From the NCBI GenBank assembly GCA_950295325.1, contig OX485806.1, forward strand, positions 16,120,001 through 16,184,000: 64,000 nt of DNA, written 5' to 3'. Source of the stretch: Polytrichum commune (Eukaryota; Streptophyta; Polytrichopsida; Polytrichales; Polytrichaceae). The notes under the pieces are model-generated. The model worked only from the letters and a program-made list of their open reading frames with translations. It did not search any database and was not told where the DNA came from. Below are positions 1-64,000 of this stretch, one piece after another. Position 1 is the first letter of the stretch. Every line of letters begins with the position of its first letter. A program made the position numbers and the translations under genes.

Positions 1-5
1 AGACC

Positions 6-1013
6 ATGGTCAATACCAGGGGTCCCTTAGTACCCGTCAAACCGCCACGCTGTGTGGAGCTCCTCGTCGCCGACCACCAACATCGAATGTGGGCAATCGG
101 GAACACGAACCTGATCGCACCAATTTCGATCGTCATGTGGAAAACCTGGGCTGGCCTCTCGGATTCGGAGATAGAACAATGCAAACAGCAGGCACTTAAT
201 AACATTGGCGTGCTACGTGCTCCAGTGGACTTGCTGCCGGCCTTCTCTCTTAACATGTTCGAGCATTCTAAATGCACGACTACAGAAGTGAAGCTGCACA
301 CTAAACAGGATCTACCCACGGGCTATAACAGAAAAGAGTCTCACCTAGCGGAGCTCTGGAATGTTCAAAGACCCTATATGAGATGCTTGTGCAATCCTAG
401 GGCGATCAGTGGGTGCAAAGGATCCATAGTCTGGTTTGACCATGCCATGTGGACAATGGTTAACAAGCTAGACATGTTCTTCCCGAATCAACCAACCAAT
501 AACACCAGGTTCGCTGCTTTCATGCTGTGGCTCAGCAGCGCAGCAAAAATCGCAGTAAAGGCTGCAGTAGTGTTCCACATTGGAAGAGAACACATGGTGA
601 CAGCGGCGACACAACTCGCTGATAATTCTAACCAGAAACTACTACCTGACCTAAGCGATGCTCCACTGGCTATCAAAATCGAACGACTCCTGAGAGGGCC
701 AAAATTCTCTCTGCTGCACCCAGGATCACCGAGCCCTGCGCCATCGCCGTTCAAGAAACAGCGACTCAACCTCAATACCTCACCCTCACAGCAGGGTGCA
801 CAGGGAGGGCGCGGTAGATCTCCAAACGGTCGCGGGTTTACTCCCCGAGGTGGGAGGTTTAGGGGTCGCGGCAGTGGCCGCAGCTTCCATCCGCGTGACA
901 GCTCGCAGGGGACACCACCCGGCCAAGCCAGGGCAGCAACCACCGAAAATACACAGGGAGCAGGTGGCCAGTCCCCGCTCCGAGGACGTGTTCTATTGTG
1001 GGATGGGATTTAA
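6..1013 (+). CDS. ORF1 of the retroelement: RGG-tailed, gag-like protein of unknown family
   Basis: This encodes 335 aa from the first ATG in the window. The frame is open to the window edge, so the true start may lie upstream. I do not recognise the globular part (about residues 1-235), which is rich in Trp, Cys and His. It is followed by a Ser/Pro linker and then, at about residues 266-298, a cluster of RGG/RG and GRG motifs typical of RNA-binding tails. Position directly upstream of a reverse transcriptase, on the same strand, suggests a nucleocapsid or RNA-chaperone role, as gag or ORF1 proteins have in other retroelements. That role is inference. The ORF is more GC-rich than the RT gene after it. 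The +1 frame is also open across 796-1053 but stops at 1054 and 1066, so a simple frameshift would not join it to the RT. Confidence 0.6.
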   Translation: MVNTRGPLVPVKPPRCVELLVADHQHRMWAIGNTNLIAPISIVMWKTWAGLSDSEIEQCKQQALNNIGVLRAPVDLLPAFSLNMFEHSKCTTTEVKLHTKQDLPTGYNRKESHLAELWNVQRPYMRCLCNPRAISGCKGSIVWFDHAMWTMVNKLDMFFPNQPTNNTRFAAFMLWLSSAAKIAVKAAVVFHIGREHMVTAATQLADNSNQKLLPDLSDAPLAIKIERLLRGPKFSLLHPGSPSPAPSPFKKQRLNLNTSPSQQGAQGGRGRSPNGRGFTPRGGRFRGRGSGRSFHPRDSSQGTPPGQARAATTENTQGAGGQSPLRGRVLLWDGI

Positions 1014-1221
1014 ATGGAATGTGAGCTTACTTAAGCAAGTTTTACACTACTCTTAGGATGCATCCTAACAGCTAGTTGGCTATAATTTTGAACTCACAGA
1101 GACAGGTCGCACATTACGACATAATGCACTTGGACGCCGTTATGTGTCACGTGACAAGAATACGGATCGAACTGGGATAGTACACGTAAACTACTGCAGT
1201 AGGGCATTAGAGTGGGTGAAT

Positions 1222-3246
1222 ATGAAACAATTATTCTCAGAGGTGTTCACTCAGTTGTCAATACCACATATTATACCTTTTTTGCTTAACATTATGTTCG
1301 CTTGGAATTTTCTGCCTAATGTCTCCAGAGTTTGTTATAGACCTGCTTTAGTATTCAAAGATTTCAATATGGGTGCACACATGACGGGCTCATACGAATG
1401 TATGTGTAACAGTTCTAAGAGACTGATACAGTTTCTAGACCCAGATACCATAGATGATACCAATGGTGATCCAAGGATGCATGTACGCACCATGGATACA
1501 ACCATAATACATCACCATGGATTAAGAGAAGCAGTGACCTTAGGATTGAATCACATACCTTTACGAAATACTAATATACGTGAGACTGTCCAAGTGGTAA
1601 TGGATACGTTTGAACAGGTTTGCCGACTTTTGAAAGTAGACGAACTTATTGACGTGGACATGGCATCTAAAATCGTTCGAGCAAGGTCAAGAGACAAACT
1701 GTTATCAGCCATAAAAGAAAATCTTTTTGGCTTCAGGTATTCAAAACCATACCTCTTCTCTGAAAAGGCAGTGGAAAATGAATTGTCTTGGCTCATGAAG
1801 CATGTATTCATATCGGGACTAAATAAAGCAACTAGTAATGCTTGTTTCATATGCATTACTCACATAAGAAATCAAGCCTTGATAAGACTCAACAGTCCTG
1901 ATTTTGAACCATGCCAACATGACAATGCATGGGACTCTGTAGAGGATGTCACAAACAAGGTAAAGATGGAATTGAAATCCCTCTTACCCGAACTACCCAT
2001 ACATGAGGAAGAACTTCCTTATATAATGGCGATATACAAAGTCCACAAAATGAAATATAGGTGGATCTCCAATGCATTTGGGACCCTATATGTAAATATT
2101 GCCACACTCCTTACCATATCAACTATGGCACTACTTGATGAGGTAAAGGAATGGACTACTCTCACGGTCAAAGGGTATAGTAATTTCCTTGGTATTGACA
2201 CGTCAATATATTGGATTATAGACTCAATTACAGATTTTACCTTAAACATTCCTGAAAGTATCAACAACATATATGTTGCTGATATAACAAGATGTTTCGA
2301 GTCTATTCCAATTTCGGGCAAAGATACATTATATGACGCTATGGAGTTTATCACTCAAATTGGTATATCCAATATGAAACGAAAACATCCTAAATCTGAA
2401 CACCTCCTCTGGGTTAGGATTAACGACAAAGGAGTTACCACTAAAGCACTATGGGCATCTAAATGCCCTAAGTATGGGGAATGGTTCCCAATACCAATCC
2501 CTAAATTCCTACAAATTCACAAATGGTTGACAACTAACTGTTATGTACGATTGGGAGACCATGTATGGAAACAGGTACTCGGTATACCCATGGGTTTTTC
2601 ATGTTCGCCTCTTTGGTGTAACTTATATCTCATGTCATATGAGATTAAGTTTATACAGAGGTTAGCTAGACTTGGACAAACAACAATCCTAGCTAAATTT
2701 AAGTACGCATTTCGATATATCGATGACTTGTGTTGGATTAACGTGGGTGAGGCTAATATGTTCCTCGATCCTACACAACCAAGACACAGAGATAATCCAT
2801 TATGGATCTACCCATTGGATATTATTGAAATCAAGACTGAAGTGTCTCAGTTTTCATTAAACCATCCACAGTCTGGCATCAAAGCACATTTTATGAATGT
2901 GTTAATCACTGTTACAGACGAGGACTCTGGTCTATTCATCATGCAGAAGTACGATAAACGACGTGAGTTACCATTCAGTTACTCTCAGTTTATAAAATTC
3001 AAGTCGAACAGACCGGTTAAACAGGCTTACAATGTGGTTATTTCCCAAACTGTACCCATACTATACCTATCAAGCAACCAGGACGTAGCTTTGCAGGAGA
3101 TAAGAGCTCTGTTCACAGTGCTATCTGCTAATGGGTTCCGCAATACCAAACTACAACAAATAGTGATTAAGTTCCTGACTAACAACCACTTTCCTGCGTT
3201 GCGATTTAATAAAGACCATCTTCTGCAACTGCTGCAAGGTATGTAA
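1222..3246 (+). CDS. Penelope-like reverse transcriptase, catalytic motifs intact
   Basis: This is 674 aa from the first ATG at 1222. The frame is open from 1069 without an in-frame ATG, so the start could be further upstream, or joined to ORF1 by splicing or recoding. Domain order fits Penelope-like elements: a CxC pair (Cys60, Cys62), then HVRTMD (87-92) in the conserved N-terminal region; fingers KVHK (273-276) followed by YRWISN; palm motif A DITRCFESIP with catalytic Asp354; motif B GIPMGFSCSPLWCNLYL from 454; motif C YIDD (499-502) with both Asp present; HFMNV (556-560), equivalent to the family HFLDV; and a thumb with KSNRP (594-598), equivalent to the SNHP signature. The reading frame has no stops, so this copy is young or under constraint. 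No GIY-YIG endonuclease follows the thumb, which suggests an endonuclease-less type. A domesticated rvt-type gene is the main alternative, but the upstream gag-like ORF argues for a mobile element. Confidence 0.85.
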   Translation: MKQLFSEVFTQLSIPHIIPFLLNIMFAWNFLPNVSRVCYRPALVFKDFNMGAHMTGSYECMCNSSKRLIQFLDPDTIDDTNGDPRMHVRTMDTTIIHHHGLREAVTLGLNHIPLRNTNIRETVQVVMDTFEQVCRLLKVDELIDVDMASKIVRARSRDKLLSAIKENLFGFRYSKPYLFSEKAVENELSWLMKHVFISGLNKATSNACFICITHIRNQALIRLNSPDFEPCQHDNAWDSVEDVTNKVKMELKSLLPELPIHEEELPYIMAIYKVHKMKYRWISNAFGTLYVNIATLLTISTMALLDEVKEWTTLTVKGYSNFLGIDTSIYWIIDSITDFTLNIPESINNIYVADITRCFESIPISGKDTLYDAMEFITQIGISNMKRKHPKSEHLLWVRINDKGVTTKALWASKCPKYGEWFPIPIPKFLQIHKWLTTNCYVRLGDHVWKQVLGIPMGFSCSPLWCNLYLMSYEIKFIQRLARLGQTTILAKFKYAFRYIDDLCWINVGEANMFLDPTQPRHRDNPLWIYPLDIIEIKTEVSQFSLNHPQSGIKAHFMNVLITVTDEDSGLFIMQKYDKRRELPFSYSQFIKFKSNRPVKQAYNVVISQTVPILYLSSNQDVALQEIRALFTVLSANGFRNTKLQQIVIKFLTNNHFPALRFNKDHLLQLLQGM

Positions 3247-3372
3247 CTCTTACTACTATTTACAGTATTGCATAAAGGGAGTATATGTAATTGGATACCA
3301 ATGAATGATGTATACAAATCGCATGAGAGTGACAGAGAGAAAAATAAACAGGGTGACTGGTATGCATACCGT

Positions 3373-3399
3373 GAGTGGATGCATAACCAGCATCCACTC
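3373..3399 (+). other. Perfect stem-loop in the 3' region of the retroelement
   Basis: GAGTGGATGC (3373-3382) pairs perfectly with GCATCCACTC (3390-3399) across a 7-base loop. It lies 127 bases after the RT stop codon. It could be a 3' structural signal for reverse transcription. There is no poly-U tract, so it does not look like a terminator. Confidence 0.5.
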
Positions 3400-3437
3400 C
3401 TATACACTTATGACCTACCAGGGGTTTGGTGGAGGGA

Positions 3438-3464
3438 CTCTCTCTCTCTCTCTCTCTCTCTCTC
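3438..3464 (+). repeat. CT dinucleotide repeat
   Basis: About 27 bases of uninterrupted CT, near the 3' end of the retroelement. Confidence 0.95.
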
Positions 3465-3750
3465 CCTATCTTGCTCTTGTTTAAAGCCATATATTTTGTT
3501 TAAGCTTGTATTCCTTTACTTTATACCTATCATGCACACATAAATAAAAAAGTAGTTACTGTATGGACTAAGTGTTCATAAGTATAGATGAATGATACAA
3601 GGTGACTAGGGTTAAGGATGTAGAACACATCCCTAACACGTGGTAAAATTAGGGTTGTACAGAACTTACCTTGGGTAAGATCTCCAATATAAACCCGTAA
3701 ACCCTAAAAGAGGCTCTTTTTTACCATTCGCACAAGGGCTTGGTGAGGTA

Positions 3751-4550
3751 ACTTGGAGCACACTTGCTGGGATACTAGATACGTGTGCTAAGTGAAGTAG
3801 AGGATACTTAGGCTATTCACAAAGGAGAGCATTCTACTTGTGGTGATACAATCATGGCTAAAGAACAGGTTTGAACACCCATTTGACATTTTGTAATGAG
3901 TGTTACTACTAGCAATACTAATATGCATGTAATGTAAGTTTGATGTGTGTGACATGGATAACAACTGGGTCCTGCTGTTATTTACCTCGTGTACGTAACT
4001 AATCCTCAATTATTTGTTGGTTGGTTGCATGGGCACAGGTGAGGCAGGCCCTTCACACTTACAATACTACGAAGTATTGTGAATATGACATTTTATGTAT
4101 TCCTTTTGGTTGATACTACTAGGCATATCTCCTGGTATGTTTTCCATATATATAATAGTTAGGGTACATCCTTGTTGGAGCAATGCATGAAGAGAGGTAA
4201 TTAGATCTACAAAGGTATGATGGGGTCAGCCACAATTTGTTTTTGAGTACTTAGGAACTATGTATGAGTACTGAAACCCTAAGTATGATACAAATACTTA
4301 TGAAAGTACAGTATATCGCATTATTACATGTTTGTATTGTTTACATACAATTAGACATGGGCGTTTACAAAGAGCATTGAACATACTTAGCCTTAAAACG
4401 ATATGATGAGAAGGTTTGATTTGAGGTAATGAGGGTTATGAAAAAGTTCCCACCCACCCACCCTTGCATTGCAATGAAGAAGACATTGAAGGATTAGGCC
4501 TCTGAAAAGAGGAAGTTCAAGCTTTGCAAAAAGCGTTGAAAAGTCAGCTC
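3751..4550. other. Gene-less stretch, nothing recognised
   Basis: AT-rich unique-looking sequence with no supported ORF, TIR or RNA gene. Confidence 0.6.
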
Positions 4551-4551
4551 T

Positions 4552-4915
4552 CTCTCCGATTCTTCATAGGATATGAAACATGAAACTAGTGCGAGATGAT
4601 TAGCAATTCGCAATCGTGTCCGTAGGGCCACTTTCCTCATGATTTTTGGAGCTCGTTTGATTACCGTATTTGTTGTCTAGTAAGTGAAGGGTCTAATGAG
4701 TTAATAGATGGTCATGTAGGTTCCCCGATCATGTTGAATGTTACATCTAGATGGTTGACAACTTTTGAGCACGTAGTTCAACTTCTTTTCGACACATGTT
4801 TTTTTTTGTGGTTTGTTCTTATGTTCATATCCTCCCCCCCCCCCCCCATTCACCACTCAAATACATTTGTCCGTTTAAGGTGAGGCTTCACATTAGGCGC
4901 ACCTGCCTTATAATG
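4552..4915 (+). repeat. Interspersed repeat R1, copy a
   Basis: R1 is a roughly 350-450 bp repeat recognised by ordered landmarks: TAGGATATGAAACATG, then CTCATGATTTTTGGAGCTCG, then a block near GTCTAGAATGGTTAAC, TTTTGAGCACGTAGTCC, CACCACTCAAATA, and a final CACATCTACCTTA. This copy has all of these in divergent form and carries a poly-C tract at about 4838-4853. No coding capacity is seen. The family is unclassified. Confidence 0.7.
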
Positions 4916-5883
4916 TAACCTCGTACGTCATGGATGAAAGGTTTACAATACAAGGCACGTGGGTGTTATTCGGTGCACATTTGCCTACACTTCTCATCCC
5001 TTCCTCACATGATTTTCTAGAGATGCTAAAACCTTATTACTACCACATCCAACCTCACTCTCTCACGGCGCAATCATCACATACTTAGTCCGGAAGTTTA
5101 TTTGCACTATCATCTTCCCAATACATTCTTTCACATATTCATCACTTGTTAGGCTCTACCTCTCCACTATTACCATGTAATGTCTTTTATGTTGACCGTC
5201 CCTAGAGGTATTGCCCAAGAGCATTAGTAAGTGAGTGAAGATGCTTGGTTGTGCACCTCTACACAACCATTCCCTTCCTATCTTCAATTGTCTACTTGAA
5301 GTTTTTCATGGCCAATATCAAACACGCACACATAAACTTCAACACACAACACAACACAAGCTATACAACAAGGCACCCGAAGCTCCCACATGGAATTGCA
5401 CCTAGCATAAAACCCAAAATCATTAAGGCATGGAATCCAACCCCCCCCCCCCTTCCCCCAACCCTCACTACTCCACAATTCCCACCTCATGTCCCCCACA
5501 AAATCACCACGGTCAACCCCATCAAATTCATGCCTCTTCAAAGCTTGTATATTGACAAATCATTCACCACCCCTAAGTCATGTGGGATAGGTAACATATA
5601 GTAGAAGGGTCACGAGTACACATTGAACACAACAACATCATAATTGCATATAGACTACCGGAGTACTCAAACACATTGCAAGCAAGACTTAACGTTGTTC
5701 TACAAACAAAATAAATAAATGCGGATAATAAGCTCAACGATGACAAAATAGACCTCAAGCTATCAAGCTCCATGGATGATAGACCCACAAGTCACCCAAA
5801 TACTCAAATTCCACTATGCACACATCTAGGCAATAACCTAACTACCGACTGCACATTAAGTACACTAAGTACACAAAGCACAC
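4916..5883. other. Gene-less A/C-rich stretch
   Basis: A/C-rich low-complexity DNA with a short poly-C run near 5442. The open frames on both strands have biased, repetitive composition and are not credible genes. Confidence 0.5.
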
Positions 5884-6577
5884 GTGGCCACACCTGCATT
5901 CAAACACCGCACAAAGGTCATTCAAGGTTTACAAATCAATCGGCATAATGAAGCAACCCAAGCCATAGTGGTAGCCCTAGCATCAGACAAAACGACCCGC
6001 AAACTACATAATAGTATATGTTGGCACAAATGGCAACACTCCACAAGACAACATTGTACCCCCCCTATGGATGCTACAATCTACATGCTTAAACAACCCA
6101 AAGATGCACATGCCTAGCGTGACTGAGACTATATATCACCAACTTGATTGGACATAACAAAAGAAGCATTCTTTTCCCCATTCACACCCTCACATGATAT
6201 CACAATACAATCCATTGAAGTTACCTTCCATCGCAACTACTACATATAAAGAACAGTCCAAGAAATTTAGGACATATACAACCCACCTATCGAATGCCTT
6301 CCACCAAGACAAATGGAAAGTCAACCTCCTACTAGTACTCACTGATAAATTAGAGGCGCAGTACATACTCCTACAACACAATCCTTTGGACAACTATAAA
6401 CGCATGGATGCATCTTTAAAGAAATTATGGACAAAATCCAACATACAAGTTTGTCAAATGCCTAACATACAGTATCCTCACGAATGTCAATTAGAAAAAA
6501 AAAACAATGACCAATCCAACCACCATAATCCATCACTCACCAACACACCAATGGCCCCAAAGCACAACCAAGGTTGA
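5884..6577 (+). pseudogene. Possible retrotransposon gag-like relic
   Basis: Two neighbouring + strand open frames (5884-6117 and 6194-6577). The second encodes FHQDKWKVNLLLVLTDKLEA followed by a Leu/Lys-rich helix, spaced loosely like LTR-retrotransposon gag domains, and ends in an Asn/Pro/Gln-rich tail. There is no zinc knuckle and no adjoining protease or RT. The assignment is weak and rests on composition and spacing; it could be an unrelated spurious ORF. Confidence 0.2.
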
Positions 6578-7923
6578 GCAAACACCTACCTAGTTACAAG
6601 TAGGAAGTAACTACCCTAGAGACCATCTATCCAATGCATAGGTGCTCCATTGACGATGAACGGGTTAATTTCATGCGAGTGCCATGGAGCATACACGTTC
6701 CTTCTATTCTATGAGGCAAATCCTTATTCTCTACACAAATCGTCGTTTCCAAATCGTACAATACAATCTCATCCCACCCTCTTTCCGAGAGAGGTAGTAA
6801 GAGATGTAGAAATTACAACATTGTAAGGTGCTATTTTGGTTGAATAAACATTTGCTAAAAAAGAATGAAGTGTCGAGAATTTTCATCGTAATTAAGGGGC
6901 TCCTAATGCATTTGAGTAATTGTTTGTTTTCAAACACTAGACACCGGAAACAAGTACTAGAGCGTTATTATGCCTTGCTTTCTTTTCCCAATAGGTGGGA
7001 TTCAATCCTTTACCATATATTTTGACAATTGTATGTTAGGAGTAATTGATTGCGAACACTAACCAAAGGTGTAATAATAAAAACATGTTCCCCCACAGAT
7101 TGGTTGTTGATTCATCCTAGTTTAAGCACACCATATTAATTCAAAGTATTTGTTCCCCATTCAGGTGTTACATTTTGCTATAAATATCAACCATGGTGTT
7201 ATAAACTAGTAATCGATGTTTTCATCCTTCCCTCCCTTGGTTTACCCTCTCCTTGGTGGTTGTTGTGGACAATCACCCAAATCAAGCCTTGCAATTATGT
7301 CCCTCTGCCATTGAGATTGTAATAAAGCAAGGTTGCACCTACAAACCCCATGCCTGTGGGTCGTAAACCTCCGAGCGAGACAAAGGTTGTAACCCAAAAG
7401 AGAGGGACCAACCCTGAAACCAAGCTCCTCAAGTCATGCACACGTCAATGCCAAAATTCCTTTACATTAGCTTACCGAATATTGTTTCAAAACTAGTATT
7501 TATGAACGTGTGTAGCCTCCCCTTCAAGAAGGTTTGTTGTTCATCTTGGCATCTGGGCTATTAAGAGCACGACCACACATTGTACACCAAGCACTTACAC
7601 AAAGGGGTGCTAAATCAAGTAACATTCTTTTAGAGAGGAGTAGTCTCGTTATATGTCCCACATGTTCACTCTATATGAGCTTCATAAATTGTGGGTTCCA
7701 CGATTAAAACTAAAATCTTATCATACACATGGCTTAACATCAATTAGTTGAAGCTAAGTTTCTATTAGGTTAGAAATTATGAGGTGTTGAAAGTTGGGTT
7801 GCAATATACCCAAGTTATTCCGGCCTGGGAGGACTTTCCAAGACTTGCCAATGATACACTAGCGGCTAGGCATGACGTGTGGGTCTAGCATTGTTCCGTT
7901 GCGGGGTGTTCTATGGGGAATTG
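6578..7923. other. Gene-less stretch
   Basis: No supported gene. A short coding-like patch near 7800-7890 (translating to VIPAWEDFPRLA on +) is too short to assign. A MITE follows immediately. Confidence 0.5.
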
Positions 7924-8118
7924 CACTAAATATGATATTTAGTGTCACTTACTATTTGAAATTACACAATACTATATCTTCTTACATTTCCAAGTAAAGT
8001 TGTTAATGTTCTATAATATGTAAACAACCAATTTAACATTTGTTGATAAAACATAAGATATACAACAAATAAATATAGCAAATAGTAAGTGACACTAAAT
8101 ATCATGTTTAGTGTAGTG
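7924..8118. mobile_element. Short MITE with palindromic TIRs (family P), copy 1
   Basis: The left end, starting CACTAAATATGATATTTAG and continuing TGTCACTTACTATTTG, is matched by its reverse complement at about 8078-8113. The right end extends to a longer terminus, TTTAGTGTAGTG. Each terminus is itself a small palindrome (CACTAAA...TTTAGTG). The internal 120 bp is AT-rich and non-coding. The CACTA-like start suggests that superfamily, but no clear target-site duplication is visible. Confidence 0.75.
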
Positions 8119-9170
8119 AACATGCTATGAGTTCTCTCATAGTGGGGTGAATATGGAAAATGGAAGGTTGAATAGGAATAGTCTGGTGGATTTGGTCGAC
8201 TTTCCTTTGTTGTGAATAAGGTAGGACATAGAGTCTTTTAATTAGCCTTTCCATACAATTGAACGAGGCACTTTAAGACTACATTGTTATTCTTTGGAGT
8301 GATTATAAAATCAAATAAGGATGATTGCAAAGTTCATGAAGCAAAAATGCTTATGGAACTAGAAATACATCAAGATGATGTCAAAATATCTAATTTCCTA
8401 GAGTAATAAAGTGCAATGTCCTTTGCAAGCCCGTGCCCCCCACACACACACAAAATAAACAAAAATAAGTCCCCAATGTTACGATGAGACATGCAAGGTT
8501 TATTTTCCATCCATTACATGTTAATTAAGACAATAATGGTAGAATTACACTTAATCTAGATGTTGTTATTGTTGTGGTCACTAGCATAGTAGTAGTAGTA
8601 GTTGAAAATGTATGTATATGAGTTGTATGTTGATTAATCCAATAGTAGGAATGATTTGTCTTAAATTACACTTAATACATCGTACTAAAGCACTTCATAT
8701 TCAATATATCAAGTGTTGTGATGTAATTCGCACATATTGAGGTACACATGACTTATTTGAAAAAGAAAAAGAAAACATTGTTTACATGGCTCCTTTTGGA
8801 TGTATAATGGGTCAATATTCACCTAAAACAAATATTTATAGTATTATTTTGAGGATTAATACGATGGCTCGTTGATTGGGATAGTCAATTTGTCAATTGA
8901 ACACCCATTTAAGACTAACCACTTTAGACACACCTATAGCCGATAAAAATATCACATATATGGCTTGTCGGACTTCGTCACAAGTTGAGGTTAAATCAAC
9001 TTAATCTCATTCTTAAGGCACTCGTATAGTACAAGATATACTAATTGATCGGGTGTGTTCTTGGATATGGTGCGCATCAAAAGACACCAAAACTCATGAG
9101 AGTGATTGTCACAACTTCGTCTACCTTAGAACTAATGTGACAATACATAATCCACAACTCATGAGTTTGA
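8119..9170. other. Gene-less stretch
   Basis: AT-rich sequence with no supported gene or repeat boundary. Confidence 0.5.
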
Positions 9171-9404
9171 ATGAAGATGCTTTTATGTAATGTAATGAAG
9201 TTACCCTTAAAAGGTCAGGAGCAACTATCCATTATTTGGAGGTGCATCTCGTCTTTGGTGTGTTGGCTGGGATTTCTCCGATTCCTACATAATTTTGGAT
9301 ATAGCCATAATAAGCTTACCGACCTTATTGCTCCCAAAAAATTCCCAATCGTAAATCTACATGTTGTCATGAGAAAACAATTAAACTTGAACCAAACTAT
9401 GTGA
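9171..9404 (+). pseudogene. Ty3/gypsy reverse transcriptase connection-domain relic
   Basis: The frame encodes LGFLRFLHNFGYSHNKLTDL followed by Pro/Lys/Phe residues. This matches the spacing of the gypsy RT connection region (typically FLG.. .YYR.F...FS.....PLT.L). It covers only about 40 residues, with no catalytic motifs around it. It is best read as a decayed LTR-retrotransposon fragment. Confidence 0.35.
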
Positions 9405-9499
9405 GGCCATAACACATGATGTTTCCATGTGTTTCACCTTGTAAGGAAAAATTCATGGCACATATGATGAGATCTAGCGAGGGACTCAAGGGAGCCTAA

Positions 9500-10005
9500 G
9501 GGCCACTTCACAAACGAGCCAAGCGCCGTGACCATGAAATTGCAAGAGCCCAAAAGAAAGTGTCCAAAGTCCATCCCAAGAGACCTCCAAAATCATGTAG
9601 TGTGGTCACATACCCCCAAGTGTAGTGTGAAGTCATATGTGACCGGGCCCTCAACCAAATGCTCATTTCAATGCATTTCTATTCATGCGGGTCCTCACAC
9701 ACGATAAAATACAACAATTCAACGGTTGTGAGCATTCAAAGTGCCATGATCTCCCGGATTTGTGTTAGACCTACCTCAAAAAGGTGGTTTTTTGAACATT
9801 CGAAGTGACCATGAAACGTGATCCATTTGATGCCATGTAAGAATCCATGTAGACTTTACATCCATCTTGCATTCACATACTCCATTGGTCCCTCAAGCGT
9901 AATGTGAAGCGAACTTGGACCAACCGGCTCCGCCTTTCCCACCAATGAGAGTGCTTAAAGTGCTTAAATGGCCATGGGCTCTCAGTCTCGTGTGTGAAAT
10001 GGCCT
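9500..10005 (+). mobile_element. PIF/Harbinger-like MITE family H1, copy A
   Basis: 506 bp flanked by TAA (9497-9499 and 10006-10008). The TIR is GGGCCACTTCACAMACGAG at the left and its reverse complement at the right (one end base is T for C). The subterminal CAAGCGCCGTGACCATG motif is a variant of the family motif. The interior is non-coding and similar to copies B, C and D. TWA target duplications and GGG-starting TIRs are the PIF/Harbinger signature. Confidence 0.9.
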
Positions 10006-10008
10006 TAA

Positions 10009-10689
10009 GCACTTGACCTACTTCCTCGACGAGATCGCTTTTTCAAGTGAGTGAGGAAGCCGTGTATAATGTACATCCCTTGAAACCTTATGGGAATATA
10101 GGTCAAATCCAACCCTTATACCACCAATTACGTGAAATTTCATCCATATTGTTCCTAATAATTCAATTGCCTTTATTCATGACTTTCAATTCAAAGAAAG
10201 GCCGAAAATGTGGCAATTCACTCATTAAACAAAATGACTTGACCAGGTATGGCCCTAATTTTAGGTCACACATGGCAGACTCCCCCCCCCCCCCCCCCCT
10301 CCTGCCCCATGCTTGTTATATGTTGGGAATCTTCAAGCCCACTTATTTCAGGGTTTTCAAGGGGCTCCTCAACTTACACAATAAACACCTGAAAATAGGC
10401 CCATACAAAATGAATTCTATGTGCTGTGGGCCAGACGCCTGTTTTAGTCTCTGAATGAAAAACTCTTAATTTCTTTTGACTTGTTGTGTGCCGAAATTTG
10501 CATATTTGGACCATGAGGTGGTGTATATAAATACCACTTGCATGCGCCCACCAAATGGAAGTGAAGTTCAGAGCATTGAAAAAATATTAATGGAGATGGG
10601 TACTTAATGGTTACTTAATTGCCTCTTTTGTTTTGTTTGTTTTTTTTTTTTTTTTTTTTTTTTTTGAGGCTTGCCCGTTTTTACTCGGA
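10009..10689. other. Gene-less stretch with poly-C and poly-T tracts
   Basis: Poly-C at 10282-10299 and 26 T at 10640-10665. A 135-codon open frame at 10047-10454 spans the poly-C tract and shows no family signature. Confidence 0.5.
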
Positions 10690-10810
10690 TGACATGGAGC
10701 ACGTGAAGAGTATGAGCTGGTTGCCGAATCCAAATGGAGGCCGTAGTCACTTTCTTCATGGTTTTTGGAGCTTGTATGAATGTGTGGTGATTGACATCAA
10801 AGGTGTGAAG
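10690..10810 (+). repeat. Interspersed repeat R1, copy b (fragment)
   Basis: Holds the R1 block CCAAATGGAGGCCGTAGTCAC, read with its usual partner TTTTTGGAGCTTGTATGAA. It is truncated shortly before MITE H1-E. Confidence 0.55.
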
Positions 10811-10827
10811 TGTGGGTAAGTGATTTA

Positions 10828-11129
10828 GGGCCACTTCTTCACATACAAGATCGAAGGCGAAGACCGTCGAAGATCACTTCACGCTAGAAGGCGAAGGTCT
10901 AAGGGACCAACGAATTTATATTATGGATGAAAAGTTTACGTGAACTCCGACGTGAATAGGGTTTCGTGGTCTGCGGGAATTTGCATCATGGCCCACCTCT
11001 GAGAGGTAGGCCTGACGCAAATTCCGGCAGGCCGTGTCAGTCAAACAATTGGTACGACCTTTGGATGAGAACCGAGAGAGCCCTCACAACTACATAGACA
11101 TGGCTCTTGGCTTGTGTGTGAAGTGGCCC
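10828..11129 (-). mobile_element. PIF/Harbinger-like MITE family H1, copy E (short variant)
   Basis: 302 bp. The left end is GGGCCACTTC after TTA (10825-10827). The right end TTGTGTGTGAAGTGGCCC is preceded by ATGGCTCTTGG, the reverse of the subterminal motif. The right flank is TTG rather than TTA, so one duplication base has changed. A central block (CTCTGAGAGGTAGGCCTGACG) matches the H1 interior on the reverse strand; the rest differs, suggesting an internally rearranged derivative. Confidence 0.7.
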
Positions 11130-12535
11130 TTGCCGGTTCACGACAAGATGGAATTGTGCAAAAAGTGGGAGTTCTTTGGGTTCCGTGCCGCGATCGATAG
11201 TTGCAACTAGAGGGCAAAACTAAAGAACAAGATGTGTGTCGTGTATGTGACATCATTCTTCTTGTTTGGTTTAGGTGTTTGTGGGTCATTTTAGCACTTA
11301 GGGCACCAAGAGGGTGGCCGAATACACGAGCTTGGGTTCATCGGCTTGAGGAATTGGGTTTGGGATTCGCACAAAGCTCGAGGTTGCGGAACCGATTCCG
11401 AGGAGGAGCTACGGACCGAATCTTGGAACGACATGTTTCGACAAGAGCGTTTGGAGCTAGAATTCGCGCCCGAGGCGGCGGCTTGGGAACGGACGTGATC
11501 GTTGAGGATGGAGGACGAGATCAAGTCGGAGAAGAAGGTTGGCCAAGGCGATTGTCGGAGAGATCCACAAGTTCATGTCTATAAGTAAGACTTGTTCCCT
11601 TTGAACCGGCGATGGGGGAGGTTTTGCTGAGTGGAGTCAAGAGGGACCCGTGTCACTGAGGTGTTGTGAACGCCTCCTATGTGGTTGGGGGCTAGGAAGA
11701 TCTCGGTCGTCGATTGCGATCTGACATATCTAAAGGTTGTCCCAACTTCTAGTTTTTTTTCCCCTCATGTAGGGTTTGGAAAACTCCACGTTGGATGAAA
11801 TCTCCACCTCCGTCCACTCACAAAGATTGGATGAAAGTTTTCAAATGAAGTCCTCCATTAAAAGGACTTGCGGGGAACTCCATTGGGAACTTGGGAACCT
11901 TCAAAATCCCACACAAATGCTCTCATACGATGGGATGAACGATCGACCCCTTCATCTTGCAAACATTGATCTTTCATCCGTCATAAGAAAAAAAATTCAG
12001 GTTGCCTGAACAATATTGTAGACTGTAGGACGAGACTTTGTGAGTGGATGGCTTAGATGTGGTCTGCCCACGACCACACACCCTCCATTCACGTTGCCTC
12101 AATGACATGAAAAAGGCCTTCTGTGAGTTTTTGGACGAGAAAAACACCGTCACGTATTAATTACATGTGAGTAGAATGGAATGCACAAATCATAACCTTG
12201 AAACCATAAATGCAAATTCCTTGGCCTGAAACCACCACATGTAGTCATAGTAGTGTGGTAAAAAGCCTTGAACCAAAAGTTTGGAGGAGGATCTCTTAAG
12301 CTTGTTCGCGGTGTGGAAAGAAGGTATTCCTCTTTGAAACGGTCGTGTTGCGATGTGATAAAAAAGCCGTTGATGTTCCCACCCTTCTATACTCGACGGT
12401 GCACGAGCTTAGTCCAAGGTTGGATACCCAAACTTGACCATGAGAACCCGGTCGGGGTTTCGTTCCGAACATGGGTTTATGTTGAGAACCCTCTTCATTG
12501 AACACGTAGAGGAGGCCTTCGGCATCGTTAAAACC
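11130..12535 (+). other. Coding-like but unassigned stretch
   Basis: GC content rises at 11280-11600. One + frame there reads as a plausible acidic protein segment (ELRTESWNDMFRQERLELEF, then Ala/Pro-rich) before a stop, while a different frame is annotated as open for 127 codons. Nothing links either to a known family. It may be a transposase or host-gene relic. From 11600 to 12535 I see only short open frames. Confidence 0.25.
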
Positions 12536-12538
12536 TTA

Positions 12539-13025
12539 GGACCACTTCACACACGAGCCAAGAGCCGTGACCACGAAATTGTGAGAGCCAAAAGAAAGTG
12601 TCCAAAGGCCGTCCCAAGACACCTCCAAAATCATGTAGTGTGGTCACGGATCTTCAAGTGTAGAGTGAAGTCATATGTGACCGGGCCCTCAACCAAATGC
12701 TATTTTAATAGATTTCTATTCACATAGATCCTCGTGCATGATAAAATAGAATAAATCAAGGATTGTGAGCGTTTGGAGTGCCATGGTCTCCCGGTTTTGT
12801 GTTAGACCTGCCTCCAAGAGGTGGTTTTTGAAAATAGTGCAAGTGACCATGAAACATGATCTATTCGATGCCATGTACGAATCCATGTAGACTTTACATC
12901 TATCTTGCATTCACATACGCCGTTGGTCTCTCAAGCGTAGTGTGAAGCGGCTCCGCCTTTTCCACTAATGAGAGTGGTTGAAGTGTAATGGTCACGGGCT
13001 CTCAGTCTCGTGTGTGAAGTGGCCC
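12539..13025 (+). mobile_element. PIF/Harbinger-like MITE family H1, copy B
   Basis: 487 bp flanked by TTA (12536-12538 and 13026-13028). The TIR is GGACCACTTCACACACGAG on the left, matching its partner with one change. The subterminal motif CAAGAGCCGTGACCACG is near the left end. The interior is collinear with copies A and D. Open frames on either strand here are artefacts of the element. Confidence 0.9.
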
Positions 13026-13100
13026 TTAGGGAGACTTGTAGGGATTGACACTGGCAAGGAGAGCGCCAAGGGCCCTTGAAATGGTATAAATTAAAAAAAC

Positions 13101-13298
13101 GTGGAATATGACATGGAGACCCGCTTAGCCCTTGAAATGTGTGTGAGCAAATCCCCATCACATGAGGTAATAGTGGACTACAATTCCATGCTTGGACGTT
13201 GCCATGGATGCTTCAAACGGGACCACGTAGTCCGATATTGTGAAGAAACGCACATAAGACCTGATTCCCCCCCCCCCCCCCACACACATATAAAATGA
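13101..13298 (+). pseudogene. LINE ORF1 zinc-knuckle relic
   Basis: The frame contains CHGCFKRDHVVRYC (13200-13241), an exact CX2CX4HX4C zinc knuckle. It is preceded by VDYNSMLGR, the usual lead-in (a .YE.LP..C pattern) of plant LINE ORF1 zinc knuckles. Only about 60 codons survive. It runs into a poly-C tract at 13266-13280, and MITE H3 follows at 13351. A gag origin is the alternative. Confidence 0.5.
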
Positions 13299-13350
13299 CC
13301 GCTTTGCAAACACATAGGGCCAATATTGAGAGAGAAAACAACCAGTCTTA

Positions 13351-13871
13351 TGCCCCCTTCCCACATGACTTTAGCTAAGACTAAAAGTTGGTTCTAACAA
13401 CCCGGCCTTCACACCATCGACATTATCTAGTGCCGAGCCTAGTTGGCAAATGATGTGGCATGGCTTCGAAAAGGGGGTTTTAAGCCTCAAGCACCCACCC
13501 TCCCATCGGAAACTAAACATGAGGCAAGAATATAGGAGCCTTAAAAGTGTCGCCTCCCGCCCTTGTGATTGGTTGCTTTTTAGTCTTAGCTATGAGGGCA
13601 TGAGGAGCTCCATTAACAAAAACCGATGGTAATATAGGTGAGTAGTGTGGCATTTGGGGATGGGACAAAAACTACCCAACATGTCATTGCTTCATAGATA
13701 AAACAATGAACATGTGTGGAAGCTACTTAACTAAAACCTACTTGAAAACTCCGGAGCAAGTTCTTGTAGGTGCATTGGGATAGCTGGATGCCTCCGCTAT
13801 AACCAAGGGAGCTTTACTCGGTTTTTAGGAAATACTTTAGGTCTTAGCTAAAGTCAGGTGGGAAGGGGGCA
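13351..13871. mobile_element. PIF/Harbinger-like MITE family H3
   Basis: 521 bp flanked by TTA (13348-13350 and 13872-13874). The TIRs start TGCCCCCTTCCCAC and extend about 33 bp through TGACTTTAGCTAAGAC, with one or two mismatches. The interior is non-coding. Its TIR differs from H1, H2 and H4. Confidence 0.85.
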
Positions 13872-13874
13872 TTA

Positions 13875-14430
13875 GATGAGCAGGAACGTCAACAAAGTCA
13901 TCCGTGAAGAATTTAGAACATTTTTGGCACCACAATCCACTTAGGTCGCGGAGGATTGTCCTTGGAGCTTCAACCTTGCGGGAGTTGTTGGGCCTCGATG
14001 GCCCAAGAAGAAGAAGAAGAATTGCGGTCTCTGGAGGAGGCTGGAGTGAATAGAGTGTTTGTTTGTAAAAGATCCTTGGCCACGTCCTAGGGACAATGGC
14101 ATTAGATGTAAAATTACTTCACCCTTTGCAAGGAGTAGACACTATGTTAGTAGCTAATGATCATTACCGGTAACCAGTAACATGTGATCGTTATTAGCAA
14201 ACATCAGTCAATAACATGGCATTACCTTGGGGGGAAGGTGTGGTGGATTGTAAGTTTGTTTGTTTAGTTATGGCAGGTCTTGGAGGTATGTGATGGGTTG
14301 TCTATTTTCTAGCCTTTGTTTGTGGACTAGTATCGAATGTGCATATTGTATGGCGATTATGTTACACCAATATCATAATGATGAGAAACATTGGATGCCA
14401 TGGGAGATCACTAGAGGTAGGAAAGTTGGC
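13875..14430. other. Gene-less stretch
   Basis: No supported gene. Contains an AAG microsatellite near 14010 and a small palindrome TTACCGGTAA near 14165. Confidence 0.5.
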
Positions 14431-14433
14431 TAA

Positions 14434-15581
14434 GGGTGAGTTTTCATGTAGGCCGCTCGGCCGTTAGATTCTAGAAAATAGTGGGTCGGAGGTGTTCGCA
14501 TGTAGTTAAGGACAAGCCACCATCCGACCACATTTTGGTGGTCCACTAGAATGTGGAGGGTTGTGGACACGGGTCGCTAGACTTTCATGCACCTACTAAA
14601 GAATCTTCAACCTACAAGTTCCGGTTGTCAAAGAATTGAAGACCAACTTTTAGAAGGAGGAAGAAGTTTTGAAACAAGAAAACGGTAGAATCGTGAGGCT
14701 CTGTCCTTTACTATGAAAGACTACAATTGTAGATGTCCACTTTGCTCATGCCAATCCATGGTTATTCACTATACCAAACCTTTCTTGGATTTTGGGCACC
14801 TTCTTCTCAAATGCGGGTCAAGGATTGAAGCTACTCATTTATCACTCAAAATTTTTTAAATGAATAATCAAGAATTGCCGAAATAACTATAGTTGACTAG
14901 GTTTCTTTCAATGCATTTTAGGGAGCAATTATATATATATATAGAGAGAGAGTCCACATTAAATAAAGTGGACCAAAAATAACAAGAACAAGTAACATCC
15001 AAGTGTGAACGCAAAGTGGTTAGGAAATTTGCTCTTGAAACGAAGAAGTTGATGCATAGTCTCTGTCCTACAGACAGAGCCAATAAAGGAGGAGGTTAGT
15101 AAGTGGGCTCAAATTTGAGAAGATGTGAGTAGCTAGTCGGCACATACGAAACCCTACCCCACCAAACTCCCTCTACATTATGGCAAGTTTGTCCCTATTC
15201 ACACTAGAATTTGGCGAGCAAGCGGCCTACACGGATTCTAGACAATAATGGTTTGGAGGTGTTTGCATGCAAATAAGCATAAGCCGCCAACCAACCACAT
15301 TCTCGTGGCCTACTAGAATGTGGATGATCGTGGACATGGGCTGCTAGACTTTCATGCGTGCACTAAAGCATTTTTTAAACTACAAGTGTTGGTCACCAAA
15401 GGATCGAAGATTGGTTTTAGAAGGAGGAGGAGGTCGGTCAGTGGGCCCAAGTTTGAGAAAATGAGAGTAGCTAGTTGGCACACAAAAACCCTATCCCACT
15501 AGATTCCATCTACATTTGGGCAAGTTTGTCCTTAGTCCCGCTAAAATTTGGTGGGTGAGTGGCCTACATGGAAATTCACCC
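14434..15581. mobile_element. PIF/Harbinger-like element family H4 with internal duplication
   Basis: 1148 bp flanked by TAA (14431-14433 and 15582-15584). The TIR is GGGTGARTTTYCATGTAGG. The interior holds two copies of a unit: 14450-14660 continuing at 15094-15235, repeated at 15240-15581. A 424-bp insertion (14662-15085) splits the first copy and is flanked by AAGGAGGA direct repeats. No coding capacity is seen. Confidence 0.75.
14662..15085. mobile_element. Insertion nested in H4
   Basis: The inserted segment interrupts one of the two H4 internal repeats and is bounded by 8-bp direct repeats AAGGAGGA (14654-14661 and 15086-15093). Matching inverted 9-mers GGCTCTGTC (about 14697) and GACAGAGCC (about 15073) lie inside its ends. 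An 8-bp duplication would fit hAT or some MULE elements, but the terminal bases do not pair clearly. Confidence 0.45.
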
Positions 15582-15661
15582 TAAGGTACCAAACAACCAC
15601 CTCTAGCAGAATGCAGCTACTGCCATAGCCACCGATCACGAGCCATGAGAAAAGAACTACT

Positions 15662-16010
15662 ACATCAAACATGGAATTCAATGTCACCAATTCTAATTGT
15701 TGAGCTCAATACTAATTGTAAACCATGGTATAGTGTCACCAGGACTAAATGTTAACCCAAGATTATTTGTCACTCCTTGTAATTTTTTTGGGGGGGATTA
15801 TAGATTTACAGTGTTACAATTACTGTCACTTACCAAGTGATTTTTCATCCAAATTCCAATCATCCATGACAATATTTCATCACAAGTTGTTGACAAGAGA
15901 AGGTAGGGTTTTGGCCAATAGATTAACTCATCCATCATCCATGACAATATTTGTTCACTTATTCATAAGAAGCATTATTCGAGAATATTATATTTAGTGT
16001 CACTAGGCTC
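15662..16010. mobile_element. Family P relative, degraded copy 2
   Basis: Collinear over about 330 bp with 30965-31290, sharing for example CACAAGTTGTTGACAAGAG and AAGGTAGGGTTTTGGCC. Ends in TTTAGTGTCACTA. The left terminus is mutated relative to the family TIR. Confidence 0.6.
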
Positions 16011-16067
16011 AGGGTATTTCCAAAGGAAACCCACCCACTAGTATGCATATTGGCTGCTAAATACACA

Positions 16068-16396
16068 ACTACACTATATAGGATATTTAGTGTTTGATTA
16101 TATTTAACGTTGTTACCACCTTACCTTGCTCAACACTAATTTCCAATTTTTTGATAATCAGTGTTAGAAGATGTGCTAGAAAATATGTTGGCATTCTCCT
16201 TTTATCATTCTCCTTTTATTTTTTTCATATCCTTACTAACACTAAATTCAAACATGTAACTTCCACACCTTACCATAGTTGATGTTTAGTGCTTGAGGTT
16301 ACATTTAATGTTACTTACTTTCATAGGGTTATTGATATTTAGTGTATGCGTTCGTATTTGGTGTATCAAACACTAAACATCCTATCTAGTGTAGTG
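16068..16396. mobile_element. Family P MITE, copy 3
   Basis: The left end ACTACACTATATAGGATATT, continuing TAGTGTTTGAT, is matched by its reverse complement at 16366-16396. This gives TIRs of about 30 bp that are internally palindromic. The internal 270 bp is non-coding. Confidence 0.75.
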
Positions 16397-16684
16397 AGAA
16401 CCAAGAGAACATGCAATGGTCATTCAAAAAACACTCGAGGAGGAGGAAGAAAACATAGACAACTTGCCGGAGCCTTCGATTGTCTTGGAACTTGAAGAAG
16501 GTAAAGTCTAAGAGAAGGAGGCAAGATGATTAGCGAAGAAAGAAGAATGCCCCAACATACAATGAGGATGATGTGGTGAGTAACGACCCAAAAGAAGAAA
16601 CATGCAACTTGAGGCAACTCCTAACTATGACCTACCGAAACAAAAAGCAAGCCAATAATGATGGTTGCATCCTCAAGACCCAAC
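16397..16684. other. Gene-less stretch
   Basis: Short purine-rich sequence with no supported feature. Confidence 0.5.
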
Positions 16685-16687
16685 TAA

Positions 16688-17263
16688 GGGGTTGTTTACA
16701 CCATGGACCATGAAGTTGTCCCAAGGCCATGCAGAATTTGTGATTGGATGTCGAAATTGTACCGGGATCACTTCGGTTTACACCGAGGAAAAAATGTGAG
16801 AGTGACCATGGAGTTTGAGCTCCCCAAAAGACATATTTTAAGGCCTACATTGTTCACTGACATAGTCCAATGGATTTTGTGGTGGGAGAGGCAAAGGAGG
16901 TGCTCTAGTCTAAAAAGGCAAGGGCCCATGGCAAAGAAATGTTGTTATAATGAATTATTTAGGAAATTGTTTTTGGGGAAGAGAAGGTGCAGACAAGAGA
17001 AGACAAGAGAATGGTAAAAATTCATTTTATTTCTTTCAAAATTGTTCCTTTTGGGCATATATTAAAAAAATCATCACGTTCACTTTTTGGTGCATGGTCA
17101 TTCCTCTTGGTCCACATTATGTTTACACCTAGTGAGGGGCCCAAAGGATTTCTAGATTATTTTTTTAGGAGATCGGACCATGGATGTTGGACCATCAAGT
17201 CGGACCATGAAAAAGGGCCATCTTCAATGGTGCGACTTCATGGTCCATGGTGTAAACCGGCCC
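16688..17263 (+). mobile_element. PIF/Harbinger-like MITE family H2, copy a
   Basis: 576 bp flanked by TAA (16685-16687 and 17264-17266). The TIRs start GGGGTTGTTTACACCATGG on the left and GGGCCGGTTTACACCATGG on the right (reverse complement). The interior shares the block CATAGTCCAATGGATTTTG with copy b at 51.9 kb. Non-coding. Confidence 0.88.
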
Positions 17264-17547
17264 TAAGAGAGCCCATCCACCGGATAGATAGGGTAGGGCT
17301 TAGGAGGCCACTCCAACCACTCATGTAAGGTCAAGGGAAAACTCATGGCTAAAGTGCATGTAGACATACGCTTGGACAACCCCACTTCATAAGATTTTCC
17401 GTCATTTAAAAGGGTTCCCGAGGTCTCTAAGGAGGTCAACATTGGTAACTACAAGTTTCAGTCATCCCATATTTGGGATTTGCTTCGTTCGGGTATGGAT
17501 GCGGTTATTGTGTAGTCCATTTGGCATAAAGTTGTTGCAGTCAATGA

Positions 17548-18091
17548 ATGAAGGGTTCGTATCGATCATGCCTCTTTGTAATATTGAGTCGCATCAATCA
17601 TAAGGTTTGGGACTACATCGATGTGAAGAGGGCATGGAGATGGTCCACCTTCATCATGCATGCACTTAGTGGGATCATGATTGGCAACTGGGTTAGTTCC
17701 CATTGGAAACAAGCCCTCTTTGATGAAATATTTTATAATAATAATAATAATAAACATATGGTGATTTGGAACCTCCTTTAAGGCATTACACTTTGGACCA
17801 TTTGGATTAAAAATAATCAATCGGGTTTTTAACCAAGCTCTATGGCATGATGCCCAAGTCAGATAATCCATTTGGGATGAACTCATCATGTGTGCTAAAA
17901 TGACTTTGGCTAGGGCCATTATGTTTGTTAAGGTTGGGGCGTTCTTGACCATATCACTACTCCAAGGTTTTGACCACGCTCAAGGGCTAGGGGAGTTTTA
18001 TGTAGATGTGATAACTCAAACATTACATGGAATTGGAAGCTCCGCCAACACTAGTTGGTCTTTATTGTGTTTTAGATCGTTGGATGCTTGA
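17548..18091 (+). pseudogene. LINE ORF2 C-terminal (zf-RVT region) relic
   Basis: The + strand encodes WSTFIMHALSG, then ITLWTIWIKNN after an in-frame stop. After a frame change it continues NQALWHDAQVR, a stop, and SIWDELIMCAKMTLARA. This order (Trp-rich block, LW.IW..RN..F, then a helix beginning with W) is the usual tail of plant LINE ORF2 proteins after the reverse transcriptase. Two stops and one frameshift, plus an ATA repeat near 17739, show decay. The RT domain itself is missing. Confidence 0.5.
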
Positions 18092-18835
18092 AGTATCTTT
18101 GGTTGGTGGTTAGATGGATTGATTGTGGTGGACAATAATTTCTTTTACGTGGCATTGTGACATGCTTGAGAGGCCCCACTAGATGTTTTTTTCCTAGTTA
18201 TGAGGTTATCACTTTTGATTTCACATTTTGAGCATGCGATAGGAGCCTAGTATAGGGACATCGTTGAATCTATTATGGAGTATGGTATCATTGAATGAGG
18301 ATCTCCTCTTGTCGTCGGATTACGTTGAGAAGCATGGAATTCTTTATTGGACCAGAGCCTTCTAGACCATGTTTAGGGATTAAACCCCATTCACTAAGTC
18401 GTCCAAACTTAAAACATATGTTGGTGGAAAGATTGTCATCAAGCAATTTATATACATGTATTTATCCTTGTAATCTTTTGATTATCATTTTGGTTCAATG
18501 AGTGTTTTTAGCATATAAAATATGAATGCAACTTAAGATACTCATATTGATTTCTTAAGGTACATCAAGAGATAGCCCCTCACAAATAATTTGATAACAA
18601 TGAAAGGTCTCAATTTGTACTTTTGGTTTGGACTTGTAGAGGTGAATTATGCATTTTCACTCATGCATAATTGAGGACGTGAAGAATGGCACTTTTGCAA
18701 AATTGCCCATGGTTTCTTGAGTGCCCACTAACATCTCATCCTCTAAAGGAAAAGGGATGAGAGAGTAGAAGTTGGAATTGTCTTAGGTGAAGATGATGAT
18801 CGTGATATTGTTGACGCCCCTATGTTCCACTAGAA
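18092..18835. other. Gene-less stretch
   Basis: No supported gene or repeat boundary. Confidence 0.5.
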
Positions 18836-19093
18836 GTGCCAACATCGCCAATGGAGAAAGGTGGGAAACACAAACGCAGTTCCAAATTGGTACTCATTCA
18901 AACACATGAGAAACTTGAGTTCATGTTACATTTTGAGAAGCCATCCCATAATACTTTCAAAGTATATGCTTCCAATTTGATCGTTCCTCCTATCTCTCAA
19001 CAACATTCTCAACAAGAAGCACAAAATGCTAATGGAAAAAATATATTTGTTTCTTTGTCTTCACGACATGTTTATTATGGGAATGATACATAA
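18836..19093 (+). CDS. Unassigned coding-like exon upstream of the methyltransferase-like relic
   Basis: 85 codons of ordinary protein-like composition (basic start, then FKVYASNLIVPP and a Gln/Ser-rich segment). I do not recognise a family. It lies 150 bases before the first methyltransferase-like exon on the same strand and could be an upstream exon of the same decayed gene, but no clean splice pair was found. Confidence 0.25.
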   Translation: MPTSPMEKGGKHKRSSKLVLIQTHEKLEFMLHFEKPSHNTFKVYASNLIVPPISQQHSQQEAQNANGKNIFVSLSSRHVYYGNDT

Positions 19094-19248
19094 ATCGCAA
19101 CAACCTTGGATAATGGTGCCATTAAGCACCTTATCATGGTCGACATGTTGGAGGTCTTCCAGTACGTGATAATGTTTTTATCGTACATTATTCCTTATCG
19201 AATATATATTGTGTTCAATTCATAATTATGTTGATAAATTATAACTAG

Positions 19249-19788
19249 ATATTTGATTATGTTCACAAAGAGATATCATCAACTCGTTATGTCTTTCTTA
19301 AGTGTGAGGATGTGTTGCATGTGGGTGTGGGAGCCACTAGCATATTCTTTAATCTAACCGATTCTTGGACCCAACACATGAACAAGAAGGTCCTTTGGAG
19401 AGGTGATCGACATAAAGACTCAAAATTGCTTCAAGTTTTTATCGAGGCATTAACTAAACCCGGAGATGTGGTACTTGATGCCTATGCATCCACATGTGAT
19501 TTAGACCTTAATGCCATTCATTCAAATATGATTGCTCATTGTCAAAGTTATTGTGTTTAATGATTGTTTTCTATATTGTGTCTAGGTGTTTCTGATCATG
19601 CATGTAAGAGAAGCAGTCACCACCTTGTGACCTTGGAGGGCAATTTAACCATATTCAATGATATTTTGTCTTCATTGTGTGCAAAGGCTCTTCTCTTAAC
19701 ATGTGGAAATGTACCTCACACTAAATCTCTCGTGGACAAAGATAAACATGTTTGGAAGGTTGCAAAGCATTCTCACATTAGTAAGTAA
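19249..19788 (+). pseudogene. Relic of a beta-class N4/N6 DNA methyltransferase-like gene, two exons
   Basis: Exon 1 (19249-19495) follows an acceptor CTAG and encodes RYVFLKCEDVLHVGVGAT, then SWTQHMNKKVLWRGDRHKDS, then KLLQVFIEALTKPGDVVLDAYAST read in two steps. A donor GTGATT at 19496 and an acceptor TCTAG at 19585 define a 90-base intron. Exon 2 resumes in frame with VSDHACKRSSHHLVTLEGN and ends at TAA (19786-19788). The order of a Lys-Leu-Leu helix, then PGDVVLD (AdoMet motif I, usually followed by FxGxG), then an R..H...E strand, is how beta-class amino-methyltransferases end. The catalytic (D/S)PPY half is not found here, and the canonical Gly residues after motif I are replaced. It is probably non-functional. 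Family assignment is inference from motif order. Confidence 0.4.
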
Positions 19789-19863
19789 ATCTTTGCATGT
19801 CATTTGATATTGCGTTGTATTACATATGGTTACAATTTCAAATATCTTATACTTTTATTTTGT

Positions 19864-20070
19864 GTGAACATAATCATGAGCCAACTTCAATCGCCTCCTA
19901 GCTTGGTGTTGCTTCCTCCACATATAGAGAATGTGGCAAAGGTTATGGCTGCTACCTTGACACCAATCACTTGTCAAAGACCCCAACAATTGGTTCGGTT
20001 GGCATATGTAAATGACAAAGTAGAAGAGGGCAATGAAGTGGACAGTGAGAATAAATGGCATCATATTTAG
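19864..20070 (+). other. Short coding-like tail after the methyltransferase-like relic
   Basis: Encodes MSQLQSPPSLVLLPPHIENV and an acidic end, stopping at 20068-20070. A GTAAGTAA donor at about 19782 could splice toward it, but the phases I tested do not match. Unassigned. Confidence 0.2.
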
Positions 20071-21640
20071 TCTTAGACATTATGAGTGAATTTGTGCATG
20101 TCGAATTTCATGTTATGCCTTGCTTTGAATAAACTACCATCGAAATTGTATCGTGTGCCAATATCATCTTTCCATACCATCCTTTAATCATATATAATGT
20201 GTTGGCAAGTGTTGTTTAATCCCACTGTATAACACTATAATGATCACGGCAATACAATCCAAAATGCATATGAATTCGATTGGTGAATGGAGTAACCACC
20301 CTAAATTATCCATACCCATGTACAAGGTCATTGTTTCAAGCAAATAATCCATAGTTATGAGAATCATATGACCTTGACACCATTTGATTTTTTTCTATCA
20401 CCGCTCATATGTTATCGCTCATATGATAGTATTCCCCACGTAGGTGCCCCCCCTCTAAGATCCTCTAGTAAAATATGCATAGTTGATATTATAATTATTA
20501 TAATTATTATATTTCATCATTCAAAATTTACTTATATATATATTTAACATCAGAAAATAAGTATTTAGATTTCTCAACATATCTTAATAACTTAAATTTT
20601 AAGTAGTCACTAAGAGTTCACATATTTCCCATAAGATTTTGGTATATCATAACTGAAGCAACCAAAAAATTCATAATTTGAAAAAATGTCCAAATTTACT
20701 TAACTTCTTTAATGAACATGGATGAAACTCACTCGTTACTTGGATGGATGCTTCTTGTTGTATGTTGTTGGAATGATAGTTCACATTATCATGTAGATTT
20801 TCTTCCAGATTCGCTGATGATAGGAGAGAGAGAGAGAGATCATCTCCATCCATCCATCCATCCATAAAAAAAAAATGTTGACAACTTATTCATTTGGAGA
20901 AACTTAGTATGCACTATGTACACTAACATGTGTAATTAGGGTACCTTTGCAAATAGGGTTGACTATTTTCTCCATGCAAATTATCTCATGTCAAAAACCA
21001 TATTACAAAACTTTATAAATGTATAGCAATCACAAAAGAAGCTCATGTTTTATTATTGTGGTAATACTTATTCAAAATAGTGTGGAAAGTCAATAAAGTA
21101 GCGTACAACAACCTAATTGCACATATGGGTGTACTATGAGAAAATGGCCATTCCAAGACATAAGGTAGATGGGTGTTAAGTGGTACGTGGTTCATTGAGG
21201 ATCAAAGAGCAAACACCCTAAAGACATGTGTTTAAAAGAGATTGGGCTACATCTTCAAACATTGATGACTACTCAACACTCAACAGTGAACACGATTGAC
21301 ATGACTTATGTATCCAGTTAAGAAATCAACAAACATGCACTTCCCTATACCCGTGACTAAACCAAAAGTGGTCCAATTTTCAATCTGATTTTTTTTGCGT
21401 ATGTTTCATCGCAGATTTGCTAATGCAACACAAGGTTTTTTTGTGTACATCTGATCAATACAGATCGGAGAACATGAAAAACGAACCAACTAATACCCAC
21501 AAACCTTTAAGTCAAGGTCAAAGAATCCATCTATGATGCCCATGCCATGCTCTTCCAACCATCCATGGATGGATGAATGAATACATGGATGGATGAATTG
21601 CAACCTAACCCTACCCACGCATGCGTGGACGGATGAGGGG
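20071..21640. other. Gene-less AT-rich stretch
   Basis: AT-rich, with a GA microsatellite near 20822 and ATCC repeats near 20840-20863 and 21555-21600. No supported gene. Confidence 0.5.
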
Positions 21641-22440
21641 CCCCTACCCTACCCGGCTTGAAGGTTGTATGTTGGAATGATAGATAGAGTAGTTGCGTGT
21701 ATGTTGTGGCTTAGTGGGTCCGACCACACCCACCCACCTCTCACCCCTTCATCCCAATCTCGGTGTCTCCCCCCCCTTCCTTTCTCTTCTAAGTTATTCT
21801 CCTTTTGTGGAAAGCCCCGGCTATCGGACAATGAGCTAACTTATTACCATTGTCATGTATGTGCCACAATAAACAACCTCACTCGGTCCCGGAGCCATTT
21901 CCTCCAAGTTATAATGGGTCCATCGATCGTGTATGTAAAAGTACTATTGAGCTTCGGGGAATGAAATGTATCGATCGGTCGGTTGGCCCCTCCTTCTTGT
22001 ACCCACTCTCCTTTTTAGGCTCGGATGTTACCAACGTTAGCATCGAAAGGGCTTTGTTCAAGCCTTCTTCGACGCGGGTGGCCCATGCATTTGGGGAGAT
22101 GTGAATATGCCATTCTTTGGGCACTCGCCTTGTTCTACTTGACCCGCGTAAGACGACTAGAAAGCACCATTGGAACGATGGCGTTTGAGAAATACACGAA
22201 CGTGCATCCAAGCTCTTGTGTGTCAAGGCACTTGACGCGGGTGTTGTTGTTGTTGGCACGTTGCTCGCAAAATAAAAAATTGGCATGCGAAAAGGGTCAC
22301 CGGGTTTTGAATCGTTCCCAAGTGATTCAAGGATATTTACTTGTCCTTTGTTCTTTGTTGTGCAAGTCGTAATCTTTGTCTTCTTCCATTGTGAAGTTAG
22401 TGCAGTTGTTTGAGCATACATTCTTTTTAGCAATATTATA
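21641..22440. other. Coding-like stretch, unassigned
   Basis: Long open frames overlap on both strands (174 codons on - at 21909-22433, 115 codons on + at 22025-22372), in DNA of higher GC than its surroundings. Neither product shows a motif I recognise. A decayed host gene or transposon fragment is likely. Confidence 0.25.
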
Positions 22441-24438
22441 CACTTAACACTTTCATCCCTGAAGTGGTAGGAACAACCATATGGTGTTTGGAGGTGCAGT
22501 TTTTCTTTAGAGTGTCAACCATGAACCCATACATGTTATTTAGATACTATGAATACATACATGTTGGTCCCACCCACCTCACGACCCCCACAAAGTTCTC
22601 AAGTTCAGTTTACATGTTCCCGGTAGAAAATGATCAAACATGGAACTCAATATATGGTGGTGTCAAGAATAGGATATAAAAACCAATTGACCATATGTTT
22701 ATTTATTTGTCGTAACACATGATTGACAAACTATTGAAGAATATATATATACATACATCACTAACTAAATATATTTCTTGTGTTTCACCCTCTATCCCAC
22801 ACCTTTTAGGATAACTCTAATGTGTTGTGTAGGGTATGCCATTGCCCACCACTCTAATAACTAACTTTGTTCACAACCAAAAATTCTTGGTCTAACCTAA
22901 CCCTTAAACGTCCAAAAAGGCCCAACGTGATGAAAACGACCATAACAATAATAACGACATTGTTGATAACTTCATCTTTTGAATTTCTTAGTTCAAATTT
23001 CTTCATAGCTAAAAATAATTTTAAAAAATGAGTATCTCCAATCAAAGAAACAAGTCCAAATTAAGGGTGCAAATTTGGTCAAGTATGTGAAGGAATCCGA
23101 CTTCTATTCACATGCTATATATATCCACCATTCTGCATATGATTTTGTGTTCTTCTTTCATAAAATTCTTCCATGATTTGTTGTACTTATTTAATTTAGC
23201 TTACAAAATGTGTGGATGCAATCTTTAAGTGATTTGTAACAACTCCCCTTTGAGTGGAAACAACATTTTGAGCACTGAGGGTTTGATCACACCAACCAAT
23301 TTAGACACCATATGTTGGCATCTCCGGCTATAATAGTGTGAAGAGTGGTGGGCCAACATCTATTTCCTAACATAATTTTCAAAAATTTCACAGATGGAAC
23401 CGGACGGAAATTTTGGTGTGTTCAGGGCACGAGAGTCTTTCATATATCATTATAGGGGGAAAAAAAAAACCTTTGACCATTTAAGGTTAAAGTATGCCAC
23501 ATATACCCATTACAATAAATAATCGTCATGTTGATGTGAGCCATAATAATTTTCTAGAGCCACATCAATTATGACATTGACAATTAACGTGGCCTCCATC
23601 GTTATCTAACCAACAACAATCTCTAGTGTAAAGAAAAATTGGGCCACATTTATTTGGGTTTGTTACAAAACCCATGCGCACAAACATCATAGTTTATGCT
23701 ACTGTTGATGTTTGGTGATTGATTTTGGAAGTCTCAAGGAAGACTTAGAGAAAAACCCAGGGTTTTGGACCCACGTCATTCCACCCCGTCTAAACAATTA
23801 AAGTTGCCCACATTTATAAAATTTCAAGCAAAATTTTCACCCATATTAATAGAACCATTTAGTGTAGTTCCATCGTAGGGATTTTACACAACTTCCAAAT
23901 TATATTTCAAGTGACCATTTTAGCTCTATTGCACAAATTACATTACGTGCGTCATATACATCTTGTTTAGTGGAAAGAGCAATTGGTGGATCGATTAGCT
24001 AACATGCTCAAAAGTGTTCTCAAGGACCAATAAATTGAATGTTAGGGGTGTAAATTGTTGAATTTAAAACCTTTGTTGTGAAAGAGAGAAAGAAAACATG
24101 GGTTTGTCCTCCATGAAGATGGCTTGTTAACCATCCTTAATTCATTTATGCATATTAATGAAAGAGGGGGATGATGCCATGTCTATATGATGATAGGTGG
24201 ACCCATGACATGACACATCGCATGCAATGATATCTAATACAATCCTTAACAACAACAACAACAAAAATGGAATAATAATAACAAGCCCGTGTTTCTTTAA
24301 GTTGGATATCACTACATGTCATATGTTCACATATTATATATAATGGTAAGAGTGAGATGGCACCCATAAGGGTTTTTATTTTGGATTAGAGGCATCAAGA
24401 TAACGAAGTTTGTTAATCGAGGAATGGTGGATGGCTCT
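22441..24438. other. Gene-less AT-rich stretch
   Basis: No supported gene, RNA or TIR element. Confidence 0.5.
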
Positions 24439-24441
24439 CAG

Positions 24442-24848
24442 GGGGAGGTCACTCCATTGTCAAGTTGAACACCACGTGCGAACAAAGTTTGCTAACCCTA
24501 TATTACATGCCATAGATAATTTTAAATTTTATGATATTTTTTTTACATATACATAATCATTGATAGTTTTTGTATTTTTTTGAAATTTTTAGTCATCTTC
24601 ATTTTTTAGTGATTTTTTAGTTCAATTATGCGTCATTCTAGATAGAAACGGTATGTTTTACAAAAACAATAAATCATCAATTTTAGTTACCTTTTTACTA
24701 TGTAATAAAAACTATGTATATCTACTCATGAAAAAAAAATTGATAAAATTTTGACCCATTTTGGTGATGCTTTATGTAGAAAATAGGATTTTTTACATGC
24801 AAAGTGTTCGCACTTGGTTGTTCAACTTTACAATGGAGTGACTGCCCC
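24442..24848 (+). mobile_element. hAT-like MITE, copy 1
   Basis: About 407 bp with 39-bp imperfect TIRs. The left end has GGGGAGGTCACTCCATTG then TCAAGTTGAACACCACGTGC; the right end is the reverse complement with a few changes. The interior is very AT-rich and non-coding. It is a full-length match, in the opposite orientation, to 58294-58704. Its 8-bp flanks ATGGCTCT and CTGGTTAT are only partly alike, consistent with an old insertion. Confidence 0.8.
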
Positions 24849-25485
24849 GTACTGGTTATGTGTATCCCCACCACAATGACAAGGGGAAGTAGGCCATTCC
24901 AACCAAGTTGCTACAGATGTTGCATAAGAATAATTGTATTTCTCGAGTTTGCAAGTGATTGTGGAGGTGAATGCGACGAATTGGACTGTTAGGTGGGGGA
25001 GGGGAGAAAAGGGGGTATATCCATACATGGGAATTTTCTTTTATGTACAAAATGTGTGGTTTTAGTTTGGCTTGGGACAATTACATCTCAGTAATTTACA
25101 TGCACACACGGAATTCACCGTGATGAAAGGTATTTCGTGGGTGTTTGTTGTTCTAGGTACATGTGCGTATCAATGTGAAAATGTCTTGTGAGTGGGTGAG
25201 GAAGGAGAGTGCTAGAAATGGCATTAATTGCCTAATTATGAAGTTTAACTCTTAAGTTGTTGATGGGTTTGTTGGTGCAACATGAGAGGACATGGGGACA
25301 ATTATCAATTTTGGTTGGGCTTGCATAGATTACAAAAAGGAGAGAGAGCAAAGTTGAGGATCTTTGTTTGTGTAAGTTGCCCATACATATACCATGTATG
25401 AATTTTAGCGTTTGAGTCATTTGGGCATATGAGGATTGTTTGAGATACCAGAAGAGTTAGACCATTTGAAGTGAATGTGTGTGCA

Positions 25486-25520
<35 letters not shown>

Positions 25521-25960
25521 GGGAGGGGGGGGGGTGTGGTTAAACCATTTATACATTTGTGATAAGTGATTTTGGATGGGTGTGGAATGTGTGGTTGGTT
25601 AAGGTTTATATGGCATACCAATATCGATGATGGAGGGATGTGTGAGCAACTACAAATGTTGATAGTGGGATTGAGGACATGCTACATCACAAAGCGTATC
25701 GTACTCTAAGTTGTTGACCATATCGCTTTGCTAATGCACCACCGCCATGTATTATTTAGAAACTAAAAACAAGAGGCTTAGTTTGCAACACATATATAAT
25801 AACAACATCACATGACATTCAAAGCATCGCACCCGAGGTTGGATCGAGGGTGTGGTAAAAGCAAATGGCGAAAGACATGGTGGTCAAATGTCTCGCAAAC
25901 CAACCCATGATGGAGGTTGTAGCCAACGCAGACCTTGTGCCGAGCCCTGTTGTTGTTGTT

Positions 25961-26002
<42 letters not shown>

Positions 26003-26052
26003 GTGTGGTTAACTTGTGTTGCTCAGGGCAAATTAAGTAGTTGTCCAAAACG
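24849..26052. other. Gene-less stretch with simple repeats
   Basis: GT repeat at 25491-25518 followed by a G run, and 39 T at 25963-26001. No supported gene. Confidence 0.5.
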
Positions 26053-26420
26053 AGTACTGTAATTCTCTAGTAGCTTGGGCACCTTTTTGCCTGATAATTA
26101 ATTGAAGTGTGAAAGTAAGTTAGGCAACCCATGAAAGAATATTTTAAAATTGTACAGATTCGAAAAGTAATTTAAAACAAGCTAGACATTCATCCAAGTC
26201 GTTTCTGTGATTCATGGATGGTTTTCCTAATTTCATCTATGGCGGCTACGGTTAACCTAAACACTTCCCTTAACCAACATTCCTTACCATTAAGTTTGTC
26301 TTTTACTTGTATGTCAAGGTTTTGGCTGGCAACATATTTTGCTTTGATTTGATGCTACGTTGTTGAATTCTAGTGAATGCCACTTGCATTATTATGACTT
26401 TAAGCACTCTTTGAATATGA
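26053..26420 (+). repeat. Interspersed repeat R3, uninterrupted copy
   Basis: Collinear with 50632-50889 plus 52267-52375. It holds the uninterrupted sequence ACTTGTATGTCAAGG at 26305-26319, which is the empty site for the pogo-like insertion at 50890. Confidence 0.8.
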
Positions 26421-28740
26421 ATGTGTGTGTGTGTGTGTATATTTTTTATTTTTTATTTTTTTGTGCGTGTGTCCATAGTTTTGCATGGACTTGGAGGGAT
26501 GACTAGGACGGACAGACTTGGAAATCCATTGGGATATTTATGGTCCGATAACCTCCCTTTTTATTAACCATTGACTAATAAACTCCGCCTTTTTACCCAC
26601 TAAGACAAAGAAGTCTCTTTGGATTGCAATTGATTTTGATACGTAGTATGACAATTTTGCAATCGATCCATTGTATATAGCAAGTACTATATGTGCATTA
26701 GGTTGGGAACAAATAATAGGTGCTTGTGCATAATCTTATCATCGTTAGAATGTTATGCGCAAATGGATACTATTTTCACAACAATTTTTTTGGGTCAATA
26801 ATTCATATCCTTTTACCGTTTGTCCATATGCATTCATTCGCTTTCCTCCATGAAAGTTATTTGTAAAATACAACATATGAAACCATGGCTGTAGTCCCAA
26901 ATCTTGAGTTTACGAGAATTAACACAAGTTTTCTAAGTGTTAAAATTACAATGCACAAAGAGTGGCAATGGGCTATTTACAAACTGACTTTTGAGCTTAT
27001 CCTACTAGGATGGGTGGGCCATGCTAGTCTTGCAGAGGCCGATCTAGGGTTTAGGACATCAAGTTCGATGCACACTCCCTGTGTTGATCCCAAAATTCTT
27101 TCAAAGTTGGAGAGATGAAAAGAAGAGGTCCCAAAAGTCCCACCTAGGTTTCAAAGTAGGCTACAATACATGACAAGCTAAACAAGCTCTTAATAGGAAA
27201 GTTTTCTCAAAGAAAGATGAAACCCATGGGGTTCGTCCTTCTTGGAGGGACTTTACGGAAAGCTCTATCATATGTAGACCTTAGAGGATGCTTTATTAGC
27301 GTGGTGTGTGAGAATCGGATGAGGACGAATGATGACGTAGAGGGAATAGTTATTGACAATGCTCTTCAATCTTTACAAGGGCACCTTTTGATGCGTCTCC
27401 TCCAAAGAATTGTGGAAGCTCGCTTCCAAGTTATTAATTGAGGCAATAGAGACAAAGATATAAAGGAGGGTCCCAATAACATGTGGAAATGGGTGCAAGC
27501 ATGGTAAAGTGGACTCAAAAAATGCTCTAGTATTCTAGAATTATAGTTAGTGTTTGTTTGTTGTTGTTGTTGTTGTTGTTTTTTTCTTTTTCTTTTTTTT
27601 CTTTTTTTTCTTTTTCTTTTTTGGGTCGGTCATACGTTTGAAACTAGTAGAAAAATGATGTTTAAATTTTCAAAATGTCCTCTATTGTTGTGCTAAGTAC
27701 TCAAATGTAGAATGCCAAGATGAGATCTTCAAACTTCTCATTAAAAGTAATGCTCAAAAGCAAATGGCTAACTCTACTTTTGGCCGTGAATTTCATGACC
27801 TTAAATATTTTGAACTTGATTTTTTTCTTCACATTCCTTTCATTATATTTATAAACTCGAGGTTATCATCATTATTTTTGTAAAACAACATCAATTAATG
27901 TAACCTTATTGTAATTCAAAAACATTTAAGACAATCACTTGTTCAATATCATCACTTGCACCATCCTTTAAAATATGTAGATTTCTTTTAAAAAATTGTT
28001 TTTGTCAACACAAATTGCTTAGCTTTTTTTGTTTTTGTTTTTGTTTGTGTGTTTGTGTGTGTTTGTGTGTGTGTGTGTGTAATGATTTTCACAAAATACT
28101 CAACTTTAATATGTGATTTTGAATATTAAGAGTTGTCCAGTTTAGTGTGCTTGCACCCAAACACTAGCTTACAAAGCCCCATTGGTTCCCACCCGAAGAT
28201 TTGGATGTATATATAGGATGTGTAGAGACATCTTTCTCTTTATCACGAACATTATTGCAAAGTATACCCGCAGGGAGGGGCGGGTGGTCATAGGAAACCT
28301 AAATGATGTGCGGTGTGGTTCATCATGAAATTAAACCCCCTATATACAAGAAATTTGTAGAAAAAACATTATTATATTTACTAACAATAGCCTAGAAATG
28401 GAGTCATCTAGTTATACTAAGTTTTTCAACTTAATGTGAAAAATCCCTCCACTACCTATACAAAATACAAATCATGAAATATATAGGCCTTCATTACATA
28501 TATAATCTACTTTCATTGTCCAGTGACAAAATCATTGAGCACTTTCTCATCCATAGGATGTAGACCAACGATTGTATAAAAAAACAAAGATAAAAATAGA
28601 GTAAGTTCTAGCCTCCCCACACCTGCTGGTGGTGAGGCCAATCGGCGACTCCCATCAACAAGGTCGAACTTTAAACTCACTTTATAGCAGTGGTAGCGAT
28701 TGGGCACATTGGTTCTGTCACTCGCTCGTTCGTTGATGCG
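26421..28740. other. Gene-less stretch
   Basis: GT repeats near 26420 and 28050 and a TTG/T-rich tract at 27555-27620. Two + strand open frames (26885-27118, 27217-27441) have normal composition, but I recognise no family. Confidence 0.45.
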
Positions 28741-28822
28741 TGAGGTAATTTCGCACTATAGATAATTTCGCTCAAGGTGATTCCGCAGTACAAGATAATT
28801 TTGCGCGAGATAATTCACTACA
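28741..28822 (+). repeat. Degenerate 16-17 bp tandem repeat
   Basis: Five loose units built on GATAATTTCGC occur in a row (GGTAATTTCGC, GATAATTTCGC, GTGATTCCGC, GATAATTTTGCG, GATAATTCAC). Confidence 0.6.
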
Positions 28823-28890
28823 CTTTCACCCCCGCAATGAGTGAGTTTACATAGAGGCCCGTGAATTCATATCCCTCTATAATTAGGTGT

Positions 28891-29255
28891 CCACGGAGAT
28901 TTTTTGGCATGATCTGTTAAAATTATGTTCATTCCAAGTCCGATTGGTTACATGTTGCGTGAACTTTCGGTTTTTTCTTTATTAATTCGAGGAATATTCT
29001 CTATATTCATGTAGAACGCTTGATAAATTTTGTGAGGTCTTGTTCAACCGGTTATTTCTCAAACTCACCGGTTCATCTTTGTAAGTTAAGGTACAAAATT
29101 ATCCTGAAGTCTCGAACTTTAACCAGGTTATATCTCAAACTTACTGGTTCATCTTTGCAACTTAAGGTACAAAATTATCCTAAAGTCTCGAACTTCAACC
29201 GAGTTATTTCTCAAACTCAACGAGTTCATTTGTAACTAACTGCTGGTTCTCCCCG
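28891..29255 (+). mobile_element. Short TIR repeat family R2, copy a, with internal tandem expansion
   Basis: R2 starts near CCGGGGAGATTTTTGG, contains CAAGTCCAACCGGTTACATG, and ends GGTTCTCCCCG, so CGGGGAGA and TCTCCCCG form its ends. This copy is enlarged by a 76-bp tandem repeat (29052, 29128, 29204). Confidence 0.65.
29052..29250 (+). repeat. 76-bp tandem repeat, about 2.6 copies
   Basis: Units start with TTATTTCTCAAACTCACCGG or close variants at 29052, 29128 and 29204, giving exact 76-bp spacing. Confidence 0.9.
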
Positions 29256-30306
29256 GTTCTCGCCCACACTTACTAGCGGCAATGAACGGAGTTCGCCCGT
29301 TCACTGTTGCCCACCACTAGTATGTGTGGGCGGCTTATTAGTTGCAATTTGGAAAGACAAACTCAAGGGAGTTGACAAGTGCTCCACGAGCCTCCAGTTT
29401 GTAAACGCGTTGAACCCATAACAAGAATGAACGTGATAGTCATATGGTACTATTATCATATGACATCAAGGGATGAACATATGACTTGTAGGAAACTAAC
29501 ACATCTATTATCAAAATTTCCCTTTGAATCATAGGGCTCCCTTATGTACATCTACCTTGCCAACAAACATTTTAATAGCCTTTTAAAACGTACACATTGG
29601 AGAAAAACAATACCACTTCCTTATGTATACTATGCCGAAGCTAGTGTAGCTTCATGTTGAATTTGCACTAGTTGCAACATCCCATTGTTATATTCTCGGG
29701 GTCCACATGAATGAACACAAACTGCTTAATAATTTTATGAAGTCCACCCTTAAGAGAGTATGATAGTTATTTCATTCAAGGGTATGGTGTTGTGGTAGAT
29801 TTGGACTCTCTACCATTTAAAAAGCATTGAAGCCCACGTGCGTGTCGTAGCCTATGGACTTGGTGCACATGCTATCAAAGAGTATTGTATGATAAGTTAG
29901 CTTAGAGTACCACATTGGAGGCCTATAGGAGATGGTGTCGTGCTAAACGAGTGTGTTTTGAGAGACAACATTTAAGGAACCCTATGGAGTTTGACATTGT
30001 TATTAAGTCAATTGAAGTGAATGAACATCAGAGGTGGTTGGGGATGTTTGGCATTTTAAATTGTATGCATTGGGTTTGAAAGATTTCCCCTGTTGCAAAA
30101 TGGTTCATATATATATATATATATAGACACACACAAAGTAAAACGATGCTTGATGTTGTGTGTCATGAAAATCTTCACATATGGCATGTTTTGTTTTTGG
30201 TGGTCTTGGAGTAAGCAATGACCTTCATGTTCTAGAAAGAACACCTCTATTCAAAGAAACACTCCATGGTGATTCTTAAGTTGTAGGGTTTTGGGTAAAA
30301 TGGAAA
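29256..30306. other. Gene-less stretch
   Basis: No supported gene. TA repeat near 30107-30124. Confidence 0.5.
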
Positions 30307-30338
30307 CTACACTAAATACAATGTTTAGTGTCATAAAC
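30307..30338. repeat. Solo terminus of MITE family P
   Basis: ACTACACTAAATACAATG followed by TTTAGTGTCAT matches the palindromic terminus of family P. No partner terminus was found nearby. Confidence 0.5.
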
Positions 30339-30680
30339 ACTTGCGTTCTTTCCATCATCAATGAAGTTCCATTGTGTGCAGTTCAATGTTCGTGGGTATG
30401 TTGTCTTGGAATGGTAGTGTTTTGCTTTGCCTAACGATACATCCCCTTTATCATAAAACGTTTGTATTCTTCTTTACCTCAAATGGTGCATCAATTCTCA
30501 TTGAAGTTCCACTTCCTAATGTGTTTGGAGCGTTGTTTTGTTTTGTTTTGCCGACGATATATGAAGACTCCAACCCTTGCATAACATTCCGCGATACATG
30601 AATCTCCGAGCTTGTCGTTTAGGCTCGCATGGGTAACATCCGAGCTCACACACGTTCAAGCTCCGTCCTTAATGCTCACG

Positions 30681-30707
30681 CCTAAACCCTAACCCCTAAC
30701 CCTAAAA
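30681..30707 (-). repeat. Short interstitial telomere-like tract
   Basis: CCTAAACCCTAACCCCTAAC and the following CCTAAAA form about four imperfect units of the plant-type CCCTAAA repeat. A second cluster at 30783-30805 includes the 18-bp palindrome TTAGGGTTGCAACCCTAA. Confidence 0.6.
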
Positions 30708-30962
30708 CTCCAGCCTATCATTCGGAAACAAATGCTTTCCGCAAACCTTGAAGCGAAGCCCTCAACGAACAAGGCAAAAGCATTAGGGTTGCAACCCTAA
30801 ACCCTCCCACTAGCAAAGCAAAGATTGTCGCTGCACCGACACCGCCCCTAAAGCAACAAAAAATGGCGACATTGTTGTTGGGTGCCGGAGAGCTTTTTGG
30901 CTTGGAATTCGAGGGGGAGAAATGCCAAACGAGTGGTCTCCAAATGCCACGCCCCGCCCAAT

Positions 30963-31847
30963 ACTACACTAAACACGACATTTAGTGTCACCAATTCCAA
31001 TCGTCTCGCTCAATACTAATTGCAAACCGGCACTAAATGTTAACCCGACATCATTTGTCATTCCTTGTAATAATTCTCTTGGGGGATTATAGACTTGCAT
31101 CGTTGCAATTACGGTCATGGACCAAGTGATTCTCCATCCAAGTTTCAATCGCCCATGACAATGTTTCATCACAAGTTGTTGACAAGAGAAGGTAGGGTTT
31201 TGGCCCACGGATGAGCACATCCATCGTCCGTGACAACATTTGTTCAACTTTTCATAAGAAAGTGTCATATGAAAAGTTACCCTAGTGACATAAAACACCA
31301 TACAACACTAACTATCATGTTTAGGGCCACTTTACACACGAGACCGAGAGCCCGTGACCATTACACTTCAACCACTCTCATTGGTGGAAAAGACGGAGCC
31401 GCTTGCTCCAAGTTCGCTTCACACTACACTCGAGGGAGCAACGGAGTATGTGAATGCAAGATGGATGTAAAAGTCCACATGGATTCCTACGTGGCATCAA
31501 ATGGATCATGTTTCACGGTCACTTGGACTATATTCAAAAACCACCTCTTGGAGGTAGACCTAACACAAAACCGGGAGACCATGGCACTCCGAACACTCAC
31601 AACCGTTGATTTACTCTATTTTATCATGTGTGAGGACCCGCATGATAGAAATTCATTGAAATAACATTTGGTTGAGGGCCCGGTCACATATGACTTCACA
31701 CTACACTACACTCGAGGGTCCGGTCCGTGACCACACTACATGATGTTGGAGGTGTGTTGGGACGGCCTTTGGACACTTTCTTTTGGGCTCTCACAATTCT
31801 CATGGTCACGGCTCTTGGCTCGTGTGTGAAGTGGCCCTTAGTGTAGG
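30963..31847. mobile_element. Family P MITE, copy 4, split by H1-C
   Basis: Left terminus ACTACACTAAACACGAC then ATTTAGTGTCACC. The right terminus ATCATGTTTA/GTGTAGG is interrupted at its TTA by MITE H1-C (31324-31837). The body matches 15662-15990. Removing H1-C and one TTA restores a right terminus that pairs with the left. Confidence 0.8.
31324..31837 (-). mobile_element. PIF/Harbinger-like MITE family H1, copy C (nested)
   Basis: 514 bp flanked by TTA (31321-31323 and 31838-31840). It is inverted relative to copies A, B and D. The right end has GGTCACGGCTCTTGGCTCG then TGTGTGAAGTGGCCC. It lies within the right TIR of family P copy 4, so it is the younger insertion. Confidence 0.92.
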
Positions 31848-32097
31848 TTATGCCAGTGCCCTTGGCAGTTGGGGTGACTGTAGACTAGCCACATGCAAAT
31901 GCTCTCAAGTGCCCACACGTTGCTAAGTTAGCTCACCACCGGGGTATCTACAAAGCAAAATACTTTGCTCTAACCGACCCGCTATCGGTCGTGAACTAAG
32001 TTATATGTGCGTCTCATGGGCACCATGTGGCCCATGGGCTCATAGCGGACGCATGAACATGTCATTAACAACAAATAGAAATAGAGTGTACCATACA
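31848..32097. other. Spacer between two H1 copies
   Basis: No supported gene. Confidence 0.5.
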
Positions 32098-32100
32098 TAA

Positions 32101-32639
32101 GGGCCACTTCACACACGAGCCAAGAGCCGTGACCATGAAATTGTGAGAGCCCAAAAGAAAGCGTCCAAAGGCCGTCCCAACACACCTCCAACATCATGTA
32201 GTGTGGTCACGGACCGGACCCTCGAGTGTAGTGTAGTGTAGTGTGTACTCATATGTGACCAGGCCCTCAACCAAATGCTATTTCAATGGAACTTTTATTC
32301 GTGCGGGTCCTCGTGCATGATAGAATAGAGTAAACCAACGGTTGTGAGCGTTCGGAGTGCCATGGTCTCCTGGTGTGGTGTTGTGTTGTGTTAGGCCTAC
32401 CTTGAAGAGGTGGTTTTTGAAAATAGTGCAAGTGACCATGGAAACATGATCCCAGTTGATGCCATGTAGGAATCCATCTAGACTTCACATCCTTCTTGTA
32501 TTCACTTACATACTCCGTTGGTCCCTCAAGTGTAACGTGGAGCGAACTTGGACGGACGGGCTCCGCCTTTCCCACCAATGAGAGTGCTTGAATGAAGTGT
32601 GATGGTCACGGGCTCTCAGTCTCGTGTGGGAAGTGGCCC
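32101..32639 (+). mobile_element. PIF/Harbinger-like MITE family H1, copy D
   Basis: 539 bp flanked by TAA (32098-32100 and 32640-32642). Left TIR GGGCCACTTCACACACGAG; the right end differs by one base. The subterminal CAAGAGCCGTGACCATG starts at about 32121. A 103-codon open frame on the - strand lies wholly inside this non-coding element and is spurious. Confidence 0.92.
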
Positions 32640-33933
32640 TAAGTACCCAGCGTTTGCAAGAACAAAGAAGACGATTAGACAAGCTAAATGTGAGCTACAT
32701 TGGTTGTTGTTGATAAGAGCTACCCCACACATCACACATAAGGGCATTCAACCAACTAGTCTATTAAACATGTAGCGTGAAATGCGGTCTCTTGCAACTA
32801 GATGTGGGTGACGAACAAAGGGATGAGACAAAAATGGCTCGAGTTACCAACTTCCGTGGCTTGGGGTAGTATAAAACTCTCGAAACTAGAAGCCAATCCG
32901 TACCCAACCTTGTATGTATTTTAAGGAAATTGAATTTTACCAGTCATCCGCCGGTATGGGCTCGGTCGTCGACATGTAAACCCCCCCCCCCCCCCCCCCC
33001 CACATCAAGTTCCTTGTCGGGCATCACGAAAAGGGCTTGGCCACGCACACATCCATCCATCCATTTATCATCCATCCATTGGATATCATCATCATCCATG
33101 CATGCATTCCGTCCGTAAGTTCGATAGCCGACCCGAGTGGCAGAGGAGAGAAGGGAGTCCACTTCGCGGAGACTGGCAGAACACCCGTAACCCGAAAGTA
33201 AGGTCCCGCACTTACTAGTAACTTACTGTCCCTGCCCCCCCTCCCCCCAGCAAAGCCTGGGGCTGTGTCATCTGGGGCCCACCTCCCGCCTATTCACCCA
33301 TCCATCCATCCATCCACCCATCCATCCCGCCCGCCACCAACAGAGAGGGGACGACATCCATCCGCGCTCGAGCTTGCGTCCATTTTGTTCGGAGACCTTG
33401 CGATTTTGGACCGAACCCTGGGAAGGAACTCCGAGCCGGTGTGGATCATTTGCATCGATTGAGTAGCCAAGGGTTTTTTTTTGGGTAACACTTCCGCAGG
33501 ATTCCCAGTCGACGTCGAAGTATTAGAAGTAGGAACCAACACCTGCGGCATCGGGAAAGAAATTTAGTAAGTGGCAAAATCTGTAGAAGGAGGAGGAGAA
33601 GAAGAAGAAGAGGAGGGAAATCAGAAACTAACACCTGCTACCTTTACCGGGAAACCCGAACGTGAACGCGAGCCCGGAGCCTAAGGCGGAGGAGACCTGA
33701 GGGTCACGTCGGAAGAAGTTCTGTTGTTTTGCCGGAGACGGCCATTGGTGTTTGAAGCAAAACAGTGGTCGCGTACGAGGAGTAGTCGGAGTTGGAGTGG
33801 AGTCGGAGGCGGGGATTCTTCTCGAGCCTTGGGGCCGTGGCTGCACTGGAGCCACGCCGTGAGCTTTACAGGTTTGTGTTAGCTCCCCAAGTTGGTGCAG
33901 GCAGTTTCGCGAAGGTTGGGAAGCAAAGGAAGA
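32640..33933. other. Upstream region of SEC13 with simple repeats
   Basis: Contains a TATAAAA at about 32870, poly-C at 32980-33001, and CATC/CCAT microsatellites at 33049-33090 and 33296-33329, then GA- and GC-rich DNA towards the gene. Promoter and 5' UTR probably lie in the last few hundred bases; no transcription start can be fixed. Confidence 0.4.
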
Positions 33934-33935
33934 CC

Positions 33936-33962
33936 TAGGGTTTGGTGCAGGGGTTAGGGTTT
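33936..33962 (-). promoter_or_regulatory. Two telo-box motifs just upstream of SEC13
   Basis: TAGGGTTT occurs at 33936-33943 and 33955-33962 (AAACCCTA on the other strand), 32-58 bases before the ATG, followed by GGGGTTTGGGG. Telo-boxes are known promoter or 5' UTR elements of plant housekeeping genes. Function here is inference. Confidence 0.5.
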
Positions 33963-33993
33963 GGGGTTTGGGGATCGATTGGTGCATTTGGAT

Positions 33994-36062
33994 ATGGGGG
34001 CGACAGGGGGAGGGAGAGAGGCAGGGAGCGAGCAGGTGGTGGAATCGGGCCACCAGGATGTGGTGCATGATGTGGCGATGGATTTTTACGGCAAGAGGTT
34101 GGCGTCCTGCTCATCCGATCGGCTGATCAAGGTGTTCGCCGTGGGTTCCAGTGATGCTCCGACCGCGTTGGCCACTCTTTCCGGGCACGAGGGGCCCGTG
34201 TGGCAGGTCGCGTGGGCGCATCCCAAGTTTGGGAGCATCCTTGCTTCGTGCTCGTATGATCGGAGGGTCATCATTTGGAGAGAAGGTGCCGAGAATGAGT
34301 GGTCTCAAGCCCAGGTAAAAGAGAAAGAAGAAAACCCTGTGATGATGCATTTCGCTGTTCCGTGCGGCATTAGGGTTTGTGGAAATGTTGAATGACGAGG
34401 GAAGAGTATGGCCTCTTTCATGTGGATTATGATGTTCAAAATTCATCTCCCTTGTCTCTGAGTGATGAGTGATGAGGTGGGTTCCTCCCCGCAGCAATGT
34501 GGATAGGTTATCAGAATATTAAAAAGAATCCGGAACAGGTGATGTGACTAATAAGGATTGGATGGCGCGTTGCCACAGGCATTCCAGGAGCATGTGTCGC
34601 GAGTGAACAGCTTGTGACATTCTGATGAATTTTCTTTTTACATTAGGGTTTGCGGAAATTGTGAATGACGAAGGAAGAGCATGGCTTCTTCTATGTGGAT
34701 TGTGAGGTCCAGACCTCATCTTCCTGGACTCAGTGATGAGTGATGGTTCACTTGCTTCCCGCAGATAGCTATCAAATTTTAAAAAGGAATTTGTAACAGA
34801 TTATGTGACTCATAAGGATTGGATGAAGCGTTGCACAGGCATTCCAGGGGCATGAGTCCTCAGTGATTAGCATCTGTTGAGCACTAAAGGGATTCGGACT
34901 TTGTCTAGCTTGTGACTTTCTGATGCATTTGGCTGACGAGGGGGTATGGCTTCTTGAATGTGGATTGTGGGGTGTACAACTTATCTCCCTGGTTTTGGAG
35001 TGATGAGTTCATCCTGTAGAAATGTGGATAGCTGATCAAATTTAAAAAAAGAATCTGATTTGACTAATAAGAATTCGGGTGTTGCCACAGGTGTTCCAGG
35101 AGCATGAGTCATCAGTGAACAGCATCTGCTGGGCACCTCAGGAATTTGGACTGTGTCTAGCTTGTGGATCATCAGATGGGACTATCTCAGTCTTGACTCA
35201 AAAGGTGGATGGGTCATGGGAAAAGGCCAAGATTGAGCAAGCCCATCCGGTTGGAGTGACATCTGTTTCCTGGGCCCCTGCTAGTGCCCCAGGCTCTCTT
35301 GTTGGGGCAGACCCTGGACCTGTGCAGAAGCTGGTTTCGGGCGGTTGTGATAACACTGTCAAGGTCTGGAAGTTCTTGAATGGCAGCTGGAAACTTGACT
35401 GCTTCCCTCCTCTGTCCAAGCATGTCGACTGGGTGCGAGATGTTGCATGGGCTCCCAATCTTGGACTTGTGAAGTCCACAATTGCAAGTTGCTCCCAGGA
35501 TGGGACTGTCATCATTTGGACTCAGGTAATTGACACAGAGCTTTTGTGAGTATGTATATGCATGTGTAGGAACTAGTCATTCCAGAGGGGAATACAGGCT
35601 TTCTGAATTATTTCCAATTTGAGTACAGTAACTGTTCTCTGAATTTATGCGGGAATTGAAAAACTGGAAGAGTTGAATGATGCCAACTGTTACTAGCTCT
35701 AGGATGGTGGATGCAGGCTAGGCAATGAAGCTAGTAGAAAAAGGTCAAGTCATCTTTCATGTGGAACTCGTGTACATGTAGTTGATTCATTCATTCCATA
35801 TTAAAGGGAAGGTGATTTAGATTTTCCTCTTCACCTTACATTTTCATCTTCTTATAAGTACTAAATGATTATTTGCTTCTTGCAGGCCAAGGATGGGGAC
35901 CAGTGGCAGCCATTGACATTGAATGACTTCAAGACCCCAGTGTGGCGAGTCAGCTGGTCACTTACAGGAAACATTCTAGCTGTGTCCGACTCGAGCAACA
36001 AAGTGACTCTGTGGAAAGAAGAGGTGGATGGGGAATGGACACAGGTCACTAGCGTACAATGA
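33994..36062 (+). CDS. SEC13: SEC13, COPII coat and nuclear pore WD40 protein
   Basis: Three phase-0 exons: 33994-34314, 35091-35525 and 35886-36062 (stop TGA), with GT-AG introns (CAG/GTAAAA, CACAG/GTGTT, CAG/GTAATT, TGCAG/GCCAA). They encode 310 aa, the normal SEC13 length. The ATG is the first after an in-frame TAG at 33955. Six WD40 blades are visible, including HEGPVWQVAWAHPKFGS (blade 2), HPVGVTSVSWAPA and GGCDNTVKVWKF (blade 4), DWVRDVAWAPNLG (blade 5) and FKTPVWRVSWSLTGN (blade 6). SEC13 forms a six-bladed open propeller completed by a blade from SEC31 (COPII vesicle coat at the ER) or from NUP145C/NUP96 in the nuclear pore Y-complex; it also serves in the SEA/GATOR complex. The protein reads like land-plant SEC13. 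Intron 1 carries two fossil copies of the exon-2 start. Confidence 0.95.
34341..34918 (+). repeat. Fossil tandem copies of the intron 1/exon 2 junction in SEC13
   Basis: Two degenerate units (about 34341-34619 and 34620-34918) repeat the segment that ends in the real exon 2 start (third unit, 34919 to about 35170). Each has a pseudo-acceptor (CCACAG ending 34578; GCACAG ending 34838) followed by ATTCCAGG and a copy of the first 40-100 exon bases. Read in phase 0, pseudo-exon 1 stops at 34615-34617 and pseudo-exon 2 at 34878-34880. Confidence 0.85.
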
Positions 36063-36519
36063 GTTCTTGTCGCATTTCTCCACTTACATAAATAAGTTTC
36101 CTGTGGTGTGATCACCACAACTTTGGATAGCAAGAATTCTTGGCACTGCAACTGCAAGCAGACCTTCATAGGGGCAGTTGTGTTTCAGTTTTTTACCTTT
36201 TTGGAAAACCATATGTAAAGTTTGACACCTTCCAATTGTGATGAATATTTGAGCCGATACACTTCATTGAGTGAATGCACAATTGTGGGTGGAGCATGGT
36301 CTGCTTTGATGGTTCTCTTGTGTTTGTGTGTGTCGGGGGGGGGGGGGGGGGTTGTGTGTGTTGAAAGAATATGGCTTGCATTTTTTCTAGGTTACTTTTG
36401 CCTATTTTCGCTTCTGTGACCTCTACAGAACTTATGCAACAAGTTCAATGCCTTTCGCAGTTGTTCATAACGTTCTCACTACTGAGTTGTTCATTTTTGC
36501 AAAACATTGTTCACTCACA
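36063..36519 (+). other. SEC13 3' flank
   Basis: Likely holds the 3' UTR. Includes a G run near 36336-36350. No poly(A) signal can be named with confidence. Confidence 0.4.
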
Positions 36520-37240
36520 AATATTTCAGTAACTATTCCACCCACTCGTGGCTCCTGTTGATTGACCGGTGTTCCACTATTCGGGGTCGAAGTAAGTATC
36601 TCCTATCCCCAAGGAAAAGCAGGAGTACGTAAAGATTCGACTATTCACGCCTATAGAAAACTGAACAAGAAGTGTATACTTATCTACATACCCATAAAGC
36701 TCCGGTTGGACTACTGATGATTTAACCATGTGATTTCCTGCAGATGCTCCACGACAGGACTCCAGGATATCGTAGCATACTCTGAGAAAATCCTTCCTCT
36801 AGATTTGGAGATCGCTGGAAACAATAAAATAACCAAGAAAGTGCACGTTTTGGTAACGAAACTCACCAAGCTCTCTGATCATGCCGGCTAGGTAAGAATA
36901 GGCTCGTGACCACAGTGGTTCTTCACTTTGCAATCCAGCCATTGCGACCGGTGCACAGACCCTGGGCTAGGTCAACTTTTGGTTCCGTAATCGCCTAATC
37001 TTGCATGTGAGCGAGGCTGCGAATGCATTATGGTGCAGAGTGAGCTCAAAAATCTCTTCCTAACATATATACTTACACATCTTGTCGCTCCAGCACACAG
37101 TCCTAGTCTTGCGATTGAATGCGGCTCACTGACACAATCGTAAATTTCTGACCCTTCTTTTGGGGACAAGGCCCTACTAATAAACTTAGCCTGTACGGGC
37201 CTCGGCGCAAACCACTTTAGGGGGCCTTGAATGCACAAAT
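36520..37240. other. Coding-like patch with conflicting strands
   Basis: On +, after TTCCTGCAG (ending 36743) a frame reads LQDIVAYSEKILPLDLEIAG and on to VHVLVTKLTKLSDHAG before TAG. On -, a possible two-exon ORF runs 36942-36867 and 36814-36711, with GT-AG borders and 59 codons. Both cannot be real, and neither matches a family I know. A third-codon shadow of one real exon is likely. Confidence 0.25.
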
Positions 37241-37588
37241 GTCATTTGATTTCCTCTATTGACTCTCGATCCCTTGAGGAATGAAGGACCATAAGTGTTT
37301 GCAATGCCAACAGAATGTACTTGTCGATATCTTCAGCCATTAGGGCAAGTCTTGATGAGTTACTTAAGAGGGCGCTTAATTAAATCAAGTGCCGATAGCA
37401 ATGAGCGTCGCAACTAATTAAACACCCAATCAATCATTCATTCATTCCACCCTCATCTTGAAACCCTACCCAATTCATCAACAACGGCAAGGAACCCGTC
37501 AATAATATCGGACCCACGATCATTGTAATGGGTTGATTCATCTTACACAACTTTGAATGCCATTCAAATGTTGTCTACCTATGAGCAT
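37241..37588. other. Gene-less stretch
   Basis: No supported feature. Confidence 0.5.
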
Positions 37589-37714
37589 CCGGGGAGAGTT
37601 TTGGACATAATCGGTTGAGATCCGAGCGTTTCCAAGTCCAACCGCTTACGTGTTGCCATCTTTCGGTTTCTCTTTACTAGTTTCGAGGTATATTTAGCAC
37701 TTGGTTTCTCCCCG
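37589..37714 (+). mobile_element. Short TIR repeat R2, copy b (internally deleted)
   Basis: Starts CCGGGGAGAGTTTTGG and ends TTTCTCCCCG. It is only about 126 bp because the middle is missing. Confidence 0.6.
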
Positions 37715-38154
37715 TTCATTGCCTCCTATTTGTTGTCCTTAATGGACACTTCGATTCATTTGGATGCAATTACCTCACACCGTAATGTTAAGTTATGTAG
37801 TGTGGGTTATGATTTGGAGGTACAAGGTGCAATAAAGTTGTGCTTTTAAGGTCGTTTTAAGCTTCACCAAGATAACTTAGACAATGAAGGTATGTAACGT
37901 AGTATGCACACTCAAAGGCATGAGAAATATCGCATGGTACGGGGATGGCATTATGAGTGGAGATCGTTGCACTAATTAAGTCACTTCGGATTAAAAAGCC
38001 ACCGCCTTAACTTATATAATTACGATGTTATATAACATGTCTTTGGGCATTAACTTTCAACCGAGAATTAAGTGCAGGGTATGTTTCCCGAATGTGTGAC
38101 ACATGAGGGAGGGGTTTAAGTGCCATAACGAGCTGATCGATTATGGGAGTGGAA
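37715..38154. other. Gene-less stretch
   Basis: No supported feature. Confidence 0.5.
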
Positions 38155-38164
38155 CATGAATGAT

Positions 38165-38715
38165 TGTAGATGGGTCTTAGATGGTTACTTTTTCCAACAA
38201 GCTACTCCTCATAGGATACAAAACACACGATTAGTATAACATGGTTACCAAATCTTGAATCGAGGCCATACCAAATTTTCTTNNNNNNNNNNNNNNNNNN
38301 NNNNNNNNNNNNNNNNNNNNNNNNNNNNNNNNNNNNNNNNNNNNNNNNNNNNNNNNNNNNNNNNNNNNNNNNNNNNNNNNNNNNNNNNNNNNNNNNNNNN
38401 NNNNNNNNNNNNNNNNNNNNNNNNNNNNNNNNNNNNNNNNNNNNNNNNNNNNNNNNNNNNNNNNNNNNNNNNNNNNNNNNNNGTCATATAGGTCCTCCAA
38501 ACTATGTTGACCGTTGAGTCTAGAATGGTTAGCATATTTTTAAGCACACAATGCAATTGGTTTCCTTATACACATGTTTTTTTAATAATTAATAATTAAT
38601 TAATTTTTTTAAAAGTGTTTGTTCTTGGAGCCTCACCTAACCATATTGTATCCCACTTAAATGTAGGTGTTTGATTAAGATAAGGAACTCAATTAGGCAT
38701 GTCTACATTAGTTTT
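38165..38715 (+). repeat. Interspersed repeat R1, copy c, containing the assembly gap
   Basis: R1 landmarks occur before the gap (CTCATAGGATACAAAACACA) and after it (GTCATATAGGTCCTCC, GTCTAGAATGGTTAGC). The sequence expected between them is missing in the N run. Confidence 0.7.
38283..38482. other. Assembly gap, 200 N
   Basis: Exactly 200 N, a likely placeholder length. Open frames across it are meaningless. Confidence 0.99.
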
Positions 38716-39199
38716 GGTTTTATAGAAACGCTAACTTCATGAAGAAGTAAGTGTAAATGAAGGGCCTTATTGTCCACAAGTTGTTGTCACTTTTTTAAGT
38801 GGAGAATGATTAGAAATATACAACTATGTCACATCAACTTTATCATGGTTCTAGTCAATAGGTATGTGACACATAGCACTTTCTTTTTCATAAATGAATG
38901 TATTAATGTTAAAATTGCCATGGTACTACGGTCCTATGTTCATCAACCCTATTCATCTTAAGTTTGGGAAGATGTTCAATTGGCAACCTTGATCACTACC
39001 ACCAAAGAAACTTAACACTTACCATTGTTACTTTAGATAGAATGTTCAACATTCTAATCCCTATATAGACTAAAGGTGAGAAAACTCAAATTGTATAGTA
39101 ATCATCGCTTGGCCTTTCTAAAATTTAAAATGAGACATGGAGAAGCTTTTCACAATCAACAAGTTGCCAACTCCATTAGTTTTTGAATGATATAAATGT
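38716..39199. other. Gene-less stretch
   Basis: No supported feature. Confidence 0.5.
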
Positions 39200-39218
39200 A
39201 GATGCCAACTTCGTAGGT

Positions 39219-39863
39219 GTCAAGTTTACACATTGTGATGAAGCTGTGCCCTATGGATTGTGCAAAGATTTTTTGCCTCAAACTCACATGGGGTTTGTCG
39301 AGCTTTAATGCATACAATCTTATCACAAGGGCGAATTTTGGTTCTTGACATCTGCCATGGGAGGTACGGAAAAAACTTGCCTATTTGCAAGTTTCTTGCT
39401 ATTCCATTCCAATGGGGTCCCATTAGACAAAATCGAGGTGTCCAACCTTGATTTGAGGGCCAATTTGGCTTACAGAAAGATGGTCTTGGAGTTTTCACCC
39501 TCCCCTATGGCAGGTGTCATGAAACTTTATCCCACAAAAGTAATCTAAAAGGTCAACTGAGACAACATTTTTGTCTACATCGATCAACCACCAATTTTGT
39601 CCGAAATCGACCAAAAAATCTGGAATTACCTTAATACTAGTTTATAGTATTATGGTATACTGGTACCTTTTTGTGCATAATATGATCCAATCATGGGGCT
39701 TCATCTTTACACTCTATCCATAGTTAGACACACATGGAGGTTCTTACTACATTTTTCACACCTAATAACGTGGTCCACTATATTGGAAGTCACTAGGACT
39801 AGAGATGAGATTGCAAAAGCATATTACACATACATAAAGGCATATGAACAATGCTTGGAGTGA
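39219..39863 (+). pseudogene. Decayed single-frame coding relic with a DPPY-like motif
   Basis: One frame reads as protein for about 215 codons, interrupted by stops at 39306, 39546, 39558, 39645 and near 39678. Segments in order: VPYGLCKDFLPQTHMGFVEL, TSAMGGTEKTCLFASFLLF, LEFSPSPMAGVMKLYP, DNIFVYIDQPPILSEID, GILVPFCA and YDPIMGLHLY, RHTWRFLLHFSH, and TRTRDEIAKAYYTYIKAYE. A hydrophobic strand ending in a D-x-P-P element, followed by a G.LV.F strand, resembles motif IV and its neighbourhood in N4/N6 DNA methyltransferases, where DPPY is catalytic. This could be the other half of the family seen at 19.2 kb. That link is inference. Confidence 0.35.
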
Positions 39864-41923
39864 GATGGTCTCATGCTCTCCTTGCTTTGCCTTTTATTGC
39901 TTTTCTTCTTTTTATTGGTTCATACAAACAATATGGGATAACTCTTATTCCTCTTCGGATTAGCATTGTAGAATTATTCTCACCTTATTGTTTCTCATGT
40001 CTCTTCCATTACATTTTTATTAACTATGAGCAATCTAATGCTCTACCTTCCACAATTCCTTCTAGTATTACATTTCTGTTGACAGTGAACAATCTAATGT
40101 TCCACCTTCAACACACTACGATTTTGACATATTGGGATAATTTTGGTCAATTTAACTTTTTATGACCCGTGTCATTCTTGAGCCCTAAACATCATCCCCC
40201 CCAAAAATAAAAAGAATTCTTGTTTTTTGATGGGTTGCTTGATATAGTTGCCAAAAAGTATACATACTAGAGATTGATGGGAAGTTGCAAACATTATTTG
40301 GTCTTCATGTGCCGGATTTGACAAAATTTTATGTGAGATGTGAGTCTTCTAGGAGGCAAAATGTGTAACCATTGATGAATTTTTTGTGATAAGCTTTTGG
40401 ACGTGATATACAATTTTAATTGTTACATGTTAGAAATATATCATTAGTTTCTCTTGAGGAATTTTTTTTGAGTGGAAATAAATTTTAATAATTTTAATAA
40501 TATCTTGTTATTGTGATTTCCAATTGTATAGATATGATCCATAATTCAAGTGCTACACCTTCCATTGGTAAGCCAAATTCAAATTGAATGTTTTAACTTA
40601 CATTCATGATACATCTTTGATTTTGGTCTACTCTTCTAGGCATGTAAGGGTCAAGGTAAATTTGAAGAAGAGTGGCCACAAAGGTGGCTAGGACCCACAT
40701 ACTCCAAGGGTTCCCTTGAGAACTTGAAAAGAACAAATGGTGAGAACACGCCACCCCAATAATCATGACAAAGAAAAGTATTGGTCCAACTTCCCCACCA
40801 TCAAATTATATGCTCACTCATTCCTACGTGACAATCACACTCACAATCACACTCATAATTTCGACTATAATTACAATCATAATCACAATCAATTGTTAAA
40901 TTTGATTCGAGCTTCCAACGGAAACATGGTCCATAGAGGCGGCGGCAATCGTCGATAGATTGACTCCGCCCACATGTCCTAAAATTTCAAGTTGATTGAT
41001 CGATCAAGTCGTGCCCCAATTCCTTGACAAGTCGTTTATTTGAACACGGGACTTCATTAAATTTCACTCGAAGTCGCCCGACAACACTTCAACACACCAT
41101 CATGTTGTCTCCCTCATTCATGAAACTTGCGGCTCACTTTCTCATGTGCGGATACGTGGAGTCGGGACGATGTGGTATTTTTTCTCTCGCATGTTGTTGT
41201 TGTTGTTTGGGGGGGGGGGGGGTGAAACCTTCAAATTGTGGGTGTAATATTATTTTTCTCACAAGAAACACACTCTACTTTGTGATGTAACCTTCAAATC
41301 GTGAATTTATGATAGGAAATACATATGGGGCTTGACTTTGTTGTGAGATTATAGAATTATTTCCTAATATAGAGACATCCACACCAGTGGTCATCCGATA
41401 TATAAATGAATGCATGGTATCCATAAACAACATGAATAATGGTGTCAAAGAAACCTATATGGTGTAGAGTTTGTAATACCGGTCATATGTTGATGTTTGG
41501 TGAGAGAATCTTTGCAAACATGAGTTATTGTTTTGGTCAATACCAATATGGATTGAATTGATGCTAGGACAATTTTACCTAGATATGAAGGTTCTTGCAT
41601 TGCACATATGACCATAATGAATATTGAAAACAAGAATACCATCACATACACGTTCCCTGTTGGTGCAAAATAAAATATGAAATTCTCATTATAGATACCC
41701 AAATGGTATCACAAAAGACAATACCAATCCAACATTGGTCCACACATCTTGAGTAGCATATATTTTTCATTTTGTTATAGTAGTCAAAGTGACGTTCACT
41801 GTCATAGTAAAAAGGTTCTAATTCAAAGCGATACTTGGATACGACATCACACTCATCCACAATGTCACAACTACTACCACTGCGCCTAACAATTATGTGT
41901 CTAGAGAATTTCATTTAGATCTC
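39864..41923. other. Mostly gene-less stretch
   Basis: A + strand frame near 40650-40740 reads GKFEEEWPQRWLGPTYSKGS. A - strand frame at 41642-41914 reads SKYRFELEPFYYDSERHFDY. Both look protein-like but are unassigned. Contains an AATCAC-rich tract (40820-40890) and a G run near 41211. Confidence 0.35.
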
Positions 41924-42077
41924 AAAACACGCTACAAGCAAATGAGACTTGGGCAACACGCCACGTATCGAGGGACATTTGCCTTGCAACACTGATGAAT
42001 CTACTACTGTAGTAGATTTGCATTTTCTTTCACCACCACAAGACGTGTCGCCCAAGTCTCATATGCTTGTGGTGAAA
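41924..42077. repeat. Foldback element or hairpin, about 154 bp
   Basis: The left arm 41924-41960 (core GAGACTTGGGCAACACG) pairs with 42044-42077 (core CGTGTCGCCCAAGTCTC). The centre is a perfect 19-bp palindrome at 41999-42017 (ATCTACTACTGTAGTAGAT). A MITE or a small-RNA precursor are both possible. Confidence 0.7.
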
Positions 42078-42270
42078 TGAAAGTGGGAAAAAACAAGTGA
42101 AATTAAAGAGATCTTCTTGACAAGTTAACATTTTTTATTTTGATGTTTGAGATCATTGCCACATTGCAATTCTTTTCTTATACAAAACTCATCACATATC
42201 ATGCTCGTGGGTGAATGGCCAACAACAACAACACCACGTTTTCCTTGCCCGATTTTGACAATGTGTACTA

Positions 42271-42511
42271 GGAGAAAACTTGTCCATTCCAACTGCCTGT
42301 TGCAACTTGTACATTGCAACCCATGATGAAAACTATTGCATAAATCATCATCTTGGTTGTCCACTGGAGGTTTTTGGTTGTCCAATCTCCCAAAATTGCA
42401 ACCAAAAACCTCATGTTGGCAACCAAAATGATAATTTATGCATACACGTTTCTCGCCGTGAGTTGCAATGAACAAGTTGCACTGGACAACTGGAATGGAC
42501 AAGTTTTCTCC
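42271..42511. mobile_element. Full-length foldback element, 241 bp
   Basis: Starts GGAGAAAACTTGTCCATTCC and ends with its reverse complement. Arms of about 110 bp pair along nearly their whole length with about 80-85 percent identity by eye, leaving almost no loop. No target duplication is clear. ORFs over it are spurious. Confidence 0.8.
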
Positions 42512-43479
42512 CAGCACACGGAGTCACATGAGTTGCCTGATCCTTTTTCCTTACACTTTAATGAGTTTACCACCATCTATAAAGCAAAAAAGAAAAGAAA
42601 ACTACGATTGGCTTGAACACAAAGTCGCCACCTCTACACGAAACCGTCAAATCCATGCAACTTTAGTCATGGTAGAATAGCTTTCATCCTTTTAGAACTT
42701 GTTATGAATTGGTTTAGGACGTGAGGGATTTAAAGGAAGAATTGTAAGCGGAAGTTGACAGATTTCGCCTCGCCCGACAACACGTCAACGGCCCATCACG
42801 CTGTCTCCCTCGCTCATAAATTTTGCGGCTCTTGATATGGGTGTGGTGGGTACATGGAAATCATGGGGGGGGGGGGGGGGGTTAAGGGGGATGAAATAGT
42901 GGGGTGGATGAAAACTAGTTTGTGGATGAAAGCACTCTTTGTGTGGGTATCGTGCCTTCACAGGTAGATCACTCTAAGGCATTTTTGTGCACCACGTGCG
43001 GCTGGGGGTTTTTTGTTTTGGGGATATTTACCTTCAAGGGCTTAATTAAAGCCTCCCTATAATTACTTAAATTTCAAAAATGGCCCATTTGTTTGCACCC
43101 TTCCATTACATATATTGTCCAAGTCACTGCAATTTTTAGTACTCTATATTCCTTTTAAGTAATTTTGGACAGACGGAAATCCCAATTATCATCCATCCCC
43201 GTGAGTCCTAAACCCATTTACATACCATACTAAACATACCTTCTAAGATCCTTATCTTCAACCCCTATATTAATTTTACAAAAAATAATGGCCCACGTTT
43301 TATGTCCATCTAACTTACTTATAATGGGATTGTCTACATTTAATGGCCCCTTCATTATTTGTAATTCCTTTATAATTTTTATTTCAAATGATTTTAATCC
43401 TCTCTATATTATGTCGCACGTCGTTTTTAAAATGCACTAAGTGATCTACCCGTGCGTGCCTTTCGTATACTAAAAGTAA
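42512..43479. other. Gene-less stretch
   Basis: G run at about 42866-42881. No supported gene. Confidence 0.5.
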
Positions 43480-43700
43480 GCGCGTCTTGAACGGATACTT
43501 CTAACCCTGCACCCATTTCTCTTGGGGATGCAAAACACGCAATTAGTGCAAGATGAGATGGTTAGCCAAAATATCCAAATCGTGTTTGTGACTTTTTTTT
43601 TGTTTTTCTCATGATTTTTGGAGCTCATGATTGTCGAAGCGAAGATGATTCTTCTTATTGAAATGATCATGTTATTGAGATTTCAGTTATGTTGTATATT
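43480..43700 (+). repeat. Interspersed repeat R1, copy d (5' half)
   Basis: Begins TTGAACGGATACTTCTAACC and includes TCATGATTTTTGGAGCTC. Confidence 0.65.
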
Positions 43701-44460
43701 AGAGGCATTTTTTTTTTGATTCAACGTGATTTTTGGTCAGGAGTTGGTTGTTTCGCATACACCACTTTTTGATGTTCAGTGACTTTCGGTGCATGCTTAG
43801 AAGTGGTGTGGAGGTTTGAACAAAGGACATTCTATATTGATTTGTTGAGAGTCAAAATTATTTTGGTATCCCAAGGAGTGTTGTAATGACTTTCGCATGT
43901 TGACTTTTGGCCGACAATGCATTGAAATAGGTTGCTATTCATATAAATTCAAACACTACCTCTACGTATGCACCATAAGTGGTGATTTTTTTATTTATTA
44001 ATTGATGTTATTTGTTGTGGGGTGGTACATTTGGCCTATTCGAAATTGAAGGCATCCATATATATATGTTACACTAAAGCCGTGATGTTTGGAAATTTGG
44101 GAGATTCCTAGGGACATGATCATGGTTGTAACCAACTATCATAGGTTGTTGCCTATTCAAATTCGGGGAGGCACTCCTAGCAACTTCCCTAAATAGTCCT
44201 ATTTGGTTACATGTTGATATAAATATTTGATGAGATGTTATCATAAATAACCCAAATAAAGAAAGAAAAATAGTATGCAAGGTCAAGGAACATGAAATGG
44301 CTTATTTGATAACGGTTTCAATATTCTTGAGAACAAGTTATAGTAGTGTGTAATTCTAGATGGAAAGCCACACTAATAGGACTATTTTGTACCATATGCC
44401 TATTTATTAACGCAAGTAACAAATCATCCATAACGTCTAGTTTTGATTTGTGAGCAGATA
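43701..44460. other. Gene-less stretch
   Basis: No supported feature. Confidence 0.5.
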
Positions 44461-44710
44461 TATAGGGGATTTTATTTCATAGTCATCCATGCACACCATT
44501 CAGATCCCCGATGAAGAGTCTATCTCCCTCCCCCCCCCAAAAAAAATTTACGTTGACTATCACGTCTTGAATGGTTAATAAAATCTGAGCAAGTAGTCCA
44601 ATCTCTTTTCAAATTTGATGTTCATTCTGAAATCCACACTCCACTAGTCACCTCTCACATATAGATGTTTGTTTAAAACAAGGCACCAAATTAGGCACAT
44701 CTACCTTATA
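44461..44710 (+). repeat. Interspersed repeat R1, copy e (3' half)
   Basis: Carries ACGTCTTGAATGGTTAA through GGCACATCTACCTTA. The lead-in GGATTTTATTTCATAGTCAT recurs near 59568. Confidence 0.55.
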
Positions 44711-46366
44711 CCAGGCCAATTACATTTGTGCAGGTGAATTTGTGAACGAAACAACAACACCATGTTTTCCTCGCCGGCTCGCAAAACCTTGAGTCCCGGT
44801 CGCTTGAAACTCCGTGATGTGCACGAAAACCGTCGAAAGGCGTCACCATGTTGGTTTCTAGATTAATAAATTCCCTCGTTGTAAGTTAGTTGCGCTTGAG
44901 TTGAAGTAAGTGAGGGCATTTGCTGCATTGTCGTCACGAATGAAGACACGAGAAGTTATCGGTCCAAGTATTGCTATGTCATCGTCGTTCACCTGCCACG
45001 AGATCGATAGGTCCGGTCCCGGACAACTCTCAATGACTTTGAAGTAATTTTGAAATCGGAATTTTGGGAGCTTCCGAACGATTAAAAAAAAAAAAGATCA
45101 ATCTCAAACCGAGGTCACACGTACATGCTGCACGGATCTACGGACTATTGTAGTTCCGTGTCACCAATCGATTAGGTATTGAGAACTCAAAAAACGCGAA
45201 TCGGGAACGACTACAAGAAGCAGCAGGAGGAACACATGCTCGATTCAATTTCCCATCAATCAATCCATTGATTGATCGATCGATCGGAATCGAAACTCAA
45301 ACTCGAGGGGAACAGCAGATTCGATCGTCCTGCCTTCATGCGTTTCCTTGTACGATTCGACCCCAAAAATTCCTTCGCCTGCACGCAACCTTGAAATGAG
45401 ATCGAAGCGACTTCGACTACATCGTCATGTTGCCCACGTTTTAAATTCATTCGATTGCCTCTAATGTGGTCATGTCGATTCGACTGCGCACGTGGTTGAG
45501 GTGAAAGCCGGCTGGCTTTTCATTTCATTTCTTTCTGGAACTCATTTAGTCATGCGAGAGAGACAGATTGACAGGTCTCGGTGACGAGGCTTGGAAGAAT
45601 TCTAATTGATATGTCGGGGCGTACTTTTTGAGGTTTTTTTTTTTTTTTTTACAAGAATGAGTCGCTTCCTTGAATGCTTCTAGTAATTTTCACGGTTTGT
45701 TATTACGCGAAGTGGAGCAGTTCATACTTGGAAAGAAGGCGTTGAGAGGGAGGAAACCATTGATGACGTTTTGTGGGTTGGATTGCAAAAGCGATACGTC
45801 TTCAAATGTCATTTTGAGAAGAAATTAGAAGCAATCTTTATACAACATGGGCCTCTCTATTCAAACACCAAAGACACTTTCTTAGCTTTTATATTCACGA
45901 ACATGTTCGTAACATGAAAAAAAACAAATCTAGAATAACACTTCTTAAAAGTAGTTTAGAACTTCAAATCGTGTTCTAAAGAGGGCTTAACCTTTGTGGG
46001 CGCTGCAAATAATTGCCACCCTGGGTATTGAGAACTTGGATGAAATCGGGAACAAGCTACATGACCCACATCCTCAATTTTTTTAAAAATCAATTGTAAC
46101 AACTTGAACTCAAGGGAATAATGTTTGTCATTAGGAATGTAAAAAAAACTGAAGTTGAACTCCAACTTCTTTCATCTGAACACAACCTCGCAAGTAAGCA
46201 AGCGACTTCGACTTCGACTGCATCACTGGCCACGTTTTAGATTTCATTCAATCCCCACTTTCGTTGTGATCGATTTGACTGCCTGTATGATTTGCACCCA
46301 AAAAAGAAAAAGAAAAAGAAACCTGAAAAAACGCTGAGGCACACACAGATGTCGTATCAGTCAGTG
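44711..46366. other. Gene-less stretch with a local repeat
   Basis: Blocks around 45430-45490, 46230-46280 and 46800-46870 share TTCATTCGATTG, GTGGTCATGTCGATT and GACTGC, suggesting three diverged copies of one repeat. GATC-rich palindromic runs occur near 45266 and 46920-46960. Confidence 0.4.
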
Positions 46367-46584
46367 TCCGGGCAGGATTTTGGGCACAATCGGTCAAGAT
46401 CCTCGTGTTTCCAAGTCCAATCTGTTACATGTTGACATCTATCGGTATTTCGTTATTACTTTGAGGTATATTCTCTAAATTCCTCTAAAATGATGGGTAA
46501 TTTTCCAGCCAAAGTCTTGAATCTCAACCAGTTTATTTCTCAAACTCAACCAGTTCATCTGTAAGTAGCGGTCAGTTCTCCCCG
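46367..46584 (+). mobile_element. Short TIR repeat R2, copy c
   Basis: Starts TCCGGGCAGGATTTTGGGC and ends CAGTTCTCCCCG. Collinear with copy d. Confidence 0.65.
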
Positions 46585-47199
46585 TTCATAGTGTCATACT
46601 AGCGGTATTTTAAAGCGTTGGAATGTCCGTACAAATTTTAAAAGGATTGGGTGACTTGCTTGATTGATGACTAATTTCATCATTGTATGGAATGTTCCCG
46701 GACTGTGGATTGCTGCAATTCTTCTACCCTAATTCCTTGGTCTCTGTACACGGAAGCGAAGAGATCACTTCATGTGGACCACAAAATCACCGTGGTTTTT
46801 AGACTCATTTGATTCGATCGATTCCCACCACGAATTTGGTCATGTTGATTGGACTGCAGCTGTTGCGTCGTTGAAGTTTCGTGAGTTCAAGTCTCATCGA
46901 AAGCTCAGGGACTACGATGAAATCGATCGATCGATTTGATTGATTAATCGATCGATTGATTGACGAGACTTGGAGGGATATTTTAAGTTGTCCCGGCTTT
47001 GAGTCACACACTACAGGAGGCGTGAGCATTACTGCAAGAAAGATCTCAAAATTGAGGCACACCGATGTCGTATCAGAGTTGATGAGATTGTTGGGAAAAA
47101 AATTTCTGTGCAGATTTCAAGGTCTCTGATGCGACAGAAAGAATGTTGATGTTGCCCTTTTGGGTTGTACTTTAACTTGAGGTAAGTGATTAGGTCTAG
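46585..47199. other. Gene-less stretch
   Basis: Includes the local repeat noted just upstream (46800-47060). No gene. Confidence 0.5.
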
Positions 47200-47905
47200 A
47201 ACGGACACTTTTAGCTAGGATGTGAGACACGCGATTAGAAAGGTAGATGGCTCTTAAATTTTGTATTCTTTCTTTCTTTCTTTTTCGCTAGCTTACTTCT
47301 CCTAGGATGTGAAACATGCGGTTAGTGTTAGATGGTTACAAACTACAAATCGAGTCCATGGCGACTTTCCCTCATAAGTTTTGGAGCTCATAATAATATC
47401 TTGTCTATTATCAAATTGAGGATTATTACTAATGAGCTCATTAAATGATCATATACGTCTTGTAATTATGTTGACTTTTAAGCTTAGAATGGTTAATATA
47501 TTTTGAAGAACATCCAATCCAAGTTCTTTTGAACATGTGTCTTTTTGGTGTTTGTTCTTGGAATCACAGTTGATGCATACTACTCAAATGTAGGTGTTTG
47601 ATTAAGATAAGTAACCAAATTAGACACGCTTACCTCAATGTGAGACAATTGGCTAATCCAAATGGAGACCATAGCCATTTTTTGTTGTCATATAAATAAC
47701 TTGATTCGTATTATGTTGTTCAAAGATCATACATGTCCCTCCAATTATGTCGAAGATTGAGCCTAGAACAATTAACATGTTTTGAGCACATGATTTAATC
47801 TCGTTTACACACACGAATGTTTGGGTGTCCATTCTTAGATCCGTATCTAACCATACACCACTCAAATATAAGGGTTTGATTTAAGATGCATAACCAACTT
47901 AAGCT
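47200..47905 (+). repeat. Interspersed repeat R1, copies f and g in tandem
   Basis: Two R1 copies follow each other (about 47200-47640 and 47650-47905). Each ends near CACGCTTACCTCA or GCTTGCTTACCTTA. Confidence 0.65.
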
Positions 47906-48371
47906 TGCTTACCTTACTTGATTTGTGGCTTCAACGTACTAGGATGAAGGCCAAGAACTCCAATTGTAGTGCATGATTTATTAATATCTCATAAGGGAAA
48001 AGCAAATAATTTGAATCAATCTTAAATTATGTATATATAAAGATAAAGATAAAGATAAATAAACGTGATTTATATATATGTATGGTGTGTGTGTGTGTGG
48101 GTTGGGGGGGGGGGGGTTGGGAGGCTTTATCTTTTTGAGAAGGGCGTCAAAAATGACACGAATGAGCTTTGTTTCCAAGAATTTTCTTTAGCACAATACA
48201 AATGGCCACTTATTCCTTGGGAAGGGCTAACCGATGTTATGAGCGGATGTGGAAGCTTGAGGAGGAGAAAGAAAGCATGATTCCAAGAGGAGGTTGGAAG
48301 TTGAAATTGAACATCTCAATGATCTAGTGTCCTTATGCATGAACCATATGCACTTAGGATAAGGGGGTCGT
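47906..48371. other. Gene-less stretch
   Basis: GT and G runs at 48087-48116. No gene. Confidence 0.5.
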
Positions 48372-48735
48372 AGATGAACACTTTTCTCCGTGCACCCACT
48401 TCTCATAGGATATGAGACACATAATTAGAGTGAGAGGGTTGGCACATCCAAAACATGCATGTGCTCACTTTCCTCATAATTTTTGGAGCTCGTGTGAACA
48501 TCCTATTCATTGTTGACTTGAAGAATCTTTGAGTTATTAAATAAGCACATAGGTCCTCCAATTATAAAGACTATTGCGTCTGGAATGGTTAACAAATTTT
48601 GAACACGTAGTCCAATCTCTTTTCAATGCATGCCTTTTCGATATCTGTTCTTAGATTCACACCCAACCATACACCATTCAAATACAGTTGCCCATTTAGG
48701 ACTAGACATTGGCACATCTACTCTATTTTGCATGG
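48372..48735 (+). repeat. Interspersed repeat R1, copy h
   Basis: A near-complete copy from GATGAACACTTTTCTCC to GGCACATCTACTCTATT. Confidence 0.65.
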
Positions 48736-48915
48736 GTTACTAAGTAATCAAGATAGTTTCCCGTATGGAGACTACACCTAATTGTGACCCTTACTCATAA
48801 ACTACCCTATAGATTCTTGCCTACAATGAAAAGTCTCTGAATATGAGAGTCTAGAGTTGGTTTTGGACACCTCTAACCAAAAACTACATGGTGCGTGGTT
48901 AAATGTGGACCTAAG

Positions 48916-49768
48916 CCCAGGTACGCAACTCCCATATTATATGCAGGGGCATCGACATTGAAATGGCTTAGAGGATGGCTTTTGTAAGAATTATATCAAA
49001 TTATACAAAAATGAAAGGACCAGAAAGTTGGGTAAAGACCAAATTAAATAAAATGATATGTAGTTGGGTTGCATATTTATTGAATAAAAAACTCCACAAC
49101 ATATATAAAGAATTGAAACACCATTTTTGTTTTATTTAACCTTGTAGAGCGTCTAAGAGGGGTGTTAAAAGTAGATGTCAGTATAGTATTCACAAATACT
49201 AGAGGGCCTTTTGGAGGTCTCCCTCTTTTGGAAGGGGTTGAAGCAATTACAGGTGTAACACATTCCTTCTCCCTGCCTCTACCCTCACTACATGGGCCTC
49301 TATGCTTCATCTCACAATTCATATGTTTGTTTAAGGCATCACAATCATCTACAACCAATGTGTGGACATCCATATCTGCATCAACGACTCTTGAAACAAT
49401 GCATACAACACTCTCCAAGCCAAAAATCCACAAATGTAGTTGCCTCCAATTAAAATGAGAAGTCATTGGCAATTATGTTGTTTTATCTATAATAACAAAA
49501 TCTTAATTTTTTATTAAAAAGCCCCAAACGTTGGGTAGTTTGGTCTATGCTACATGTATTAAAAAACTCATATAATTAGAGTTTTTAATGCAATTATATG
49601 CTCCAAGAAATTTTCATTTCCTATATATAATTGCATTTTTGGATTCCTTGTTAGGACAACTACAAGAGTTTCCTTACATTAAAACAAACTACATCACTTG
49701 AGATTGGACTAAAATGAATTATAAGTGATTATAATCAGGGCCATATAATACAGGAGTTGCATACCCGG
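48916..49768 (-). mobile_element. Mutator-like TIR element carrying an AT-hook ORF
   Basis: About 853 bp inside an inverted R1 copy. TIRs of about 27 bp contain GGTAYGCAACTCC and TATTATATG. The flanks GGACCTAAG (48907-48915) and GGATCTAAG (49769-49777) form a 9-bp duplication with one mismatch, as in MULEs; hAT (8 bp) is the alternative. Confidence 0.65.
49077..49472 (-). CDS. Small AT-hook protein ORF inside the TIR element
   Basis: 131 codons. The N-terminal 70 residues are unassigned. They are followed by a Cys/Gly/Arg-rich turn and the AT-hook-like KRGRPPKGP at about residues 82-90, then RRSTRLNKTK at about 107-116. AT-hooks bind the minor groove of AT-rich DNA. A small DNA-binding accessory protein or a truncated transposase is possible; no DDE motifs are present. 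The frame has no internal stop. It could also be a captured host exon. Confidence 0.4.
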   Translation of the reverse strand: MPMTSHFNWRQLHLWIFGLESVVCIVSRVVDADMDVHTLVVDDCDALNKHMNCEMKHRGPCSEGRGREKECVTPVIASTPSKRGRPPKGPLVFVNTILTSTFNTPLRRSTRLNKTKMVFQFFIYVVEFFIQ

Positions 49769-50110
49769 GGATCTAAGAACAAATACGAAAAGGACATATG
49801 TTGACAAGAGCTTGGACTACATGTTTATAAATTGTTAACCATTTCTAGGCTCATCAATCAACATATGTAGGGAATACAATTTTACATGTAGGGGAATTCC
49901 TTATATCAAACAATTACAAGAGTTTCCTTACGTATATGATCTTTCACTAGGAGAATTTTCAATTTTAGAATGAATGAATTCTTCATATGAGCTCCATAAA
50001 TTATGAGAAAATGGGCTATGGGAACAATTTGGGTTTGACAATAATCTGGCACCAATTGCGTGTTTCATGTCCTACAAGAAATGGGTGCAAAGCTAAGGGA
50101 GAGCTAAAAG

Positions 50111-50631
50111 TATCAATTTACAACATGCTTACATGATGTATTCTACATATCTGATTTTTCTTTCTCTCTAAACTCAAATTTGTTATCCTAATAATCAATA
50201 TGTTTTCATATTTAAAATCCTTTTCTTTTAATGTGGAAGTTATAAATTTTACATGTGTTTCATAATTCTATTTAGGACTCACAATGTCGTGGACGAAAAT
50301 CATTGATCCTCAAAATGTATTGATAAAAAAAAATCCTATAACACATGGTCCTCCATTCCATTCTTTGTAGATGAGGAGTCCATTTAGAATCTTACATGGA
50401 CAAAGTAGATCAAATTTTCTTGATTTTTACAAGCATTATTCTTTACCACCTTTTGAGGTAGGTCTAACGAGATTGTAGCCGACTATGCACCTTAAATCTT
50501 GCAACTAAATTTTGAGTTTGTTCAATTCATTAGGTAATTCAAATTGTTGGGTCTGAGTGTAAATTAATATCATGTCCTCCTCTACCTGGCGGTCCTAGTC
50601 CCTCTTGGATTGATATTGAGACCTTGCAAAG
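50111..50631. other. Gene-less stretch
   Basis: No supported feature. Confidence 0.5.
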
Positions 50632-51005
50632 TACCGTAGCTCTCTAGTAGTTTGGGCACCTTTCTGCCTAGTAATTAAATAAAGTGCGAAAGTAAGTTAG
50701 GTAGCCTAAGAAAATAAAATTCTAACATTGGGCAGATTCAAAAAGTAATTAAAAATAAGTTAGACATTCATCCAAGTCATTTTTATAATTCTTGAACGAT
50801 TTTCCTAATTTCATCTATGGCGGCTATGATTAACCTAAAAACTTCCCTTAACCAACATTCCTTAACCTAAAGTTTGTCGTCTACTTGTACAATAATCTCC
50901 CACTTAAGTATGCACTTTGAGCCGAAGCCATTGGTGCGCACTTAGTTGGTAGGTGCGTACTTTATTCATATTTCTTTTTAGACCCTTTGATTCAATGAAC
51001 AGTGA

Positions 51006-51221
51006 TCGGGGAGATTTTTGGACATAATCGGCTAAGATCCTAGCGTTTGCAAGTCCAACCGGTTACAGGTTGACATCCTCCGGTTTTTCCTTTATTAAAT
51101 TGGGGTATATTCTATAAATTCCTCTAAAATGATCGGTAATTTTCCTGCAATCTTGAACTTCAACCAGTTATTTCTCAAACTCAACCGGTTCATCTGTAAC
51201 TAACTGCCGGTTCTCCCCGAT
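51006..51221 (+). mobile_element. Short TIR repeat R2, copy d (nested in the pogo-like element)
   Basis: 216 bp beginning ATCGGGGAGATTTTTGG and ending TTCTCCCCGAT, giving the clearest R2 ends in the window. Confidence 0.7.
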
Positions 51222-51248
51222 CATAGTCGATGAATCGCAAGAGGAAAT

Positions 51249-51665
51249 GAATGAAACTTGAGGCAACTCGCTTGACCGAAGCCCAACGATGTGAAATCAT
51301 TGCAAAGTTGAGCAAGCCGAACGCGCTAAGCAAGTGGGCGCTGGGGCGGGAGTATGAAGTCAATGAAGGTGCCATCTAGAAATCTAGACTATTAATTATG
51401 AAATCTAGCCTATCAAGACATTTGCTAAATTAGGAAGTGCTTCCGACTTCAAGGGCTTTGAAGCTCTACACAAAACTGTCCTCGACATCGATGACCAATT
51501 GCTATGCTCCGATGTTCAAATGGAAGTTGGATTGATGTTATGATGAACTACGACGATCATTTGAGATGTTTCAACAAAACGTTAACAAATTGACATTGAA
51601 TGTCAAGCGTAAAAAATTCATGCATTCACGGCAAATGACTCTACATGACATGTTCAAACAATAAA
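51249..51665 (+). pseudogene. Pogo-like transposase relic (CENP-B helix-turn-helix and C-terminus)
   Basis: From an ATG at 51249 the frame reads LTEAQRCEIIAKLSK, then KWALGREYEVNEGAI and a stop where Trp is expected. This is the first helix-turn-helix of CENP-B/Tigger/pogo transposases. After a large internal deletion another frame reads FEMFQQNVNKLTLNVKRKKF and ends QMTLHDMFKQ then TAA, like the C-termini of these transposases. The DDE catalytic core is missing, so the element cannot move by itself. Confidence 0.6.
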
Positions 51666-51738
51666 GTATGAACCCTAATTCTTGTCAAAAAAATTGCGCA
51701 CTGAACTGGGATGCGTACTTAAACGGGTGCGTACATAA

Positions 51739-52250
51739 GGGGCGGTTTACACTATGGACCAAGAGCCATGACCATGAAATTCTAAAATCTGTGATTGGAG
51801 AGTAAAGTGCTCTTGGTCCCATTTGGCTTTACACTACCTTGAAAAAAGGAGAATGACCACTAACTTTGAGGTCCCCAAAAACTACTAAAATCTGCCATTT
51901 GGATAATGTGCCATAGTCCAACGGGTTTTCCGTTGAGGCGAGGCAAAATGCTCGACTCAACGGAAATCAAGGGAGCCGTAAGGCTGAAAATCAGCCATTG
52001 GCCGATTTTTTTTGTAATATTTTTTTTTCCCGATTTTTTTTTACGTTACTGTAGATCGTTGGGATAGAAATTAAAAAAATCAGCCCAAAGTTGTCCCGGT
52101 CCAAATCCACTTTACACTACAAGAGTGACCAAGCCACTCAAAAATCCATTTTTGATTTTTCATGGTCACGGCTCTTGGCCAAGAGCTGTGACCATGAAAA
52201 TGATTTAATTTTCTTGGTCATGGCTCTTGGTCCATAGTGTAAACCGCCCC
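51739..52250 (+). mobile_element. PIF/Harbinger-like MITE family H2, copy b (nested in the pogo-like element)
   Basis: 512 bp flanked by TAA (51736-51738 and 52251-52253), with perfect 14-bp ends GGGGCGGTTTACAC. Carries four copies of the CAAGAGCYRTGACCATG motif: near the left end (51760), in both arms of a 44-bp palindrome (52157-52200, one mismatched pair), and near the right end (reverse, 52214-52230). Confidence 0.93.
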
Positions 52251-52375
52251 TAAGTGGAGATTACTGTATGTCAAGGTTTTCCTTGGGAACAAATTTTGCT
52301 TTGATTTGATGCTACTTTGTTGGATTCTAATGAATGTCACTTGCATTATTGTGAATTTAAGCACTCTTTGATGAT

Positions 52376-54483
52376 CTTTTTTTTTTTTTGGGACACTCAA
52401 CAAAATTATTTTCCCAAAAATTTAGGCACGTTCAAATTTAATTATTTTATGCCCAAGCTGCTAGAGAGCTATGGTACCACTACCTTTTATTGGGTTGGTC
52501 ACGCCTTCCCATGGTCATATTTATTAACGCAAAGTTTCATTAAATTCAAGTGGCCCCTCGCTATGATGAATGGAAAAAATATAAGGAGAAATAATCATAT
52601 TAAGTTATGATTACCCATGTGAAAGAACACCTTTGTAAAGGGCATTCGGGGAGCAATCAATAGTTGTAGAATGCAAGATGGCTATTCACTTCCACAAGAA
52701 CTAAGGCATGTGGGTATAATTAGGTAAAAGCTTTCATTCCAATCTATCCGTTTTTTGTTGATGACATTCATGTCTTAAAATTTGTGTTGCATTGATTGTT
52801 GTTTGTTTTCATGTCAATGTGAAATGTGCTAGGTGGGATAAAAAGGTGGGATTCAAACTACAACATCATTGGCTAGTAACCACGTGCTTTGAAATGTCCA
52901 TGCTAGCAAATGTGCACCATGAGACAAAAAGGAACAAGATAGTCCACAATCGTTTTTGTCCAGAGGGGGGACAAGGTGATAGCAATTAGACATAGGCTTA
53001 GCAAAAATGCTTGTCTCTTTTGTCTCATTATGTGCATATGCAAAGGTGCAACAATGATTGCCTTGTAATTTTCAATGCTTGCCACAAGACAAAAATAGTA
53101 AGAATGATTTCTTGTTGAGATATTTTCAACCAATATTTATTATATTAAAATTTCTATTCAAACAAAAGGATCATATTTTTTAAAATTTTGGATTATTTTT
53201 TGAGACAAGTTTATTTCAATGCCAAAAAACCATACAAACTCAATGGGACCCAAACAAGAGAGAGTGGCGGACTCTCTTAGTGCACCCAATATAACCATCT
53301 CGGGTAAGGAACAAATGGAAGGATTAGAATTGACTAACTTATGGGAGGTATTGTCCTAAATAAATTGCATGCATGGAAATTGACCCTAAAAAACCTAGCT
53401 ACATGCATGCCTTTATTGAATGTGCTATTTTGAAAAAAAACAATTGTTTGTTGTGAAGAGATAACAACTTGAATTGAGTTTTGGAGTTATTAACCTTGTG
53501 GCAACCTCGTGTTTATCCACATAAAGGCAATTGGTTATAAAGGTCGGTCTTGAGCTCTCTAAAGACCTAGTTGTCATATAGGTGTGTTGCTTATCATACA
53601 TGTGAAGGATACGATGATTAGGAGGAACGCAGACTTTGGGGGCTCGATTAGTCTAAATGGGTGGGCATAATTTGATGAGTGAATATGATTGAATACCTTT
53701 GATAATAGCTACAACACAAATCCGAATATTTACTTGCTTATGCAAGACCTTGACATCACAAGACTGTACATTTTAGAAGCCCATGGCATTCAAATAGCCA
53801 AAATTTTCTATTTTCTACTTTTTATTTTAAAAAATTAATTAAAAAATATCAATGATGTACAATGACCTTTTTGGACTGTTAAAATGGCTTGAGGCTTATG
53901 TTCGTGAGCCAAAGGCTTCATCTTGTTCTCATGTTGTGTGTGAATTCGCCGTCCCAAAAGTTTTGAGGTGCTTTCTTAAATGTCCATGCACAAGAGCTCT
54001 TGGGTTGTGAGTGCACGTTTGTGAGCATATGATTGCTATCAAGTGGCCATGGTTGAGAAATATAAGGAAAAACTAAGAAAAAATCTGATAAATATTTTTG
54101 AATTTTCTGGATATTGTTTCCATTTCTCTGTGGTTCACAAAGCCTAATTCTTTATATGTGTAATTATGTGAACTACTTTGTTTCCATTCATATGTAATTC
54201 CTAATATGCGTAATTTTGTGTAGTTCGTCCATTCCCAGAGGGGTTGTTGAATGTGGATGTCACTATGAACCATATGCGCAATTTGTAGAATACTGTTTTT
54301 AACTCTTTGGTTGCAAGGTTGCACATATCAAACCCTTAACAAAATGAAGAAGTTCAATTCGTCTTTGTCAATTGGTGCCATTGCCTCTTGTTAGGTCAAT
54401 CTTAGAGGTTGATATCCAACTATCAGAAAATGAATTCGTCAATGATTATGGGGAGGGTGATAAAGTGTTATATCTAGACCCCT
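52376..54483. other. Gene-less AT-rich stretch
   Basis: A modest inverted repeat pairs ATGAGACAAAA (52919) with TTTTGTCTCAT (about 53019). No supported gene. Confidence 0.5.
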
Positions 54484-55043
54484 TTGACAAAGATGGAAGG
54501 TCAAAGGATATTAATGGGGCAAAGACTTGGGGAGAGGGCTAGCAAACTTGCAATAAATCATTTGAGGAATTGCTCAAGAGAGACAAAGATTATGCAAACT
54601 TTAGTGGCAAAATGTTCTTTGTATGGGGAGGGGAACCATAGGGTTATAGCTTGGTGCCAACCTATTGATAGAATTCATCGTGATGTCACAAAGGAACATT
54701 ACTTTGTTGATTGTATATTGCTTGAACCCAATGGTACGGTGGCTATTCTTCTTAATGCTATGCACGATGTGAATAGGTATGTATATTCTTCTTTGCTACC
54801 CTACATCCTACTTGTGTTGTTTAGGCTATGTACATAAATTTGACATATGTGTTCATTAATGTTTACCTTTTTGTATCCACCGAATGTGGCCATGTCAAGA
54901 CAAAGTTAGTGTACAAAGACACCTTGGAATCTTCTTACTTTAGTTGTCATTGCACAAATTGTTTTAGGGTAAACAAGCAAACATATTTGTTGTTTTGGTG
55001 CCACATTAAACTTGAGAAAGTATTTCCCACTTGCATGTGTTAG
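54484..55043 (+). other. Coding-like stretch, unassigned
   Basis: A + frame (54484-54837) reads HYFVDCILLEPNGTVAILLN then AMHDVNR before a GTATGT donor-like site at 54777. Further on, another frame reads YFSCHCTNCFRVNKQTYLLF with closely spaced Cys and His. A decayed spliced gene is possible; no family is recognised. Confidence 0.25.
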
Positions 55044-56489
55044 TTTTTTTTTTTGTAGTGTGGAATAGCCTTTGCAATTGAGGAGGCATCTCATAAGCTT
55101 AGCAAGAAACGCCCTTTTTAGCCAAGGATGGTGAACAATGTGTAGGATGTCATGCAGAGTGCATCAAAGAAAGCTATAACTAACATTTGTGGAATAACTT
55201 GAGAAGCTCATAGCCATTGCAAATCTAGCTGGGACACTACTCCACACTACTCCCACTCTACCTCCAAATCCTATAAACTATAATAAAATAATTCCACATT
55301 TTTTTACACCTATTGGGAATTTATTATTTATTGATTGGTATTGGTGCACAAGCTAAAGTCAATTAAAAAAAATAAAAAATAAAAATAAATTCCTCATTAA
55401 TATTTTAAAGTATTGGACCAACTTTTAAATTTTTATTTATTTTTTGATACTTGTTATTATTTGCCATAAGTGTGCTAGACTAGCTCTATGCCTATGATAA
55501 CGTTATGTGTGAACATGCCTTAAAATTTATAGTCTAAAAAGACGTGTCATACCATATGATTTATTTGATAGTCCTATTTGTCATACTAGAATGGTAGACC
55601 AAACTATCTTAGCATAGGTAGATCCAGAATTTACGGTGACAAGTCCCATTAGATAAACTTCTATAATTTGTGTAATTTGCTACGTGGATTGGACAATTCA
55701 AGATTTGATTTAAAATTTGAGATAGTTTGTGGAGATAGTTTGTTCCCACTACAAATTTTACTAATACTCTATCGCTTCTATTCTATTTCTTTTACTCCAA
55801 TCACTTGCTCATAACCATAACTTTGAATCTCTTGCAAATGTTAGCCAAAAAGGTATTTTTTTCCATAAAGTGTCCTCTCTTGCTAAAAGTTATAAACTCA
55901 TCAAGAAAAAAACATTCCCAAAGTTGACTACAATCAAGTGACAAGGTTCTATTTGTGCAAGTGTGACATAAAAGTAGAGTGACTCCAAAGTGACAATTTA
56001 TCAATCAGATTCTAGAGTTTCTTGATGACACAAAAATAAATTCTTACAAAAATGTTGAGAAAATGAATCTATGATAAAATTTTGGATCAAAGCCACGATA
56101 ATGAATCTATGAAACCAAAGGCGGATACTTGGAAGTATTTGCCTATGGATCTTGTGGCATGTGTGTCTTCTTTACAAACAATTCTTTGAGAACACTTTTG
56201 AGTAGTATAACTTAGAGATTCATGCTCTTGATGTATGACGGCAAGAGATTACATCTCGAGCTTCACGGTGACAATGTGAGAGCCACATACAACATCATAG
56301 AGCCGATTCACCTCTTGAATTAGTGTAATCAAGTGAGCCTACCATCCTCCATTGCAACAATGGCAATCAATGCCTAGCTTGTCGAGTCTAGCCGCGATGC
56401 ACTAGGCGAATTGCTTCAAATTGAAGGAGATTTGAATATGGTTTAGCTCGATACTAAACGACACTAAGTGTGTTTTTGATCACACAACA
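55044..56489. other. Gene-less AT-rich stretch
   Basis: No supported feature. Confidence 0.5.
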
Positions 56490-56809
56490 CACTAGTAGAA
56501 AACTATGCCCAAAAAAATCGCAGCCAAAATCGGTTGTAGTTCTTTTGACCAACCTGATCTACAGTCGCTAAACGATTGCCTATTTATTTTTATAGTTTAG
56601 CGATTGAAATTTCAAGAATTTCAAGCCATTTAATATGCCGTTGGAAAAATATTTTCAAGAACTTTCCAACGGTATATTACATGCCCCCAAATTCCTAAAA
56701 TTTCAGCTGCTAAACCAAAAGAACAAAATATGTAGTCATTTAGGGGTTGTGGATCAGGCCGGTCAAAAGAACCGCAGTCGAATTTTTTGGGCATAGTTTT
56801 CTACTAGTG
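56490..56809. mobile_element. CACTA-like MITE, copy 1
   Basis: 320 bp beginning CACTAGTAGAAAACTATG and CCCAAAAAA and ending with the reverse complement. The interior is symmetrical: GGTCAAAAGAACCGCAG pairs with its inverse, and the centre CCGTTGGAAA faces TTTCCAACGG. The CACTA start fits the superfamily; the 3-bp flanks (ACA, AAA) match poorly. Confidence 0.8.
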
Positions 56810-56972
56810 AAAGGCTTGGGGGCATACTGAGCATAGGGGACTTCAATAATGGTTTTGGTTTATCATTTAATCTAGTGGTAGAATAGGACTTTGGAAGCTA
56901 CAAGATAATTGGGATGTGCAAACCGTATTGTGGTCATATGCACCTCTTCAATTCTACAATGCATGAGTGGGC

Positions 56973-57330
56973 CACTAGTAGAAGACTATGCCCAAAAGAA
57001 CTACAGTCAAATTGGTTGTGATCCTTTTTACCGGCCTCCTCTACAATCTCTAAATGATTTCACTTTAAAATATTTTTAAACATTTTCTAAAACTAAAAAA
57101 AATTCCCCATTTTGCGACTGCAATTTACAGTTTTTTTGGGGCATGTAATATACCATTGGAAAATTAGTTTCAAGAACTTTGTAGCGGTATATTACACACC
57201 CCCAAATTCCTAAAATTTGAGTCGCTAAACCGAAAGAAAAAAAAATGCAATCATTTAATGACTACAGAGCAGGTTGGTCAAAACAATTGTAGCTAATTTC
57301 AATTGTGGTTTTTTGGGCATAATTTTCTAC
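56973..57330. mobile_element. CACTA-like MITE, copy 2
   Basis: Starts CACTAGTAGAAGACTATG. The right end has TTTTTTGGGCATAATTTTCT then AC, and lacks the final TAGTG, so it is truncated or mutated. The internal symmetry is as in copy 1. Confidence 0.7.
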
Positions 57331-58293
57331 TCCCCGGGGAATCTGAGGCAAAGAACTCTCCTAAATTTTTGAATGTTGAAAACACACCCACACAATTTGT
57401 GAAGGTATTTGTATTTTGTGATGTGTAGTCATAGTCATAGGCTAATTAATGGTGTTTATGTAGGGTAATTAGGTGTCGCAACATATGATGTGACCGTCAA
57501 CACCTCGACAAAGGTTTAAAATAATTGCCGCCAACAATCTACATCACGGAAGTTGTGGCTTGTGAGAGGGAGGTCGTGGTCATAACCTCGGACTCGGACC
57601 TCATGAGAAGAGGTTGCAATGTTCAAGCTTGATTGAGTGCAAACAAGTGTGGCAAATGTTGATGCCTTCATTTATACAAAGACTTCATGGGCAATGAGTC
57701 TCTTCACGGATGCTCGTGGAGTTTGTGTGGACGATAATATTTTTATCAATAATTAAGGGATGGCGAAAATAGTTATATGTGACATTTTTCATTTTGCATG
57801 GCATTCAATCCAAGCACATGAGTTTATTGCCCAAAAATGTGCATTCCTTTTGCTCATGGGCACCTTATTATCTCGTAGATTTTGTATATGCATGCGTTGA
57901 AGTTTTCTTTGGGGAGGGGGGGGGGGTTATTTTTCCTTTTAAACTTAACCCTGTGTTAATTCAAAAAATGTCTCTTCTATGTTGTTCAAAACCATCATAT
58001 GTGTGGTGTTTTAAGGCACCCGTTATCATCAAGCTTGATAATATAAGGCAACCCATCAACACAAGACATGGGTTGTCTTATACTAAATTTGTCGATAAAG
58101 GGTGGAATTAGTAATGATAAGGGATTGAGACACCAAACAATGATAGGGATACAATATGGTGAACAAGAACACTACAAAAGCACTACAACGACATGATTAA
58201 GCATACAAGAACATTATTATGCTGAAGAGTTGAGGTTGTGAGTGGAAAAACCTTGTGACCCTCTACAAGTTTTGTATCATCCTAAACACAATA
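57331..58293. other. Gene-less stretch
   Basis: A 110-codon + frame at 57779-58111 crosses a G run and shows no family signature. Confidence 0.45.
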
Positions 58294-58704
58294 CATGGGG
58301 GGATCACTCCATTGTCAAGTTGAACACCACGTGCGACCAAAAAAAATCTTCTTTTGGTAAGTTGCACCACCAAAATGGGTCAAAATTTTATCAATTTTTT
58401 TTCATGAGTAGATATACACAGTACCTATGACATAGTTAAAATTGGTAACTAAATTTGATTATTTGTTTTTTTCATAAAACATACCGTTTCTAACTAGAAT
58501 GACACAGAATTGAACTAAAACAATTACTAAAAAAAATTAAAGATGAATAAAAATTTCAAAAAAATATACAAAAGATACTATCAATGGTTATGTATATGTA
58601 GAAAAAATATCATAAATTTTAAAATTATATATGGCATGTAATATAGGGGTAGCAAACTTTGTCCGCACGTGGTGTCAACTTGACAATGAAGTGACCTCCC
58701 CGTG
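58294..58704 (-). mobile_element. hAT-like MITE, copy 2, with intact 8-bp target duplication
   Basis: 411 bp flanked by ACACAATA (58286-58293 and 58705-58712). Ends are CATGGGG and CACGGGG, with long TIRs containing CATTGTCAAGTTGA and CACCACGTGCG. It is inverted relative to copy 1 at 24.4 kb. An 8-bp duplication with CA-starting GC-rich ends fits hAT. Confidence 0.9.
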
Positions 58705-60240
58705 ACACAATACCCTATATGTAGTTCTAAATAGAGTAATGCATGACATTATTGCAATAATAGATGTAGTTCCATCAATATGTCATGTGATAGAAATAAA
58801 CAAAAAAATAGCCTTAAATGTGGACTACATCTCTTTTTGTAAGCCCTTTTTTTGATGCATCCACTGGAATAACTCTTTACATGGAGGTAGCCTTCTTCAG
58901 GTGAAGTTTCTTCAATTATACGACACGAATTTCTTATGATTATTTAATTGCACTATGCCCAAATTTTCCTTTTCAAAGGTGAAAAAATAACTCTTGTATT
59001 CTCCATTGTGCAGTGATTGCTCATAATATGCTTATTGGCATTGCAAGAACCCTTAACCCTTCTACAAGTTATGCATTTTACATGACGTTTTTTTTTGCAA
59101 AAAACTCCACACCAAAATTACCCTGAGGGGTGGACTCTTCTTACCATGTACAAACTAATCTGAGGGTATCATTTGAGGCATTAGCATACATCGTATGCAT
59201 AAGGAAGAGGTCATGTTTTTCTCTATTGTGTACATATAAAAAGGCTATTAAGGATTTTGGACTTTAGGTAGATGTACAAAAATGAGCCATGTGTAGAAAT
59301 TGTTTTGACAACTAGTGTGCTAATACCATCCAATCTACCGTTTTCATTAATTGTTGTCATATGGTAATCGTCCCCAAAGACTTGTATATATAATGAAGGA
59401 CTATTTATCCCATGAACTTTGTACTATGTGTATGTAGTGGAGGCATTTATTACATTAAACTAACAAACTTAGTATAAATGTATGAGCCCATTTTCTAACC
59501 AGGCGTTAACACGCATGCATTTTTTTTCTCTCTCTCTACAATTCTCACATATAGGGGGTTTTATTTCATAGTCATGTCATTTAGGCTTCCAATGAAGAGT
59601 CCATCCCCCGGGAAAAGTACATACATATTTTGATGATATGTTTGCGTAACTTTCAAGTCCTTTTTTATAATGCGACTTACATACCTGACAATGTTGACAT
59701 CCTTCCTTGCATAGTTTTATTTTATTTCACAAGTGGCGTTCACACCAAGTGATTCCAAAACGGTTTTTGTTCCTTTTGTGACCGGCAACATCAAGTTCCA
59801 TGAATGAAAATGGATGCGTGTCCCAAGATTGTGCAACTATGCCTAAAACGTTGTAACCACTTCTAATAGGCATAGGGATCGGGGTCTTACCGATTCATGT
59901 ATTCTCAAAGCCCAACTAAAACGCGAGGCTAGCTAGCCACATAAGACAAGCGCCAACATAAGGCACACACACATCAAAATTTCATTACGGTTAGGTAGTT
60001 GACGGTCATTGCAAAATATGGGCCAAAAGAATAGGGTCTCTTCTTGTGAACAAAATGAATCATTTGGAGGCCTCAAATATCAAGCACACCCCCAAAAAAT
60101 AAAAATCCTCTATGCACATCCCCATGATTTTGTCGCAAACGTCATTGCTTACAAAAATGTTGACTGAAAGTGAAGTGGAAATTTGGACTCGGGTTCAAGT
60201 GGGCTACAAAAAGATATGTGGGCCTCATATATATGCAGTG
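58705..60240. other. Gene-less stretch
   Basis: No supported gene. A block at about 59556-59610 matches 44457-44520. Confidence 0.5.
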
Positions 60241-60350
60241 TCCGGGGAGACTTTTGGGCATAATCGGTCAAAATCCTAACGTTTTTTAAAGTCCAACCAG
60301 TTACATGTTGTGATATTTTGGTCCTTCTTTCCTAATTAGAGGTATATAGG
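60241..60350 (+). mobile_element. Short TIR repeat R2, copy e (5' fragment)
   Basis: Starts TCCGGGGAGACTTTTGGGC and loses similarity after AGAGGTATAT. Confidence 0.55.
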
Positions 60351-60780
60351 TCTAACTAGACCCGAAAACCGCATGTGATGTCATGATGAAACTCGACTTT
60401 ATGCTCATCATGTAGACACAATTCTACATTCAGTTGTTTACAAAGTTGGAAGTGTCTTTATTGTTGTTTCCAATAGACAAGAATGAGTCTTATATTTTGG
60501 CTTCCTAGTACTTGTGCATCTCAACTATGAACTTGAAACATGGAATGATATTCTTTTGTGAGTCATTAATGTTGAGTAACCAAATGAGACAATTCGTAAT
60601 GAGGTCCAATGATGAAGTTGGAATGATAGCGTCATGTATGTGAGTGGGATGTTTTGAAGCTCAAGAGAGAAAATATGTGTCCATATTTGAGAAGTCTTCA
60701 ATGGAATTCCATGATTTAAATGTGGGACGCTGTACAAAAGTTTGCAAAAACAAGTCAATGGTTTGCTAGCACCTCCCCAA
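60351..60780. other. Gene-less stretch
   Basis: No supported feature. Confidence 0.5.
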
Positions 60781-61114
60781 CACTGGTTGAAAACTATGCG
60801 AAAAAGAACAGCAACCATTTCTTCATTGTGGTTCTTTTGACCACCCTGATCTGCAGTCGCCAAACGACTACAGATTTTGTTTTGTTTTGTTTTGCAACTG
60901 CGATTTTCAATTTTTTGGGTGTGTAATATATTTTTGGAAAGGTATTTTCAAGACCTTTCCAACGGTATAATACAAGTCCCCAAATTCCTGAAATTTTAAT
61001 TGATAAACCAAAGAATCAAATCTGCACTCATTTAGCGAGTGCAGAGGAGGCTGGTTAAATGAACCGCAATGGGAAAATGACTGCGGTTCATTTTTACATA
61101 GTTTTCTACTAGTG
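60781..61114. mobile_element. CACTA-like MITE, copy 3
   Basis: 334 bp starting CACTGGTTGAAAACTATGC and ending ATAGTTTTCTACTAGTG. Internal blocks (CTGATCTGCAGTCGCCAAAC, GACCTTTCCAACGG) match copies 1 and 2. Confidence 0.75.
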
Positions 61115-61559
61115 AAGTGGGATGTTACAACACAATTGTACTATGTGCAAATGGAAAGACATGAACGACTAAACATTCAAAAATGATGAATTTTGTAGCA
61201 CCTTCAACATAGAAAACATAATGTTTCAAAACTCAAGGGATCAAAGGTTTCCACTGGAAATTCAATAATTCCCTTCATCAGTTCAAGGTACATACTTAAC
61301 CTCAACATGCAATATCTCACTCAAATATAGATTGCAAATTATGCATTGGGCTCTCTTATAATTCCAATAAAACCTCGACCAAATTGAGATTCGACATACG
61401 GTGTGTGGCCCTATTGTGGGCACTTCCAACTCCATAGACAATTTTGTCGACTGGACTAAACCCAAAACTATGTCATCCAGTTAGGAATTGCACTCAATCA
61501 CAAAACTCATCATCCACAGTTTCAAATTCGCAATTCAAATGCAAAAATTATAAGATATC
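61115..61559. other. Gene-less stretch
   Basis: No supported feature. Confidence 0.5.
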
Positions 61560-63420
61560 AAAATGAAGATTCTTCGTCCCATCAAGTGATCACATAGGCC
61601 CTCCACATAAACCTAAAATGATGTCCTTATTTTGAGCACACAGACCAATCTCACTATAACGCATGTCCAACCTCAACTACAAGTCTTGTCATAAAACCAC
61701 TGAAATATACTTATCCAATAACAAAGAGCGACTAAATATCAAAAGTAATCCAATTAATAGTTAGCAAATCCAAATCAAGGTCATAGCTATTTTCCTCATA
61801 ATTATGGAAGTATTGAATAAGACTATCTTACTCATTACCAAAGTGAAGATTCTCTTTCTTGTTTAATGTTCATGTAGGTCCCCGACAAATATGTCGACTA
61901 TTGAACTTGAAATGGTTAACATTTTTTGAGCACGTAACCCCATTTCCTTTGAATACTTGTCTTTTTGGTGTTCGTTCTTTCATCCACGCTTAACCGCACA
62001 CCACTCAAATATAGGTGTTTGATTTAGATAAGTAGCCGAATTAGGTCCACTTACCTTAGACCCAAAGATGTGAGACCAAAAGGTTAGAGTTAGCATCCCA
62101 AGGCTCAAATATATTGCAGACTCGTGAGTTGCACAACTTTATCGAATCACATCTAGAGCAGTCAATGATCACTGATGAAGTTGCAAAGTTGATGAAAAAA
62201 ACTTGCAAAAGTGTCCAAAAAGCCAATGAAGCCATATGCTTTGGTGGGTTGGTGCCAACTCCGCATTAAATGTCACATATGCAACCTATGTTGTGTCGAA
62301 CTCCTTACTTGTGACTTAACTCCAATCTTTAGGGAAATATTGCAGCCCATTGCCAACATTAAATTTGTATAAAACAAACAAAAAACAAAATGGCATTCTT
62401 CATAATACATTGTGTAACCAACATGCAGATATTCGTATTAAAAAAATAAAAATAAAAATAAAATCCTGGCAGTAGATAGAAACGAGCTTGCAACCAACTC
62501 AAACAATTCGGCTTTGGAATCCTAACGTGCTATACTGAATTGGCAAGGATGTCAACAAACATAAACGGATAGAAAGGATTTGTGGAGGTTAGATTAAGGA
62601 AGGTGATGCAAGTAGAAGGTTCTAAGTAGGCATTTGTAATTCGGATGCTTTTCCCTTTGCACCCACTTTTTGTAGGATATGAAACATGCAAATGATGCGA
62701 GATAAGTAGCATATCCAAATCATGCCCATAATTTTTTGCTGCATAATTTTTGGACCTCGTATGGATATCCTATTCATTGTCAAAGTGAATATTCTCGTGC
62801 TCATTTCAATGGTTATATAGGTTCCCCCATTTATGTTGATTGTCAAGTCTAGAATAATCAATGTACGTTGAGCACATAGTCTGATCTATTTTACAAACAT
62901 GTTTTTTTGGTGTCCATTCTTAGATCCACATATAACCACATACAACTCAAATATAAGTGTCCAAATTTTTGGTATGTTGGGTTTAGGCATGTCTAATTTA
63001 CATTCAGCTATGCTTGCTTGGCTTCTGAAACTTGTAAGTTATACCTACCTTTGTTAACTTTGAGGGAATATGGGCCAAGAATGGACACTTCCAACTCCAC
63101 GTACACTTTTGGTTGTTGAATGGGACCACGATTCGTCTCATGCGCTTAGCAATTATGAGTCATAAAGATTGTCGTTTCGAGTGTCAAAGTCGGAGTTGTG
63201 ATGCAAATTTTATAAGAGTTCAAAACGAAGATTCTGCTTTGTCTTTAAGCGACCACATAGGTCCTCCCATTGTGGTAACTATTGAGCCTAGAATGGTGTC
63301 TCTATTTGAACACATAGTCCAATCTCATCGTAATACGTGCACTTTAAGAGTGTATGTTCTTAACTTACAAGCCTTGCCATATTTACATAGTCCGATCTCA
63401 TCGTAACATGTGCACATATG
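61560..63420 (+). repeat. Interspersed repeat R1, copies j to m
   Basis: Four copies or parts in the same orientation: about 61560-61690, 61745-62060, 62645-63000 and 63080-63420. They share the blocks TTGGTGTTCGTTCTT or variants and CACCACTCAAATATAGGTG. The stretch 62060-62645 between them is unassigned. Confidence 0.6.
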
Positions 63421-64000
63421 TTCTTAAAGTGTGAAGTTTGCTAACTAGCAATATGCTACTATTCGCCATCATAAGTGAAAAAAATACTTACCTTATGGCA
63501 TTTAGCATAGCACATTGGGATGCTCGAGACGATAGTTTTGTGTTTCAATATGCATGGGGAAGATACTATTGAACAAACTAACATGAAGTGTCATGTGTTT
63601 CCATGTTAATATGTAAACGTAAGATTTTTTTTACCCACTTATGCCAAGTGTCATTTGTGCACACTTTAGTCAACTTGTAGACCATTGTGTAACGTAGGCA
63701 CACCCCTCATAACATTATTGAACATACTCATGCCAAGATATCAGTAACCGCATTTGAACACCAAGTCTCGGGGGGGGGGGGCACTCCCTTGTATATTTTG
63801 CATACACTTGCGATAATGACCTATTAAAATGGGGGCTATTTACCTATGAGAAAGGATTATAAGGGATGCTAATTTTTGAAATAATGGTAAATTGTTGTGA
63901 TTATTTGCACCCTATTGGTAATTATAAATTCTTGGATGGTTGATTTTATGGTACCCTATATTACTTATATGTCCAGGCTTCCGGTGGTGATTGCTTGATT
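63421..64000. other. Gene-less stretch at the window end
   Basis: G run at 63771-63780. No supported gene. Confidence 0.5.

Follow-up and report, generated by a model that had tools for sequence, protein, structure and literature searches.

A putative Penelope-like retrotransposon in Polytrichum commune without a recognised endonuclease, bounded by long terminal repeats and flanked by CT runs

Penelope-like elements (PLEs) with two ORFs and no endonuclease have already been described (PMC6431247), and endonuclease-deficient elements, EN(-)PLEs, occur in plants, including Selaginella and conifers (PMC9033089; EN(-)PLEs in plants are also treated in PMC12477314). According to PMC3846280, such elements are largely restricted to chromosome ends when they transpose. 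In the PLE of the anole, reverse transcription starts inside the RNA, at a stem loop 111 to 118 nt into the ORF; the RNA-binding site is thought to lie within the first 172 nt of the ORF, and the start is not homologous to the cut DNA (PMC11167929).

Here, we analyzed a stretch of 64,000 nt of the P. commune genome (the window; contig OX485806.1, positions 16,120,001 to 16,184,000). A preliminary description of its left edge had reported a two-ORF Penelope-like element without a visible endonuclease and had taken this combination to be unusual. The latter claim has to be given up, since two-ORF EN(-)PLEs have been described (PMC6431247) and EN(-)PLEs are also found in plants; the anatomy is thus not new. 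What we regard as unusual are the terminal repeats, the CT-run insertion sites, a covarying hairpin, the solo repeats and the missing AUGs.

Anatomy and coding capacity

The window opens inside the element, and the contig was extended leftward beyond it (window coordinates equal coordinates of the extended locus L009 minus 6000). The whole element is a 6.3-kb unit (L009-L010 4221-10556) in the order (CT)n, terminal repeat, ORF1, reverse transcriptase (RT) frame and second terminal repeat. Its features are listed here in window coordinates, those left of the window being negative.

-1771 to -654 (L009 4229-5346): 5' terminal repeat (pLTR), 1118 bp
1..1013, + strand: 3' part of ORF1 (full frame L009 5427-7013, 528 codons stop to stop)
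384..443, + strand: C-x-C-x7-C-x8-H motif of ORF1, from an alignment of 10 ORF1s
723..1010, + strand: Arg/Gly-rich tail of ORF1
1014..1068, + strand: inter-ORF gap, followed by CAG (..CCTAACAG)
1069..3246, + strand: RT frame, 725 codons, uninterrupted
2281..2283, + strand: presumed aspartate of RT motif A (..VADITRCFE..), D405, invariant in alignment A1
2716..2727, + strand: RT motif C YIDD, invariant in A1, inside the RVT_1 match
3438..4555, + strand: 3' terminal repeat (pLTR), 1118 bp, 100% identical to the 5' copy
3438..3464, + strand: (CT)n tract opening the 3' terminal repeat, 27 nt
4499..4512, + strand: predicted CCTCT-GAAA-AGAGG hairpin near the 3' end of the terminal repeat, 1 of 14 predicted pairs covarying
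4548..4556, + strand: terminal CT run merging into the flank

At the junction between the 5' repeat and the interior, the CT run is exactly CTCTCTCT (8 nt) in all nine full copies. With ORF1 starting 574 nt left of the window edge, the extension bore out the two-ORF organization (528 and 725 codons). The RT frame lies in +1 relative to ORF1, as judged from the coordinates of six copies. Reading on from ORF1 into RT by a direct frameshift was rejected for the window family, in which stops part the two frames. One SEC13 exon also lies in the window; its closest match is 'SEC13 homolog B', a plant name. The host is photosynthetic, as a RuBisCO large-subunit gene is present on a contig of 146.6 kb.

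No GIY-YIG domain was recognized between the terminal repeats, where Pfam was applied to ORF1, the RT frame and ten of the smaller frames. Since the element is bounded by its own repeats and its interior was read, the missing domain does not lie outside the window, and the reported lack of a visible endonuclease holds after the leftward extension. The host genome contains GIY-YIG domains at 13 places, none of them at an RT locus, and a supply from nearby was therefore rejected. Ribozymes were also sought, a hammerhead being a common though optional feature of PLE terminal repeats. Rfam scans revealed no hammerhead in two copies (E up to 5) or at the junction (E up to 10), nor did any other known ribozyme match at the junction. 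A scan of five elements for CUGANGA gave two unconvincing matches, both in the distal part of L040, and no match in the window family's terminal repeats.

The Penelope-type motifs quoted in the preliminary description are present in the RT frame, which has no internal stop. D405, which we take to be the motif A aspartate, and YIDD are invariant in the six RTs aligned. RVT_1 was detected in all six and was the only Pfam match of the window RT, where it scored below the curated cut-off (20.3 versus 29.6 bits; E 4.8e-4). A search for RT relatives in viral contigs, GTDB contigs and the PDB found none. The element is putatively a PLE, an assignment based on its motifs and anatomy. The pLTR-bounded, partially tandem organization of PLEs was found as well, with paired repeats in 10 of 11 elements; the stretch read for the eleventh, L040, is too short to show a repeat pair. 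Direct repeats of 1.1 kb that are near-perfectly identical, together with solo repeats, would also fit an element akin to LTR retrotransposons whose RT is unusual. We consider this very improbable, since the repeats begin and end in CT and not in TG..CA, the RVT_1 match is only weak, and ORF1 and the RT are the only frames longer than 173 codons between the repeats, ten smaller interior frames on both strands giving nothing better than E 0.077 in Pfam. Integrase, protease and RNase H, the other features of LTR retrotransposons, were likewise not seen.

ORF1 had been described as unrecognized, and this is still the case: the window ORF1 has no Pfam match, the best E value among ten ORF1s is 0.16, and a PDB profile search matched RG-rich tails only (E 0.62 or worse). 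In an alignment of these ten proteins, C316 and C318 are invariant and C326 and H335 nearly so, making C-x-C-x7-C-x8-H a possible zinc site. The Arg/Gly-rich tail fits RNA binding and is in agreement with the earlier reading of a nucleic-acid-binding-like first protein. It contains six RG dipeptides in the last 96 residues of ORF1, but the term 'RGG box' was slightly generous, since only one strict RGG occurs in the 336 residues inside the window. Purifying selection acts on both ORFs. Of seven pairs compared, three have a usable dS for both frames, and in these the constraint is stronger on ORF1 (dN/dS 0.044-0.074) than on the RT (0.117-0.127).

The starts of both frames are unusual. The first ATG of the RT frame, at 1222, lacks conservation, whereas the protein is already conserved upstream of it. 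Between the window copy and c3, the 51 RT codons that precede the first Met show 9, 3 and 16 changes at codon positions 1, 2 and 3; between L040 and L041, the 27 ORF1 codons upstream of the first Met show 5, 0 and 19. Other windows are noisier, both in the RT (3/1/3 for the window copy and c7; 12/15/23 for L040 and L041) and in ORF1 (1/2/2 over 14 codons for the window copy and c3). Based on these codon-position changes, partly from short and noisy windows, and on the protein conservation across families, both ORFs read as coding upstream of any conserved AUG. Plain AUG starts were rejected because the first in-frame Mets are unconserved though the codons upstream are conserved. The conserved part of ORF1 begins at a phase-0 CAG resembling a splice acceptor (nine ORF1 starts, compared by eye), and upstream of the RT such an acceptor is harder to make out. 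Both ORFs probably obtain their AUG from a spliced leader, joined at splice sites that we infer from these sequences.

Copies, solo repeats and CT-run insertion sites

Searched at the nucleotide level, the 408-Mb host genome yielded 45 matches, and nine of them span the whole query. Both ORFs are open in six of these nine full copies (the window copy, c1a, c2, c4b, c7 and c3), and the others are damaged by a stop in ORF1 (c5), several breaks (c1b) or a broken RT frame (c4c). The paired repeats are 100% identical in seven copies, 99.7% in c5 and 99.3% in c1b. In L039, which belongs to a more distant family (RT 61% identical), they are 99.9% identical, so that the ten elements measured range from 99.3 to 100%. 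The element is intact, young and recently mobile.

Protein searches of the genome gave at least 64 RT and at least 87 ORF1 matches, merging into at least 50 and at least 59 loci, respectively. The preliminary description had named an ORF1 that never accompanies this RT in other copies as the outcome that would speak against it. Instead, ORF1 lies 5' of the RT on the same strand at 35 of the 50 RT loci found, and upstream of 22 of the 26 near-complete RTs (1900 nt or more). The four near-complete RTs without it include one merged double locus and L042, where the RT frame is intact and ORF1 is missing its middle. Conversely, no RT match follows ORF1 at 24 of its 59 loci. The pairing extends to families with only 43% RT (L040) and 35% ORF1 identity.

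The terminal repeat also occurs alone. A search with the pLTR gave 779 candidates, the best 40 of which were scored. Among the places listed, 41 carry a full-length pLTR, and 29 of these are more than 3.5 kb from any ORF1 or RT match. Such solo pLTRs may be recombination products or direct insertions. Our literature search found no report of solo terminal repeats in such elements.

CT runs were found on both sides of all nine full copies and of all ten solo pLTRs examined (the ten best-scoring), and telomere repeats were at the flanks of none of these 19 insertions. The runs measure 22-74 nt at the left and 7-32 nt at the right of the full copies, and 29-60 nt and 7-36 nt, respectively, around the ten solos. 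At the left, the outer run surpasses the internal one of the element (13-35 nt) in eight of the nine copies and falls short of it in c4c; L039 has 55 nt of TC at the left versus 20 nt inside. At the right, the outer run exceeds 9 nt in 8 of the 19 insertions (two full copies and six solos). At least two insertions, c1a and a solo at C4:0.42 Mb, are nested in the CT end of an older pLTR. In the other 59.4 kb of the window, no CT/AG run of eight units was found. Since the outer CT is partly element-borne at both ends, the CT flanks alone prove little; the case for CT at the target itself is made by the run-length differences and the nested insertions, although the outer runs could have grown by slippage after insertion. 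Insertion in CTCTCT runs suggests that the element inserts its copies by pairing its RNA with these simple repeats. Target duplications would be masked within a CT repeat.

The CT repeats were also considered as the host telomere. This was rejected, since the telomere is TTTAGGG (6 of the 12 contig ends examined; two others are masked). None of the nine full copies is closer than 8 Mb to a contig end. We found no report of a CT-targeting PLE in our literature search.

CT runs at 19 of 19 sites would also be expected if ORF1 hid a nuclease cutting CT/GA repeats, in which case the element would not truly be endonuclease-less. The stronger constraint on ORF1 and its conserved C-x-C-x7-C-x8-H motif speak for this explanation. 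Nevertheless, we judge it improbable, in view of the Pfam and PDB searches above, which gave no convincing domain in ORF1 and matched only a tail that fits RNA binding.

The junction hairpin and a proposed mechanism

A hairpin with the loop NNGGA(A/T) lies at the pLTR-to-interior junction (L009 5358-5377, about 620 nt left of the window). In the window copy, its stem starts 11 nt past the CTCTCTCT that closes the 5' pLTR; in five other loci from divergent families, it starts 11-15 nt past the CT run. Across 13 distinct forms, six stem positions are always paired, each with at least two pair types, and a seventh is paired in 10 of 13. These counts lean toward structure because the forms were collected with patterns from hairpins already seen. 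Covariation was counted per clade, against slid partners and 500 shuffles, which leave relatedness in. In a clade of nine forms, 95% of the positions are paired and no shuffle reached the covariation score (0.373, versus a shuffle mean of 0.193). In a clade of four forms, pairing is 100% and 1 of 500 shuffles reached the score. Pair-type counts are not outstanding (420 and 464 of 500 shuffles reach them in the two clades), and neither is the number of pairs changed on both sides in the nine-form clade (53 of 500). Among 18 further stretches 5' of ORF1, 14 hold exact forms and three hold variants, one with a stem mismatch; in the remaining one, L086, the hairpin is absent. Folding is moderately better than that of shuffled sequences (z -1.3 to -2.4, four stretches). 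Taken together, the hairpin appears to be maintained by compensatory changes. Toward the 3' end of the pLTR, the hairpins show hardly any covariation and were rejected. A compensated hairpin 11 nt after a CT end was not reported in the literature that our search returned.

The position of the hairpin directly after the CU tract suggests the same internal-start strategy as in the anole PLE. We propose that ORF1 would coat the element RNA in a nucleocapsid-like manner and that the RT would bind the hairpin at the pLTR-to-interior junction. Synthesis of cDNA would start on the adjoining CUCUCUCU (the CU tract), the primer being the 3' end of a GA-repeat strand that a nick or break has exposed within a CT/GA microsatellite. 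The (CT)n that opens the pLTR would be the template for the cDNA end, which would then re-anneal with what is left of the target repeat and close the insertion. A start at the first RNA junction would yield a solo pLTR, and a start at a downstream junction a full pLTR-ORF1-RT-pLTR copy. With a single step, the hairpin-placed CU start, the model would account for the CT sites and the solo repeats as well as for the constant 3' end.

On balance, we lean toward an EN-less Penelope-like retrotransposon that is intact and recently mobile, has LTR-like direct repeats and would use this hairpin/CU mechanism. A wider reading, which we offer as tentative, is that of a lineage in which CT microsatellites replace telomeres as the primer source, the hairpin places an internal CU start, each RNA gives a full copy or a SINE-like solo repeat, and both AUG-less ORFs are expressed through a shared spliced leader.

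The same data could come from a conventional EN-less PLE, with the RNA 3' end (CUCUCU) priming at chance breaks, a hairpin serving packaging or translation, and solos arising by recombination. Recombination between direct repeats is an ordinary event, and the near-identity of the paired repeats in all ten elements measured would favor it. Moreover, the prevailing view of PLEs that lack EN is that they exploit breaks or exposed chromosome ends (PMC3846280). However, this explanation leaves the position of the hairpin beside the CT end without a reason. Furthermore, 17 of the listed pLTR places are already at a rounded identity of 100%, and these comprise nine solos versus the eight paired repeats of only four complete elements. 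We therefore regard chance-break priming as rather unlikely. With near-identical young copies, a defined target repeat and a covarying hairpin, the hairpin-placed CU start can be tested directly for its start site, its primer and its RNA signal. The element would represent a retroelement distributing 1.1-kb solo repeats to the CT runs of its host genome.

Comparison with described elements

Athena and Coprina and the EN(-)PLEs of Selaginella and conifers likewise have two ORFs and an RT without GIY-YIG. Two-ORF EN(-)PLEs are described as typically 4-6 kb long (PMC6431247, PMC9033089), compared to 6.3 kb here. Athena and Coprina have a telomeric location and telomeric repeats at their junctions, whereas the present copies lie in CT runs at least 8 Mb from contig ends. 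The element would work in the manner of these EN(-)PLEs, but because the telomere feature is lacking, we do not assign it to Athena or Coprina.

The Chlamys and Naiad elements are PLEs of the green lineage, as is the present one. They insert in simple repeats and carry an N-terminal GIY-YIG.

Canonical Penelope/Poseidon elements are likewise bounded by pLTRs and carry a stem loop in their RNA close to where the pLTR meets the interior (PMC11167929). Unlike the present element, with its CT runs, separate ORF1 and lack of GIY-YIG, they combine GIY-YIG with an AT-rich target. Furthermore, the pLTR is 1.1 kb long here, whereas two Penelope families of A. vaga have repeats of 218 and 193 bp (PMC3846280). 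Finally, in the bdelloid Terminons, a short repeat at the RNA end, beside structured RNA, has been proposed to pair with the target DNA (PMC6431247). The Terminons differ in having telomeric repeats, a hammerhead and a length of up to 40 kb, whereas the element described here has CT runs and a plain covarying hairpin.

Insertion site of copy c5

The full-length copy c5 (C5:21.12 Mb) seems to be nested at an older relative, since an older repeat, 76% identical, begins approximately 190 nt past the insertion in its downstream flank.

ORF1 and RT in the distant clade

In the more distant relatives of the element (L040-L044), a CTGGTATGTACAG-like string is conserved after the ORF1 stop and before the RT frame; between this stop and the RT, upstream of ACAG, the copies differ in frame by 1 nt. 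The string resembles splice signals. The RT frame of one of these relatives (L042; C3:42431700-42436000) is intact, with 730 codons, and its ORF1 harbors an internal deletion. This copy was perhaps mobilised in trans.

Other sequences in the window and on contig C9

One exon of a host gene was recognized in the window, and its top PDB match was SEC13 homolog B (E 7.1e-75):

35064-35546, + strand, exon of a SEC13-like WD40 gene

The short genome contig C9 (67,364 bp; stretches L088 and L089) carries three GIY-YIG frames, each 267-285 codons long, and these are perhaps mitochondrial intron endonucleases.
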